Origin: an uncultured Aquimarina sp.
GTDB lineage: Bacteria > Bacteroidota > Bacteroidia > Flavobacteriales > Flavobacteriaceae
Reading direction: 5' to 3'
Assembly (NCBI GenBank): GCA_947493035.1
Contig: CANLOW010000006.1
Coordinates: 122,187 to 186,186, forward strand
Length of the DNA: 64,000 nucleotides
Shown here: positions 1-64,000 of the stretch, piece by piece
Layout: every line of letters begins with the position of its first letter
Position numbering within the stretch: the first letter of the stretch is position 1
Translations under genes and position numbers: made by a program
Notes under the pieces: generated by a model
Told to the model about the DNA's origin: nothing
The model's input: the letters and a program-made list of their open reading frames with translations, nothing else
Database searches by the model: none

Positions 1-425
1 TCTTTTAGTCTGTTGTTTAGAGCTTCTTTAAAAGTGACAAAATTTAAATTGGGAATATCTTCTTTTTTACCAATGGCCCATTTAGTACCTTTTGGACTAG
101 AAGTGCCATTAGCAGCATTTTCAGTAACAATATTATAGATTTCTCCTTGTCGACCTCTTGTAATCCAAACTTTGTCAGTAATGCGATCTTGATTTGCTTC
201 TAAGCTGACATCAGCATTATTCTCTTTGGAAAAAGTAACGGGCTTTTTGTTTTCGTCTACGACATCAGGTTTTTCTTCGTCTTTTGGTTCTTCTATTGGA
301 TCAGTGTCTTCTTTTGGCATTTCGTTCACTGGATCTTTGGGTTCCGTATCTCTTTTGTTATCATCTGAGCAAAAGGAAATACTAAAACAAAGGATGGATA
401 AAGGAATTAGTTTTAATAATTTCAT
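1..425 (-). CDS. Putative secreted lipoprotein, truncated by window edge
   Basis: Reverse strand from ATG at 425 reads MKLLKLIPLSILCFSISFCSDDNKRDTEPKDPVNEMPKEDTDPIEEPKDEEKPDVVDENKKPVTFSKENNADVSLEANQDRITDKVWITRGRQGE...; signal peptide plus lipobox Cys followed by SDD; open to position 1. Confidence 0.7.
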   Translation of the reverse strand, partial: MKLLKLIPLSILCFSISFCSDDNKRDTEPKDPVNEMPKEDTDPIEEPKDEEKPDVVDENKKPVTFSKENNADVSLEANQDRITDKVWITRGRQGEIYNIVTENAANGTSSPKGTKWAIGKKEDIPNLNFVTFKEALNNRLK

Positions 426-513
426 AGTAGTATAATTTAGTTTTTTCATAAAATAAATCGTGTTTTAGTATTGCTTTTAGAAAACACGATTACCTTTTAA
501 AATTAATAAATTA

Positions 514-1053
514 TTATTGACAATACTTTACGGATAGCTTTTTTTCTATACCAAAAAAATTTCCAATGAAAACAAGTGTTGTAATTCCTGCTACTTGTAA
601 AAGGTAAGGGATATTAGAAGCAAAAGCATTTAGCATTTTTAATCCAATAGCAGCATGAAGAACATTGCGTGGTAAGCCTTGTATGTTTGTTTTGCCGTCA
701 TTAGCAAGTCCATACATTATTTGTAATCCTTTTTTTAACTTTTCTGGATTAAGCACAGTGACTTCAAAGATGCTAGTTTGTTGTGAAGTATTGAAAAATC
801 GATGATTTGTAAATGGAGAAATTGTTGCTTGGTCGCCTTCTTTTAATACTTTTTTTTGACCATTTATGTAGGTAACAAGTGACCCTTTTTTTATTGAAAA
901 ATGTTCTTCTATCTTGGAATGAAAATGTAATTTATTTTGACCAGAATTAGGAGCTAAGTAAGTTCTAAAACGCAAAATATTTTCCGAATCTTCTAAGATT
1001 TCAATTTCGTCTCTTAAAATGGAGTTAGAAAAACGAGTATTTTCAATATTCAT
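514..1053 (-). CDS. Cupin domain-containing protein
   Basis: ORF track; HFHSKIEEHFSIKKGSLVTYINGQKKVLKEGDQATISPFTNHRF is a cupin-like barrel motif. Confidence 0.8.
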   Translation of the reverse strand: MNIENTRFSNSILRDEIEILEDSENILRFRTYLAPNSGQNKLHFHSKIEEHFSIKKGSLVTYINGQKKVLKEGDQATISPFTNHRFFNTSQQTSIFEVTVLNPEKLKKGLQIMYGLANDGKTNIQGLPRNVLHAAIGLKMLNAFASNIPYLLQVAGITTLVFIGNFFGIEKKLSVKYCQ

Positions 1054-1121
1054 TATATTATCAAGTTGTTTTTAATACAATAGAGCAAGCTAAATTTAGC
1101 TGTAATATACGTTTTCGTGAA

Positions 1122-1931
1122 CTAGTTATAATTATTGTTTTTTAAAGAAGCATGATAAAAATGATTTTCAAAATTTTCTTTAGTTAAATAATTTAAAGGA
1201 CTTTCTCCAGTCATTGTTTTGAATTCTTTGATAAAATGACTTTGATCGTAATACCCGTTATCTAAAGCAATATCAAGATAGTTAACGTTTTTAGTTAACA
1301 GTGCTTTTTTTATAGAATGTTGAAATCTAGCTAGTAATTGAAATTGCTTAGCAGTTATTCCAAATTGGTTTTTAAAGTTCTTTTGAAAATTTCTGATACT
1401 AAATTCATTTTCCTTGGATATACTTTCTATGGTTGTAGTATTAAAGTTATAGTATAATTGATCAATAATAGTATCCCAGATATCAGTATCAGTTTTACGG
1501 TATTGTTGAAGCATACTGATTAAAAAATATTCTATTTCAATTATTTTATCCTTGATATTGTTAATATGCTGTATTGAAATATTCTTTTCGTTAGGCCATA
1601 ATTTATTACTAGAAATAAAAGCGTCATTAAGTTCTGTAAAAGGGATATTGGTAAAATGTCTAAACCTCCCACTTTTAAATCTCACAGAGATGAAGGAAGC
1701 CTTCTGAGTACTATCAAAATCGAAAATTTTTCGAGGACATACTGTATGTATCTTAGAAAGCCTTTTTTTATTGTAATATAAAGGCTCTTCAATATGAAAT
1801 AATAGATCTAAACCTGTATTAGGTAAAATAGTAGGGAGCTGAAAAGGAACATTGTTAATTCTTTCGAAAAAGTAAAAACGCTCTATATAATTAGATAAAA
1901 AAGAAACGGGCTTGAAAGATAAAGTATGCAT
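1122..1931 (-). CDS. AraC family helix-turn-helix transcriptional regulator
   Basis: C-terminal HTH: SIRNFQKNFKNQFGITAKQFQLLARFQHSIKKAL...YLDIALDNGYYDQSHFIKEFKTMTGESPLNYL. Confidence 0.9.
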   Translation of the reverse strand: MHTLSFKPVSFLSNYIERFYFFERINNVPFQLPTILPNTGLDLLFHIEEPLYYNKKRLSKIHTVCPRKIFDFDSTQKASFISVRFKSGRFRHFTNIPFTELNDAFISSNKLWPNEKNISIQHINNIKDKIIEIEYFLISMLQQYRKTDTDIWDTIIDQLYYNFNTTTIESISKENEFSIRNFQKNFKNQFGITAKQFQLLARFQHSIKKALLTKNVNYLDIALDNGYYDQSHFIKEFKTMTGESPLNYLTKENFENHFYHASLKNNNYN

Positions 1932-1933
1932 AA

Positions 1934-2212
1934 TTAAAACATTTCAATTATAGGCTCTTTGGTTATGTAAGGGAATATAGCTTTGGTGAATTCTGCTAAA
2001 TGTTTTGAAGACTTATGTTTTTCTAAAGCATTAAAGTCTATGTATTTTTCATAGATCAAGAAGTTTCCGTCAATTAGGATGTTTGAGAATATTTTATATT
2101 CAATACATCCTTTTTCTTGTAAACTTTCTTTGGTCATCTCTTTTGATAATTTTTTAAAATAGTCAATTTTTGTCTTTTTAATACTTAATTGTACAATCAT
2201 TGTTTTTTTCAT
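1934..2212 (-). CDS. Putative quinol monooxygenase (ABM domain)
   Basis: Small ferredoxin-like ABM pattern: LSKEMTKESLQEKGCIEYKIF...LIYEKYIDFNALEKHKSSKHLAEF. Confidence 0.75.
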   Translation of the reverse strand: MKKTMIVQLSIKKTKIDYFKKLSKEMTKESLQEKGCIEYKIFSNILIDGNFLIYEKYIDFNALEKHKSSKHLAEFTKAIFPYITKEPIIEMF

Positions 2213-2429
2213 GTTCTATTTTTTTTGAAATACAAATATGGGTGGAAGTCTATTTGTATGATTGTAAAAAAGCGGCATTACATTTTAAACTAAAAAAAGT
2301 CTCCTTTTGAGGGAGGCTGTTACAAGTATTAAAAAAAGTAGTTTAATTAGCTCCTTTAATAAGCCACATTCAGAATACCACAAACCTTTGTATTATAAAA
2401 GGTTTTTGTCGTAAATTATAGTAGATAAG

Positions 2430-2467
2430 AACCCCGAAAACAGCTGTAGAGAGCTAAAAACGGGGTT
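2430..2467. terminator. Inverted repeat AACCCCG...CGGGGTT, possible terminator or hairpin
   Basis: 7-bp perfect arms at 2430-2436 and 2461-2467. Confidence 0.4.
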
Positions 2468-2604
2468 ACTTTTTACGTTATTTATGAAATTACAAAGAAT
2501 TAGTGATTTTCAGCATGAATTTTCATTTTTTAAGTTATACATTTAGCTGCTATTTTATTTGATTATGATACTAAGGCTCAGTATTTACCATCCTTTCAAT
2601 AGTT

Positions 2605-3129
2605 TTATGAAATATAGATTTTTTGCTTGGGTGTTAATTCCAATACTATTACAGCTTTTTTCTTTTTAGAATCATAGCTGCGCCCAGGCTTTCCTTCTTC
2701 TTTTCCTCCCACTGTGAATTCGTCAAAATGAACAAGTTCTATTAAAGGAAACTGCTTACTACTCTCCATAGATTTTCGAATTTTTTGTATAAAGTACCAA
2801 GCTGTTCCTTGTCGTAAATCATTACGTTTTTCCATTTGAATACTAGAAAGGCTTTTACTGGAGGTACTCATTTCAAAAGCAATACAAAAAGCTTTGTGTA
2901 AACCAAATTTAACTTTATGTAAAAGAGTGTTGGCTGTAGCACTTTCAACATATCTACATTTATAACACTCATAATTATATTCAGATTTCAAGCAACCTTT
3001 AGTATGCTGACATTTATTACATCTAAAACCATCATGTCATTTAACTTTTGCTAAATATGTCTTGCAAGCATCATCATTGTGTAGTTCTTTTATAAAGTTT
3101 AGTATACTTTGTCCTTCAAATTTATCCAT
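2605..3129 (-). pseudogene. IS1595/ISXO2-like transposase remnant, nonsense mutation and C-terminal truncation
   Basis: Reading from ATG at 3129: MDKFEGQSILNFIKELHNDDACKTYLAKVK*HDGFRCNKCQHTKGCLKSEYNYECYKCRYVESATANTLLHKVKF...FDEFTVGGKEEGKPGRSYDSKKKKAVIVLEL; in-frame TGA at 3037-3039 where family members usually have W; ORF ends soon after the DE.. motif. Confidence 0.85.
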
Positions 3130-3277
3130 AGCCCCAAAATAACTAGGCTTAAGATACGTTGTTTATACGTGTAACTCAATCTATTTTCATTAATCATTGG
3201 CTATATAACAATCTGTAAATCTAGTTTTTATCTAAAAGAAGAAGGGGGCAACCCAAAAAGGTGTAGATAAACCAATC

Positions 3278-3368
3278 GTCATTCCTTCGTAGGAAAGAAT
3301 CTCTTCAAATAGGTCAATTAGGTTAAGTAAATATCCTTGATGGGAGCCGGCATCAGATGCGGGATGAC
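3278..3368. repeat. Palindromic interspersed-repeat-like element (GTCATTCC...GGGATGAC)
   Basis: Outer near-complementary ends GTCATTCC/GGGATGAC with internal hairpins TTCCttcgtaGGAA and CCgGCATCaGATGCgGG; non-coding context. Confidence 0.5.
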
Positions 3369-3607
3369 AAAAGTTAGCCTGAAAATTATTTCTATATTTT
3401 CATAATAAAGTCATTTCTAACACTCCTAAATTTTTTAGGTTGATCCAGAATGAGGAGTACTAGTTATAATTTGTCTATGCAGTAAGAATAGGGGTTATAC
3501 GATTTTCTTGTTGGTAAATCGTATTATATATGCTCATATTAAATTCAGTGAATGTAGTATTAGAGGTCAGTTTTATGCATAATGTATACTAATTTCTCTA
3601 GTAAGTG

Positions 3608-4639
3608 TTAAAAAACATTGACCTCCATTTCTAAATGGATATTGTATTTTGTTTCAACTTTTGTTTGAATAAATTTGGCTAGAGCTAAAATTTCCTTCCC
3701 CGTTGCATTCCCTGTTTTATTGACTAAAACTAATGCCTGCTTATCATGGACGGCAGCATTGCCTTTAGAAAAACCTTTTAAACCAGCTTTATCGATTAAC
3801 CATCCTGCGGGTATTTTGACAGCTTCATCAGATATAGGGTAATGAGGTAGCGTAGGGGATTTTTTGATTAAAGTTTCATAAAGACTTTTAGAAACAATAG
3901 GGTTTTTAAAAAAACTACCACTATTACCAATGATCGTTGGGTCAGGCAATTTACTCTTCCTAATTGCTATCACAGCATTCGCAATATCAGCAAGATCTGG
4001 AGAAGTAATTTTTTGATCGGCTAATTCATTTTCTATGGCACCATACGATGTTTTTAGTTGATGATTTTTAGTAGTTAATCTAAAAGTTACCTCAGTAATA
4101 ATGTATTGATCTTTTATATCATTTTTAAAAATAGAATCGCGATATCCAAAATGGCAACTATTCAAATCAAAATGGATTTCTTCTAAAGTGTTGCGATGTA
4201 TAGCCTTACAGGAAACAAAACAATCTTTTAATTCGACACCATAGGCTCCAATATTTTGTATGGGAGCACTTCCGACACATCCAGGAATTAAAGAAAGGTT
4301 TTCTAACCCTCCCCAGTTATTTTGAATACAATATTGTACAAAATCGTGCCAATTTTCGCCTGCTTTAGCGGTTACTAAAACTTCATTTTTATCTTTATCA
4401 ATAGCATGAATTCCTTTAGTATTCATATGTATAACAAGGGCTTCTACATCTTTGGTAAGTAGCATATTACTGCCTCCACTAATAATAAATAAGGGAAGTT
4501 TATTTTCGGCTAAAATTAATTTTAAATTTTCTTCTTTAGAGATCGAGACAAAAGAATGTGCTCTTACATCAATACCAAAAGTATTATATTTTTTGAGAGA
4601 GTATTTATGTTGAATTTTAGACATAGAGAAAGCAGTCAA
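3608..4639 (-). CDS. murB: UDP-N-acetylmuramate dehydrogenase
   Basis: SGGSNMLLTKDVEALVIHMNTKGI, GLENLSLIPGCVGSAPIQNIGAYGVE, GNSGSFFKNP. Confidence 0.95.
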   Translation of the reverse strand: MTAFSMSKIQHKYSLKKYNTFGIDVRAHSFVSISKEENLKLILAENKLPLFIISGGSNMLLTKDVEALVIHMNTKGIHAIDKDKNEVLVTAKAGENWHDFVQYCIQNNWGGLENLSLIPGCVGSAPIQNIGAYGVELKDCFVSCKAIHRNTLEEIHFDLNSCHFGYRDSIFKNDIKDQYIITEVTFRLTTKNHQLKTSYGAIENELADQKITSPDLADIANAVIAIRKSKLPDPTIIGNSGSFFKNPIVSKSLYETLIKKSPTLPHYPISDEAVKIPAGWLIDKAGLKGFSKGNAAVHDKQALVLVNKTGNATGKEILALAKFIQTKVETKYNIHLEMEVNVF

Positions 4640-4944
4640 GTATTATTTATCGAATATCTACCTATTAGTTTTAAATTCTAAAATAGAATTTAGAAATAAG
4701 TCCAAGAAAACCTGATTCTAGTTAATATTGGTCAAAGATATTCATTTGATTATTTTGTGTCAAAGTTAAAAAAGCTTGTGTAATCGTTTTGGTTTATTGT
4801 AGTATTTGATTTAAGAAATGTATAGTAGATGTTTGCTTTAACTAGTAGTATATACTGATGTTAAATATACTATTTTGTGTTAGTCTTTAATATTGAAATG
4901 TAAACTTTTGTATTTGTCAATTCAAACTGAATATTATAGTCTTT

Positions 4945-5229
4945 TTACTTTTTATTAATAGCTCTTAGTATTACAGCGATTATTAGTGAAATTAATGCCT
5001 GAATATTAATTAGTGCCGTAATGATTATCAAATTTTGAATTAAAATAAAAGGGGTAGCGTTTGATACTGTTTTTGGATAGAGGAAAAAGAAGACTAATAT
5101 TGTATACCCTATTATTAAAAGTAGGTTAATGAAAATGTAAACCTCAATACTTTTCCATTTTTTCAATAAATGAAATGAGATTATAAATAATACTACGGCA
5201 ACTAGAATAAAAAGAAAAAATAGTTCCAT
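4945..5229 (-). CDS. Small integral membrane protein, hypothetical
   Basis: ORF of 94 aa with three hydrophobic segments. Confidence 0.5.
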   Translation of the reverse strand: MELFFLFILVAVVLFIISFHLLKKWKSIEVYIFINLLLIIGYTILVFFFLYPKTVSNATPFILIQNLIIITALINIQALISLIIAVILRAINKK

Positions 5230-5562
5230 GTTGTGTTTATCTTATGTCTTAAATACCAAGTTTTGTATTGGCGTTATAATAGATTAGGCAAAAGGGGGTG
5301 AAACTATTTAATTGATTTTTTGTTTTATAGCTATAAACTATTAAACTAACTTTTCTGCTAGTAGTGTTTTTTCTATGATCACTTATCTTAAGGTTATTAA
5401 TTTTAGTATATAAAACATTTTTGCTCCGCAACTTAAAAAGACTAGAGATATAAAAGACTAGACCAATAATTTATTCACTTACAATATACCTGAGTGTTTT
5501 GTTATTAATGAAGATTTTAATACCGTTACATTAATTTGCAAATCAATATACTATAAAATCAA

Positions 5563-6783
5563 TTATAATTTTAAATACTGATCTAAAGCTAACGCTAGAA
5601 TTTGTGTGGCACGTTCTAGGTATTCAGTGTTTAAAACATATGCGATACGAATTTGATTTTTACCAGCATTAAGACTAGAGTAAAAACCATCAGCAGGAGC
5701 AACCATTACGGTTTCATTAGAATCATGAAATTCTTCTAACATCCATTGTGCAAATTTTTCTGAATCGTCAACAGGTAGTTCTACAATACAGTAAAAAGCG
5801 CCTTTAGGTATTGAAACTTTAATATTAGGAATTTTTTTCAATCCATTGATCAAGGTATCACGTCGTAGTTTATATTCAGCAACGACTTCCTCATAGTAAC
5901 TTTCTTCAACATCAAGAGCAGCTTCACTAGCAATTTGAGCAAAAGTAGGAGGACTTAGGCGTGCTTGAGCAAATTTCATAGCCGTGTCCATCACTTTTTT
6001 GTTTTTACTAACCATACAGCCAATACGAGCACCACACATACTGTAGCGTTTAGAAACTGAATCGACTACAATAGCATGATCTTGTAAAGCTTCTTCTTCT
6101 AGAATTGAATAGTGGTTGCTATCCGCATCGTATACAAACTCTCTATAGACTTCGTCAGAGATCAGAAATAAATCATATTTGATAGCTAAAGCTGTCAATT
6201 GTTGTATTTCTGCTTTACTGTATAAATAACCAGTGGGATTACCAGGGTTACATATTAATATAGCTTTGGTGTTATGGGTAATATGTTTTTCGAATTCTGA
6301 AATTGGTGGTAATGCAAAATCGTCATCAATAGTAGATATTACAGGAACCACAGTAACTGTAGATTGTGTTGAAAAGCTATAATAGTTTGCATAAAAAGGT
6401 TCAGGGACAATAATTTCGTCCCCGGGGTCAGTGATACTGCCCATTGTGAAGATTAAAGCTTCACTACCGCCAGTAGTCACTATAATATCTTCGTAATCCA
6501 CATCGATATTATGTTTGCCGTAATAAGTAGCTAACTTTTTTCTTAAACTCTCGTTTCCACCAGAGTGACTATAAGCAACTGTTTCTAAATTGTGATTACT
6601 AACTGCATCTAGAGCAACCTGAGGTGTTTTGATATCAGGTTGACCAATATTTAAATAATAAATCTTTCTGCCTGCCGCTACAGCTTTCTCAGCATAAGGA
6701 ACAAGTTTCCTGATGGGAGAATGTGGCATAGCGGTTCCTTTACGGGATATTTTTGGCATGATTTGTAAATTTAAAGGGTGCAA
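5563..6783 (-). CDS. Pyridoxal phosphate-dependent class I/II aminotransferase
   Basis: Likely start at the internal ATG MPKISRKG; NIGQPDIKTP, NPGNPTGYLYS, SVSKRYSMCGARIG (PLP-Lys). Confidence 0.92.
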   Translation of the reverse strand: MHPLNLQIMPKISRKGTAMPHSPIRKLVPYAEKAVAAGRKIYYLNIGQPDIKTPQVALDAVSNHNLETVAYSHSGGNESLRKKLATYYGKHNIDVDYEDIIVTTGGSEALIFTMGSITDPGDEIIVPEPFYANYYSFSTQSTVTVVPVISTIDDDFALPPISEFEKHITHNTKAILICNPGNPTGYLYSKAEIQQLTALAIKYDLFLISDEVYREFVYDADSNHYSILEEEALQDHAIVVDSVSKRYSMCGARIGCMVSKNKKVMDTAMKFAQARLSPPTFAQIASEAALDVEESYYEEVVAEYKLRRDTLINGLKKIPNIKVSIPKGAFYCIVELPVDDSEKFAQWMLEEFHDSNETVMVAPADGFYSSLNAGKNQIRIAYVLNTEYLERATQILALALDQYLKL

Positions 6784-7013
6784 ATTTCCGAAAAATCTAA
6801 TTAATAGTGTAAGGAATCTGTCTTTTTATTGTTTTTGAATACTAAATGATCGGTTATTTGAGTTTTTTTTAAGTGTATCCTAATGAATTAATTTTTAGAG
6901 ATCTACTTAGATAGAACTTTTTATGTATGTATCTGTTGAGGTAGTCAACGTATATAATGCTTCAAGGGCTGTCAGGAGGTACTTTTTGGGCTAACTGAAT
7001 ATCGTTAACAAAA

Positions 7014-7045
7014 AAGGCTGAATTTCTTAATTAAAATTCAGCCTT
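7014..7045. terminator. Rho-independent-type hairpin downstream of DUF1573 gene
   Basis: AAGGCTGAATTT ... AAATTCAGCCTT 12-bp perfect arms. Confidence 0.75.
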
Positions 7046-7070
7046 CCGTTTATCAGTAAAGTTGTAAAAA

Positions 7071-7496
7071 CTATTCTTTTTCAATATCAGTAACAGTTCC
7101 TTTAATCTTTAATGGATATGGAACTCTGTCAGCATTACTATATACACTGATTGTCTTTCTAATTGGACCTACACGGTTTGTATTGTATTTAACTTCAATA
7201 ACATCCGATTCACCAGGGGCGATAGGGTCTTTAGGTTTTTTTGGTACAGTACATCCACAACTTGAATACACTCTAGAAATGATCAAAGGTTCATTACCAG
7301 TATTAGTAAATTCAAAAGTACGTACTCCATCAGCACCTTTTTCGATAGTTCCATAATCAATTACATTGGCTTTCCATGTAATTTCGGCACCACTTGTTGT
7401 TTCTTCTGATGCTTGCGCTGGCTCTTGAGTTTCCTCTTGAGCTAGAACAGTTAATCCAACAGTAAATGATAATAGTAGGCTTAATAGTTTTTTCAT
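7071..7496 (-). CDS. DUF1573 domain-containing secreted protein
   Basis: Signal peptide; DYGTIEKGADGVRTFEFTNTGNEPLIISRVYSSCGCTVPKKPKDPIAPGE. Confidence 0.9.
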   Translation of the reverse strand: MKKLLSLLLSFTVGLTVLAQEETQEPAQASEETTSGAEITWKANVIDYGTIEKGADGVRTFEFTNTGNEPLIISRVYSSCGCTVPKKPKDPIAPGESDVIEVKYNTNRVGPIRKTISVYSNADRVPYPLKIKGTVTDIEKE

Positions 7497-7619
7497 GACT
7501 AAACAATTTGTGCAATGCTAAAGTAATTAAATTTTATCAGACACTAGGTGCTTGAAAAAATGAATTTAAAATCTAGCAAATGCTTTTTTATCCGATTTTG
7601 TGAGCTAATAGATTTTCTA

Positions 7620-7651
7620 TTGCAAAAAGCGGGTTTAAATATTTACTTTTG
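7620..7651 (+). promoter_or_regulatory. Bacteroidetes-type promoter upstream of valS
   Basis: TTG (7620-7622), 21-nt spacer, TACTTTTG (7644-7651), matching TTG-N17-23-TAnnTTTG. Confidence 0.6.
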
Positions 7652-7679
7652 CTAACTACTTTTCAAAAATCAGACCAAA

Positions 7680-10316
7680 ATGGCAATAGCAGCACAATAC
7701 GACGCAAAACAGGTTGAAAGTAAATGGTACGATTACTGGATGAAACACAATTATTTTCATTCGGAAGTTGACGAAAGAGAGCCTTATACGATCGTTATAC
7801 CTCCTCCAAATGTGACAGGAGTCTTACATATGGGACATATGTTGAACAATACGATCCAAGATGTATTGATTCGCCGTGCTCGTTTGAGAGGGTACAATGC
7901 GTGTTGGGTGCCAGGTACAGATCATGCCTCTATTGCTACAGAAGCTAAGGTGGTTGCTAAATTAAAAGATCAAGGAATTGACAAAGCAGACTTAACCCGT
8001 GAGGAGTTTTTGAAACATGCTTGGGATTGGACAGAAGAATATGGAGGTGTAATATTAGAACAATTAAAGAAGCTTGGAGCTTCTTGTGATTGGGATCGTA
8101 CAAAATTTACGTTGGATGAAGATCTATCTAAACAAGTCATCAAAACGTTTGTCGATTTATACAATAAAGGAAATATATATAGGGGTTACCGTATGGTAAA
8201 CTGGGATCCTGAAGCTAAGACAACGTTATCTGATGAAGAGGTAATTTATGTCGAAAAGCAAGGGAAGTTATTTTATATTAAATATCAGATAGAAGGAACT
8301 AATGATCATTTGATTGTTGCGACCACTCGACCAGAAACAATTTTTGGAGATACTGCTATTTGTATTAATCCTAATGATGAGCGTTTTACACATTTAAAAG
8401 GAAAGAAGGCTATTGTGCCTATAGTTGGAAGAGTGATTCCAATCATAGAAGACGAATACGTTGATCTTGAATTCGGCACAGGGTGTTTGAAAGTAACTCC
8501 TGCACACGATGAAAATGATAAGACTTTAGGGGATAAACATAAACTTGAAGTAGTAGATATCTTTAATGATGATGCTACATTGAATAGTTTTGGTTTGCAT
8601 TACCAAGGGCAAGATCGATTTGTTGTAAGAAAAGCAATAGAAAAAGAATTAGAAGAGAAAGGTTTACTTGAAAAAGTAGAACAGCACATTAATAAGGTAG
8701 GAACTTCTGAAAGAACAAAAGCGGTGATCGAGCCAAAATTGTCTGATCAATGGTTCTTGAAGATGGAAGAACTTGTAAAACCGGCAATAAAAGCGGTGTT
8801 AGATGATGATGGTGCAGTGACATTACATCCGAAAAAGTTCGAAAATACTTACCGTCACTGGATGGAGAATATTCGAGATTGGAATATTTCTCGTCAGTTG
8901 TGGTGGGGACATCAAATCCCAGCATTCTTTTATGGAGATGGAAAAGAAGATTTTGTAGTAGCTGAAACTAAAGAAGAAGCACTTCAATTAGCAAAAGAAA
9001 AAACAGGTAAAGCTGAGTTGAAAATAGAAGATTTAACTCAAGATCCAGATGCATTAGACACTTGGTTTTCTTCTTGGTTATGGCCAATGAGTGTTTTTAA
9101 TGGTGTAACAGAACCAGAAAACGAAGAATTTAAATATTACTATCCTACAAATGACTTAGTGACAGGGCCAGATATTTTATTCTTCTGGGTAGCACGTATG
9201 ATAATTGCTGGGTATGAATATACAGGTAAAGAGCCTTATCAGAATGTATACCTAACAGGTTTGGTACGTGATAAGCAACGTCGTAAAATGTCGAAATCAT
9301 TAGGGAATTCTCCTGATGCATTGAAATTGATAGAAGATTATGGTGCTGATGGTGTTCGAGTAGGATTACTTTTAAGTTCTGCAGCAGGTAACGACTTGAT
9401 GTTCGATGAGGATTTATGTCAACAAGGGAAAGGCTTTGTAAATAAAATATGGAATGCTTTTAGATTGATTAAAGGGTGGGAAGTAGCAGATATTTCACAG
9501 CCTGAAACAGCTAAGCAAGCTATTTCTTGGTATAAGGCTAAATTTCAGCAAGCATTAGTGTCTATAGATGCTAATTTTGAAAAGTATCGTATTAGTGATT
9601 CTTTAATGAGTATTTACAAGTTAGTATGGGATGATTTCTGTAGTTGGTTTTTAGAAATCATAAAGCCTGCTTATGGACAACCTATTGATAAGAAAACTTT
9701 CGATGCTGCAATAGAGTTATTAGAAGATAATCTGCGTTTATTACACCCGTTTATTCCATTTGCTTCAGAAGAAATTTGGCAACATATTGCGGAAAGAACA
9801 CCTGAAGAGGCTTTAATTGTAAGTACATATCCTAGTAAAGTAGATTTTGATACTAAAATTTTAGCGCAATTTGAGTTTGCTTCAGAAGTAATTTCTGGTG
9901 TGCGTACTATTAGAAAAGAAAAGAATATAGCATTCAAGAATACCATAGATATGGTTGTTGTTGATGCAGAAAAGGTATCTAAAGATTTTGATGCTGTTAT
10001 AGCTAAATTAGGTAACATAGAAAGCCTTACGTATGCAGATACAGGTGTAGAAGGAGCTTTGTCTTTCAGAGTAAAGTCTAATGAATATTTTATTCCATTA
10101 ACAGGAGCTGTAGATGTTGAAGAAGAATTGAAAAAATTGGCTGAAGAACTAAAGTATACTGAAGGTTTCTTAAAGTCAGTAACCAAAAAGTTAAGTAACG
10201 AGCGTTTCGTTAATAATGCACCTGAACAAGTAGTCGCTAACGAAAAGAAGAAGACTGCAGATGCTGAGGCTAAAATAGAGACGTTAAAGGCTAGTATTAA
10301 AGCGTTGTCTAAATAA
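7680..10316 (+). CDS. valS: Valyl-tRNA synthetase
   Basis: [18 protein letters not shown] (HIGH), [11 protein letters not shown] (KMSKS), [15 protein letters not shown]. Confidence 0.98.
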
Positions 10317-10436
10317 CATACTTTAAATTGATATAATTTAGTGGTTTGAGGTTTGTTTTTGATGTGTTTTAGTTAATCTTAAAAAAACAATTTTAATACT
10401 ACTGAAAAAGAGTTTTTTAGGAACCCTTCATAAATA

Positions 10437-10476
10437 AGCGAGAAGATTATGCGAAATAATCTTCTCGCTTTTTTTA
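10437..10476 (+). terminator. Terminator downstream of valS
   Basis: AGCGAGAAGATTAT/ATAATCTTCTCGCT hairpin followed by T-run. Confidence 0.85.
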
Positions 10477-10510
10477 CATTTGGAAAACAAATCATTTTAA
10501 ATAAAACATT

Positions 10511-11326
10511 ATGAACGATTTATTAAAAGGAATTGATCCTTCCATTATTTTAACCTACGTAGAAAAGTATGGATTAGCCCTAGTAAAAGCTTTAGCGATA
10601 CTTTTAGTTGGATTATGGGTTGTAAAGGCAATTGTAAAAGGAATTAGAAAAGCTTTTACAAAAAGTAATATGGATGATTCTTTACAAGGGTTTTTAGCAA
10701 GTTTGATTACTTGGTCATTAAAAGCTTTAGTAATTATTACTGCTTTAGGTCAATTAGGAGTTAAAACAACTTCTTTTGTAGCTATTATTGGTGCTGCAGG
10801 TTTAGCTGTCGGTCTAGCTTTGCAAGGGTCATTAGCTAATTTTGCAGGAGGTGCATTAATTTTGTTATTCAAACCTTTTAAAATAGGTGATCTAATTGAG
10901 GCGCAAGATGCTATTGGTGTGGTAAAAGAGATTCAAATTTTTGTTACTAAAATAATTACTCCAGATGGAAAAGAAGTAATTATACCAAACGGATCTTTGT
11001 CAAATGGAAATATTACAAATTATTCTACTACAGGTCAATTGCGAGTGGATTTAACGGTAGGTATCAGTTACGGTGATGACATAGAAAAAGCAAAAACCGT
11101 TATTATGAATACGTTGTTGGCGGATGGTAAAATATTAAAGAGTCCTGCTCCTACAGTTGCAGTTGGTGAATTGGGTGACAGTTCAGTAAATATATTAGTA
11201 AGACCGTATGCAACAGTAGAAAATTACTGGGATGTGTATTTTAATTCTTTACAAAATGTGAAGATTGCTTTAGATAAAGAAGGTATTGAAATTCCTTTCC
11301 CACAACAAGTTAATCATACAGCATAA
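10511..11326 (+). CDS. MscS-family mechanosensitive ion channel
   Basis: AIIGAAGLAVGLALQGSLANFAGGALILLFKPFKIGD. Confidence 0.95.
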   Translation: MNDLLKGIDPSIILTYVEKYGLALVKALAILLVGLWVVKAIVKGIRKAFTKSNMDDSLQGFLASLITWSLKALVIITALGQLGVKTTSFVAIIGAAGLAVGLALQGSLANFAGGALILLFKPFKIGDLIEAQDAIGVVKEIQIFVTKIITPDGKEVIIPNGSLSNGNITNYSTTGQLRVDLTVGISYGDDIEKAKTVIMNTLLADGKILKSPAPTVAVGELGDSSVNILVRPYATVENYWDVYFNSLQNVKIALDKEGIEIPFPQQVNHTA

Positions 11327-11398
11327 TTCATTTAGTCTATTAAGTAATACTTTTTGTCGATATTATTTACAAACGGGCATTTCAGTTGAAATGTCCGT

Positions 11399-11605
11399 TT
11401 ATTGTTTTAAATGATTATCTAAGCTTTTTTCTATGTTGTTAACCAGCTCTTTATATTCTTTTTTTATTTGATCAGAAATAATAGGGGATCTGTCTCCAGA
11501 TAAAATTAATTTAATATATCTGTCAGAAAAACCGTACTTTTCTGCCAATAGATTTATTACTCTGGTATTAAATCTATGTCTTGGTTTTTCGCTAATTTTG
11601 TTCAT
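11399..11605 (-). CDS. Small Cro-like DNA-binding protein (putative)
   Basis: 68 aa, basic, HTH-like spacing (NLLAEKYGFSDRYIKLILSGDRSP), divergent from S24-like regulator. Confidence 0.55.
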   Translation of the reverse strand: MNKISEKPRHRFNTRVINLLAEKYGFSDRYIKLILSGDRSPIISDQIKKEYKELVNNIEKSLDNHLKQ

Positions 11606-11614
11606 TAAGATGAG

Positions 11615-11635
11615 TTGTTCCTAAAATCGGAACAA
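11615..11635. promoter_or_regulatory. Candidate operator TTGTTCC-taaaatc-GGAACAA
   Basis: Perfect 7-bp inverted repeat with 7-nt spacer between two divergent regulator genes. Confidence 0.6.
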
Positions 11636-11664
11636 ATATACAGAAATATCTGAACACCAACTTA

Positions 11665-12354
11665 ATGAACGAGAAAACAAATTTCACTCTAATTATTTCG
11701 GAAATAATCGAATACCTAGGGGTATCTAGGAATGATTTTGCGAAAACATTAGGATATTCACGTTCTCAATCCATCTATGATATCGCTAGTGGGAAATCAA
11801 GACCCAGTTTCGATTTTTTTGAGCGTTTTTTTAAATCTGAATATAAGAATATCTTCAACCCGAATTGGATGTTTACAGGTGAAGGTGATATGCTTAAGGA
11901 GGCATACTTAACAGAAGAAGATGTTATTTATCATGTTCGAGAAGATGAAACAAGTTTTTGTAAAGGAGTTGCTTTAGTAGATAGGAGTAATGTAAATATC
12001 CTATTTAAAAATATTAGAAAGCAAAAATTATCTGAAGCACTGCCTTTATTTGAATTTCCATTTGGACAAGACTATAAAACGATAATGTTTGAAGTTATCA
12101 ATGATTCCTTATTACCCAAATTTGAGAAAGGAGATTTCTTAATATGTAAGGAAGCTGCGGTTTCAAATGAAGAATTAGAAGATGGAATATGGGTGTTAGC
12201 ATATGACAATGATATTATTTTTGGTAGACTTAGTAGTAGTGAAGGTGATTCATATGTTTTTATAAGTAATGCTTCTAATAAAACTCCTTTTAAGATAGAA
12301 ATTGATAAGATAAAAAGGTCTTGGATAGTTAAAATGTCTCTTACCAACATTTAA
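11665..12354 (+). CDS. XRE-type HTH / S24 (LexA/CI-like) regulator
   Basis: N-terminal HTH YLGVSRNDFAKTLGYSRSQSIYDIASGKSRPS; C-terminal S24-like FEVINDSLLPKFEKGDFLICK...DGIWVLAYDNDIIFGRLSS. Confidence 0.85.
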   Translation: MNEKTNFTLIISEIIEYLGVSRNDFAKTLGYSRSQSIYDIASGKSRPSFDFFERFFKSEYKNIFNPNWMFTGEGDMLKEAYLTEEDVIYHVREDETSFCKGVALVDRSNVNILFKNIRKQKLSEALPLFEFPFGQDYKTIMFEVINDSLLPKFEKGDFLICKEAAVSNEELEDGIWVLAYDNDIIFGRLSSSEGDSYVFISNASNKTPFKIEIDKIKRSWIVKMSLTNI

Positions 12355-12646
12355 AATATAGTTTATCTAGATATGTAATTCCATATTCTAAATATCATTT
12401 TTACCTAAAAATGTAAAAACTACTTCGCGTTGCTCAGTATGTAATATGTTAATGATACCCTATAAAAGGTGTCCATATTTATCTTATGATGACTATTTTG
12501 TATTCTTGTAAACACCTTGTATCCTTGTCTAAAGTAGTTGGTTTTAATATCTATTAAAGCTAAAGGGTATTAGTAGATAATGGATTTGCTAAGCGCTACG
12601 CGATTGCCTAAATTTGTTCACTTTAAATACTAGAAAAATAGCATTA

Positions 12647-14173
12647 ATGAGCTCGAGATATATAGAAATAATGGATACTACTCTAAGGGATGGAGAACAG
12701 ACCTCAGGGGTGTCTTTTTCTGCTTCAGAAAAATTGACATTAGCCAAATTATTACTTACAGAATTAAAGGTCGATCGTATTGAAGTAGCTTCTGCAAGAG
12801 TATCTAAGGGAGAATTTGATGCGGTAAAACAAATTACTAAATGGGCTTCCGATAACGATTTTATAGATCAAGTGGAAGTGTTGTGTTTTGTAGATAAAGG
12901 AATTTCTATAGATTGGATGCTAGAAGCAGGTGCAAGAGTTCAAAACTTATTGACCAAAGGTTCTTTGAATCATTTAACGTATCAATTAAGAAAAACACCA
13001 GAACAACATTTTGGTGATATAAAAGAGAATATTCGATTAGCTTTAGAAAAAGGAATAGCTACCAATGTATATTTAGAGGATTGGAGTAATGGGATGCGAA
13101 ATTCTAAAGAATATGTATTTGAATATTTAGACTTTTTGTCTCATCAGCCAATAAAGAGAGTTTTATTACCTGATACACTAGGAGTGCTAACTTATGATGA
13201 AACTTTTCAATACATTAAAGAGTTAGTAGATAGATTCCCGCAATTACATTTCGATTTTCACGCCCATAATGATTATGATTTGTCTGTAGCTAATGTAATG
13301 GAAGCGTTAAAAGCAGGTGCACATGGCTTACATTTAACACTTAGTGGTATGGGAGAGCGTGCGGGAAATGCACCTACAGCAAGTGCTATAGCTGTGATAA
13401 AAGATTTTTTGCCGCAGTTTGAAATTAAAGTTGAAGAAAAGGCGCTTTACAAAGTTAGCCGATTAGCTGAAAATTTCTCTGGGTTTAGAATTCCAGTAAA
13501 TAAACCTGTTGTTGGTGATAACGTATTCACCCAAACTGCAGGAATACATGCTGATGGTGATAATAAGAAAAACTTATATTTTAATGATCTTATGCCAGAG
13601 CGTTTTGGAAGGAAACGTAAATATGCGCTAGGGAAGACTTCAGGGAAAGCAAATATAGAGAAGAACTTAGAAGAATTAGGAATTCCATTAACTTCTGAAG
13701 AAATTAAAAAGATAACCAAACGAGTTATCGAGTTGGGAGACAAGAAAGAAGTACTAACGAAAGATGATTTACCTTACATAATATCAGATGTGCTGGATAA
13801 TAACCAAGCTGAACGTAAGGTAATTGTCGAGTCTTATGTGCTAACTCATGCAAAAGGGTTAAAACCATCTACAACGGTAAAAGTAAACTTCAATGGAGAA
13901 TTAATTGAAGAACATGCTCAGGGTGATGGGCAATTCGATGCTTTTATAAATGCATTGAGAAAAGTATACACAACGAAAGAAAAGTCATTTCCCGATTTAG
14001 TAGATTATTCTGTTCGTATACCTCCGGGTAGTCATTCAGATGCTTTGTGTGAAACGATAATCACTTGGCAAGATGAGTTACGAGAGTTTGTTACCAGAGG
14101 ACTTGATAGTGATCAAACAGTATCAGCAATAAAAGCTACAGAAAAGATGTTAAACATTATCGAGTTAGGATAA
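12647..14173 (+). CDS. leuA2: Alpha-isopropylmalate synthase-type enzyme with LeuA regulatory domain (LeuA2)
   Basis: IEIMDTTLRDGEQTSGVSF, FDFHAHNDYDLSVAN; start set at internal ATG (MSSRYIEIMD) rather than ORF start 12614; adjacent to leuB. Confidence 0.85.
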   Translation: MSSRYIEIMDTTLRDGEQTSGVSFSASEKLTLAKLLLTELKVDRIEVASARVSKGEFDAVKQITKWASDNDFIDQVEVLCFVDKGISIDWMLEAGARVQNLLTKGSLNHLTYQLRKTPEQHFGDIKENIRLALEKGIATNVYLEDWSNGMRNSKEYVFEYLDFLSHQPIKRVLLPDTLGVLTYDETFQYIKELVDRFPQLHFDFHAHNDYDLSVANVMEALKAGAHGLHLTLSGMGERAGNAPTASAIAVIKDFLPQFEIKVEEKALYKVSRLAENFSGFRIPVNKPVVGDNVFTQTAGIHADGDNKKNLYFNDLMPERFGRKRKYALGKTSGKANIEKNLEELGIPLTSEEIKKITKRVIELGDKKEVLTKDDLPYIISDVLDNNQAERKVIVESYVLTHAKGLKPSTTVKVNFNGELIEEHAQGDGQFDAFINALRKVYTTKEKSFPDLVDYSVRIPPGSHSDALCETIITWQDELREFVTRGLDSDQTVSAIKATEKMLNIIELG

Positions 14174-14204
14174 AAGCATTTCTTTCAAAAAGTATTCTAA
14201 ATAG

Positions 14205-14212
14205 TATATTTG
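14205..14212 (+). promoter_or_regulatory. TAnnTTTG -7 element upstream of leuB
   Basis: TATATTTG 30 nt before leuB ATG; no clear -33 TTG. Confidence 0.4.
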
Positions 14213-14241
14213 CACAATCAAAATAGAGAAAAATAAATCAA

Positions 14242-15300
14242 ATGAATTTTAATATAGCCTTACTTGCTGGAGATGGTATCGGACCAGAAGTTATCGACCA
14301 AGCAGTAAAAGTTTGTGACGCTGTTGCAACAAAGTTTAATCATAATATCAATTGGACACCTGCATTAACAGGTGCGGCAGCTATCGATGCTGTAGGAGAA
14401 CCTTATCCTGATGAAACACATGATATTTGTGTAGCGTCGGATGCTGTTCTTTTTGGAGCAATTGGTCATCCAAGATTTGATAACGATCCATCAGCAAAAG
14501 TTCGTCCAGAGCAAGGTTTGTTAAAAATGAGAAAGAAATTAGGATTGTTTGCTAATGTTCGTCCTACATTTACTTTCCCTTCTTTGATTGATAAATCACC
14601 ATTAAAAGAAGAGCGTATTAAAGGTACTGACTTAGTATTCTTAAGAGAATTAACAGGTGGTATTTACTTTGGTGAGAAAGGTCGTAAAGACGGTGGAGAT
14701 ACAGCATTTGATAATTGTGTTTATACAAAAGAAGAAGTAACTCGTCTTGCAAGAAAAGGTTTTGAATTAGCAATGACGCGTACTAAGAAATTATGTTGTG
14801 TTGATAAAGCTAATGTTTTGGAAACATCTAGATTGTGGAGAGAGACAGTTCAAGGCTTAGAAAAAGATTATCCAGAAGTAGAGGTTTCTTACGAATTTGT
14901 TGATGCTGTAGCTATGCGTTTGGTGCAATGGCCAAATAGTTATGACGTTTTGATTACAGAAAATTTATTTGGAGATATCTTAACAGATGAAGCTTCAGTA
15001 ATTTCTGGATCAATGGGATTAATGCCTTCAGCTTCTGTAGGAGAAAAAACTTCTTTGTACGAGCCAATTCATGGTTCTTACCCGCAAGCTGCTGGAAAAG
15101 ATATAGCAAATCCATTAGCTACTGTATTATCAGCAGCAATGATGTTTGAAGATGCTTTTGGTTTAAAAGAAGAAGCAGAAGCGATTCGCACAGTTGTGAA
15201 TAAATCTTTAGCTGAAGGTATAGTAACGGAAGACTTATCAGCTGGAGGAAAAGCTTATAAAACAAGCGAAATAGGAGATTGGTTAGCGAAAAATATATAA
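14242..15300 (+). CDS. leuB: 3-isopropylmalate dehydrogenase
   Basis: LLAGDGIGPEVIDQAVKV, FLRELTGGIYFGEKGRKD, TENLFGDILTDEASVISGSMGLMPSAS. Confidence 0.97.
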   Translation: MNFNIALLAGDGIGPEVIDQAVKVCDAVATKFNHNINWTPALTGAAAIDAVGEPYPDETHDICVASDAVLFGAIGHPRFDNDPSAKVRPEQGLLKMRKKLGLFANVRPTFTFPSLIDKSPLKEERIKGTDLVFLRELTGGIYFGEKGRKDGGDTAFDNCVYTKEEVTRLARKGFELAMTRTKKLCCVDKANVLETSRLWRETVQGLEKDYPEVEVSYEFVDAVAMRLVQWPNSYDVLITENLFGDILTDEASVISGSMGLMPSASVGEKTSLYEPIHGSYPQAAGKDIANPLATVLSAAMMFEDAFGLKEEAEAIRTVVNKSLAEGIVTEDLSAGGKAYKTSEIGDWLAKNI

Positions 15301-15326
15301 TCGCAAGATCTTTTTGATATATTTAG

Positions 15327-15360
15327 GGCTACTTCTGATTGTTTGGAAGTAGCCTTTTTT
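15327..15360 (+). terminator. Terminator downstream of leuB
   Basis: GGCTACTTC ... GAAGTAGCC + T-run. Confidence 0.8.
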
Positions 15361-15371
15361 TGATAAATTAG

Positions 15372-15950
15372 ATGATGAAGTATTATAAAATATATTTTTT
15401 TGTAATTGGATTTTTGACTTTTGGTGCATGTGATTCAAATGTAACCAATGATAAAAAAAATGTTCAAGAAGTTGAGGAAAGCTCTAGTTTGGAAGTGAAA
15501 AAAATTGCTCCAAGAGTAAAGATGAATACGAATTTATCTAAAGAAGTAAAGCAACTAGCAGAAGAGAATACGAATTTTCATGATCTACAAATTCAAATTG
15601 AAAAATTGAATAGTATTAGTGTAAAGAGTTTTTCGAAAGAAATTGTTACTATACAAGAAAATTGTACAGAGTTTGAAAAAACAATTCCCGAAATATTTAA
15701 AGGAAAAAGTGTTTTTAGTAGGATAGATGCTATACAGAATTTTTCTAAAGCTATTGCTTTTGAACAGAAGAAAAACAGTAATGATACTACAAAACTTCAC
15801 AAGTATAGTTATGGCTTAGTGGAAAGCTATAATTCGTTAATAGTACAATTAGGAGATCGTAAAAATGTATTACCCGAAACGGTAAAAAAATCATTAAAAG
15901 AGACGATAAATATCAAGAAAGATAGCTTAGAAGTAGAACCATTATTCTAA
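15372..15950 (+). CDS. Putative lipoprotein, hypothetical
   Basis: Signal peptide with lipobox-like FGACDSN; 4-nt tail overlap with convergent TonB receptor. Confidence 0.65.
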   Translation: MMKYYKIYFFVIGFLTFGACDSNVTNDKKNVQEVEESSSLEVKKIAPRVKMNTNLSKEVKQLAEENTNFHDLQIQIEKLNSISVKSFSKEIVTIQENCTEFEKTIPEIFKGKSVFSRIDAIQNFSKAIAFEQKKNSNDTTKLHKYSYGLVESYNSLIVQLGDRKNVLPETVKKSLKETINIKKDSLEVEPLF

Positions 15951-18337
15951 AATTTTACTTGTATAGCGGTAATGATATTGAATCCAGGGGCACTTATACC
16001 AGATGAGTAGGTTCGATATCGTTGGTTTGTTAGGTTTTCTAAATTCAAGGATACTTTTAACTTCTTAGTTGCTAAAAATAGGCTTTGTATGTTAATAGTG
16101 TACCAAGAAGGGGAGTAGGTTAATCCATTATTATTTAAAGGGAATATATTAGTCTTGTTTTGTTCCCTGGGATTTAAGTTTTGATGCTTTAAAGATTCAC
16201 TAAATTCTACATATGGGCTAATTTCAAATCTATTTTTTCGATAGTGTACACTTATTTTTCCAAAATTAGGAGTTACATGTCTTACTGGAACATTCTTTCC
16301 ACTAGGTATTTTTTCTTCTCCTCTTATAAAATGATAGTTGAAATCTGTTGTTATTGCATTAGAAATTTGAAAACGTCCACTTATGTCAACGCCATATATC
16401 CGTTGACTATTGCTATTTTGAATGGCTGTGATTTCACTATCTATTCCTTGAAATTCTATAGTGTTTAACCCATTAAACGAGAAATTATTTCGGCTTAAGG
16501 CATTATCTAAAAAAGTAAAATAAGGAGAAAAAGTAATGTTTGTTTTTTGAGTATGATAAACAATGTTAGCCTCTATATTGTAAGCAGTTTCTGGTTTTAA
16601 GTCAGGGTTAGGGACAACTAAAGTGCCTGGTTCTGAGGACTGAAATATTTTTCCGATATCATCTATATTAGGAGCTCTAAAAGCGGTACTTAAGAAAATA
16701 CTGCTATTCCATTTTTTAGATAGTTTAGTAACCAATCCAAGATTTCCATTAATAGCACTATTATTAAGGTTAACGTTTTCGAAAGGGAATTGTAAAACGG
16801 GATCAATAAAGTCAGCATTAAGACTTACGTAGTTATAACGTAAACCTGCAGTTAGTTTATTGTTTTTATTGAAATTATGATTTAAAGAACTGTAAAAAGC
16901 TACAGAATTCCATATTGAACCATCAGGGTATCTAAAAGATATATCGTTGAAAGTTTCATTAGTAATTATATTTTTTCTGTTAGCTGTACTATTTACTTTG
17001 TTATGTATAAGCTCGATTCCATATGAAAGTGAAGTTTTTTTAAGTCTTTTTATAGCATCAATATTTAAACTGTATACGTTAACAGTTTCTGTATTGTTGA
17101 TTCTGAAATTGTTTCCAAATGGTCTTTGATTTCTACTTTCTTCAAAAAACTGAAAAGCTAAAGAGGTTTTTAACTCATCAAATAATTTATGATTGATTCT
17201 GTAATTACTACTAGCATTTAAAAACAACCATTTTTGTGGCCCGTAAAACCATTCAGAAAACTTGAAAGTCTTATCGTCATTAATTATTTGAAGTCTATCG
17301 TATCGATCATAATTACTAGTTTCAGAATAAATAGAAGTAAACTTTAAATGATGATTTTTATTAGCGATTAAAGATAATTTATTAAATAGGTGATATTGTT
17401 GATAATCAGTATTAACTTGTTTTCTTGGATTATTGTTTTTTATAACAAGGTCTTCACCATGTAAGCGTTGAACAAATGATTTTCTTAAAAAATCATTAGG
17501 ACCATTTTTTCCTTGTGTTAAATCTCCGAATCGAGAATAAGTGAAGCTACTTGTATTTTTCCATTTTTTATTCCCAAAACTATAATTTAAGTGCGAAGTA
17601 CTTTCTCTGTTAGCGGAAGAAAAACGTTGCGTAAATGAGCCGGGAGGACTTTTCTTTTTGAATTTAGGGTCTAGAGTGCTAAAGTTAATAACTCCACCAA
17701 TCGCATCGCTACCATATACAACACTTCCAGGTCCTAGTATAACTTCTGATTGCTCAATGATAAATGGATCTATAGATATGATGTTTTGAACATTACCACT
17801 TCTAAAAATAGCATTATTCATACGTACTCCGTCTACTGTCAATAAAATTCGATTGGTTGAATACCCTCTAATAATAGGGCTACCTCCTCCTGATTGGCTT
17901 TTTTGCACAAAAACTTGATTACCTTTTCCTACAACGTCTGCTGCTGTTTGAGCTTGTTTTTTAAAAATATTGGCACTATTCAGGGAAGTTGTTCTTTTGG
18001 GAATATCGATTCTTTTTTCTTTCCATTTTGAATGAGAAACAATGACTTCGTCTAGTGTATTGATATTGGGTTGTAAGAAGATTACGTTTGATGTGGCTCT
18101 AATTGATTTTCGAGTAAATTCCAATTCTTCATAGCCATTAACAATAGTTTTAAATTCATGTTCGTTAGGGTAGTTCGAAATGGAGGTTGTTCCGTTGTTA
18201 CTTTTAATAGTTATGCCTCCTTTAATGCAATATAATTCTACATTTTCTATCGATAGCCCAGTTAATGCATCGGCAAATTCTATCCGTTGTGCGAAACACC
18301 ATTGCGTAAATAAAATAAAAAGTAAAATTAATCGCAT
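15947..18337 (-). CDS. TonB-dependent outer-membrane receptor
   Basis: Plug KQAQTAADVVGKGNQVFVQKSQSGGGSPIIRGYSTNRILLTVDGVRMNNAIFRSGN; C-terminal ENLTNQRYRTYSSGISAPGFNIITAIQVKF. Confidence 0.95.
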   Translation of the reverse strand: MRLILLFILFTQWCFAQRIEFADALTGLSIENVELYCIKGGITIKSNNGTTSISNYPNEHEFKTIVNGYEELEFTRKSIRATSNVIFLQPNINTLDEVIVSHSKWKEKRIDIPKRTTSLNSANIFKKQAQTAADVVGKGNQVFVQKSQSGGGSPIIRGYSTNRILLTVDGVRMNNAIFRSGNVQNIISIDPFIIEQSEVILGPGSVVYGSDAIGGVINFSTLDPKFKKKSPPGSFTQRFSSANRESTSHLNYSFGNKKWKNTSSFTYSRFGDLTQGKNGPNDFLRKSFVQRLHGEDLVIKNNNPRKQVNTDYQQYHLFNKLSLIANKNHHLKFTSIYSETSNYDRYDRLQIINDDKTFKFSEWFYGPQKWLFLNASSNYRINHKLFDELKTSLAFQFFEESRNQRPFGNNFRINNTETVNVYSLNIDAIKRLKKTSLSYGIELIHNKVNSTANRKNIITNETFNDISFRYPDGSIWNSVAFYSSLNHNFNKNNKLTAGLRYNYVSLNADFIDPVLQFPFENVNLNNSAINGNLGLVTKLSKKWNSSIFLSTAFRAPNIDDIGKIFQSSEPGTLVVPNPDLKPETAYNIEANIVYHTQKTNITFSPYFTFLDNALSRNNFSFNGLNTIEFQGIDSEITAIQNSNSQRIYGVDISGRFQISNAITTDFNYHFIRGEEKIPSGKNVPVRHVTPNFGKISVHYRKNRFEISPYVEFSESLKHQNLNPREQNKTNIFPLNNNGLTYSPSWYTINIQSLFLATKKLKVSLNLENLTNQRYRTYSSGISAPGFNIITAIQVKF

Positions 18338-19059
18338 TAAGAAAAAACAGTTTCTAAGATACTAAGTGATTTAGGAGATCTAAATCCATTAACATGGAAG
18401 TGATAATATTTAATTAGTTGATATAATAGGTTTTGTCGAGTTGATTTTAAAGTTTTTGTTGACGAAATATTATCAAAATTCATGCCTAATAATTGTTTGA
18501 ATAGAAATAATTCTTCGTCAGAAATGGTAAATTCTTTATGAATAGAAGAATAAGAAAAACATGCATTTTGAAGGTCGAAGTATAAGAATTCGTCATTTTC
18601 TTTACTTGGTGGGCAACCAAGATAAGAGGTTAACTCCGTTAAAAAATAAAGAGTATAAAGACTCACCTTATCTTCAGTATCTAGTTGTACTATAAATTCT
18701 CTAAGAAAGAAGAATAATTGATTGTCTTTTTCTTTTTCAGGTAAAATATCATTCAATATTTCTGTCAAGAAACTAACAATAGCATTTTTAGAAATTTGAA
18801 AATGTAAAGAAGAAAGGTGATGATCTTGTTTTACTTCTTTTATGTATTGTAGTGATTTACTTTCTTTATAGTTGTAATCAATGGTCAATATGCTAAAAGG
18901 TAAAAACAAAGCAGATCTTAAAGTACTTTTTTTACTTTTCAAAATACCTTTTAGATGGAATGATAATATTCCATGTTCTAAGGTGAAAAGCTTAACAATA
19001 ACATCTGCTTCTTTATATCTAATACTTTTAAGAACTATTGCTCTTGATTTGTAAAGCAT
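18337..19059 (-). CDS. recO: DNA repair protein RecO
   Basis: KSRAIVLKSIRYKEADVIVKLFTLEHGILSFHLKG; cysteine-poor C-terminus typical of Bacteroidetes RecO. Confidence 0.9.
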   Translation of the reverse strand: MLYKSRAIVLKSIRYKEADVIVKLFTLEHGILSFHLKGILKSKKSTLRSALFLPFSILTIDYNYKESKSLQYIKEVKQDHHLSSLHFQISKNAIVSFLTEILNDILPEKEKDNQLFFFLREFIVQLDTEDKVSLYTLYFLTELTSYLGCPPSKENDEFLYFDLQNACFSYSSIHKEFTISDEELFLFKQLLGMNFDNISSTKTLKSTRQNLLYQLIKYYHFHVNGFRSPKSLSILETVFS

Positions 19060-21392
19060 TACCTTACAATAAGTAATTTCCCTATTTTTGTTTGTTCACC
19101 ATCCTTGTCGCTAATTAGAGCTAGGTAAACCCCAGAGGCAACCTTTTTACCAGAGAATGATCTTGTATCCCAAGTAACCGCACCACTACCACTACCATTG
19201 ACAACAGGGTTTTGTATTTCATAGACTAAATTTCCAGCAATATCTGTTATTTTGACTAGAGCTCCAGCAGTTAAACCTTGAATTTGTACACTGACATCAC
19301 CGTATTCTGGTCTTACAGGGTTTGGGAAAATTTTAAATTTAGAAAAATCAGGTTCGGGAGGGATAACTACACTTTCAAATTGCATTAACCCACTTTGTGT
19401 TGCGATGTAGACAGATCCATCAGATTTATCTATAGAGATATCATTCACAATATTAGAAGGTAAAGGAGAGTTTTCTTTAGTGAAAACATTAAAAGTCTCT
19501 TGTCCATTAGGGCTTAAAAAGAATACACCAGAGCCATCAGTGGCAATCCATTTATTATTATCAGCATCAACTTCTATGTCTGTAATAGAGACACCAAGTA
19601 AAAGCTCTTGCGGAACACCATTGTCTCCATCGATTACAATGTTTTCTCCATTTTCAACATCATTAGTGAAAATTCCAGTAATATTATTAACAACTCTTAA
19701 ACCAATTGTTGTTCCTATCCAAAGGTTATTTGTAATATCAATTTTAAATGCTGTTGGTGTTGAAAAAGGTACTCCATCTTCATCAGATTTATTAAATATT
19801 ACAGAGTTTTTAGTTCTAGGCTGGTATCCAATAATACCATTTCTTCTAGATCCAATATAAATATTTCCTTGTTCATCAAATTCTATATTTTTGGCTGCTA
19901 AGTCGGATGCTCGAATTGATAAATCAGTTAAGTCTATTACATGAAAATTATCATTGGTGTTATTAACATTAGTAGAAAAGCGTTTAAGTAATTTGTCAAT
20001 CTCCGCATTTATGACCCATAGGTCTCCATTTTCATCAAATGCAGTGTTTAAAAGAGAAGTTCTATTGCCTGAAACGTTACGACTAAATTCTAAGTTTGAA
20101 TTACTAGCAGAAAATCTATTGATTACTTCTCCAGATTGAAATTCGTATAGACCAATAGGAGATCTATGACCTGTTATAAAAACATGATCTTTATCATTCG
20201 GATCAATATTAATACTTGATAATACAGTGTTTTCAACAAAGCCTTCAGGTTCAAAGTTTTTCCATTTATTATCTGAAAAAAGACTAGGTCCTAAATTAGA
20301 TAATGTTGTTTCAAAACTTCGATCATATCTTCCATATATTAACCATAAAATATTTTCAGCTGTTTCAACTCTAAATACATTATTACTACTAGGGCCATCA
20401 GGACCAAGAGAAGTTAACTCATTGAAATTTCTATTTTCGACTAAACTTAATCCCGAAGTATCTGATATCAATAAATTTTCACCGTCAAATGAGGAGAAGT
20501 TCACATTGTTTGCTAATTCAGCAGGTAAGCTTATGTTTTGAATTTCTGATAAATCTTGATCAAACTGAAATATAGTATTGTTTGTTATTATATTAAAACT
20601 CTCCGTTTCTTCAATAATATTTTTTATGTCTTCAGTAAGTGTTCTGCTGTTTCTAAAAGGTGTTATTAGGTCATTTGAGTCAAACTCAAATATACTATTA
20701 TTCGAAAATCCAAAAAGCTTATTTTCGAAACTGCTTAATTCTGTTAATTCTAGGTTTTGAACAGTTGTCCAGCTACTACTTAAATTCAAATTACTAGTTA
20801 ATGAACCTTGTTTTATTTCGTTGTTTTTTAATGAAGCTATTATAGAATTATTAATAGTAGCAACATCATAAATTCCATGAAAACCATTAGAGTTGTCAGG
20901 AAATTTGAAGGTGTCTCTAAAGTTATTTAGAGTCAAAGAATATTCTACGATACCAAAATCAGCAGCAACATATATAATATCACCATTTCTGCTAAAATTA
21001 TTAATAGCCAGTGCATCTTGAGGTAAGTCTCCTTGTATTATAATATCAGCTACAGTTCTAACATCACCAGAAGTTACATTTAAAATTTCCAATAACCCAT
21101 CATTATATCCTATGAAAATGAGTTCTTCTTCAGTGTCATTAATTACAAAAATTGTAGAGATTTGATTTCCGCTAAGACCATCAACCGTGGTAAAAATATT
21201 ATTTTCTTTAGTAGCAAGATTATGAATATATACAGCATTATTAGTGGCTATGTATATCTTTTCTTCAGTATCTATTAAATCTGTAATGTCATTATATGAA
21301 AAATGACCTATCCATCTATTAGCTGTGCTTTGGGCAAAAAGACTATTAATAGAAATTAACAGTAAGATTAATATGGAAATTTTCTTTATCAT
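19059..21392 (-). CDS. porZ: T9SS-associated protein PorZ (two-component-regulator propeller repeats, CTD)
   Basis: NRWIGHFSYNDITDLIDTEEKIYIATNNAVYIHNLATKENNIFTTVDGLSGNQISTIF; C-terminal FPNPVRPEYGDVSVQIQGL...SGVYLALISDKDGEQTKIGKLLIVR; next to recO. Confidence 0.85.
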   Translation of the reverse strand: MIKKISILILLLISINSLFAQSTANRWIGHFSYNDITDLIDTEEKIYIATNNAVYIHNLATKENNIFTTVDGLSGNQISTIFVINDTEEELIFIGYNDGLLEILNVTSGDVRTVADIIIQGDLPQDALAINNFSRNGDIIYVAADFGIVEYSLTLNNFRDTFKFPDNSNGFHGIYDVATINNSIIASLKNNEIKQGSLTSNLNLSSSWTTVQNLELTELSSFENKLFGFSNNSIFEFDSNDLITPFRNSRTLTEDIKNIIEETESFNIITNNTIFQFDQDLSEIQNISLPAELANNVNFSSFDGENLLISDTSGLSLVENRNFNELTSLGPDGPSSNNVFRVETAENILWLIYGRYDRSFETTLSNLGPSLFSDNKWKNFEPEGFVENTVLSSINIDPNDKDHVFITGHRSPIGLYEFQSGEVINRFSASNSNLEFSRNVSGNRTSLLNTAFDENGDLWVINAEIDKLLKRFSTNVNNTNDNFHVIDLTDLSIRASDLAAKNIEFDEQGNIYIGSRRNGIIGYQPRTKNSVIFNKSDEDGVPFSTPTAFKIDITNNLWIGTTIGLRVVNNITGIFTNDVENGENIVIDGDNGVPQELLLGVSITDIEVDADNNKWIATDGSGVFFLSPNGQETFNVFTKENSPLPSNIVNDISIDKSDGSVYIATQSGLMQFESVVIPPEPDFSKFKIFPNPVRPEYGDVSVQIQGLTAGALVKITDIAGNLVYEIQNPVVNGSGSGAVTWDTRSFSGKKVASGVYLALISDKDGEQTKIGKLLIVR

Positions 21393-21414
21393 CGAATTGT
21401 ATTGAAAGGTAAAT

Positions 21415-21879
21415 TTATACTGCTTTTTTCATAGAAAGAATGTAACCAAAATGAATTCCTTCATGAAAGTTAAGAAATTGAAATACATCTTCAAGATTTT
21501 TCAACTCATACCCAGTACTTGTCATATATGGTGTTATTGAGTTTAACAGGTTAGCCTTTAGGTCATCTTCTGTTTTGTCAATAGTTTTAATTAATAACTC
21601 TTTTAAAAGTATAAGATCATTTTCAGAAGCAGGTTTAGTAAAAACAGATCCTTTTCGGTACAATTCAACCCATTCATCAGAAACTATCATGTCAGAATCT
21701 CCTAATTTGTATACTAATAATTGTTGCGTAACAACAATATGAGCAAAATTCCAGAATAAACTGTTTTTATACCCATTAGGAACAGTGTTTAATTGTTCTA
21801 ATGTAAGTGAGTTTAATACTTTAAGATGTAAGTTTCTACTTGTTCTTGTAATGTTAAGAGCGCGTTGTAATTGATCCAT
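21415..21879 (-). CDS. DinB family protein
   Basis: NSLFWNFAHIVVTQQLLVYKLG and C-terminal FLNFHEGIHFGYILSMKKAV. Confidence 0.85.
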   Translation of the reverse strand: MDQLQRALNITRTSRNLHLKVLNSLTLEQLNTVPNGYKNSLFWNFAHIVVTQQLLVYKLGDSDMIVSDEWVELYRKGSVFTKPASENDLILLKELLIKTIDKTEDDLKANLLNSITPYMTSTGYELKNLEDVFQFLNFHEGIHFGYILSMKKAV

Positions 21880-22051
21880 TTGGTAATAATAATTTTCACT
21901 TCAAAAATATGCTTTTCAAAGCTAATTAGCTTTCCTTTGCACAAAATAGATTTTTATTGTGAATTTAAGGAGTAATACGCTTTAAAAATAGGGCAAAAGA
22001 ATTCTATTTTTCTTGTAATTTGAATTATTCACATTGAGTAAATTAAAGTTT

Positions 22052-22414
22052 ATGATTAAAAAAGTATACCATTTAAGTACATGTTCTACTTGTAAACGTA
22101 TTATCAAAGAATTAGAACTAGTAGAAAAAGGGTTTGAATTGCAAAATGTTAAAGAGCAATCTATAGATGAAACGATCCTTGATGAATTAGTTAAAGTGAG
22201 TGGAGATTACGAAAGTCTTTTTAATAGACGATCAGTGCTTTACAGAGAACGTAACTTAAAAGAACAAGTTTTGACTGAAGACGATTATAAAAAATTACTT
22301 TTAGAACATTACTCGTTTTTGAAAAGGCCTGTAATTCAAGTAGGAGAACAATTTTTTATAGGGAATTCAAAAAAGACAATAGAAGCAGCTAAAGAATATT
22401 TGAATTCGTTGTGA
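22052..22414 (+). CDS. ArsC/Spx family thioredoxin-fold protein
   Basis: YHLSTCSTCKRIIKELE; RPVIQVGEQFFIGNSKKTI; start at internal ATG. Confidence 0.85.
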   Translation: MIKKVYHLSTCSTCKRIIKELELVEKGFELQNVKEQSIDETILDELVKVSGDYESLFNRRSVLYRERNLKEQVLTEDDYKKLLLEHYSFLKRPVIQVGEQFFIGNSKKTIEAAKEYLNSL

Positions 22415-22459
22415 TTTTAAAAACTATTTACCGCCGTTAGTTGAATTAGTAAATTTAAG

Positions 22460-23371
22460 ATGTCAAAAAGAACACTAGCCCTTATAGCAGCCACATTTGT
22501 GGCTCTTTTTTATGCCGCTAATTTTAGTATAGCAAAAAATGTGATGCCTCATTATGTACAACCTTTTGGTTTTATAGTGTTTCGGGTAGTGGGCGCTTGT
22601 TTCTTATTTTGGATAATTAGTTTTTTTGGTCCTAAAGAGCGAATACGAAGAGAACATTATAAGTATGTAGTGTTAGGTGCCTTCTTTGGGATGTCATTAA
22701 ATATGTTGTCTTTTTTTTATGGGTTGAATTTGACTACGCCTATAAATGCTGCAGTTATGATGGTGTGCTCACCTATGGTTACCTTAATATTAGCTGCTGT
22801 TTTTTTTAAGGAAAAATTATCAGGGTTAAAAATAGCGGGCTTAGTTGTAGGGCTAATAGGAACTTTATTAATGATTCTTTATGGGAAAGGAAATGTATCT
22901 ACGGCTCCGAATCCACCAGTAGGAAACTTTTTTATGTTTTTAAATGCTTTTTTCTTTTCCTGTTATTTAATTGTAGCAAAAGAAATGACAAAGCATTATC
23001 ACCCATTTACTTTTATTAAGTGGATGTATAGTGTTGGAATAATAGTAGTACTGCCTTTTGGTTTATCTCAAGTTCTTGATATGGATTTTTCAAATATTCC
23101 TACGTCAGCTTATCTCAGTATCGCTTATGTAGTTGTATTTGTAACTTTCGGAACTTATTTATTGAATATTTTTGCAATCAAAATTTTAAAACCAACAACA
23201 GTAGCTGTATTTATTTACTTTCAACCGTTACTGACTACATTAATAGCCGTAATTGGAGGTACAGATAGCATTGATTACATTAAGATTATCGCCGCTATCT
23301 GTATATTTTCAGGAGTATATTTAGTTAGTAAAAAAACAAAATTTAATTCCCAAACCAATCCAACTTACTAA
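22460..23371 (+). CDS. DMT/EamA family transporter
   Basis: Ten TM segments; FYAANFSIAKNVMPHYVQPFGFIVFRV; PLLTTLIAVIGGTDS. Confidence 0.92.
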   Translation: MSKRTLALIAATFVALFYAANFSIAKNVMPHYVQPFGFIVFRVVGACFLFWIISFFGPKERIRREHYKYVVLGAFFGMSLNMLSFFYGLNLTTPINAAVMMVCSPMVTLILAAVFFKEKLSGLKIAGLVVGLIGTLLMILYGKGNVSTAPNPPVGNFFMFLNAFFFSCYLIVAKEMTKHYHPFTFIKWMYSVGIIVVLPFGLSQVLDMDFSNIPTSAYLSIAYVVVFVTFGTYLLNIFAIKILKPTTVAVFIYFQPLLTTLIAVIGGTDSIDYIKIIAAICIFSGVYLVSKKTKFNSQTNPTY

Positions 23372-23849
23372 CTAAATCAATATTTACAGGTTTAATTCCT
23401 TCGATACGAGTATCTTCTTTTGTGAAATAATGAAAATCTTGAGTTCTGTTTTTTTCGAAGAATTTTGCAGCTACTTCATCAGGTAATTGTGTTAATTTCC
23501 TTGTTTTTAAATCAATCCAGGCACCTAACATTTCACCTCTAGCAAAATTTTTACCCTCCGAATCGTAAAAATTATGGCGAATTTTATAGAAAATATGATC
23601 TTTAGTGGCGCCGACTAATTCTTGACTAATATATATAGGGTCGCCTAGAAATACTTCTCTAAAATAATGAACTTCTTCTCTTAGTGCGACAGGCCCTACC
23701 ATCATTTTTTTAAAATCAACAAAAGTAAATCCTAAGGATTCTGCATATTCAACGCGAGTTGCACTCATTAATGCTATATAGCTTGCATTTGCAAGATGGC
23801 CATTGGCATCTAAATCATTCCAGCGAACTTTTAATTTATTTAGAAACAT
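23343..23849 (-). CDS. Acyl-CoA thioesterase (hotdog fold)
   Basis: LKVRWNDLDANGHLANASYIALMSATRVEYAESLGF; convergent overlap with EamA gene. Confidence 0.92.
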   Translation of the reverse strand: MFLNKLKVRWNDLDANGHLANASYIALMSATRVEYAESLGFTFVDFKKMMVGPVALREEVHYFREVFLGDPIYISQELVGATKDHIFYKIRHNFYDSEGKNFARGEMLGAWIDLKTRKLTQLPDEVAAKFFEKNRTQDFHYFTKEDTRIEGIKPVNIDLVSKLDWFGN

Positions 23850-23921
23850 AGTAATTAGTTTTAAACGAAAGTTAATAAAAAGCTAGGAAATACAATGATA
23901 GAACTCTCATCGTCTTTTCAG

Positions 23922-23929
23922 TATATTTG
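23922..23929 (+). promoter_or_regulatory. TAnnTTTG -7 element upstream of yicC
   Basis: TATATTTG ~24 nt before yicC ATG. Confidence 0.4.
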
Positions 23930-23943
23930 TAGCTAAATTTATA

Positions 23944-24810
23944 TTGAAGAGCATGATTCAATCTATGACAGGCTTTGGTAAAGCCGCAAAGCAATTAGAA
24001 GATAAAAAGATTTCTATCGAGTTAAAATCCTTGAATAGTAAAAATTTAGATCTAAATGCTCGAATGCCTAATCAATACAGAGAGAAAGAAATTCTGTTAA
24101 GGAATAAGATCGCTAAAAGTTTGGTGCGTGGTAAAGTAGATTTTAGTCTTTATGTTGATGTTACAGGAAGTACATCTAGTTCGATAATCAATACCACTGT
24201 TGTTGAAGGTTATATTAATCAATTGAAAGTATTGGGTACAGCCTCTGAAGGAGAGTTGTTAAATATTGCTATGCGATTACCTGATACATTGAGTACGGTG
24301 AAGGAAGAGGTTGAAGATTTTGAATTTAAACTTATAGCATCGCTTTTAGATGAAGCTTTAGAAGATTTAAATAAGCATAGGTTAGACGAGGGTATTGTGC
24401 TTGAAAAAGATTTTAAATTACGAATAGAAAATATAGCTTCACTCTTAGAGGAAGTTATTCGAATAGATCCAGAACGTGTAGAAGGAATAAAAAGCCGTAT
24501 TCAGAAACATATAGCAGATCTTAAGGAAAAAGTAGATGAAAATCGTTTCGAGCAAGAATTGATTTATTATATCGAGAAGTTAGATATAACCGAAGAAAAA
24601 GTAAGATTAAAGAATCACTTAGATTATTTTAGTGAAAACTTAAATTCTTCAGATTCTAATGGAAAAAAATTAGGGTTTATAGCTCAAGAAATAGGTAGAG
24701 AAATCAATACTATTGGTAGTAAATCTAACTTTGCTCCTATGCAGCAATTAGTCGTTCAAATGAAGGACGAATTAGAAAAAATTAAAGAGCAATTATTGAA
24801 CGTTTTGTAA
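23944..24810 (+). CDS. yicC: YicC family endoribonuclease-type protein
   Basis: MTGFGKAA...ELKSLNSKNLDLNARMP; GKKLGFIAQEIGREINTIGSKSN. Confidence 0.93.
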   Translation: MKSMIQSMTGFGKAAKQLEDKKISIELKSLNSKNLDLNARMPNQYREKEILLRNKIAKSLVRGKVDFSLYVDVTGSTSSSIINTTVVEGYINQLKVLGTASEGELLNIAMRLPDTLSTVKEEVEDFEFKLIASLLDEALEDLNKHRLDEGIVLEKDFKLRIENIASLLEEVIRIDPERVEGIKSRIQKHIADLKEKVDENRFEQELIYYIEKLDITEEKVRLKNHLDYFSENLNSSDSNGKKLGFIAQEIGREINTIGSKSNFAPMQQLVVQMKDELEKIKEQLLNVL

Positions 24811-25382
24811 TGGATCATAAGAAATTATTTGTTTTTTCAGCCCCTTCAGGAAGTGGTAAAACAACCATAGTGAAACATTTGTTGAATAATACGGATCTTC
24901 CTTTATCATTCTCAATTTCGGCAACTTCAAGAGATCCAAGAGGAGAAGAGGTAGATGCAGAGGATTATTACTTTTTGTCGGTAGATGATTTTAAAGGTAA
25001 AATAAAAAATAAAGAGTTTTTAGAGTTTGAAGAAGTCTATACGGATAATTTTTATGGAACTTTAAAAACAGAAGTGGATCGTATTTGGAATGAAGGTAAA
25101 GCCGTACTATTTGATATCGATGTTGTCGGTGGATTAAATATCATGAAACAGTTCCCTGAAGAAACTTTAGGGATTTTTGTACAACCTCCAAATAAAGATG
25201 AATTAGAGAAAAGGCTTAGAGGTAGAGGTACAGAAACAGAGGAAAAGGTGATAATGCGTTTAGCTAAAGCCGATGAAGAATTGTCTAAAGCCTCATTATT
25301 TGATGCTATCATTACAAATGATAAATTAGATATCGCAAAACAAGAAGCATATCAGTTGGTTAAGAAATTTTTAGAGTGTTAG
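24810..25382 (+). CDS. gmk: Guanylate kinase
   Basis: FSAPSGSGKTTIVKHLL; SFSISATSRDPRGEEVDAEDYYF. Confidence 0.96.
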   Translation: MDHKKLFVFSAPSGSGKTTIVKHLLNNTDLPLSFSISATSRDPRGEEVDAEDYYFLSVDDFKGKIKNKEFLEFEEVYTDNFYGTLKTEVDRIWNEGKAVLFDIDVVGGLNIMKQFPEETLGIFVQPPNKDELEKRLRGRGTETEEKVIMRLAKADEELSKASLFDAIITNDKLDIAKQEAYQLVKKFLEC

Positions 25383-25966
25383 GAATGCGAAAAATAGGGT
25401 TGTATTTTGGAACATTTAATCCCATTCATGTAGGGCATCTAACGATTGCCAATCATATGGTAGAATTTACTGAAATGGATGAAGTTTGGATGGTTGTAAC
25501 GCCTCATAATCCATTTAAAAAAAAACAATCACTGTTAGATAACTATGATAGGTTTGAAATGGTTCGCTTGGCTACTGAAGATTACGAGAGAATAGAGCCT
25601 TCAGATATTGAATTCAAATTAAAACAACCTAATTATACAATTGATACTTTAATACATTTGAAGGAGCGTTTTCCTCAGTCTGATTTTTCGTTAATTATGG
25701 GGATGGATAATCTAAAAAGCTTTCATAAATGGAAGAACTATGAAGCCATTTTAGATCATTATCATGTGTATGTTTACCCAAGAATCTCTATGGGTGATAT
25801 TCCAGTTAAGTTTGAAGCTCACCCTAAAATTTCATTTGTAGAAGCTCCTATTATGGAAATCTCTTCTACTTTTATTCGTAATGCTATCAAAAACAATAAA
25901 GGAATCAGACCTTTATTACATAATAAAGTTTTTGAATATCTAGACAAAATGAATTTTTATAAATAA
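25376..25966 (+). CDS. nadD: Nicotinate-nucleotide adenylyltransferase
   Basis: GLYFGTFNPIHVGHLTIANHMVE; SDFSLIMGMDNLKSFHKWKNYE; ISSTFIRNAI. Confidence 0.95.
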   Translation: MLGMRKIGLYFGTFNPIHVGHLTIANHMVEFTEMDEVWMVVTPHNPFKKKQSLLDNYDRFEMVRLATEDYERIEPSDIEFKLKQPNYTIDTLIHLKERFPQSDFSLIMGMDNLKSFHKWKNYEAILDHYHVYVYPRISMGDIPVKFEAHPKISFVEAPIMEISSTFIRNAIKNNKGIRPLLHNKVFEYLDKMNFYK

Positions 25967-26012
25967 CTATTTATTTAAAAATAGTTTTGTAATTTCATGA
26001 TCAAACTAGGTC

Positions 26013-26855
26013 ATGAAATCGATATTTTCTTCAAACTACCTATTTTTATTAAGTGTTCTTTCATTTATTGTAGGGATATCTTCTAGTAGTATTATATCAA
26101 TATATTTCTTTATTATTTGTTTTGTAATTGCTTTTGTTTTGTTTCTGTTTTTTAAAGAGAAACAAAGTAATGTAGTTCTAATAATTTTAATATTTCTAAG
26201 TCTTGGAGGTGTTCGGGCCTACATACAGAAGATGCATAAAGCAAGTAGTATTAGTGTGCTTAGTAATTTTAAGAAACCAGTAGTTAGTCAGTTAACGGTG
26301 GTGAAGCAATTTCATGATTTTAAAGATACTAGAGTTTATAAAGTGAAATTGCATTCTGTTGATGGCAAAATTTTGGAATTGAAAGGGCTAATATACTTCC
26401 CCAAAGATTTAGGAAAGCTGAAAATAGGGGAGAGCTATGTGTCTCATGAGCAAATTTATATTCTTAAAAATACAAGTCATGTATATATTGATAGTTATCA
26501 AAAGTATTTAGAAGCTAATCACCTTTATTATAAAATATATTTAAGAAAACCACCATTGCTACTTAAAAATAAGAGATATGGTTGGTTGAAATCCTTTGAT
26601 TTTATTAAAAGAAAAATATCTAAAGGTGTAGAAAGTTATCATCTTTCATCTAAAGTAGAAGAATTTTTAAAAGCCTTTGTCTTAGGTGATCGTTTAGGCT
26701 TAAGTGCTGAGCTTAAAAATGATTTTAAGAATGCAGGACTCATGCATATTCTAGCTATTTCAGGTTTACATATAGGTATATTACATCAGTTACTTCTTTT
26801 GTTGTTTAGAAATACATTTTATCTCTATAAGCATAGGTGGGTTAAAAGTTTTTGA
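26013..26855 (+). pseudogene. comEC: ComEC/Rec2 family competence protein, N-terminal part (frame-split)
   Basis: DUF4131-like N-terminus plus FVLGDRLGLSAELKNDFKNAGLMHILAISGLHIGIL; frame terminates immediately after, continuation in -1 frame. Confidence 0.8.
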
Positions 26856-28006
26856 TATTAATAATACTTTGGGGGTATGTATATCTTGTCGGTTTTACAA
26901 TATCAGTTGTTAGAGCAGCAGCTATGTTTACGTTGTTTGAAATTTGTAGTAAAATATATAGGGAGCAGCACCCATTAGATGTGTTGTTCTTTTTTGTTTT
27001 TTCGATGGTAATAATCGATCCAGTTATAGTTATCGATGTAGGTTTTCAATTAAGTGTAGTTGCTGTATTGTCTATAGTTCTAGGATTACCATTATGGATG
27101 AAGTGGTGGACTCCGCGAAAGTTTTGGTTGTTGAAACTATGGCAATTACTCGGCGTTACCATATTGGCTCAACTAGGTTTGTTGCCTCTACTGGTACATT
27201 ATTTTCATCAATTTCCTAGTTTATTTCTATTGTCAAATATCCCAGTATTATTGGTCTTACCTGTGGTGTTTGTGATTACGGTTTTGATAGTATTGCTCTC
27301 TTTGTTTTCCTTTAAAATAGAATGGTTTGTTAATAGTTATGATTGGTTAATAAGTTCATTTTTAAAATATGTTGCTTGGGTATCTAGTTTTGAAAATACA
27401 ATTTTGATCTCTTTAAAACTAGATGCATTGGGTGTGTTTTTAGCATATGCGGGTATTTTCTTTTTGCTAGGATGTTATTATAAATCTAGATTAGGGATAA
27501 AGCAATTGGTGTTATTGTTAAGTGTTTTTATTTGTTATTTGATTACTAACAAAATTTATGAAATACAGAAAAATGATTATTGGATAATAGAAGAACATAA
27601 CGAATTGTTTTTAGTGGATAGATTTAGTCGTCAATTGAGGTTATATACTAATACATCTAAAGAATTAGAAGATATAAGATTTCTAAATAAATGGAAACAA
27701 ACAGCAGTATTTACTAAAATAGAAAAAATAAAACTGCAAAATATATACAGTACTAAAGATGGTAAATCGATAAGGCTAATTAATAATAGCTGTTGTTATG
27801 GTATTAATGATGGTGATGTGTGTATAATAGATAATACTCCTAAATTGAATTTAGAAAGAGTTTTAAAGAACAATCCTAGTTTGATAATCTTCACAGCAAA
27901 TAATAAAGGATATGTTACCTCTAAATATTTGAAAAGTTGTAGAGAGTATAATATTGCTGTTTGGGATATGGAGGAATTAGGAAGTTTTAACTTGAAAACA
28001 GATTAA
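26852..28006 (+). pseudogene. comEC: ComEC/Rec2 family competence protein, C-terminal part (frame-split)
   Basis: TVSVVRAAAMFTLFEICSKIYREQHPLDVLFF-like Competence domain continuation; no ATG at start (TTG), -1 frame relative to 26013 ORF. Confidence 0.8.
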
Positions 28007-28044
28007 TTCATTTATTTAATCTGTTTTTTCAGGACACTGTAGAG

Positions 28045-28052
28045 TATCTTTG
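28045..28052 (+). promoter_or_regulatory. TAnnTTTG -7 element upstream of prmA
   Basis: TATCTTTG 17 nt before prmA ATG. Confidence 0.4.
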
Positions 28053-28068
28053 CGGAAATTATTCATTT

Positions 28069-28902
28069 ATGGAATTTTCTTATATCGGTTACATATTTAA
28101 AGTAACTCCATTGCAGCCTGCAAGTGAAATTTTAATCGCAGAACTTGCTGAAGTGGGTTTTGAAAGCTTTGTTGAAACAGAAGAAGGAGTGGAGGCCTAT
28201 ATTCAAGAAAAAGATTGGAATGAATATGTTTTAGAAGGAATATTCATTTTAGAAAACCCAGCTTTCGATATATCTCATACGTATGATAAGATTGAGCAAG
28301 TTAACTGGAATAAAGAATGGGAAAGTAATTTTCAACCGATTACCGTAGATGAGGTATGTACTGTAAGAGCTCCTTTTCATGAAGTTCCAACAACAACTTA
28401 TGATATAGTAATTGAGCCTAAAATGTCATTTGGTACAGGACATCATGCTACTACTCATATGATGATTCAGCATATTTTAGAGATAGATGTTCAAGGTAAG
28501 AGTGTACTTGATATGGGTTGCGGTACAGCAGTATTAGGAATTTTAGCAGAAAAAAGAGGTGCTGTATCTGTTGATGCTATAGATATTGATAACTGGTGTT
28601 ATTTAAATAGTATTGAAAATACTGAGCGTAATGAATGTAAATTAGTTAGTGTCTATGAAGGAGGAGCAAATCTATTAATAGATCAAAAGTATGATATCAT
28701 TATAGCAAATATCAATAGAAATATCCTTTTGCAAGATATGAGTGCTTACGTAAAGCGATTATCAGAAAATGGAATATTATTATTGAGTGGTTTTTATGAA
28801 GAGGATATTGAAATAATTAATAGTGCAGTTGTAGCATTAGGTTTGAAACAGACTGAAAAAAAAGTTAAAAATAAGTGGGTAGGACTTCGCTATCAATTAT
28901 AA
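28069..28902 (+). CDS. prmA: Ribosomal protein L11 methyltransferase
   Basis: IEPKMSFGTGHHATTHMMIQHIL; VLDMGCGTAVLGILAEKRGA; IIANINRNILLQDM. Confidence 0.95.
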   Translation: MEFSYIGYIFKVTPLQPASEILIAELAEVGFESFVETEEGVEAYIQEKDWNEYVLEGIFILENPAFDISHTYDKIEQVNWNKEWESNFQPITVDEVCTVRAPFHEVPTTTYDIVIEPKMSFGTGHHATTHMMIQHILEIDVQGKSVLDMGCGTAVLGILAEKRGAVSVDAIDIDNWCYLNSIENTERNECKLVSVYEGGANLLIDQKYDIIIANINRNILLQDMSAYVKRLSENGILLLSGFYEEDIEIINSAVVALGLKQTEKKVKNKWVGLRYQL

Positions 28903-28938
28903 TATATAATTTTGTATTTGCTACCAAAACACAATATT

Positions 28939-29208
28939 ATGGATACTGATGTACAAGAGTTAGAAAAAGTAGATACAGACTTAAATAAAGAAAATCAAAT
29001 TATCTTATTTAATGATGATGTAAATACTTTTGATCATGTTATTGATACTTTAATTAGAGTTTGTAATCATGAGCCATTGCAGGCTGAGCAATGTGCAATG
29101 TTAGTTCATTATAAGGGTAGGGCAGGTGTTAAAACAGGAGAATACAATAAATTAGTTCCTCAATGCAGTGCGCTTCTTGATGCTGGTTTAAGTGCTGAGA
29201 TTCACTAA
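28939..29208 (+). CDS. clpS: ATP-dependent Clp protease adaptor ClpS
   Basis: IILFNDDVNTFDHVIDTLIRVCNHEPLQAEQCAMLVHYKGRAGVKTG; start at internal ATG (MDTDVQEL). Confidence 0.93.
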   Translation: MDTDVQELEKVDTDLNKENQIILFNDDVNTFDHVIDTLIRVCNHEPLQAEQCAMLVHYKGRAGVKTGEYNKLVPQCSALLDAGLSAEIH

Positions 29209-30515
29209 AGGAAATCAATAATAGTTTCAAGTTTCATTCCTCTGGAGCCTTTGATGAGTATCTCTTGATTTTTTATGCTTTCATATTTTAGAAGAGCAAT
29301 AACTTCTTTAGTTTCTTTGTAGAATTCTAAGTTGTTTTTTTTACTGCAGTTATAAAAGTTAGATCCGACTAAAATAACGCGGTCAATGTTTTTTGAAAGA
29401 GATAAGTAATCAATAATACTTGTGTGTTCTTTATTACTTTCTTTACCTAATTCGAACATATCTCCTAGGATAGCTACTTTTGTTTTCTCGGTAGCTGTTT
29501 TTTCAAAATTTTTAATGCTTAATAACATGCTAGTTGGGTTAGCATTATAAGCATCAAGTAGTATGGTGTTGGAATCAGTTTTAACTATTTGAGATCTATT
29601 ATTTTTAGGGCTATATTCTTGTATTGCTTGTTGAATTTTTTCATCATCAATGTTAAAATAACTTCCTATTGCAATAGCTGCAGCAATATTTTCAGCATTA
29701 TAAGCCCCCATTAAGTTACTTTTTATGGATATTCCTTTCCAATCTAATTCGATAGAAGGGTTTTCTTTTAAAAGAATTGTAGGTGCTGAGGTTTTGTTAT
29801 TATTAATTCCGAATAAAACAGATTTTATAGGTCTTGAGCGCTCTATTAGTCTATTGTCTTTTGTGTTTACGAAAACAATAGCCTTTAAGTCTTTTTTTAG
29901 ATACTCATAAAGTTCAGTTTTTCCTAAAAGTATATTTTCTTCACTGCCAAAACCGTCAAGATGTGCCTTTCCTACATTAGTAATCAGGCCGTAATTTGGT
30001 TGGGTAATTGAAGATAGTAATTCAATTTCTTTCATATGGTTAGCGCCCATTTCTACGATTCCAAATTCAGTTGAATCATTCATACTAAGAAGAGTAAGGG
30101 GTACTCCAATATGATTGTTGAGATTGCCTTTTGTAGAGGTAGTATTAAATTTTTTACTTAAAACACAGTTAATAAGCTCTTTTGTAGTTGTTTTTCCATT
30201 ACTACCAGTAAGTGCTAAAATTGGAATGTTTAAGTATTTACGGTGATATTGAGCAAGTTGTTGTAATGTTTTTAGCGTATTATTGAAATATATGAAATTG
30301 TTGTCTTCGAGCTTAATGTCGTCAATTACCGCATAGGAAGCTCCTTTTTCTAGAGCTTGCTTTGCATATTGATTTCCATTAAAATTTTCTCCTGATAATG
30401 CAAAGAACAATTGATTTGGTTTTATGTTTCGACTATCTGTGCTTATACCGGATGATTGTAAAAATATAGAGTGAAGCTTCGAAATTTCCATAATTGTGTT
30501 AATATTTTTAGACAA
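29205..30515 (-). CDS. murF: UDP-N-acetylmuramoyl-tripeptide--D-alanyl-D-alanine ligase
   Basis: GISTDSRNIKPNQLFFALSGENFNGNQYA; ILALTGSNGKTTTKELI; ILLDAYNANPTSM. Confidence 0.96.
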   Translation of the reverse strand: MSKNINTIMEISKLHSIFLQSSGISTDSRNIKPNQLFFALSGENFNGNQYAKQALEKGASYAVIDDIKLEDNNFIYFNNTLKTLQQLAQYHRKYLNIPILALTGSNGKTTTKELINCVLSKKFNTTSTKGNLNNHIGVPLTLLSMNDSTEFGIVEMGANHMKEIELLSSITQPNYGLITNVGKAHLDGFGSEENILLGKTELYEYLKKDLKAIVFVNTKDNRLIERSRPIKSVLFGINNNKTSAPTILLKENPSIELDWKGISIKSNLMGAYNAENIAAAIAIGSYFNIDDEKIQQAIQEYSPKNNRSQIVKTDSNTILLDAYNANPTSMLLSIKNFEKTATEKTKVAILGDMFELGKESNKEHTSIIDYLSLSKNIDRVILVGSNFYNCSKKNNLEFYKETKEVIALLKYESIKNQEILIKGSRGMKLETIIDFL

Positions 30516-30575
30516 ATTAGTGTTGTAATTTGTAGCTGAAAAAATAGTATTCTTTTTTTGATTTTAGGCATCAAA

Positions 30576-30599
30576 AAACCCTAGACTAGGCTAGGGTTT
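30576..30599. terminator. Hairpin between gldJ and murF
   Basis: AAACCCTAG...CTAGGGTTT. Confidence 0.6.
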
Positions 30600-30623
30600 G
30601 TATTTTGATAAACTAAAGTTTAA

Positions 30624-32306
30624 TTAGTTTGTTGGCTTCTTGAATTTAGTAAATTTATTACCAACACGAGAAACAGCATTTCTAAACCCTATATAGTCAG
30701 TTGCCATATCCTGTGGGAAGTATCTACGTTGAGCAGGATCTAGCCAGTAAGCTCTATCTTTCCATGAACCCCCTTTGTAAACACGGACATTGTCATCTAC
30801 TAAAGTTTTACGTTTGGTAGACTTATCATATTCTCTACTTAAAGTACCATCTTCATTAGCTGTTACTTTATGAGAAGGTGAATTGTACATTGCTTTAGTA
30901 GGATTTCCTTCAATATCATTAAATGATTCATAGTATCTAGATGATAATTTATCACCATCTCTGTAATTTCTATTATCACTTTCAGAGAAATTTGTTCTTA
31001 AGTAAGTATCCTCTTCGTCAATTGGTACTTTTTTAATTTCTCCAGGTAACGTTCTTGCAATAATCTTTCCGTTACTTAAAGTGTCATATTCAACTTCATC
31101 CAAGCCTAGTACAGTAACAGTTCCGTCTTCAGCGATAGCATTTTTAGTGTAAACATTACCACGGTAGTAATTAAAGTCATTAAACTCATCATCTACAATA
31201 GGTCTATATACATCAGCAACCCATTCAGCAACATTACCAGCCATATCATATAAACCATAGTCATTTGGAGGGTAGCTTTTGATTTCAGCAGTAATATCTG
31301 CGCCATCATCACTCCATCCAGCAATACCACCGTAATCACCAGATCCTTGTTTAAAGTTTGCTAATTGGTCACCATAACGGTTCTTTTTACCTTGGCGTTG
31401 TCTAGTGTATTGACCGTCCCAAGGATATTTCTTTCTTCCTCTATAGATATTGTAATTTCTAATACCAACTAATCCAAGAGCTGCATATTCCCATTCGGCT
31501 TCAGTTGGAAGACGATATTTTGGTGGTATATTACCTGAGTTACGTTGTTGGAAACTTCCTCCTGTATACAAACTATCTCTTTCAGCAAGCTTTTGATTTC
31601 TTTCAGATTCAGGTCCTCCTTTTGTTAACGATTCATCACCATTATAAGCATCCTTTGGGCTATTTTCGTAAGTTTCACTAAAGAAAGGTGTTTTTTGAGC
31701 AACAGATTGCTGTACAGCTTCTCTAGGGAAAATACCTCGGTCAATTAAAAGGTTTTCAGTAACACGTTCTGTTCTCCAGTTACTGTATTCAACAGCTTGA
31801 ATCCAAGATACTCCAACAACAGGGTAGTTGCGGTACGCAGGATGACGTAAGTAATTATTGGTCATTACCTCATTAAACCCTAAACGATTTCTCCATACTA
31901 GAGTATCAGGTAAAGCACCTATATATATGTTTCTGTATCTATCATCTGATGGGTCATATACACGTTTTAGCCATTCTAAATATTCAAGATACATAAGGTT
32001 AGTGACTTCAGTTTCATCCATGTAGAAGGATTGTACGTGTTGTCTATTAGGTGTGTTGTTCCAATCATGCATCACATCATCTTGGACACGACCCATGGTG
32101 AATGTACCACCTTCGATAGGTACAGTACCTACGGGTGTTTCTTGTTCTTTATAGTCTGTGTTAACTTCAAAAACGCCGTTTTTAGAGTTGAATAAAGAAC
32201 CCGTACCTCTAGACTTTGTTGAAAAAGACTCAGAAGTATTACAGCTAACGAAGGCAACACTAAGTCCCAAGGTTACAAGTAGGTTAAAAAGGTTTTTTCT
32301 CTTCAT
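30624..32306 (-). CDS. gldJ: Gliding motility lipoprotein GldJ (SUMF/FGE-sulfatase fold)
   Basis: Lipobox VSCNTSES; IEGGTFTMGRVQDDVMHDWNNTPNRQHVQSFYMDETEVTNLMYLEYLEWL; divergent from porU. Confidence 0.93.
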   Translation of the reverse strand: MKRKNLFNLLVTLGLSVAFVSCNTSESFSTKSRGTGSLFNSKNGVFEVNTDYKEQETPVGTVPIEGGTFTMGRVQDDVMHDWNNTPNRQHVQSFYMDETEVTNLMYLEYLEWLKRVYDPSDDRYRNIYIGALPDTLVWRNRLGFNEVMTNNYLRHPAYRNYPVVGVSWIQAVEYSNWRTERVTENLLIDRGIFPREAVQQSVAQKTPFFSETYENSPKDAYNGDESLTKGGPESERNQKLAERDSLYTGGSFQQRNSGNIPPKYRLPTEAEWEYAALGLVGIRNYNIYRGRKKYPWDGQYTRQRQGKKNRYGDQLANFKQGSGDYGGIAGWSDDGADITAEIKSYPPNDYGLYDMAGNVAEWVADVYRPIVDDEFNDFNYYRGNVYTKNAIAEDGTVTVLGLDEVEYDTLSNGKIIARTLPGEIKKVPIDEEDTYLRTNFSESDNRNYRDGDKLSSRYYESFNDIEGNPTKAMYNSPSHKVTANEDGTLSREYDKSTKRKTLVDDNVRVYKGGSWKDRAYWLDPAQRRYFPQDMATDYIGFRNAVSRVGNKFTKFKKPTN

Positions 32307-32477
32307 AATGGGTAATCCTTTTACTAAATAGGGTTTGCAATATAATAATTAACGCCCAGAAATCAATTTTATTTTCGGTTGTGAAAATATTTATTTTTTA
32401 GGACTTACAACAATTGCTTTTTAAAAATCTTATCTTTTCTTTGTGTAATTGTGAATTATTACAAGCAGAATATTAAT

Positions 32478-35400
32478 ATGAAGTATATATTATCTATTAG
32501 TTTTTTTCTGATCCTTGTACAGTATACTGTAGGGCAGGAATCTATCGTCGTACAATGGTCTTCTGAAAAAGAAGACTCTGCAATTGTTTCTGGAGTTGAG
32601 TCTAATTATATCGTAAATGCTGATAACTATGTGAATAGAGATGAGGTTTATGAAGCGAGATTTTTCATAAAAGGTTATGAGAATTATGCTGGAGATGTAG
32701 AAATTAGCTCAACTAATTATGAAACTATATCTAATAATGAATTGAAAAGTCTTGGTGATTTAGATTTTTCTAGTAAGGTTTCATCATCTTCATCTATATC
32801 AAAGGCAAGAGATAAATTTGTGCATTCAATTGCTGTTACCCCAATTATATGTAATGGAGGTAGTTGTAAGAGATTAATTAATTTTCAGGTAAAGAGAAAG
32901 CTAAGTTCAAGTAGAAGAAATAAACTGATATCAAAAAAAGGGTTAGATATTACTAGGACAAATTCAGTACTTCAGAGTGGTGAATGGAAAAAGATAAGAA
33001 TCGATACTACAGGTGTTTTTCAAATTACTTCTGCTTTATTGCAAAGATTAGGTTTTAATCCAAATACTACTGATCCAAATAATGTTCGTGTATATGGTTT
33101 TGGAGGTAGGTCGTTGCCATTAGCTAATAGCGAAAATCGATTTTTTGATATTCCTGAAATAGCAGTTGATGTTATAGGTGGAGGAGATGGTATATTCGAT
33201 AGCGATGATAAAATTTATTTTTATGGTATAGGTACTAAAGGGTGGAATCAAGATAATGTAAGCTTTGTTAATCCATATTCGGATGAGGCATTTTATTATA
33301 TCACCGTAGGTAGTGACCCTAGCAAGAAAATATTAGATATTGTAGAGCCTATAGGTGATGCAGTTAGTGTTTTTAATAGTTTTGATTATGAGACTTTTTT
33401 TGAAGAAGATAAAGTTAATTTAGTTAGACAAGGAAGAGAGTGGTTTGGTGATAATATTGATGTAGAATTATCTAAATCATTGAATTTTTTCGTTCCAGAA
33501 AGAGTTAACAACGAAGTTGTGTCTTATGATTTGAATATAGCAGGAGATTATAATCAAAACCCTATAGTAACTATTGGTAGTAACGATAATACTGATAGTC
33601 CTGAAGTGGTTACTTTATCCAATATTAGATCTTCTATTGACTATATAATAACAGGAACAAAAGGTAGTCTGGGAACAAACACTGCTCTTGAAGATGTATC
33701 TGTTAATTTAACTTTTGATAAACAAGGTGACCCTTCTTCTAATATATATATAGATAATCTTTTACTGAAAGCTGAATGTAAATTAAAAGCTTTTGGTAAG
33801 CAATTTTCTTTTAAAAATAGTAATCAGGTTTCAAATAGTGGAGTTGGTCAATATGTTATTGATTCTGCTGAAGAAATTACATCGATATGGGATATAACAG
33901 ACCCTTATAATCCTACTAAGAAAAATCACAACGGTAGTGCTCAAGCAACATTAAAAGTTGGATTGGGTGTTGATAAGAATTATCAAGCTTTTGTAGAAGG
34001 GGATGTTTTTGATCCTATAGTACCTTCATCTTTTAATGTGGATAATCAAAATATTAAAGGTGATATATTTAAGAATGCTCAAGGAGGGGAAGAAGGTGTA
34101 GATTACCTTATAATTACACATGAAAGCTTAGTGCCAGCGGCAAATCGATTGGCTAGCTTGAGAGAGAAAGATGGATTAAGATCGAAAATTTTAACAACTG
34201 AATCGATTTTTAATGAATTTAGTTCAGGACAACAAGATATAGCCGCAATAAGAAATGTGATTAGATACGTATACGCTAATGCTTCATCAGAAGCTGATAG
34301 ATTAAAGTTTGTGTGCTTTTTAGGGAGTCCAAGTTTTGATTATAAAGATAGGGTAGTGGAAAATGTGAATTTAGTCCCTATTTTTCATGCGATTGAAGGG
34401 AATAGTGGTACAAGAAGTTATCCTTCAGATGACTTTTATGTGGCTTTAGATGAGGATGAAGGGGCAAATATTGTAACGGACGCTATGGATGTTGCAGTAG
34501 GTAGAATTCTTGCTTCTGATTTATCTGTTGCTAATGAGATGATTGATAAGATTGTGGATTACAACAGTGATAAGACAAGTGGGGCTTGGAGGCGTAATAT
34601 TACCTTTTTTGCTGATGATCCTGATACGGCTTCAGATAAAACAAGAGACGGGCAACTACAAGTGATGCTTGATTTTGCAGCTAATAGGTTAAGAGATGAT
34701 ATCGAGAGAGCAAGAGTGAATAAGCTTTTAAGTGATGCTTTTGAGCAAATTTCAACTCCTAGTGGACCAAGATATCCCCAAGTATCTCAAAGTGTTATTA
34801 ATTCATTTGAAAATGGAAGCTTGATGTCTTTTTATTTAGGGCATGGAGGAGTAAGTGGTTTGGCAGTAGAAGATTTGTTTAACTCAAGGACTGCGGTTGA
34901 TTTATCTAACGATACAAGGCCAAATATTTTTGTAACAGTAACTTGTGAGTTAACAAGATTTGATGACCCTTTAGGTCTTTCAGCTGGTGAATTGATGTTT
35001 TTGAATTCGAGAGGGGGTTCTGTTGTCTTGATTACTACAGTGAGGGATATATTTGTAAGTGTAGCGCTTAATTTTTATCCCATTTTTGTAGATAAATTAT
35101 TTGATGAGAATAAAGACCCTCTACCTATCGGAGAAGCATTGAGGTTAGCTAAATCTGAATTGACAAGTTTTAATAAAAGATCTATTTTTTGTATTGGAGA
35201 TCCGGCTTTGGTTCCGGGTATACCAAGTACTGGTATTAGTGTAGATAGTGTAAATGATGAAGTTAATTTTAATGAAATAGTAAATTCAGCTGATGGTACG
35301 GAGAGGTCTAGAGAGGTTTTGCAAGGCTTGGGTAGAGTAAGAATGAAAGGAAGTCTTCTAAATGCTGATAAAAGTGGAGTAGATGAGTCTTTTAATGGAG

Positions 35401-36413
35401 TGGCTACAGTGTCTGTGTTTGCTCCAAGAGAACAAAGAACTACGCTAGCAAATGATGGATTTACGCAGCGTTGGGAATTGAATGAAAGTACATTTAGATT
35501 TACTTCTCAAGATACAGAAGAACCTTATAAGTTTAATTTTGAAGTCCCTGGTAAGCTTCTTTTTAGCGGTAAGGCTTCAATAAGAAAAGGGGAATACAAT
35601 GTAACATTTGTTATGCCAAGAAATGTTGGAGAGAAACTTGCTAAAGGAGAAATAAGTATTTATGCTGAAAACCAAGGTCAAGGTCCGGATAAGTTAGATG
35701 TAGAGAGTATCACGATTGGAGGTTTAAGTGATGAGGCTTTGGAGGATGTTTCGCCACCTCAAATAGAAATTTTCATTAACGATGAAAGTTTCACAGATGG
35801 GCAATTAGTGAGCTCTGAACCTTTAATTATTGCAAAATTTAGCGATGAAAATGGTATCAATACAGCAGGTGGGGTTGGTCATGATATTATTGCAATAATT
35901 GATGGGGATGAAGCTAATCCAATTGTTTTAAATGAATTTTATACTTCTGAAATAGATGATTTTACTAAAGGAAGAATAGAATATCGATTACGTGATTTGG
36001 AAGAAGGAGAGCATACTATTGAGATTAGAGTTTCGGATACTTCTAATAATGCGACTTCAAAAGAAATAACATTTACATCAGCAAATTCAAGTGACTTTAA
36101 TATAAATAGAGTATTAAATTACCCAAATCCATTTACGTCCAAGACAGGATTTTGGTTCAGTCATACCGGAAGTTCTAGTTTAGAGCTCGAGGTTTTTGTT
36201 CAAGTGTTTACAGTAACTGGTAAAATTGTAAAGTCTTTAAAAACAGTATCTCCAGTCAGTGGTCAGAATACATATGAGGGGGTTTTGATGTGGGATGGAA
36301 AAGATGATTTTGGGAAAAAATTAGGAAAAGGAACGTATTTATATAAGATATCTGTGAAATCTCCGTTAATGAATAAGACTGTAACAAAAATTGAAAAGTT
36401 GGTTATTTTATAA
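32478..36413 (+). CDS. porU: Type IX secretion system sortase PorU
   Basis: Peptidase C25-like: YLIITHESLVPAANRLASLREKDGL..., MSFYLGHGGVSGLAVEDLF, VTVTCELTRFDDP; C-terminal CTD; start at internal ATG (MKYILSISFF). Confidence 0.93.
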   Translation: MKYILSISFFLILVQYTVGQESIVVQWSSEKEDSAIVSGVESNYIVNADNYVNRDEVYEARFFIKGYENYAGDVEISSTNYETISNNELKSLGDLDFSSKVSSSSSISKARDKFVHSIAVTPIICNGGSCKRLINFQVKRKLSSSRRNKLISKKGLDITRTNSVLQSGEWKKIRIDTTGVFQITSALLQRLGFNPNTTDPNNVRVYGFGGRSLPLANSENRFFDIPEIAVDVIGGGDGIFDSDDKIYFYGIGTKGWNQDNVSFVNPYSDEAFYYITVGSDPSKKILDIVEPIGDAVSVFNSFDYETFFEEDKVNLVRQGREWFGDNIDVELSKSLNFFVPERVNNEVVSYDLNIAGDYNQNPIVTIGSNDNTDSPEVVTLSNIRSSIDYIITGTKGSLGTNTALEDVSVNLTFDKQGDPSSNIYIDNLLLKAECKLKAFGKQFSFKNSNQVSNSGVGQYVIDSAEEITSIWDITDPYNPTKKNHNGSAQATLKVGLGVDKNYQAFVEGDVFDPIVPSSFNVDNQNIKGDIFKNAQGGEEGVDYLIITHESLVPAANRLASLREKDGLRSKILTTESIFNEFSSGQQDIAAIRNVIRYVYANASSEADRLKFVCFLGSPSFDYKDRVVENVNLVPIFHAIEGNSGTRSYPSDDFYVALDEDEGANIVTDAMDVAVGRILASDLSVANEMIDKIVDYNSDKTSGAWRRNITFFADDPDTASDKTRDGQLQVMLDFAANRLRDDIERARVNKLLSDAFEQISTPSGPRYPQVSQSVINSFENGSLMSFYLGHGGVSGLAVEDLFNSRTAVDLSNDTRPNIFVTVTCELTRFDDPLGLSAGELMFLNSRGGSVVLITTVRDIFVSVALNFYPIFVDKLFDENKDPLPIGEALRLAKSELTSFNKRSIFCIGDPALVPGIPSTGISVDSVNDEVNFNEIVNSADGTERSREVLQGLGRVRMKGSLLNADKSGVDESFNGVATVSVFAPREQRTTLANDGFTQRWELNESTFRFTSQDTEEPYKFNFEVPGKLLFSGKASIRKGEYNVTFVMPRNVGEKLAKGEISIYAENQGQGPDKLDVESITIGGLSDEALEDVSPPQIEIFINDESFTDGQLVSSEPLIIAKFSDENGINTAGGVGHDIIAIIDGDEANPIVLNEFYTSEIDDFTKGRIEYRLRDLEEGEHTIEIRVSDTSNNATSKEITFTSANSSDFNINRVLNYPNPFTSKTGFWFSHTGSSSLELEVFVQVFTVTGKIVKSLKTVSPVSGQNTYEGVLMWDGKDDFGKKLGKGTYLYKISVKSPLMNKTVTKIEKLVIL

Positions 36414-36447
36414 TTAAATCTATATTTGTTTTCAAATCTTAAACTAA

Positions 36448-37596
36448 ATGAAATATAAAATTATTGGTTGCCTATTGTTAGCTTTTAGTGCTAGTAATAT
36501 GCTTATTCAAGCTCAAAGTGATTTAACAGGTGCTATTACTACAGCATTACCATTTTTACAAGTAACGGCAGATGCTAGAGCAGGTGGTCTTGCAGATCAA
36601 GGGGTGGCAACTTCGCCAGATGCTTTTTCTCAGCAATGGAATGCTTCTAAATATGCTTTTGCTGAAAAAGAATTAGGTGTAGGGTTATCTATAACTCCAT
36701 ATTTAACACAGTTGGTAGATGATATTATTTTAGCAAACATTGCCGGATATAAAAAGTTAGATGAAAGAAGCGCAATTGGTGCAAGTATTAGATACTTTAG
36801 TCTTGGAGAAATCCAATTAAGAGATAGGGATGGTTTCGATCAAGGTACTGTCAAGCCTAATTCATTGGCTGTAGATGTGTCTTATGCTTTGAAACTTAGT
36901 GAGCGTTTTTCTATGGCAGTTGCAGGTAGATATCTTAGAGATGATCTTAGATTGCAGCCTATTCCTAATGCCAGTGCTGAAGTAGGAAATTCATTTGGTG
37001 TTGATATTACAGGATATTACCAAAGTGAAAATATTCCTTACAGAAATTTTGATGGTAGATGGCGAGGTGGTTTTGCTATTAGTAATATAGGTCCAAAGAT
37101 ATCTTACAGTGAAGGGCAAGAAAGCTTTATTCCTACTAATTTGAGAGTAGGTGGTGGTTTCGATTTTGGAATTGATACTTATAATAAAGTTAAAACAACT
37201 TTAGAGTTTTCAAAATTATTAGTACCAACACCTAACAGATCATTAACAGGAGCTCAAAGACAACAAGAAATAAATGATGCAAGTCCGATAGGTTCTATAT
37301 TCTCTTCTTTTGGAGATGCTCCAGGAGGAATTAGAGAGGAAATAGCTGAAATCACAACGTCGTTTGGTGTTGAGTATGATTATAATGATATTTTTGCATT
37401 AAGAGCTGGGTATTTTCATGAGTTCGAAAGTAAAGGGGCTCGTCAATTTGTTGCATTAGGTGCAGGTTTTAAATACACCTCTATCGGTGTAGATCTTTCT
37501 TATCTGTTTAATACGTCTAATGTTCCAAGTCCTTTAGATGGTACACTTAGGGTAGGTTTAACCTTCTCTTTTGGGCAAGAGTATAGTGAGTATTAG
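36448..37596 (+). CDS. porV: Type IX secretion system outer membrane protein PorV/LptO
   Basis: ITTALPFLQVTADARAGGLADQGVATSPDAFSQQWNASKYAF; directly downstream of porU. Confidence 0.93.
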   Translation: MKYKIIGCLLLAFSASNMLIQAQSDLTGAITTALPFLQVTADARAGGLADQGVATSPDAFSQQWNASKYAFAEKELGVGLSITPYLTQLVDDIILANIAGYKKLDERSAIGASIRYFSLGEIQLRDRDGFDQGTVKPNSLAVDVSYALKLSERFSMAVAGRYLRDDLRLQPIPNASAEVGNSFGVDITGYYQSENIPYRNFDGRWRGGFAISNIGPKISYSEGQESFIPTNLRVGGGFDFGIDTYNKVKTTLEFSKLLVPTPNRSLTGAQRQQEINDASPIGSIFSSFGDAPGGIREEIAEITTSFGVEYDYNDIFALRAGYFHEFESKGARQFVALGAGFKYTSIGVDLSYLFNTSNVPSPLDGTLRVGLTFSFGQEYSEY

Positions 37597-37616
37597 AAGA
37601 AAAAAATAAAGTTTCG

Positions 37617-37652
37617 AAAAGTGTCATTTTTTAAAAAATGACACTTTTTTTA
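37617..37652 (+). terminator. Terminator downstream of porV
   Basis: AAAAGTGTCATTTTTT/AAAAAATGACACTTTT 16-bp perfect palindrome + T-run. Confidence 0.8.
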
Positions 37653-37812
37653 TATAATAATTTCTAATCTCCCTTTTTTTGACACTACGTTTGGTTATAA
37701 ATGTAATTTTTTGATCAAATAAGTTGTTTTTTTATAAATCAATAAATATTAAGACACAAAAAGAATCCGTAATTTTATAAAGTTAGAAATGTGAATTTCC
37801 TAAGCAAAGTAT

Positions 37813-37820
37813 TATTTTTG
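37813..37820 (+). promoter_or_regulatory. TAnnTTTG -7 element upstream of pdhA
   Basis: TATTTTTG about 80 nt before pdhA. Confidence 0.35.
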
Positions 37821-37898
37821 CTTGAATTGTTTACAATGATATCCAAGGTATATTAATTACCGATTACTGAAACAGATTCTTTAAAACGAAAATTTCGT

Positions 37899-38897
37899 AT
37901 GAAAAAAATTACCAAAGAGGTTTACTTGAACTGGTATGAAAACATGCTTTTCTGGAGAAAGTTTGAAGACAAACTTGCTCAAGTTTATATCCAACAAAAA
38001 GTAAGAGGGTTTCTACACCTTTATAATGGTCAAGAAGCGATATTAGCAGGTGCCTTACATGCAATGGAATTAGGTAAGGACAAGATGATTACTGCATATC
38101 GTAACCATGTTCAACCAATAGGTATGGGAGTAGATCCTAAAATGGTGATGGCAGAATTGTACGGAAAAGAAACGGGTACTTCTAAAGGTATGGGAGGATC
38201 AATGCATATCTTCTCTAAGGAATTTGGTTTTTATGGAGGTCACGGTATCGTTGGTGGACAAATTCCTTTAGGAGCTGGTATTGCTTTTGCTGATAAATAT
38301 TTCAAAAGAGATGGTGTAACACTTACTTTCTTTGGAGATGGAGCTGCACGTCAAGGTTCTTTACATGAAGCTTTCAATTTAGCTATGCTTTGGAATTTGC
38401 CAGTAGTATTCTGTGTTGAAAATAACCAGTATGCAATGGGTACTTCTGTAGAGCGTTCAGCTAACCATACAGATATTCATAAATTAGGTGACGGTTATTT
38501 AATGCCTAATAAACCGGTAGATGCGATGGATCCTGTGGCTTGTGCTGAAGCTTTTGATGAAGCGATTACAAGAGCTCGTACGGGTGGCGGACCTACTTTC
38601 TTAGAATTAAGAACATATCGTTATAGAGGTCACTCAATGAGTGATGCGCAACATTATCGTACGAAAGAAGAAGTAGCTGAATACCAAAAAATAGACCCTA
38701 TTACACAAGTGTTAGATGTAATTAAGGCTAAAAAATATGCTACTGACGAAGAAGTAGAAGCGATTAATAAGCGTGTTAAAGATAAAGTAGCCGAATGTCA
38801 AAAATTTGCTGAGGAATCTCCATTCCCAAAAACACAGCAACTTTACGATATGGTTTACGAACAAGAAGATTATCCTTTTATACCACATAAATTATAA
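37899..38897 (+). CDS. pdhA: Pyruvate dehydrogenase E1 component alpha subunit
   Basis: GQEAILAGALHAMELGKDKMITAYRNH; GDGAARQGSLHEAFNLAMLWNLPVVFCVENNQYAMGTS; RYRGHSMSDAQHYRTKEE. Confidence 0.96.
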   Translation: MKKITKEVYLNWYENMLFWRKFEDKLAQVYIQQKVRGFLHLYNGQEAILAGALHAMELGKDKMITAYRNHVQPIGMGVDPKMVMAELYGKETGTSKGMGGSMHIFSKEFGFYGGHGIVGGQIPLGAGIAFADKYFKRDGVTLTFFGDGAARQGSLHEAFNLAMLWNLPVVFCVENNQYAMGTSVERSANHTDIHKLGDGYLMPNKPVDAMDPVACAEAFDEAITRARTGGGPTFLELRTYRYRGHSMSDAQHYRTKEEVAEYQKIDPITQVLDVIKAKKYATDEEVEAINKRVKDKVAECQKFAEESPFPKTQQLYDMVYEQEDYPFIPHKL

Positions 38898-38905
38898 AAA
38901 GAAAT

Positions 38906-40507
38906 ATGGCGACAATTATCAATATGCCTCGTTTGAGTGATACTATGGAGGAAGGAACCGTAGCATCATGGTTAAAGAAAGTTGGAGATAAAGTAGCAGA
39001 AGGAGATATCCTAGCGGAAATCGAAACAGATAAAGCTACTATGGAGTTCGAATCTTTTTATGAAGGTACATTATTACATATTGGAGTTGAAGAAGGGGGA
39101 ACTGCTCCTGTAGATCAGCTTTTGTGTGTAATAGGTGACGAAGGGGAAGATATTTCTGCAGCTTTAGCTGGAGGAAGTAATGAAACTCCAGTATCAGAAG
39201 AAACAGAAGCTTCAGCTTCTGTAGAAGCTAGTGTGTCTGCTGAAATTCCTGAAGGAGTAGAGATTATTACGATGCCTCGTTTAAGTGATACTATGGAGGA
39301 AGGAACCGTAGCATCATGGTTAAAGAAAGTAGGAGATAATGTTGAGGAAGGAGATATTTTAGCGGAAATCGAAACAGATAAGGCTACTATGGAATTTGAG
39401 TCTTTCTATAATGGGACTTTGCTTTATATTGGTACTAATGAGGGGGAAACGGCTCCAGTTGAGAGTTTGTTAGCTATCATTGGTCCTGCAGGGACAGATG
39501 TTTCTGGTATTGCTAAAGGTGGTGTTCCGGCTCAAACAGAAGTAAAGAAAGAGGAAGCTACTAAAGAAGAGGTTTCAGCTCCTGTAGTTGTTAAAGATAC
39601 AGCTGTAAATAATGGTGGACGTATATTTGCTTCTCCTTTAGCTAAGAAGATAGCTTCAGATAAAGGTATTGATCTATCAAAAGTTAAGGGTACAGGTGAA
39701 AATGGACGTATCACAAAGAAAGATGTAGAAAGTTATACTCCTCAAGTTGAAGCTCCGGCTAAAGCTGTTGGTGGAGAGGCTAAGGCATCAGCTCCAGCTC
39801 CTCAGGTATATACTCCTGTAGGCGAGGAAGTTTTTGAGGAAACTAAGAACTCTAATATGCGTAAAGCTATTGCTAAGAGTCTTGGTAAATCTAAGTTTTC
39901 TGCACCTCACTATTATCTATCTATAAAAGTAGATATGGATAATGCTATAGCTTCTAGAAAGCAAATTAATGCTATTCCTGATACTAAAGTATCATTTAAT
40001 GATATGGTAGTGAAGGCTTGTGCTATGGCGCTTAGAAAGCATCCTCAAATTAATACGCAATGGAAAGATGACGTTACGCGTTATGCAAAGCATATTTCTA
40101 TTGGTGTTGCAGTTGCTGTAGAAGATGGTCTAGTTGTTCCTGTATTACCATTTACTGATCAAATGACATTAACTCAGATAGGAGGGAATGTTAGAAGTTT
40201 GGCGGGTAAAGCTAAAAATAAGAAATTGACTCCTGGTGAAATGAGTGGAAGTACTTTTACGGTTTCAAATTTAGGAATGTTTGGTATTACTTCGTTTACA
40301 AGTATTATCAATCAGCCGAACTCAGCTATTTTGTCTGTTGGTGCTATTGTGCATGAACCAGTTGTAAAAGAAGGTGCTATTGTGGTAGGTAATACTATGA
40401 CACTTAATCTGGCGTGTGATCATAGAACTATTGATGGTGCAGCCGGAGCAGCGTTTTTACAAACTTTAAAAACATATTTAGAGAATCCAGTTACTATGTT
40501 AGCTTAA
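38906..40507 (+). CDS. pdhC: Pyruvate dehydrogenase E2, dihydrolipoamide acetyltransferase with two lipoyl domains
   Basis: Two IETDKATMEFESF lipoyl motifs; E3-binding FASPLAKKIASDKGIDLSKVKGTGENGRITKKDVE; catalytic LACDHRTIDGAAGAAFL. Confidence 0.96.
   Translation: MATIINMPRLSDTMEEGTVASWLKKVGDKVAEGDILAEIETDKATMEFESFYEGTLLHIGVEEGGTAPVDQLLCVIGDEGEDISAALAGGSNETPVSEETEASASVEASVSAEIPEGVEIITMPRLSDTMEEGTVASWLKKVGDNVEEGDILAEIETDKATMEFESFYNGTLLYIGTNEGETAPVESLLAIIGPAGTDVSGIAKGGVPAQTEVKKEEATKEEVSAPVVVKDTAVNNGGRIFASPLAKKIASDKGIDLSKVKGTGENGRITKKDVESYTPQVEAPAKAVGGEAKASAPAPQVYTPVGEEVFEETKNSNMRKAIAKSLGKSKFSAPHYYLSIKVDMDNAIASRKQINAIPDTKVSFNDMVVKACAMALRKHPQINTQWKDDVTRYAKHISIGVAVAVEDGLVVPVLPFTDQMTLTQIGGNVRSLAGKAKNKKLTPGEMSGSTFTVSNLGMFGITSFTSIINQPNSAILSVGAIVHEPVVKEGAIVVGNTMTLNLACDHRTIDGAAGAAFLQTLKTYLENPVTMLA
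38936..38982 (+). repeat. Lipoyl-domain direct repeat, copy 1 (47 nt identical)
   Basis: agtgatactatggaggaaggaaccgtagcatcatggttaaagaaagt identical to 39284-39330. Confidence 0.95.
39284..39330 (+). repeat. Lipoyl-domain direct repeat, copy 2 (47 nt identical)
   Basis: Identical to 38936-38982, offset 348 nt. Confidence 0.95.
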
Positions 40508-40536
40508 GTTACTAAATAAGTTTACAATTATAATTG

Positions 40537-40576
40537 AAAAGGATCATTCTAACTCAAGAATGATCCTTTTTTTGTT
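40537..40576 (+). terminator. Terminator downstream of pdhC
   Basis: AAAAGGATCATTCT aactca AGAATGATCCTTTT + T-run. Confidence 0.85.
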
Positions 40577-40657
40577 TATATATAATAGCGAATAGCTATG
40601 TTTTTACGAGACCGTCCTGATTTGTTTAGGGAAATTCATACTATTTTGATTAGAAAA

Positions 40658-40692
40658 AAAACCTCACAAATTTAAAAGATTTGTGAGGTTTT
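40658..40692 (-). terminator. Terminator downstream of folD
   Basis: AAAACCTCACAAAT ... ATTTGTGAGGTTTT. Confidence 0.8.
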
Positions 40693-40717
40693 AGTATTTT
40701 TAAGAGTGAACTTGAGT

Positions 40718-41593
40718 TTATTTTCTTCGTTCTCTAGAAAGTAAAGTGTTCTTTAATAGCATAGCAATTGTCATAGGGCCTACACCTCCAGGTACAGGCG
40801 TTATATAAGAACATTTTTCTGCAACATTAGCATAATCAACATCACCAACAATGCGGTAGCCTCGTTTCGCTGTTTCGTCTTTTACGCGTGTAATTCCTAC
40901 ATCTACAATAACAGCACCATCTTTTACCATTTCTGATGTTACAAAATTAGGTACACCAAGGGCAGAAACAATAATATCTGCAGATTTACAGATGCTTTCT
41001 AAGTCTTTAGTTCTACTATGAGTTAGGGTTACTGTAGAATCGCCAGCAGGCCCTTTTTGGCTCATTAAAATACTAATTGGGCGACCAACTATATGACTAC
41101 GTCCGATAACTACTGTATGTTTACCTGAGGTTTCAATCTTATACCGCTTCAGCAACTCCATAATTCCAAATGGAGTAGCAGGAATAAAGCTAGGCATTTC
41201 TAAAGCCATACGTCCGAAATTAGTTGGGTGGAACCCATCTACATCTTTATCAGGGTGTACAGCTAACAAAACCTCTTCCTCGTTAATGTGTTTAGGTAGC
41301 GGAAGCTGAACAATGAAACCATCAATTTCATCATTGTTATTTAACTTATTGATTTCTATAAGTAAATCTTCTTGAGAGATTGTTTCTGGTAGTTTTACTA
41401 ATGTTGATTCGAAACCAATTTTTTCGCAAGATTTTACTTTACTATTAACATAGGTTAAACTTGCGCCATTATCACCAACTAAAACAGCTGCTAAATGAGG
41501 AACTTTTTCTCCAAGCTCTTTCATTTTAGCTACTTCAATAGCTATCTCATCTTTTATGTCATTACTAACTTTTTTCCCGTCTAAAATCTGCAT
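40718..41593 (-). CDS. folD: Methylenetetrahydrofolate dehydrogenase/cyclohydrolase
   Basis: LTYVNSKVKSCEKIGFES; IDGFIVQLPLPKHINEEEVL; PATPFGIMELLKRY; TPVPGGVGPMTIAMLL. Confidence 0.97.
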   Translation of the reverse strand: MQILDGKKVSNDIKDEIAIEVAKMKELGEKVPHLAAVLVGDNGASLTYVNSKVKSCEKIGFESTLVKLPETISQEDLLIEINKLNNNDEIDGFIVQLPLPKHINEEEVLLAVHPDKDVDGFHPTNFGRMALEMPSFIPATPFGIMELLKRYKIETSGKHTVVIGRSHIVGRPISILMSQKGPAGDSTVTLTHSRTKDLESICKSADIIVSALGVPNFVTSEMVKDGAVIVDVGITRVKDETAKRGYRIVGDVDYANVAEKCSYITPVPGGVGPMTIAMLLKNTLLSRERRK

Positions 41594-41599
41594 TTCTAA

Positions 41600-41634
41600 T
41601 TCAAAGTTTAATGTTCAATATTCAGTGTTGAAAG
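41600..41634. repeat. Heptad (7-nt period) repeat, folD-ffh junction
   Basis: TTCAAAG TTTAATG TTCAATA TTCAGTG TTGAAAG. Confidence 0.7.
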
Positions 41635-41686
41635 AGAACTATATTTTTAAAATTAATCCTTTGTATTTTTCTAATTCTAAATTGAT

Positions 41687-43015
41687 TTATTTCATTCCTT
41701 GCATCATCTGCATCATTTTGCGGCCACCACCACCTTGCATCATCTTCATCATTTTACCCATTTGCTGGAATTGTTTTAGTAGCTGGTTGATTTGCTGAAT
41801 TGAAGTCCCTGACCCCTTGCTAATACGCTTTTTGCGACTAGAATTAATGATTTGAGGTTTATTTCTTTCTTCGGGTGTCATCGATTTTATAATGGCTTCA
41901 ACGTGTTTGAAGGCATCATTATCAATATCAACATCTTTAACCATTTTTCCCATACCTGGAATCATACCCATCAAATCTTTGATGTTTCCCATCTTTTTGA
42001 TTTGTTGTATCTGATTCAAGAAGTCGTCCAAGCCAAATTGATCTTTAGCAATCTTTTTCTGTAATTTCCTAGCTTCTTCTTCATCGTATTGTTCTTGAGC
42101 GCGCTCAACTAATGATACAACATCTCCCATTCCAAGAATACGATCTGCCATACGTGATGGGTAAAAGATGTCTATAGCCTCCATCTTTTCACCAGTACCA
42201 ATAAATTTTATTGGTTTTTTTACGACAGATTTTATAGATAAAGCTGCACCTCCACGAGTATCTCCATCTAATTTGGTTAAAATAACACCATCAAAGTTTA
42301 AGACATCATTAAAAGCTTTAGCTGTATTTACAGCATCTTGTCCTGTCATAGAATCTACTACAAACAAAGTTTCAGAAGGCTCAATGGCTTTATGGATATT
42401 AGATATTTCATCCATCATCTCCTTGTCTACAGCCAAACGACCAGCTGTATCCACGATTACAACATTATGTCCATTAGCCTTTGCATGAGCGACACCTGCT
42501 TTAGCTAAAGATACAGGATCATTATTGTCTTTATCGCTGTATACTTCAACACCAATAGCATCACCTACAACATGTAGTTGGTCAATAGCAGCAGGGCGGT
42601 ATACATCACAAGCAACTAATAAAGGTTTCTTAGTTTTTTTCTTTTTTAAGAAATTTGCAAGTTTACCAGAAAAAGTTGTTTTTCCAGACCCTTGTAATCC
42701 AGACATTAATATAACTGAAGGGGTTTTAGAAATATTGATGCCAGCAGCATCACCACCCATTAAATCGGTCAATTCATCCTTAACCAATTTAACCATCAAT
42801 TGTCCAGGTTTAAGACTTTTTAATACGTCTTGACCTAGTGCCTTCTCTTTTACTCTTGCTGTAAAGTCCTTTGCTATTTTGTAGTTAACATCAGCATCGA
42901 CAAGAGCACGACGTACTTCTTTTAGTGTCTCTGCAACGTTAATTTCTGTAATTTGTCCATGACCTTTCAGTACATGTAGGGCTTTATCTAGCTTATCACT
43001 TAAATTATCGAACAT
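41687..43015 (-). CDS. ffh: Signal recognition particle protein Ffh
   Basis: MSGLQGSGKTTFSGKLANFLKKK; VIVDTAGRLAVDKEMMDEI; LTKLDGDTRGGAALS; Met-rich C-terminus. Confidence 0.97.
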   Translation of the reverse strand: MFDNLSDKLDKALHVLKGHGQITEINVAETLKEVRRALVDADVNYKIAKDFTARVKEKALGQDVLKSLKPGQLMVKLVKDELTDLMGGDAAGINISKTPSVILMSGLQGSGKTTFSGKLANFLKKKKTKKPLLVACDVYRPAAIDQLHVVGDAIGVEVYSDKDNNDPVSLAKAGVAHAKANGHNVVIVDTAGRLAVDKEMMDEISNIHKAIEPSETLFVVDSMTGQDAVNTAKAFNDVLNFDGVILTKLDGDTRGGAALSIKSVVKKPIKFIGTGEKMEAIDIFYPSRMADRILGMGDVVSLVERAQEQYDEEEARKLQKKIAKDQFGLDDFLNQIQQIKKMGNIKDLMGMIPGMGKMVKDVDIDNDAFKHVEAIIKSMTPEERNKPQIINSSRKKRISKGSGTSIQQINQLLKQFQQMGKMMKMMQGGGGRKMMQMMQGMK

Positions 43016-43288
43016 AATTTGAATCTGAAATAATGAACAAATTTAAGCATTTGAAGTCGAAGAGTCTAGTGTATGCAATATTTAAAAGAAGATAAATATA
43101 GAAATTGCAGCTTGCTAAAATAATAGAGGGTGTTAATTATATATTCTTTTGTTGTGTCACAGTGATTTATTAAATAATGGCTATGCGTAGTGAAACTATT
43201 TTATTTTTTGCATTTTTGTAGGATAACGTATCCAATATTTAGATAAGGTTTTACGTTTGTTATATTAGCACAAAGAGGATAGATCTTT

Positions 43289-44848
43289 ATGAATAAGTTT
43301 TTTTTAGGTGTAATGTGCTTGTGTTCACTTTGGTGTTCAGCACAATCTTTTATAGGTTTCGACACTGATAATTATAGTGGGATACATGGAGTACTTGTTA
43401 ATCCAGCTAGTATGGCTGATTCAAGGTTAAGAGCAGATATTAATTTAGTTTCTTTAAGTGTCTTCGGTGCTAGTGAGTATGCTGAGATTGATTATAAAAA
43501 ATGGATAAAATCAGCTTACAGAGATGATGTAGATCTAGATGAGGATACTGATGTTGAATATATTGGGACTGATAGAAAAAACTCTGGTTTAGCACATATA
43601 GATGTATTGGGGCCTTCCGCAATGATTTCCATCAGTGAAAAACATAGTGCCGCTTTTTTCACAAGAGTTAGAGGTTTTGCTAATTTAAATGATGTTAATG
43701 GTTTATTTCAGCCTGTTTTTGAAGAAGGTCTAGCAAATAGAACTGAACCAATACTTTTTGCCGATGAAAATAGCTACGGGACTGTATCTTCGTGGGTTGA
43801 ATTTGGAGCATCATATGCCAGAGTTTTGAAAAATGAAAAGCAAAACTTTATTAAAGCAGGTGTAACACTAAAATATATAAGACCAACACATTTTGCTAGT
43901 TTAGAGTTTACAGATGGGCTTCTTTTCTTCGACCCGAATGACTCAAGTGCAAATGAATTATTTGGTACTTTAAACCTTAAAGCAAGTAATACTCTAGATC
44001 CAGAAGATAACGGAGTTCGAGTAGGGGGAGGAAGTACAGATATTAAGCTGCCTTCAGAAAGAGGTTTTGGTTTTGACTTAGGGTTTGTATATGAATTTAG
44101 ACCTCAATTTAGAAAAAACATTTCTAGAGATGATGTAATTAAGCAAGTTAAATTTAGGCATGTAAATACTTATAAATTACGTTTAGGAGTTTCTATACTT
44201 GATATTGGAAGTGTTACTTATAAGAGCGCTACATCAGAAACATACGATTTAGGAAATTTGCCCAATGATCTAAATAAATTTGATGAAGATGCAGATCCTT
44301 CAATCAGGGAGGTTTTGCCTACCGATGTTGAGTTGAAAATGAGCTTGCCTACAAATTTAAGATTAGATGTAGATTGGGCTATTTCAGATAAATTTTATTT
44401 AAATGCTGCTACTAGACTATCGCTAATATCACGTAAGAAAAGAGAGGCGGTAAGGTATGCGAATCAATTTACATTAAACCCAAGATTAGAAACTAGATGG
44501 TTGTCTGTGTTTAGTCCTATTAGTGTTACTCAATATAGTGGTGTGCAATGGGGTTTAGGAATTCGTGTAGGGCCTGTGTTTTTCGGTTCGGGTAATTTGT
44601 TAGGAAGTATTGTTGATAGGAGGACTAGAGCTTTTGATGTTTATGCGGGAATAAAAATTCCATTATTGCATAAGATACCGAAAGTAAAAGAAGAGGATGA
44701 GGAGACTATATATAATTCTGAATGTCCTTTTGGATGCCCTCAGGATAAAAAAGGTAATGTTGTAAGGTTAGAAGGTAGGATAAAAGGGGTTAAGAAAAAG
44801 AAGAAAAGAGTACAGCGTATGCAAGGGTATCAGGGTAAGGTAAAATAA
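43289..44848 (+). CDS. DUF5723-type outer-membrane beta-barrel protein
   Basis: Signal peptide; GFDTDNYSGIHGVLVNPASMADSRLRADINLVSLS, repeated beta-strand pattern. Confidence 0.7.
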   Translation: MNKFFLGVMCLCSLWCSAQSFIGFDTDNYSGIHGVLVNPASMADSRLRADINLVSLSVFGASEYAEIDYKKWIKSAYRDDVDLDEDTDVEYIGTDRKNSGLAHIDVLGPSAMISISEKHSAAFFTRVRGFANLNDVNGLFQPVFEEGLANRTEPILFADENSYGTVSSWVEFGASYARVLKNEKQNFIKAGVTLKYIRPTHFASLEFTDGLLFFDPNDSSANELFGTLNLKASNTLDPEDNGVRVGGGSTDIKLPSERGFGFDLGFVYEFRPQFRKNISRDDVIKQVKFRHVNTYKLRLGVSILDIGSVTYKSATSETYDLGNLPNDLNKFDEDADPSIREVLPTDVELKMSLPTNLRLDVDWAISDKFYLNAATRLSLISRKKREAVRYANQFTLNPRLETRWLSVFSPISVTQYSGVQWGLGIRVGPVFFGSGNLLGSIVDRRTRAFDVYAGIKIPLLHKIPKVKEEDEETIYNSECPFGCPQDKKGNVVRLEGRIKGVKKKKKRVQRMQGYQGKVK

Positions 44849-44898
44849 TTATAACTTTGATAAACATTATAGAAAGACTTAAACAGTGTTTCTAACAG

Positions 44899-44937
44899 AA
44901 AAGATCCATTCAATATAACTTGAATGGATCTTTTTTT
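44899..44937. terminator. Bidirectional terminator between convergent genes
   Basis: AAAAGATCCATTCAA ... TTGAATGGATCTTTT + T-run. Confidence 0.85.
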
Positions 44938-44964
44938 GTGTTGAGATAATCTTATGTATAAGTA

Positions 44965-45609
44965 TTAATTCTTAATTAATTTCTTAGTAACACTACCATC
45001 ATTAGTATAAATTTTGATAAAGTATACACCTGAAGCTAAACCAGAAAGGTCAGTAGAGTTTCCAACTAAACTTCCTAAAGTGTTATATACTTCTACGGAA
45101 GTATAAGAAGCATTATTTCCGATTACATTAACAATACCATTAGTTGGGTTAGGTGAAAGAGTTGCTTCTTCTAAAGCAATTAATTCAGCAGTGCTAAGTG
45201 TAGGGTTGTCATATAGAGCTGGGATAGTAATACTGTTACTTGTAGCACCTCCTCCAATTTCAGCATTCCATGTAATGTTTTGGTCCATCGTAAATTCGCC
45301 ATCATCTGCAGGGAAGAATCCAGGATTTAAAGTACCCATTCCATTTCCACTAGCATCTACTGTTATTGTAACCCCTCCACCAGCAAATTGTTCACCACTA
45401 GCATTGTTAATTTGATTAAAAATTTGAACAGGTCCTTCAGGGAATCCACTTAATTCGATAGCAAAAGGAGTATTCGGTGCTATGGCTGTTGGTTTGTCAT
45501 TTGCGTCTACAGTAACCGAAGCACTAGTGATGTTAGCTAATGAAATTGTTTGAGCGTAAGTAGTAAAGCTTGCTGCTATACCTACTAAGAATAATGTAAT
45601 TTTTTTCAT
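44965..45609 (-). CDS. Secreted protein with T9SS type A sorting domain
   Basis: Signal peptide; C-terminal LSPNPTNGIVNVIGNNASYTSVEVYNTLGSLVG...ASGVYFIKIYTNDGSVTKKLIKN. Confidence 0.9.
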   Translation of the reverse strand: MKKITLFLVGIAASFTTYAQTISLANITSASVTVDANDKPTAIAPNTPFAIELSGFPEGPVQIFNQINNASGEQFAGGGVTITVDASGNGMGTLNPGFFPADDGEFTMDQNITWNAEIGGGATSNSITIPALYDNPTLSTAELIALEEATLSPNPTNGIVNVIGNNASYTSVEVYNTLGSLVGNSTDLSGLASGVYFIKIYTNDGSVTKKLIKN

Positions 45610-45749
45610 GATAATTAATTTTAAATCAAAGCGAAACTACATAGATTTAGTATTTATTTTTGTTTCTTAAATGTTTGATGCATAGTTAAATACATATGAT
45701 ATTGTAATTTTGGGTAAGCAGTGTTTTTTTTATACATATATGGTAATAA

Positions 45750-45791
45750 AAAAGCCTTTTGTTGTACAGAAGGGTAAAACAAAAGGCTTTT
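45750..45791 (-). terminator. Terminator downstream of trpA
   Basis: AAAAGCCTTTTGTT ... AACAAAAGGCTTTT. Confidence 0.75.
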
Positions 45792-45816
45792 CTATTGGTA
45801 AAGGGAAATATAGAAA

Positions 45817-46578
45817 CTATCGTATATCCTTTATAAATGATGATATACCATCAATTCCATCTTTGGTCAGCATCTTTATAAATGCTGATCCGATGATTGC
45901 TCCCTTAGCAGTTTTAGTAGCTTGATTAAAAGTTTCGTTGTCTTTAATTCCGAATCCAACAATTTGTGGGTTGTTAAGATTATAAGAAGCTATACGTTCA
46001 AAATAGGCCTCTTGTGTATTTCCAAATCCAGATGTAGAACCGGTTACACTAGCAGAACTTACCATGTAGATAAACCCATTAGAAACGCTATCAATAAACT
46101 TTACTCTAGACTCACTTGTCTGTGGAGTAATCAAAAATACATTGCTAAGTCCATATTTTTCAAAGGTAGCTTTATAATGCTCATCATATTCGGCAACAGG
46201 AAGGTCGGGGATAATTAAACCATCGATGCCAACTTCTTGACATTTTGCACAGAATGCTTCTACTCCGTATTGCATCATAGGATTAAAATAACCCATTATG
46301 ATTAAAGGTATCGACACTTCATTTCGAATGCCTTCTAATTGTTCAAACAACAGTTTAGTAGTCATTCCATTTTTTAAAGCGGCTGTTGAACTGTCTTGGA
46401 TTGTAGGTCCATCAGCTAAAGGATCACTAAATGGCAATCCAATTTCGATCATGTCTACACCACTTTTTTCTAGTTCTTTTATGATAGTAACGGTATCATC
46501 TATAGCAGGATATCCCGCAGTAAAATATATAGAAAGAAGTTTTTTGTCCTCTTGTAATTTCTGTTGTATTCTGTTCAT
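45817..46578 (-). CDS. trpA: Tryptophan synthase alpha chain
   Basis: LSIYFTAGYPAIDDTVTIIKELEKSGVDMIEIGLPFSDPLADGPTIQ; start at internal ATG MNRIQQKL. Confidence 0.97.
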   Translation of the reverse strand: MNRIQQKLQEDKKLLSIYFTAGYPAIDDTVTIIKELEKSGVDMIEIGLPFSDPLADGPTIQDSSTAALKNGMTTKLLFEQLEGIRNEVSIPLIIMGYFNPMMQYGVEAFCAKCQEVGIDGLIIPDLPVAEYDEHYKATFEKYGLSNVFLITPQTSESRVKFIDSVSNGFIYMVSSASVTGSTSGFGNTQEAYFERIASYNLNNPQIVGFGIKDNETFNQATKTAKGAIIGSAFIKMLTKDGIDGISSFIKDIR

Positions 46579-46586
46579 TTTTATAT

Positions 46587-46614
46587 AGTACAGAGTACCA
46601 AGTACTGAGTACAA
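46587..46614. repeat. Heptad repeat (AGTACNN)x4, trpB-trpA junction
   Basis: AGTACAG AGTACCA AGTACTG AGTACAA. Confidence 0.85.
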
Positions 46615-46647
46615 AGACAAATCTTTTATAATTTATTTAAGACCTGA

Positions 46648-46675
46648 ATACTTTGTACTGAATACTTTGTACTAA
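46648..46675. repeat. Heptad repeat (NTACTNN)x4, inverted relative to 46587-46614
   Basis: ATACTTT GTACTGA ATACTTT GTACTAA. Confidence 0.85.
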
Positions 46676-46677
46676 AA

Positions 46678-47856
46678 TTATAATTTAAAATAATCGATAT
46701 ATGTATTCAAATCTTTATCTCCACGACCTGAAAGACTAATAACAACAACGTCTTCAGGGTTAAATTTTTTCTCATTAAAGACAGCTAAGGCATGTGAGCT
46801 TTCAATCGCAGGAATGATACCTTCTAATTGACAAAGTTCTAACCCAGCAGTCATAGCATCATCATCAGTTACAGAAAAGAACTCGGCACGTCCTGTTTTT
46901 GCTAAATGAGAATGCATAGGGCCTACACCAGGATAATCCAAACCAGCAGAAATTGAATAAGGTTCTGTGATTTGCCCATCAGGAGATTGCATTAATAGTG
47001 TTTTACAACCATGTATAATGCCTTCTTTTCCTAATTTACTAGTAGCAGCGCTTTCACCACTATTTACACCTTTTCCAGCTGCTTCTACTGCTATAATCCC
47101 AACTTCTGGAGTATTAAGAAAATGATAATAAGTTCCCGCAGCATTACTTCCTCCACCAATACATGCAACTACATAATCAGGATTTTCGCAACCTTCATGT
47201 TCTTTTAATTGCCATTTGATTTCTTCAGAAATGATACTCTGAAAACGAGTTACCATATCTGGGTAAGGATGTGGCCCAATTGCTGAACCAATAATATAAT
47301 GAGTGTCTACAGGATTATTGATCCAATCACGAATTGCTTCATTAGTGGCATCTTTTAAAGTACGACTACCCGATTTCGCAGGGCGGACTTCAGCACCTAG
47401 CATTTTCATACGGGCTACATTAGGAGCTTGACGTGTAATATCAATTTCACCCATGTAAACAATACAATCAATACCAGCTAATGCGCAAACGGTAGCAGTA
47501 GCAACGCCATGTTGCCCCGCACCAGTTTCAGCAATGATTCTATTTTTCCCTAACTTTTTGGCAACTAAAATCTGACCAATAGTATTGTTGATTTTATGCG
47601 CACCAGTATGGTTAAGGTCTTCTCTTTTTAGATAGACTTTGGTGTTGTATTTTTCAGAAAGACGCTTAGCGTAATACAAAGGACTTGGTCTACCCACATA
47701 ATCCTTTAGTAGTTGATTGAATTCTTTCTTGAAATCAGGTTGATCTATGATTTCAAGATATTTTGTGCGTAATTCTTCAACATTAGGATAGAGCATCTCA
47801 GGTATGTATGCGCCTCCAAAATCTCCGTAATATCCTTTTTCGTCTACGTGGTACAT
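46678..47856 (-). CDS. trpB: Tryptophan synthase beta chain
   Basis: [19 protein letters not shown] (PLP-Lys), [32 protein letters not shown]. Confidence 0.98.
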
Positions 47857-47859
47857 ATT

Positions 47860-47941
47860 AATTCGCTTTTAGCGAATTGCTGTCGGCTATCAGCTATCAG
47901 CAATCAGCATTTATCTATATTCTATTCTCTATGTTCTTTTA
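47860..47941. repeat. Palindrome + two heptad arrays, trpF-trpB junction
   Basis: AATTCGCttttaGCGAATT (47860-47878); GCTGTCG GCTATCA GCTATCA GCAATCA (47879-47906); TCTATAT TCTATTC TCTATGT TCTTTTA (47914-47941, overlapping trpF 3' end). Confidence 0.8.
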
Positions 47942-48617
47942 TCATATTAAAAAACTTATTCAGTAATTTAATGTCTTTTAATCCCGGTTCAATTTCAAAT
48001 TTACTGTTTAAATCTAAGGCATGAATCGGTAAATCTGTTTTTAGCAATTGTTCTATTTTGTTTAGCTCTTCCAGTCCAATACCTCCACTCATAATAATGG
48101 GAGTTGTACTAGGGTACTCTTTTAATACAGACCAATCAAACGTATATCCATTTCCGCCTTTTGCTTTTCCTTTGGTGTCAAATAGAAAATAGTCAACGAT
48201 ATTTTCGTAAGGTTTTAATACAGAAAAATCAAAAGTATTTTTAATTCCAAAAACTTTAAAAATTTCAATAGCCTTAGGGTAATCGCTTTTTGGGCTTCGA
48301 CTGCGCTCAGCCCGACATAGTGATTCTAATGCTTGCTTTAAAATTTTGCAATACTGAGCAGATTCGCCACCATGTAGTTGCACTGCCTTAAATCTATATT
48401 TCTCAACTTTCTCTAAAATAAATTCGATTTCAGCATCAACAAACACTCCTGTTTTTTTGATTTTTGAATCAATTTCAGGAATATCTCCATCGAAGTTTCT
48501 TGGAGATTTAGGATAAAAAATAAAACCTAAATAATCTGGGTGTAATGAAGCAACTTCCTGAATGTTTTCAGGCTGTTTCATACCACAGACTTTTATTCTT
48601 AGGTTTTTATTGATCAT
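47922..48617 (-). CDS. trpF: Phosphoribosylanthranilate isomerase
   Basis: LRIKVCGMKQPENIQEVASLHPDYLGFIFYPKSPR; VQLHGGES; FLFDTKGKAKGGNGYTFDW; start at internal ATG (MINKNLRIK), ORF extends to 48668. Confidence 0.95.
   Translation of the reverse strand: MINKNLRIKVCGMKQPENIQEVASLHPDYLGFIFYPKSPRNFDGDIPEIDSKIKKTGVFVDAEIEFILEKVEKYRFKAVQLHGGESAQYCKILKQALESLCRAERSRSPKSDYPKAIEIFKVFGIKNTFDFSVLKPYENIVDYFLFDTKGKAKGGNGYTFDWSVLKEYPSTTPIIMSGGIGLEELNKIEQLLKTDLPIHALDLNSKFEIEPGLKDIKLLNKFFNMIKEHRE
48292..48317. repeat. Palindromic interspersed element inside trpF
   Basis: GGGCTTCGACTGCGCTCAGCCCGACA (minus strand TGTCGGGCTGAGCGCAGTCGAAGCCC), encodes CRAERSRSP insert in TrpF. Confidence 0.65.
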
Positions 48618-48667
48618 TTTATCTTTTTGATGTGATATTGAAACAAGTCCAGGGAGACGCGATCTCA

Positions 48668-49450
48668 TTACTTTAACTCATTAATAAACTCAATAGCACT
48701 TTTAGCTGGATCCTCAGTTTTCATGAAATTTTCCCCAATCAAAAAACCTTGATATCCATAAGGACGTAATTCTTTTATAGCTTCAATAGAGCTAATGCCG
48801 CTTTCGGAAACCTTTACAAAGTCATCAGGAATTAAAGAACTTAGACTTTTACTAGTTTCTAAGCTAACTTCAAATGTCTTTAGATTTCTATTGTTCACCC
48901 CAAGCATATCTAAGCTAGGCATCAATGATTTCTCTAATTCTTCTTGATTATGAACTTCAAGTAAAACATCCAATCCTAGATTTTTAGCAAATTCAGAAAG
49001 TTGTTTAATTTCTTGTCTTGTTAAGCAAGCTGCAATCAATAAACAAACATCTGCCCCATAAGCTTTAGCTTCTAGTAACTGGTATTCATCTATAATAAAC
49101 TCTTTACGAAGTAATGGTAAATTGCAACTAGCTCTAGCAGTCAATAAATCATCTAAAGACCCTCCAAAATATTTTGCGTCAGTCAAAACAGACATTCCAC
49201 AAGCATCAGCAGTTTCATAGCCTTTGGCAACATCCCAAACACTGCTTTTTTGATTGATGACACTTTTAGAAGGAGAACGACGTTTATGTTCTGCAATAAT
49301 TCCAGTATTACTATTTCTAAGATTATTAGCTAAAGAAATAGTGCTTCTATCAAAAAGTACTGAGGCTTCTAGTTGCGAAGTAGGAATTAATTCCTTTCTA
49401 AAATCAACTTCAATACGCTTATCAGCTACTATTTTATCTAGTATATTCAT
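48668..49450 (-). CDS. trpC: Indole-3-glycerol phosphate synthase
   Basis: IIAEHKRRSPSKSVI; LRKEFIIDEYQLLEAKAYGADVCLLIAA; LGVNNRNLKTFEV; VSESGI. Confidence 0.97.
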   Translation of the reverse strand: MNILDKIVADKRIEVDFRKELIPTSQLEASVLFDRSTISLANNLRNSNTGIIAEHKRRSPSKSVINQKSSVWDVAKGYETADACGMSVLTDAKYFGGSLDDLLTARASCNLPLLRKEFIIDEYQLLEAKAYGADVCLLIAACLTRQEIKQLSEFAKNLGLDVLLEVHNQEELEKSLMPSLDMLGVNNRNLKTFEVSLETSKSLSSLIPDDFVKVSESGISSIEAIKELRPYGYQGFLIGENFMKTEDPAKSAIEFINELK

Positions 49451-49453
49451 TTT

Positions 49454-49553
49454 AATTCGCTTTGCGAATTGCTGTCAGCTATCAGCCATCAGCTATCGGC
49501 TTCTTTTTATTATTTGTCAGTCTTAATACTCATTACTTAATACTTTGTACTAA
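49454..49553. repeat. Palindrome + two heptad arrays, trpC-trpD junction
   Basis: AATTCGCtttGCGAATT (49454-49470); GCTGTCA GCTATCA GCCATCA GCTATCG (49471-49498); ATACTCA TTACTTA ATACTTT GTACTAA (49526-49553, contains the trpD stop codon). Confidence 0.85.
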
Positions 49554-50539
49554 GAAATAGCTTGCACTTTTTTCAATACTTCCAATCCTTTACCACCAAG
49601 TAAACTATCCTTAGCCTTTTCAAAACCTTCAATAGGAGTTAATCCTTCAACGGTAGCAATGGCCATTCCTGCATTTGCACAAACGACATTGTTTTGTTGT
49701 TGAGTTCCCTTTCCGCTTAAAATATTCATAAAAATATTTGCAGAGGCTTCGACAGAATCTCCTCCGACAATATCAGATTGAGCATGTGCTACAACCCCAA
49801 AATCTTCGGGAGTTAACATAGCTTCTGAATGTCTGGTAATGGTCTTTGTTTTTCCTGTTAATGAAATTTCGTCATAACCATCTAAAGCATGGAGAATAGT
49901 GAAATTTTTATTCCCGTTTTGGTACAAGTACCCATACATACGTGCTAATTCAAGATTGAATACACCTACCATTTGATTGGTAGGGAATGCAGGATTTACC
50001 ATCGGGCCTAACATATTGAAAAATGTTTTCACAGCTAATTCTCGTCGAATCGGAGCTACATTTTTCATAGCAGGATGAAAAAGAGGAGCATGTAATACGC
50101 AAATTCCTGTTTCATCGATACTTTTTCTTAAGAAATCTTTATCATTACTAAACTTGATACCAAGGTGCTCCATAACATTAGAGCTTCCACATTTAGAAGA
50201 AACCCCGTAGTTACCATGTTTGGTAACTTTAATGCCTGCTCCAGCTGCTACGAAAGATGAAAGCGTCGAAATATTAAAAGTATCTTTTCCGTCTCCACCA
50301 GTTCCACAAAGATCAATAGGGTTATATTCACTAAGATCTACAGCGACACAAAGTTCCAATAAGGCATCTCGAAACCCTTCTAATTCGGAAATCTTAATAC
50401 TTCGCATCATGTATACGGTAAGAAAAGCAGCAATTTGACTTTGATTATATTCCCCATTAGAAATATTTACCAAAATCTGTTTGGCTTCTTCTTTGCCAAG
50501 AACCTCGTGATTGATTAAGCGGTTTAAAATATTTTTCAT
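49550..50539 (-). CDS. trpD: Anthranilate phosphoribosyltransferase
   Basis: DLCGTGGDGKDTFNISTLSSFVAAGAGIKVTKHGNYGVSSKCGSSNVMEHLG. Confidence 0.97.
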   Translation of the reverse strand: MKNILNRLINHEVLGKEEAKQILVNISNGEYNQSQIAAFLTVYMMRSIKISELEGFRDALLELCVAVDLSEYNPIDLCGTGGDGKDTFNISTLSSFVAAGAGIKVTKHGNYGVSSKCGSSNVMEHLGIKFSNDKDFLRKSIDETGICVLHAPLFHPAMKNVAPIRRELAVKTFFNMLGPMVNPAFPTNQMVGVFNLELARMYGYLYQNGNKNFTILHALDGYDEISLTGKTKTITRHSEAMLTPEDFGVVAHAQSDIVGGDSVEASANIFMNILSGKGTQQQNNVVCANAGMAIATVEGLTPIEGFEKAKDSLLGGKGLEVLKKVQAIS

Positions 50540-50553
50540 ATTAATTGTTTATA

Positions 50554-50614
50554 GTTATCGGTTATCTGTTATCAGTACTAATACAACTGATAATAGATAA
50601 CCATAAACTGATAA
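50554..50614. repeat. Inverted heptad arrays forming a stem-loop, trpG-trpD junction
   Basis: GTTATCG GTTATCT GTTATCA (50554-50574) and CTGATAA TAGATAA CCATAAA CTGATAA (50587-50614); TTATCGGTTATCTGTTATCAGT pairs with ACTGATAATAGATAACCATAA. Confidence 0.8.
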
Positions 50615-50642
50615 CTTCTCTAATAGCGAAGCGGTCTAATCT

Positions 50643-50678
50643 CGATAGCTATCGGGACTAATATCTAACCTCTAGTTA
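50643..50678. repeat. CGATAGCTATCG palindrome + heptads CTAATAT CTAACCT CTAGTTA into trpG stop
   Basis: 12-bp perfect palindrome 50643-50654; three CTANNNN heptads 50658-50678. Confidence 0.65.
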
Positions 50679-51241
50679 TTCACCCAATTTTCCAGCATCT
50701 TCATCCCATCTGGTGTTAGTACAGATTCTGGATGAAACTGTACACCACGGACATCATATTCTTTATGACGTACAGCCATTACTTGTCCATTTTCATCAAC
50801 AGCAGTAATTTCTAAAACATCAGGAAAATCATTTTTGGCAACTACCCACGAATGGTAACGACCCACTTCAAAAGATTTGTCAAGACCTTTAAATATTAAA
50901 GTATCATCAACTACAGTTTCTACAGCAGTAGCAACACCATGATATACTTTATCTAGATTTCTTAGTGTTCCGCCATATACTTCACCTATAGCTTGTTGAC
51001 CAAGGCAAACACCGAAAATACTTTTAGAAGCACCATATTTCTCAATAATTGGTTTCAATAAACCAGCTTCATCGGGAATACCAGGGCCTGGTGAAAGTAA
51101 AATCTTGTCAAAAGCATCAACTTCTTCAAGTTCTAGTTGATCATTACGTTTAACGATTACCTCACAACCCAAATCTTCTAAATAGTGAACTAGGTTGTAT
51201 ACAAATGAATCGTAATTATCTATAACTAAAATTTTTTTCAT
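50672..51241 (-). CDS. trpG: Anthranilate synthase component II (glutamine amidotransferase)
   Basis: LVIDNYDSFVYNLVHYLEDLG; SPGPGIPDEAG; FGVCLGQQAIGEVYGG; VQFHPESVLT. Confidence 0.97.
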   Translation of the reverse strand: MKKILVIDNYDSFVYNLVHYLEDLGCEVIVKRNDQLELEEVDAFDKILLSPGPGIPDEAGLLKPIIEKYGASKSIFGVCLGQQAIGEVYGGTLRNLDKVYHGVATAVETVVDDTLIFKGLDKSFEVGRYHSWVVAKNDFPDVLEITAVDENGQVMAVRHKEYDVRGVQFHPESVLTPDGMKMLENWVNN

Positions 51242-51261
51242 CTTTTTTAGGCTATGCCAAA

Positions 51262-51329
51262 GCTTTCGGCTGTAAGCTGAAAGCTTTTCTGTTTAATCTT
51301 TATGCTATGTACTTAATAGTCAGTACTTT
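51262..51329. repeat. Two heptad arrays with hairpin, trpE-trpG junction
   Basis: GCTTTCG GCTGTAA GCTGAAA GCTTTTC (51262-51289; AAGCTTTCGGCT/AGCTGAAAGCTT hairpin); GTACTTA ATAGTCA GTACTTT (51309-51329, abuts trpE stop). Confidence 0.8.
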
Positions 51330-52727
51330 TTAAATTGATTTCGCTAATTCTAATGCTTTTGTCAGGGCGCCTAATTTATTGTAAACTTCTTGAAGTTCAT
51401 TTTCTTCAACACTATCAGTCACCAAACCAGCACCTGCTTGCCAGTGTAAATGATGATTTTGACTTAAAAAAGTTCGAATCATAATAGCATGATTAAAGTT
51501 TCCATTAAAATCCATAAACCCAATAGCTCCTCCGTAAAAACTTCGATTGATGGTTTCATACTTTTCAATCAATTGCATAGCCATATGTTTCGGAGCTCCA
51601 CTTAAGGTTCCTGCAGGAAATGTGTCGGCGACTACTTGCATAGTCAAACTATCAGCATGTTTGTTTCCGGTAACTTTACTTACCAAGTGGATGACATGAC
51701 TGTAAAATTGAACTTCACGGTAACGCTCGACATTTACATTATTCCCATTACGACTTAAATCGTTTCTAGCTAAATCTACAAGCATCACATGCTCGCTATT
51801 TTCTTTAGGATCTTTGGAAAGCTTTTTAGCTAATTCAGCATCTTTTTCGTCATCACCAGTTCTTTTAAATGTTCCTGCAATAGGGTGAATTTCAGCAATA
51901 CCTTCATCAACTACCAATTGTGCTTCTGGAGAGCTTCCAAAAATTTTAAAATCTCCATAATCAAAATAGAATAAATATGGAGAAGGATTTACACTTCTCA
52001 AAGCACGATAAACATTGAATTCATCCCCTTTAAATTCTTGAGAAAACCTTTTAGAAAGTACTAATTGAAAAACATCACCACGTTGACAATGTTTTTTAGC
52101 AATACTAACATTCTTCTTGAAAGTTTCGTCATCTATATTACTAGTTGTTTCGCCAATAGTATCAAAACTGTAGGTTGCAAAATTCTTTACCTGAATTAAA
52201 GATTCAATTTCATCAACATTATTTTTCCCGTCATAAGAATGAGAGAAAATATAAGCTTCATTATTGAAATGATTAATAGCAATGATATTTTGATATACAG
52301 CATAGTATATATCTGGAATATCTAACTTGTTAGGTTTTGTAGAAATTTCTACGTCTTCAAAATATCGAACGGCATCATAAGAGATATATCCGAACAGCCC
52401 ATTATTAATGAATTTGAAATCTAAATCTTCAGATTTAAATTGTTTCCCAAAATTCTCTATAGTCAACGGAATATTAGTATCCGATTTAATTTCTGATACA
52501 GAATTTGTTCCGTCAGGAAATTGTGTTTCAATTTTCTCATCGGCAATCTTGATACTTGCAATGGGATTGAAACAGATATATGAAAAACTATTGTCTGTCC
52601 CGTGATAATCACTGCTCTCTAATAATAAGCTGTTAGGAAAGCGATCACGAATTTTAAGATAGACACTTACCGGAGTAATGGTGTCAGCAATAATTTTCTT
52701 GTAAAAACTTTTAAGTTGGTAACTCAT
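51330..52727 (-). CDS. trpE: Anthranilate synthase component I
   Basis: FQLVLSKRFSQEFKGDEFNVYRALRSVNPSPYLFYFDYGDFKIFGSSPEAQL; HPIAGTFKRTGDDEKDAELAKKLSKDPKENSEHVMLVDLARND; FPAGTLSGAPK. Confidence 0.97.
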   Translation of the reverse strand: MSYQLKSFYKKIIADTITPVSVYLKIRDRFPNSLLLESSDYHGTDNSFSYICFNPIASIKIADEKIETQFPDGTNSVSEIKSDTNIPLTIENFGKQFKSEDLDFKFINNGLFGYISYDAVRYFEDVEISTKPNKLDIPDIYYAVYQNIIAINHFNNEAYIFSHSYDGKNNVDEIESLIQVKNFATYSFDTIGETTSNIDDETFKKNVSIAKKHCQRGDVFQLVLSKRFSQEFKGDEFNVYRALRSVNPSPYLFYFDYGDFKIFGSSPEAQLVVDEGIAEIHPIAGTFKRTGDDEKDAELAKKLSKDPKENSEHVMLVDLARNDLSRNGNNVNVERYREVQFYSHVIHLVSKVTGNKHADSLTMQVVADTFPAGTLSGAPKHMAMQLIEKYETINRSFYGGAIGFMDFNGNFNHAIMIRTFLSQNHHLHWQAGAGLVTDSVEENELQEVYNKLGALTKALELAKSI

Positions 52728-52777
52728 GGCACAAAATATGTGTTCGAAACTACTGATTTATGATACTTCTAGGATTT

Positions 52778-52811
52778 AAAAAAGGTTTGCCGTGTGCGAC
52801 AAACCTTTTTT
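52778..52811 (-). terminator. trp leader terminator (attenuator hairpin 3:4)
   Basis: Minus strand AAAAAAGGTTTG tcgcacacgg CAAACCTTTTTT; lies in trpE 5' leader between divergent genes. Confidence 0.85.
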
Positions 52812-52841
52812 AAATATTATAATAAGGGCGACACAACACGA

Positions 52842-52889
52842 TTATTTTCGTATTGTACTCCACCAACTGTTATTTCCTAATAAAAACAT
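52842..52889 (-). CDS. trpL: trp operon leader peptide MFLLGNNSWWSTIRK
   Basis: Codon-by-codon on minus strand: ATG TTT TTA TTA GGA AAT AAC AGT TGG TGG AGT ACA ATA CGA AAA TAA; tandem Trp codons upstream of terminator and trpE. Confidence 0.85.
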   Translation of the reverse strand: MFLLGNNSWWSTIRK

Positions 52890-52893
52890 AGGT

Positions 52894-52901
52894 CAAATTT
52901 A
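52894..52901 (-). promoter_or_regulatory. Candidate trp promoter -7 element TAAATTTG
   Basis: TAnnTTTG on minus strand ending 4 nt before the leader-peptide ATG; no convincing -33 TTG. Confidence 0.45.
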
Positions 52902-52948
52902 GATATTTTTTTACTTTTCGGAAAAATTATTTCAAAAATTATATAACA

Positions 52949-53266
52949 ATGAGACAAGATATTGATCAAGACGAGTGGTTAGAGCAATTAGAAGGAGATG
53001 AAAATGCTGTAATTCTTGATGTTAGAACTCCAGGAGAGGTTGAAGAGGGTTATATAGCCAATATGACTGCTATAGATTTCTTGGAAGGACAAACTTTCTT
53101 AGAAGAGATTTCAAAACTAGATAAAAGTAAAAATTACTACATCTATTGTCGTTCAGGAAATAGAAGTGGACAAGCTTGTGATATTATGGAACAACTTGGT
53201 TTTGGAACTACTTATAACCTAGAAGGTGGTTTTATGAACTGGACAGGAGATATAGTGGAAGATTAA
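52949..53266 (+). CDS. Rhodanese-like domain protein
   Basis: AVILDVRTPGEVEEGYIANMTAIDF; YYIYCRSGNRSGQACDIMEQLGF. Confidence 0.92.
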   Translation: MRQDIDQDEWLEQLEGDENAVILDVRTPGEVEEGYIANMTAIDFLEGQTFLEEISKLDKSKNYYIYCRSGNRSGQACDIMEQLGFGTTYNLEGGFMNWTGDIVED

Positions 53267-53347
53267 CCTTTAAAAATACCTAGATTAAAATATAAGATCC
53301 CAAATCTTATAAAAATTTAATAGCTCAATAAATTAACCTACCAAATT

Positions 53348-53902
53348 ATGTTAAAACAACTAATTATTTTAGGATGCCTAATGGTGTCTAGTACATTCGT
53401 GGCTCAAAATGATGTGTCGCCAGCAAATCCAGATTTTCAAAGAGAGTTAGAATATTGGGATTATGGTGTATGGGTAGAAAGCGGCCCCAAACCAGTTGTA
53501 CGATTTAAAGTTTCCACAGATGGTCATGGAGATAATCGCTCTGCTAGTATACGTTTAGTATCGGCTGATTACGGAGATAATTCTTTTGATGCCCATATGA
53601 CAACAGAACTTCAGCCTTTAAAGAAAGGTAAGGACTATGAATTGGAGTTTTGGGTAAAGGCAAATGATGGAAAAAATCATTCTATCGCATTTAAAATCTT
53701 TTCAGGAACTGAATTCAAAACAGAATTTTTTATACAAACAGTCTACTTCCAAGGAGATGGTCAATGGCATCGAATTACGAAAACGTTTGAGGCTTCAGAT
53801 GCTACCAAACATTTCGATTATAAGCATCCTATTTTACAGTTTGGCGTAGCAGGAGAGCATGGTTCTTTTTTATTAGATGATGTCAGCCTAAGACGTATTT
53901 AA
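53348..53902 (+). CDS. Secreted carbohydrate-binding-module-like protein (CBM4/9-type fold), paralog 1
   Basis: Signal peptide; SPANPDFQRELEYWDYG...DGHGDNRSASIRLVSA...LKKGKDYELEFWVKA...FLLDDVSLRRI. Confidence 0.7.
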   Translation: MLKQLIILGCLMVSSTFVAQNDVSPANPDFQRELEYWDYGVWVESGPKPVVRFKVSTDGHGDNRSASIRLVSADYGDNSFDAHMTTELQPLKKGKDYELEFWVKANDGKNHSIAFKIFSGTEFKTEFFIQTVYFQGDGQWHRITKTFEASDATKHFDYKHPILQFGVAGEHGSFLLDDVSLRRI

Positions 53903-53969
53903 ATTTATATTTGCCTGTTGAAATAGAAAATACTTAATAATCATAAAGCAAATATTAAATACCTTAATT

Positions 53970-54518
53970 ATGAAAAGAACCTTTTATGTTTTAGCTGCAC
54001 TAGTAAATATTTCTTTATGGGGGCAGTATGATAATTCTCCTGCAAATTCTGATTTTCAAATGGGATTTCAATATTGGGATTATAAAACACAAGAAGCTTC
54101 TAATACAGATTCCAAACCAAGGTTTTTTATGGATATAACCTCAGAAGGTCATAACGATAATCGCTCTTTAAAAGTGAATGCAGTATCTCCTACAAAAACA
54201 AAAGGCGCTTTTGAAACCTTTATTCAAGCAGAAATTCCTCCTTTAAAAAAAGGAAAAAAATACCGACTTGAATTTTGGGTTAAAACATCAATGGAAGATC
54301 AGTTTATAGCATATCAGTTATATTCAGATCAGCAAGAGTTTTCTAGGTTTTGGGAACAAAATCGAATTGTTTTAGAGAAAGATTCGTGGGAAAAAATCAC
54401 AAAGGAATTTATTGCAGAAGGTAATAAAACCAAGTTAAATTCACCCAAGTTAAGATTTGGATTTTCTTACAGTAAAGGTGTTTTGCTAGTAGACGATATT
54501 ACATTGAAGAGAATTTGA
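53970..54518 (+). CDS. Secreted carbohydrate-binding-module-like protein (CBM4/9-type fold), paralog 2
   Basis: SPANSDFQMGFQYWDYK...EGHNDNRSLKVNAVSP...LKKGKKYRLEFWVKT...LLVDDITLKRI; tandem to paralog 1. Confidence 0.7.
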   Translation: MKRTFYVLAALVNISLWGQYDNSPANSDFQMGFQYWDYKTQEASNTDSKPRFFMDITSEGHNDNRSLKVNAVSPTKTKGAFETFIQAEIPPLKKGKKYRLEFWVKTSMEDQFIAYQLYSDQQEFSRFWEQNRIVLEKDSWEKITKEFIAEGNKTKLNSPKLRFGFSYSKGVLLVDDITLKRI

Positions 54519-54538
54519 TTTGACTAATAGCTTTTTTT

Positions 54539-54567
54539 AAAACACCTCAAATTTTGAGGTGTTTTTT
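54539..54567 (+). terminator. Terminator upstream of gyrB
   Basis: AACACCTCAAA t TTTGAGGTGTT + T-run. Confidence 0.8.
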
Positions 54568-54734
54568 ATTGTATTTAAGCGAATATTTTTTCGAAATCTA
54601 AAAATTATATTTCTGGAAAAAATACAGAAAACGTATTTAATGTATTTTTTAAGCGATTTAAGAGACTTTTAATTTTTAATAGTGTTTTGTTGATAACTTT
54701 GGTGTGAAGTCTAAAAAACGCCATTTTGGTTTTT

Positions 54735-54742
54735 TATCTTTG
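54735..54742 (+). promoter_or_regulatory. TAnnTTTG -7 element upstream of gyrB
   Basis: TATCTTTG 26 nt before gyrB ATG. Confidence 0.45.
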
Positions 54743-54743
54743 A

Positions 54744-56705
<1,962 letters not shown>

Positions 56706-56750
56706 TCAAACAGTAACGCTTACATTATTTAGCGTAAAGCATTTTGCAAT

Positions 56751-57701
56751 ATGATGAAAGGTACTGTTTATAAATCTACTGGTAGCTGGTATACAGTGAA
56801 AGGAGAAGATGATGTTTTCTACCAGTGTCGTATAAAAGGTAAATTTAGATTAAAAGGAATAAAAAGCACCAACCCCGTCGCAGTAGGCGATAGGGTTGGT
56901 TTTTCAGTAGAAGAGCTTGATGGGGTTAAGACTGGAGTGATTTCTGAAATCGAAGAGAGAGAGAATTTCATTGTTCGTAAATCAGTAAATCTTTCTAAGC
57001 AGACACACATTATAGCTTCTAATATAGATGTGGTATTTTTAGTAATCACACTTAATAATCCTCCAACTTCTACATCTTTTATAGATCGTTTTTTGGTTAC
57101 TTCTCGTGCTTACCGAATTGATACAGTGTTACTTTTTAATAAAGTAGATACTTATAATGAAGAAGAAATAGCAGAAATACGATATTTAGCAGATACTTAT
57201 CGAGCTATAGGGTATACTTGTATAGGTGTTTCGGCTAAGAAAAATAAAAATATCGATCAGGTAAAAGAGCTAATGAAGGATAATGTTTGTATGTTTTCTG
57301 GTCATAGTGGAGTAGGTAAATCAACTTTAGTGAATACCATAGAGCCTAGTTTGCATTTGAAAACTAAAGAAATTAGTGACCAGCATAAACAAGGACAGCA
57401 TACGACTACCTTTGCTGAAATGTATGATCTTCAAGAAGGCATTCGAATAATTGATACACCTGGTATCAAAGGATTCGGGATTGTTAATATGGAACCAGAG
57501 GAGATAGGAGGTTATTTTCCTGAGTTTTTTGAAAGACAGTCCGAATGTAAATTTAATAATTGTCTACATAAGAATGAGCCTAATTGTGCTATCAAGGAAG
57601 CTCTAGAAAATGATGAAATTGCTTGGTCAAGATACAATAGCTATCTACAAATGTTAGAAGGTGATGAAGATGTACATTATCGAAAGAATAGTTATGAATA
57701 A
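56751..57701 (+). CDS. rsgA: Ribosome small subunit-dependent GTPase A
   Basis: ASNIDVVFLVITLNNP; FSGHSGVGKSTLVNTIEP; TPGIKGFGI; C-rich SECKFNNCLHKNEPNCAIKEAL. Confidence 0.96.
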   Translation: MMKGTVYKSTGSWYTVKGEDDVFYQCRIKGKFRLKGIKSTNPVAVGDRVGFSVEELDGVKTGVISEIEERENFIVRKSVNLSKQTHIIASNIDVVFLVITLNNPPTSTSFIDRFLVTSRAYRIDTVLLFNKVDTYNEEEIAEIRYLADTYRAIGYTCIGVSAKKNKNIDQVKELMKDNVCMFSGHSGVGKSTLVNTIEPSLHLKTKEISDQHKQGQHTTTFAEMYDLQEGIRIIDTPGIKGFGIVNMEPEEIGGYFPEFFERQSECKFNNCLHKNEPNCAIKEALENDEIAWSRYNSYLQMLEGDEDVHYRKNSYE

Positions 57702-57807
57702 TTAATATCAGTAAGCAGTTGTAGAGAATTTATTATAATTATTTTAAATGAAATATTTGTTTATAAATGCTCATAACTTACAATTTACGATACCCAACTA
57801 TTAAATC

Positions 57808-58260
57808 ATGAAAGCAGTAATCCAACGTGTTTTAGAAGCATCATTACAAGTTGAGGGAAAATTAATTTCTGAAATTAAACAAGGGTTAGTAATTCTATTA
57901 GGTATTCATGAAGAGGATGCATTAGATGATTTAGATTGGTTGGTGAAAAAGGTGTCTCAACTCCGAATATTTGCTGATGAGAAAGCAAATATGAATCTAA
58001 GTGTAAAAGACATTAATGGTGATATGTTAGTAGTCAGTCAATTTACACTATATGCAAATACCAAAAAGGGAAATCGTCCAAGTTTTACTACTGCTGCAAG
58101 ACCAGAAAAGGCTATTCCGTTGTATGAGGAATTTGTTAGAAAAATAGAGCTCAATTTAAATAAAAAGATCCAAACAGGTATTTTTGGGGCGGATATGAAA
58201 TTAGGTCTTATTAATGATGGGCCAGTTACTATAGTAATAGATTCAAAAAATAAAATTTAG
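57808..58260 (+). CDS. dtd: D-aminoacyl-tRNA deacylase
   Basis: MKAVIQRVLEASLQVEGKLISEIKQGLVILLGI; SQFTLYANTKKGNRPSFTTAARPE. Confidence 0.96.
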   Translation: MKAVIQRVLEASLQVEGKLISEIKQGLVILLGIHEEDALDDLDWLVKKVSQLRIFADEKANMNLSVKDINGDMLVVSQFTLYANTKKGNRPSFTTAARPEKAIPLYEEFVRKIELNLNKKIQTGIFGADMKLGLINDGPVTIVIDSKNKI

Positions 58261-58358
58261 TTGTCAGTTTAGAGTTGTTAATTGTCAGTAGCTATATTTC
58301 TATAATGTTACAGAAAACGGATAACCAAAACAGATAACAGATAACAGATAACAGAAAA
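58261..58358. repeat. Two heptad arrays, dtd-mazG junction
   Basis: TTGTCAG TTTAGAG TTGTTAA TTGTCAG (58261-58288, starts right after dtd stop); CAGAAAA CGGATAA CCAAAA CAGATAA CAGATAA CAGATAA CAGAAAA (58311-58358, one 6-nt unit). Confidence 0.85.
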
Positions 58359-58363
58359 CCAGA

Positions 58364-58690
58364 ATGAATATCAAAGATGCACAACTAGCTGTAGACGATT
58401 GGATAAAAAATCACGGAGTACGTTATTTTAATGAGTTAACAAATATGGCTCAGTTAACGGAAGAAGTAGGTGAGGTGGCAAGAATTATAGCGCGTCGTTA
58501 TGGAGAGCAAAGTGAGAAAGAAAGTGATAAAAATAAAGATCTAGGTGAGGAATTAGCTGATGTTGTTTTTGTAGTTTTGTGCCTTGCAAATCAAACAGGA
58601 GTCAATCTTCAAGAAGCTTTTGATAAGAAATTAGATGTAAAAACAAAGCGAGATCATGATAGGCACCATAACAATGAAAAGTTAAAATAG
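58364..58690 (+). CDS. MazG-type nucleotide pyrophosphohydrolase
   Basis: LTEEVGEVARIIARRYGEQSEKESDKNKDLGEELADVVFVVLCLANQTGV. Confidence 0.92.
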   Translation: MNIKDAQLAVDDWIKNHGVRYFNELTNMAQLTEEVGEVARIIARRYGEQSEKESDKNKDLGEELADVVFVVLCLANQTGVNLQEAFDKKLDVKTKRDHDRHHNNEKLK

Positions 58691-58691
58691 T

Positions 58692-58955
58692 ATGTGGAAA
58701 ATGTTTAAGACTGTAATGAGTTCAGAAGCTTACTGGAGATCAGTATTGCGTTTAGCTTTTTTATTTGCAGTAGTATTTACTTTTGTAGTTTTTATTGGAG
58801 AGTCCAAATTTAGTTGGGATGTATTCAGTGCAAAATATATTGATAATGGAATGTGGTTTCCGTTTTTTCGATCTAGAATTATGGGAGGCTTAGTCTATGG
58901 GCTATTCGTATCCTTTGTTTTTCAACGAAGAAAAATTTTAGAAGCCAGAAAATAG
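58692..58955 (+). CDS. Small membrane protein, hypothetical
   Basis: Two TM segments; sits between mazG and aroA on same strand. Confidence 0.65.
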   Translation: MWKMFKTVMSSEAYWRSVLRLAFLFAVVFTFVVFIGESKFSWDVFSAKYIDNGMWFPFFRSRIMGGLVYGLFVSFVFQRRKILEARK

Positions 58956-59003
58956 TTACAATAATAAAGTTCAGTCGTGTTGAAATGTCTCGATGGTAAA
59001 TCT

Positions 59004-59031
59004 GACAATCGACAATCGACAATCGATAACT
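59004..59031. repeat. Heptad repeat GACAATC x3 + GATAACT upstream of aroA
   Basis: GACAATC GACAATC GACAATC GATAACT. Confidence 0.85.
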
Positions 59032-59038
59032 AAATAAG

Positions 59039-60274
59039 ATGAAATTACACTTACAACAAATACCCGATATATCAAATCAGCAGTTACAAATTACAGGTTC
59101 AAAAAGTGAAGCGAATCGACTGCTAATTCTTCAAGCATTATATCCAGCAATAACTATAGAAAATTTATCGAATAGTGATGATTCTGAAGTAATGCAAAAA
59201 GCATTAAAAAGCTCAGATGAATTAGTGGATATTCATCATGCAGGTACTGCTATGCGTTTTCTTACCTCTTATTTTGCAACAAGAGATGGTAGAAAAACAA
59301 TTTTAACAGGTAGCGAGCGTATGCAACAGCGCCCTATTGAAATCTTAGTAAAAGCATTGAATGATTTGGGAGCTTCGATTGGTTATCAAAAAAACCAAGG
59401 AGTACCACCATTAGTGATTGAAGGGAAAAAAATCACTCAAAAGGAAGTAACACTAAAGGCTAATGTAAGTAGTCAGTATATTTCGTCATTAATGTTGGTG
59501 GCACCAACATTAGAAAATGGTTTAATAATTAAATTAGAAGGAAAAGTAACTTCGGTGCCATATATAAAAATGACTTTGTCATTATTAAGTGAAGTGGGAG
59601 TAGAAGGGGTTTTTGAAAATAATATAATTACGATAAAACCTTTAGAAAGTGTTGATGAAAAGGAGCTAGTTGTAGAGTCAGATTGGAGTTCGGCCTCTTA
59701 TTTCTATAGTTTAGTGGCACTTTCGAAAGAAGCGAAAATCACATTAGGAAGTTATAAGCAAAATAGTTATCAAGGAGATTCATCATTAGCTGAAATTTAT
59801 AAACATCTAGGGGTAGAAACTACTTATGGTAACAATACTATAACTTTAGAAAAAGTAAGACACCCAGAAAAAGGAACTGATGCCTTTGGTGGTGCTTTAG
59901 ATTTAGCGAATTCGCCAGACATTGCGCAAACTATAGCAGTTACTTGTTTTGGTTTGGGACTTTCGTGTCATATGATAGGTTTGCATACGTTGAAGATTAA
60001 GGAAACAGATCGTCTAGAGGCATTAAAAGTTGAGATTGAAAAGTTAGGGGGAGTTGTAACTATCTCTGATGTAGACTTAAAGCTTTCAGTTTCTTCAGGC
60101 GTAAAGTCAGGAATAGCTATAGATACATACCAAGATCATAGGATGGCAATGGCATTTGCTCCATTAGCACTACGAACAGATCTTATTATTAATGAGGCTG
60201 AAGTGGTGAGTAAGTCTTACCCTGATTTTTGGAAAGATATGAAGACAGTAGGTTTTGAAATCAAAGAGTTTTAA
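59039..60274 (+). CDS. aroA: 3-phosphoshikimate 1-carboxyvinyltransferase
   Basis: ITGSKSEANRLLILQAL; HHAGTAMRFLTSYFA; KETDRLEALKVEIEKLGG; YQDHRMAMAFAPLAL. Confidence 0.96.
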   Translation: MKLHLQQIPDISNQQLQITGSKSEANRLLILQALYPAITIENLSNSDDSEVMQKALKSSDELVDIHHAGTAMRFLTSYFATRDGRKTILTGSERMQQRPIEILVKALNDLGASIGYQKNQGVPPLVIEGKKITQKEVTLKANVSSQYISSLMLVAPTLENGLIIKLEGKVTSVPYIKMTLSLLSEVGVEGVFENNIITIKPLESVDEKELVVESDWSSASYFYSLVALSKEAKITLGSYKQNSYQGDSSLAEIYKHLGVETTYGNNTITLEKVRHPEKGTDAFGGALDLANSPDIAQTIAVTCFGLGLSCHMIGLHTLKIKETDRLEALKVEIEKLGGVVTISDVDLKLSVSSGVKSGIAIDTYQDHRMAMAFAPLALRTDLIINEAEVVSKSYPDFWKDMKTVGFEIKEF

Positions 60275-60315
60275 GTCATAACTGTAATTTTTATTGCCAT
60301 GTCTATCAGAGTAGC

Positions 60316-60343
60316 GGTCTAATATCTATCATCTAATAGCTAA
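60316..60343. repeat. Heptad repeat, aroA-queA junction
   Basis: GGTCTAA TATCTAT CATCTAA TAGCTAA. Confidence 0.65.
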
Positions 60344-60369
60344 GCGATCTAAAAAAAACAAAGAATCAC

Positions 60370-60401
60370 TTGACAACCCCCTATCTGAGATTGTATATTT
60401 G
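60370..60401 (+). promoter_or_regulatory. Bacteroidetes-type promoter upstream of queA
   Basis: TTG (60370-60372), 21-nt spacer, TATATTTG (60394-60401). Confidence 0.65.
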
Positions 60402-60421
60402 TCCCACTTAAAAATGAATGA

Positions 60422-61471
60422 ATGAAACTATCACATTTCGATTTCGATTTACCGAGTGAATTATTAGCAGAATACCCTTCTGAAAATCGCGATGAAGCGA
60501 GACTTATGGTTGTTAATCGTAAAGAAGGTACCATCGAGCATAAATTATTTAAAGATCTTATAGAGTACTTCGATGAAGGAGATGTAATGGTGTTAAATAA
60601 TACGAAGGTGTTTCCTGCTCGTCTTTTCGGAAATAAAGAAAAAACGGGAGCGCGTATAGAAGTGTTTTTATTACGTGAATTAAATTCAGAAACACGCCTT
60701 TGGGATGTATTGGTAGATCCAGCTCGTAAAATAAGAATCGGTAATAAATTGTATTTCGGTGATGATGATTCTTTAGTAGCAGAGGTTATTGATAATACAA
60801 CTTCAAGAGGTCGTACATTACGTTTTTTATATGATGGTTCTTACGAAGAATTCCGTCAGAAATTAAAAGATTTAGGAGAGACTCCGCTTCCTAAATATAT
60901 AAAAAGAGAAGTAGAGCCAGAAGATCACGAACGTTATCAAACTATTTATGCAAAAAATGAAGGAGCTGTAGCTGCGCCAACAGCCGGTTTGCACTTCTCA
61001 AAGCATTTATTAAAGCGTTTAGAGATCAAAGGTGTAGATTTTGCTGAAGTTACATTACATGTAGGTTTAGGGACTTTCAACCCTGTAGAAGTAGAAGATC
61101 TTTCGAAGCATAAGATGGATAGTGAGCAAGCTGAAATCGAGACAAGAGCTACTGAAGTTGTTAATAATGCTTTAGTGAAAAAGAAACGTGTATGTGCTGT
61201 AGGTACTACAGTTATGCGTAGTTTAGAAAGTGCAGTTAGTTCAAGCCATACATTAAATGAATTTAATGGATGGACAAATAAATTTATTTTCCCACCATAT
61301 GAGTTTAGTATTGCTGATTGTATGATTACTAACTTTCATACGCCTAAGTCAACTTTATTAATGATGGTGTCTGCATTTATGGGGCACGATTTAATGAAAG
61401 AGGCTTATGCAGAAGCTGTAAAAGAAAAGTATAAATTCTATAGTTATGGAGATGCAATGTTGATTATATAA
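60422..61471 (+). CDS. queA: S-adenosylmethionine:tRNA ribosyltransferase-isomerase
   Basis: [70 protein letters not shown]. Confidence 0.97.
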
Positions 61472-61492
61472 TTGCGTTGAATTAAAATATTT

Positions 61493-61527
61493 TAAAGCCG
61501 TTCTTTTTAAAGAGCGGCTTTTTTTGT
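61493..61527 (+). terminator. Terminator downstream of queA
   Basis: AAAGCCGttcttt...aaagagCGGCTTT + T-run. Confidence 0.75.
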
Positions 61528-61609
61528 TTTTCATCGATTTGTTGAGGTTTGAAATAATTATAAGTTAAAAGTCGCGTTCTAGTTCAAGCTAATTAAATTA
61601 GAAAATATC

Positions 61610-63418
61610 ATGAGGTCAAAAGCTTTGCTTGTAGCTGTAGTTTCTGTAGTAAATTCAGTTTTTGCGGATCCACCAGAGCCAGAAGTAGGTTACAGATGGG
61701 TTATTAACGAATCATATTCAGATGAATTTAATGGTAATAAATTGGATGAATCTAAATGGAATGACTTTTTTACGTTTGGTTGGCAAGGAAGAAGGCCAGC
61801 TCGTTTTGAAAAAAGTAGTATTTCTGTAGATGAAGGTAACCTTATTATTAGAAATGGTGTATTAGATAAGCCTTCAAATGGATACACAATAGCCGGTGGA
61901 GCAGTATCTACAAAAAAGCAAGATGCTTATTTTGGTTATTATGAATGTAATTTTAAAGCTTCCAGAATAACTATGTCTACAACATTCTGGTTGTCAAACA
62001 GGAAAGATGTTGTCAATTTTGCTACAAAAAAGAGTAATGGAGAAAATTGTTCTAATGATAGGTATAGTCAGGAGTTAGATGTTATGGAAGCTGTCGGAGG
62101 TGTATTTAATGGAACGGATAAATTTCGTGAAAACATGAACTTTAATACACATTATCGTTATATCGATTGTAATAGTAGTCCTGAAAAGTTTTTCTCGGCA
62201 GGTAATAATGCTGTAGAAGGAAATGGTGCAAAGGCTAACGCGCAGCTTAGTTCTGAGGTGTGGGAAGATTTTCATACTTATGGAGCTTATTGGGAAGATG
62301 CAAATCAGGTGTCTTTTTATGCTGATAATAAGTTTACGGGTACTGTTCAGGTTAGTACCGATGTTGTAGATAGGCCTTTTGACCGATCAATGGGTGTAAA
62401 TCTAGTAACAGAAACCTATGATTGGGTGCGACCTCTACCTACTGCAGAGCAATTAAATGATAATAGCATTAATGCATCCTTCTATAATTGGGTTCGTTCG
62501 TATAAGCTTGTTAAAGTAGATGAAGATGTAACAGTTGATTATCCGGCTGTTTATCAACAATCGTTAGAGTATTTTAATAACCCTAGATTGATAAACGATA
62601 ATAAGAATATTGAGCTTTCTTATATGTACAAGGCTAATAAGAATTTAGAATTGAAAGTGTTCGTTTCTCAAGAAGGTAAAGTAATTACTGAAAGCTCAGT
62701 TTCGGTTTTAAGAGGTTTTGGAAAGAAAAAACAGTCTATTGAATTAGGTCAAGCTTTATCAAATGGTTCTTACCAATATTATGTAGAGTTATTAGATGGT
62801 GAAAATGTAGTTGCATCAATTGGAGATAAGCCAAGTTTGAATAATGAGCCTATTGTTAACAATAAGCCTTCAATAAGTTTTAAAGATGTTAATGATGATT
62901 TAATTACTGTTACTGCTGGTAATAGTATAGATATTGAAGTTTTAGCTTCAGATAGTGATGGTACTATAGATAATGTGAAACTTTATATAGATGATAATTT
63001 TATTAGGCAAGAAAGTGTATTTCCATATCAATGGGATGCAGATAGAGATACAGTATTAAGTAATTTAGAAGAGGGGGAATATATGATTCGAGCTGAAGCA
63101 ACAGATAACAAAGATGCTGTTAGTGAAATAGAGTTGAAACTAGTTGTTACTTCAAGGGGTGATTCACTTTTATCTATTTCTGAAGGTGATTTAATTAATA
63201 AATCATCTGAAATAGAGGTTTTTCCTAATCCTTCAGAAGGATTAATTAATTTTTCGGGTCTTAAATCAGGAGATCAGGTGTCGCTTTATGATATAAATGG
63301 AAAAGAATTAAAAGAAATAATCTATAAGGGTAATCAATTATCAATATCAACTTTGGGTAATGGACTTTATATATTAGTAATGAACAAAAGAAAAGTAGTG
63401 AAAGTGGTGAAACGATAA
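61610..63418 (+). CDS. Family 16 glycoside hydrolase (agarase/porphyranase-like) with Ig-like domain and T9SS sorting domain
   Basis: DEFNGNKLDESKWNDFF; catalytic ELDVMEAVGG (ExDxxE); STTFWLSNRKD; Ig-like NKPSISFKDVNDDLITVTAGNSIDIEVLASDSDGTIDNVKLYID; CTD VFPNPSEGLINFSGLKSGDQVSLYDINGKEL. Confidence 0.9.
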   Translation: MRSKALLVAVVSVVNSVFADPPEPEVGYRWVINESYSDEFNGNKLDESKWNDFFTFGWQGRRPARFEKSSISVDEGNLIIRNGVLDKPSNGYTIAGGAVSTKKQDAYFGYYECNFKASRITMSTTFWLSNRKDVVNFATKKSNGENCSNDRYSQELDVMEAVGGVFNGTDKFRENMNFNTHYRYIDCNSSPEKFFSAGNNAVEGNGAKANAQLSSEVWEDFHTYGAYWEDANQVSFYADNKFTGTVQVSTDVVDRPFDRSMGVNLVTETYDWVRPLPTAEQLNDNSINASFYNWVRSYKLVKVDEDVTVDYPAVYQQSLEYFNNPRLINDNKNIELSYMYKANKNLELKVFVSQEGKVITESSVSVLRGFGKKKQSIELGQALSNGSYQYYVELLDGENVVASIGDKPSLNNEPIVNNKPSISFKDVNDDLITVTAGNSIDIEVLASDSDGTIDNVKLYIDDNFIRQESVFPYQWDADRDTVLSNLEEGEYMIRAEATDNKDAVSEIELKLVVTSRGDSLLSISEGDLINKSSEIEVFPNPSEGLINFSGLKSGDQVSLYDINGKELKEIIYKGNQLSISTLGNGLYILVMNKRKVVKVVKR

Positions 63419-63577
63419 GACTTTTGTTTACTATAGAATATTGTAACAAAGAATAGTTACTTCAACTCAAAATCAAAAATAAATAACTGAGAATGGTTAA
63501 TAGTAAATTCATTAAAGTTATATATTTTTGATTTTGAGCATATTAGTAATTATTTTAAAAAAAACTTCAAAAAGTTA

Positions 63578-63607
63578 TTGTTAAAACAAAAAGAGGTTGT
63601 AATTTTG
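63578..63607 (+). promoter_or_regulatory. Promoter P1 of right-edge array
   Basis: TTG 63578-63580, 19-nt spacer, TAATTTTG 63600-63607. Confidence 0.65.
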
Positions 63608-63722
63608 CCGCCCCGTTGGAACGACAGTTGTTATCATTGATAGCAAAGTAAATAGGAGTAGACGGTTTCATTGAGAGTTAAAGAATTATTCAAATAGCGT
63701 AGAGAAAACTTAATTTTTTTTC

Positions 63723-63754
63723 TTGTTTAGTTATGAATAAATAACGTAGGTTTG
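63723..63754 (+). promoter_or_regulatory. Promoter P2 of right-edge array
   Basis: TTG 63723-63725, 21-nt spacer, TAGGTTTG 63747-63754. Confidence 0.7.
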
Positions 63755-63828
63755 CACCCCGTCTAAATATTAAGCTTTATTAATGTTTGTAAGGGTTTAG
63801 GTTTATTCCTTATTAAAGAAATATTGAG

Positions 63829-63875
63829 AAAAAATATTTAATTTTTTCTTGTTTTGGAGGAAATAAATAGTGTAT
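63829..63875 (+). repeat. Promoter-region direct repeat copy A
   Basis: aaaaaatatttaattttttcttgttttggaggaaataaatagtgtat, 43 of 47 nt identical to 63954-64000. Confidence 0.85.
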
Positions 63876-63880
63876 CTTTG
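63849..63880 (+). promoter_or_regulatory. Promoter P3 of right-edge array
   Basis: TTG 63849-63851, 21-nt spacer, TATCTTTG 63873-63880. Confidence 0.75.
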
Positions 63881-63953
63881 CAGCCCGCTAAACGCTAAGT
63901 TAATTAGTTGTTTTGGGTAAAAGAAGTTCTTTAAAATTGCTGAAAATTAAGAA

Positions 63954-64000
63954 AAAAAATATTTAATTTTTTCTTGTTTGTAAAGAAATAAATAGTGTAT
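63954..64000 (+). repeat. Promoter-region direct repeat copy B
   Basis: aaaaaatatttaattttttcttgtttgtaaagaaataaatagtgtat, 125 nt after copy A. Confidence 0.85.
63974..64000 (+). promoter_or_regulatory. Promoter P4 of right-edge array (cut by window edge)
   Basis: TTG 63974-63976, 21-nt spacer, TAT at 63998-64000; near-duplicate of P3. Confidence 0.65.

Follow-up and report, generated by a model that had tools for sequence, protein, structure and literature searches.

A putative ribosome-stalling Bacteroid-trp (RF01692) attenuator precedes the trp operon of an uncultured Aquimarina sp.

The 64,000-nucleotide stretch of DNA analysed here (the window) carries on its minus strand a complete tryptophan biosynthesis operon in the order trpEGDCFBA. 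Its first and presumptively regulated gene, trpE (51330..52727), encoding anthranilate synthase component I, was identified by its best NCBIfam match (TIGR00564) and is followed by trpG, trpD, trpC, trpF, trpB and trpA (45817..51241), so that the attenuator proposed in an earlier note on this DNA does lie upstream of trpE. The upstream neighbour is a rhodanese gene (52949-53266), divergently oriented with respect to the operon. At the far end, beyond trpA, another terminator-like inverted repeat (AAAAGCCTTTTGTT ... AACAAAAGGCTTTTTT; 45747-45791, minus strand) probably closes the operon. A copy of a dispersed repeat was also observed in frame within trpF (minus strand, 48668-47922), where it occupies 48295-48310, reads CTTCGACTGCGCTCAG on the plus strand and is translated as CRAERSRSPKSDY; the corresponding 16-mer CTTCGACTCCGCTCAG occurs eight times in the genome with at most one mismatch and is absent from a reversed control.

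Upstream of trpE, the minus strand encodes a short leader peptide, MFLLGNNSWWSTIRK* (52842..52889), with adjacent TGG TGG codons at 52860..52865, as the earlier note had read; these codons form the base of arm 1 and are the predicted stall site. Folding of the leader RNA yielded precisely two hairpins, 1:2 and 3:4, with a total energy of -39.2 kcal/mol compared with -18.75 ± 3.51 kcal/mol in dinucleotide shuffles (z = -5.8; none of 200 shuffles folded as well). Hairpin 1:2, formed by segment 1 (GGUGG ... UACAAUACGA; 52848..52864, minus strand) and segment 2 (UCGUGUUGUGUCGCC; 52827..52841, minus strand), reaches into the Trp codons as had been suggested and holds the UAA stop of the leader in its loop; across the leaders inspected, the stop codon lies within or adjoins segment 2. 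The 3:4 hairpin consists of segment 3, the 5' arm (52797..52815), a CACA loop (52793..52796) and segment 4, the 3' arm with its U-run (CGGCAAACCUUUUUUAAAU; 52774..52792), all on the minus strand. While the terminator proposed earlier was recovered in the fold (-21.6 kcal/mol), its loop is 4 nt rather than 10 nt long and its stem is longer, with 19 bp that extend through UCG/CGG towards the loop and to AUUUAAAAAAGG...CCUUUUUUAAAU on the outer side; trpE begins 46 nt past this stem. A generic consensus terminator scan did not detect the window's trp terminator, apparently because the U-run sits within the stem. The 3:4 hairpin is strong alone, as would be expected if the element at 52774-52815 were a plain terminator that merely stops stray transcription, the Trp-Trp reading frame being a product of chance or a relic. 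When the 200 nt before trpE were shuffled by mononucleotide, a short reading frame with two adjacent Trp codons turned up in 0.3% of the shuffles.

A TrpE search retrieved 80 related loci from Aquimarina, Maribacter, Flagellimonas, Arenibacter and others, giving 81 with the window. Orthologous leaders lacking the Trp codons or the terminator, which by the earlier note's own account would have refuted its reading, were not encountered: a leader peptide with two or three consecutive Trp residues was present at 81/81 loci, and the terminator at all 80 loci with gap-free leader sequence. The peptide lies within 400 nt of trpE in 75 of the 81 loci, the window included, and farther upstream in six Flagellimonas-type loci (L072, L082, L085, L096, L105 and L111), because another gene separates leader and trpE there. 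In L072 the gene between attenuator and trpE (1676-1960) encodes a GIY-YIG domain protein (PF01541). Thirty extra leaders were drawn from genomes of the phylum; having been chosen by their RF01692 score, they constitute no independent test. Among 110 leaders, the Trp run was WWW in 105 and WW in five, the window and L033 belonging to the latter. The first Trp codon was codon 9, eight codons after the ATG, in 106 of the 110 (where several in-frame ATGs were available, the one at the 8-codon distance was preferred), a regularity that a plain terminator does not account for. In 42 diverse sequences, the terminator core was paired in 484/484 cells, with 16 further pair types.

Segment 2 has a second set of partners. 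Pairing between UCGUGU (52836..52841, minus strand) and ACACGG (52790..52795, minus strand; terminator loop and initial 3 nt of arm 4), originally put forward as a possible antiterminator, proved to be the definite and conserved core of one, which 3 + 2 + 4 more pairs extend and which excludes both 1:2 and 3:4. In most relatives, GUCGUGA in segment 2, the consensus of the 5' side, pairs with UCACGAC, again contributed by the loop and the beginning of arm 4, while in the 3' part of segment 2 AAGC, GCC or ACCU pairs with GCUU, GGC or AGGU of arm 3 (segment 3). The core was paired in 265/294 cells across 42 diverse leaders, compared with at most 130/239 cells in slid registers, none of which exceeded 55%. 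Conservation of this pairing, which a plain terminator would not call for, is strong; covariation in the antiterminator is modest, the core varying little. In a partner-shuffle test, the 265 paired cells compared with a mean of 260 and were matched in 6/2000 shuffles, a small excess because the core hardly varies. A compensatory change of the last core pair, from A-U to U-A, is shared by the window and L033, and in the distant L121 the pairing is made by a different set, in which GUCGU and AGGU face ACCU and GCGAC. Taken alone, the window's antiterminator duplex was not distinguishable from shuffles (p = 0.21), and exchanging segment 2 among species failed to tell native terminators from foreign ones, since the core is nearly invariant.

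The energies that had been proposed as a check were -16.2 kcal/mol for 1:2 and -21.6 kcal/mol for 3:4, each folded separately, and -11.7 kcal/mol for the full antiterminator. With segment 1 masked, as by a ribosome on the Trp codons, the antiterminator was the minimum-energy structure at a transcript length of 101 and gave way to the terminator once more of arm 4 became available. With segment 2 masked, as by a ribosome at the stop codon, the terminator alone formed at full length. The antiterminator being weaker than the terminator, any preference for it under starvation would have to be kinetic.

A predicted sigma-A -7 box, TAAATTTG (52894..52901, minus strand; consensus TAnnTTTG), precedes the leader peptide. 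In Flavobacterium psychrophilum, sigma-A TAnnTTTG boxes occupy -12 to -5 relative to the start site (PMC9723704). The window's box occupies exactly this interval, -12 to -5, relative to the leader AUG; the transcript is therefore predicted to be leaderless, starting at the A of the AUG (52889, minus strand). An exact -7 box was found within 45 nt before the AUG in 107 of 109 distinct leaders, compared with 3.4% of mononucleotide shuffles. Box and AUG were 4-9 nt apart in 58 of these 107 and 14-28 nt apart in 49, and the predicted 5'UTR is no longer than 5 nt in about half of the relatives. We lean towards the view that the window and many flavobacterial trp leaders start within 5 nt of the AUG, the attenuator being read by leaderless-initiating ribosomes. 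Such a start is unusual but not unprecedented: leaderless transcripts make up 5.5% of F. psychrophilum mRNAs with mapped starts (PMC9723704), and transcription of the trp leader of Sinorhizobium meliloti begins at the leader-peptide ATG (PMC7298713). A genome-wide pattern search for box, ATG and TGGTGG returned 75 places, too close to the 56 of a reversed control to be informative. The pattern TTTG, ATG and three His codons occurred at 28 places in the genome (e.g. C2:239879-239930), against 10 in the reversed control, and these might include a his leader. The promoter box just before the AUG also speaks against the plain terminator, as does the divergent orientation of the rhodanese gene, owing to which no gene ends here, and we regard that explanation as highly improbable.

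Scanning the window against Rfam at gathering level, no family reached its cut-off, T-box included. Tryptophan genes in other phyla are controlled by TRAP- and T-box-type mechanisms, and a leader sensed by a Trp-binding protein or uncharged tRNA, with the peptide incidental, is conceivable here too. Such sensing is nevertheless very unlikely, given that no T-box or other family matched at cut-off and that the element is built around translated Trp codons with a stop codon beside segment 2. After the threshold was lowered, Bacteroid-trp (RF01692) appeared at 52798..52912 on the minus strand, the place and strand of the trp leader, aligning to the model end to end (1-131) with 34.6 bits against a gathering cut-off of 49 bits. 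It was the highest-scoring family there by bits and the best RF01692 match of the whole genome; three further matches of about 24 bits (E > 3) were rejected as second genomic copies. Atu_C9 on the opposite strand, with an E-value of 1.9e-5, lower than that of RF01692, was also rejected, as it scored 27.1 bits against a cut-off of 40 and mainly matches the palindromic terminator. Matches to GibS and to microRNA families were far under cut-off.

The window leader is orthologous in position, before trpE, to RF01692 members above the cut-off and can be aligned with them. Of 13 related trpE loci, 11 exceeded the cut-off and two, L033 and L036, both close relatives of the window, did not; the near relatives L036, L007 and L008 likewise fell below it. 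Because its 34.6 bits are under 49 while near relatives are also below and 11/13 loci above, we term the window leader a divergent RF01692 homologue rather than a formal hit. RF01692 matches were present in 35 of 300 genomes sampled from the phylum, mainly Flavobacteriaceae-type genomes, with 29 in the window's own family (31 genomes sampled). In Weinberg et al. 2010 (PMC2864571), Bacteroid-trp appears as a Bacteroidetes RNA, and it has been reported upstream of the trp operon of F. psychrophilum (PMC6414381), a species of another genus. Signs of leader-peptide attenuation have been reported for amino acid operons of that species (PMC9723704). The earlier note had mentioned predictions of trp attenuators in Bacteroidetes and left open whether this lineage was among them; with RF01692 matches here and the report in F. 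psychrophilum, the answer is that it is, and attenuators of this kind have been known since 2010.

Members of RF01692, like the window, lie upstream of trpE in Flavobacteriaceae and combine a Trp-rich leader peptide with a 1:2 hairpin starting from the Trp codons, followed by AAAAAGGCUUGUC. The Rfam model ends at segment 3 and contains neither the terminator nor the antiterminator between segment 2 and the loop, and the window differs from it in having two Trp codons instead of three. That difference, shared with L033, and the low bit score could indicate an attenuator in decay within the window's clade, with a weak or absent response. All pairings are nevertheless intact, the antiterminator core has changed compensatorily in this clade, and two Trp codons suffice in trpL of E. 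coli; decay is accordingly improbable, if a shade less so than the other alternatives.

In the Yanofsky model of E. coli trpL, tandem Trp codons are combined with alternative 1:2, 2:3 and 3:4 pairings and a stop codon near segment 2. The window shares this logic with trpL (Rfam Trp_leader, RF00513), though it has no Rfam-level match to RF00513, its antiterminator core uses the terminator loop, the start of arm 4 and part of arm 3, and its 5'UTR is predicted to be absent. In the last respect it resembles the alphaproteobacterial S. meliloti trpL (rnTrpL), whose transcript starts at the leader-peptide ATG (PMC7298713); there the 5' end is known, whereas that of the window is predicted only.

The anatomy of the element, its conservation, its position before trpE and its mutually exclusive pairings point to a ribosome-stalling trp attenuator belonging to the Bacteroid-trp family (RF01692), a reading to which we assign a probability of roughly 0.93. 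Counting against it are the RF01692 score below cut-off, a run of two Trp codons in place of the three usual among relatives, the lower stability of the antiterminator compared with the terminator, the window duplex that resembles shuffles and the small excess in the partner-shuffle test. The classical stalling logic invoked in the earlier note thereby gains comparative support. As predicted from sequence, start site, stalling, premature termination and Trp response would be related as follows. RNA polymerase would start at or next to the leader AUG with a ribosome close behind. When charged tRNA-Trp is plentiful, the ribosome would reach the UAA in the 1:2 loop and cover segment 2, whereupon the 3:4 terminator would form and transcription would end before trpE. 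If Trp-tRNA runs short, the ribosome would halt on the two UGG codons, covering segment 1, and the freed segment 2 would pair with segment 3, with the loop and with the beginning of segment 4 as soon as these emerge, delaying the terminator and allowing trpEGDCFBA to be transcribed.

The window thus appears to hold a genuine, ordinary attenuator whose full mechanism is legible at the nucleotide level. It lends weight to regarding Bacteroid-trp as a full ribosome-stalling attenuator and supplies the terminator and antiterminator, both absent from the Rfam model, and it indicates that real members, in Aquimarina, score below the RF01692 cut-off. If the near-leaderless start is correct, ribosome loading would be tied to promoter escape in a group without Shine-Dalgarno sequences and, if that start were measured, Bacteroidota would join the groups with leaderless leader-peptide attenuators.
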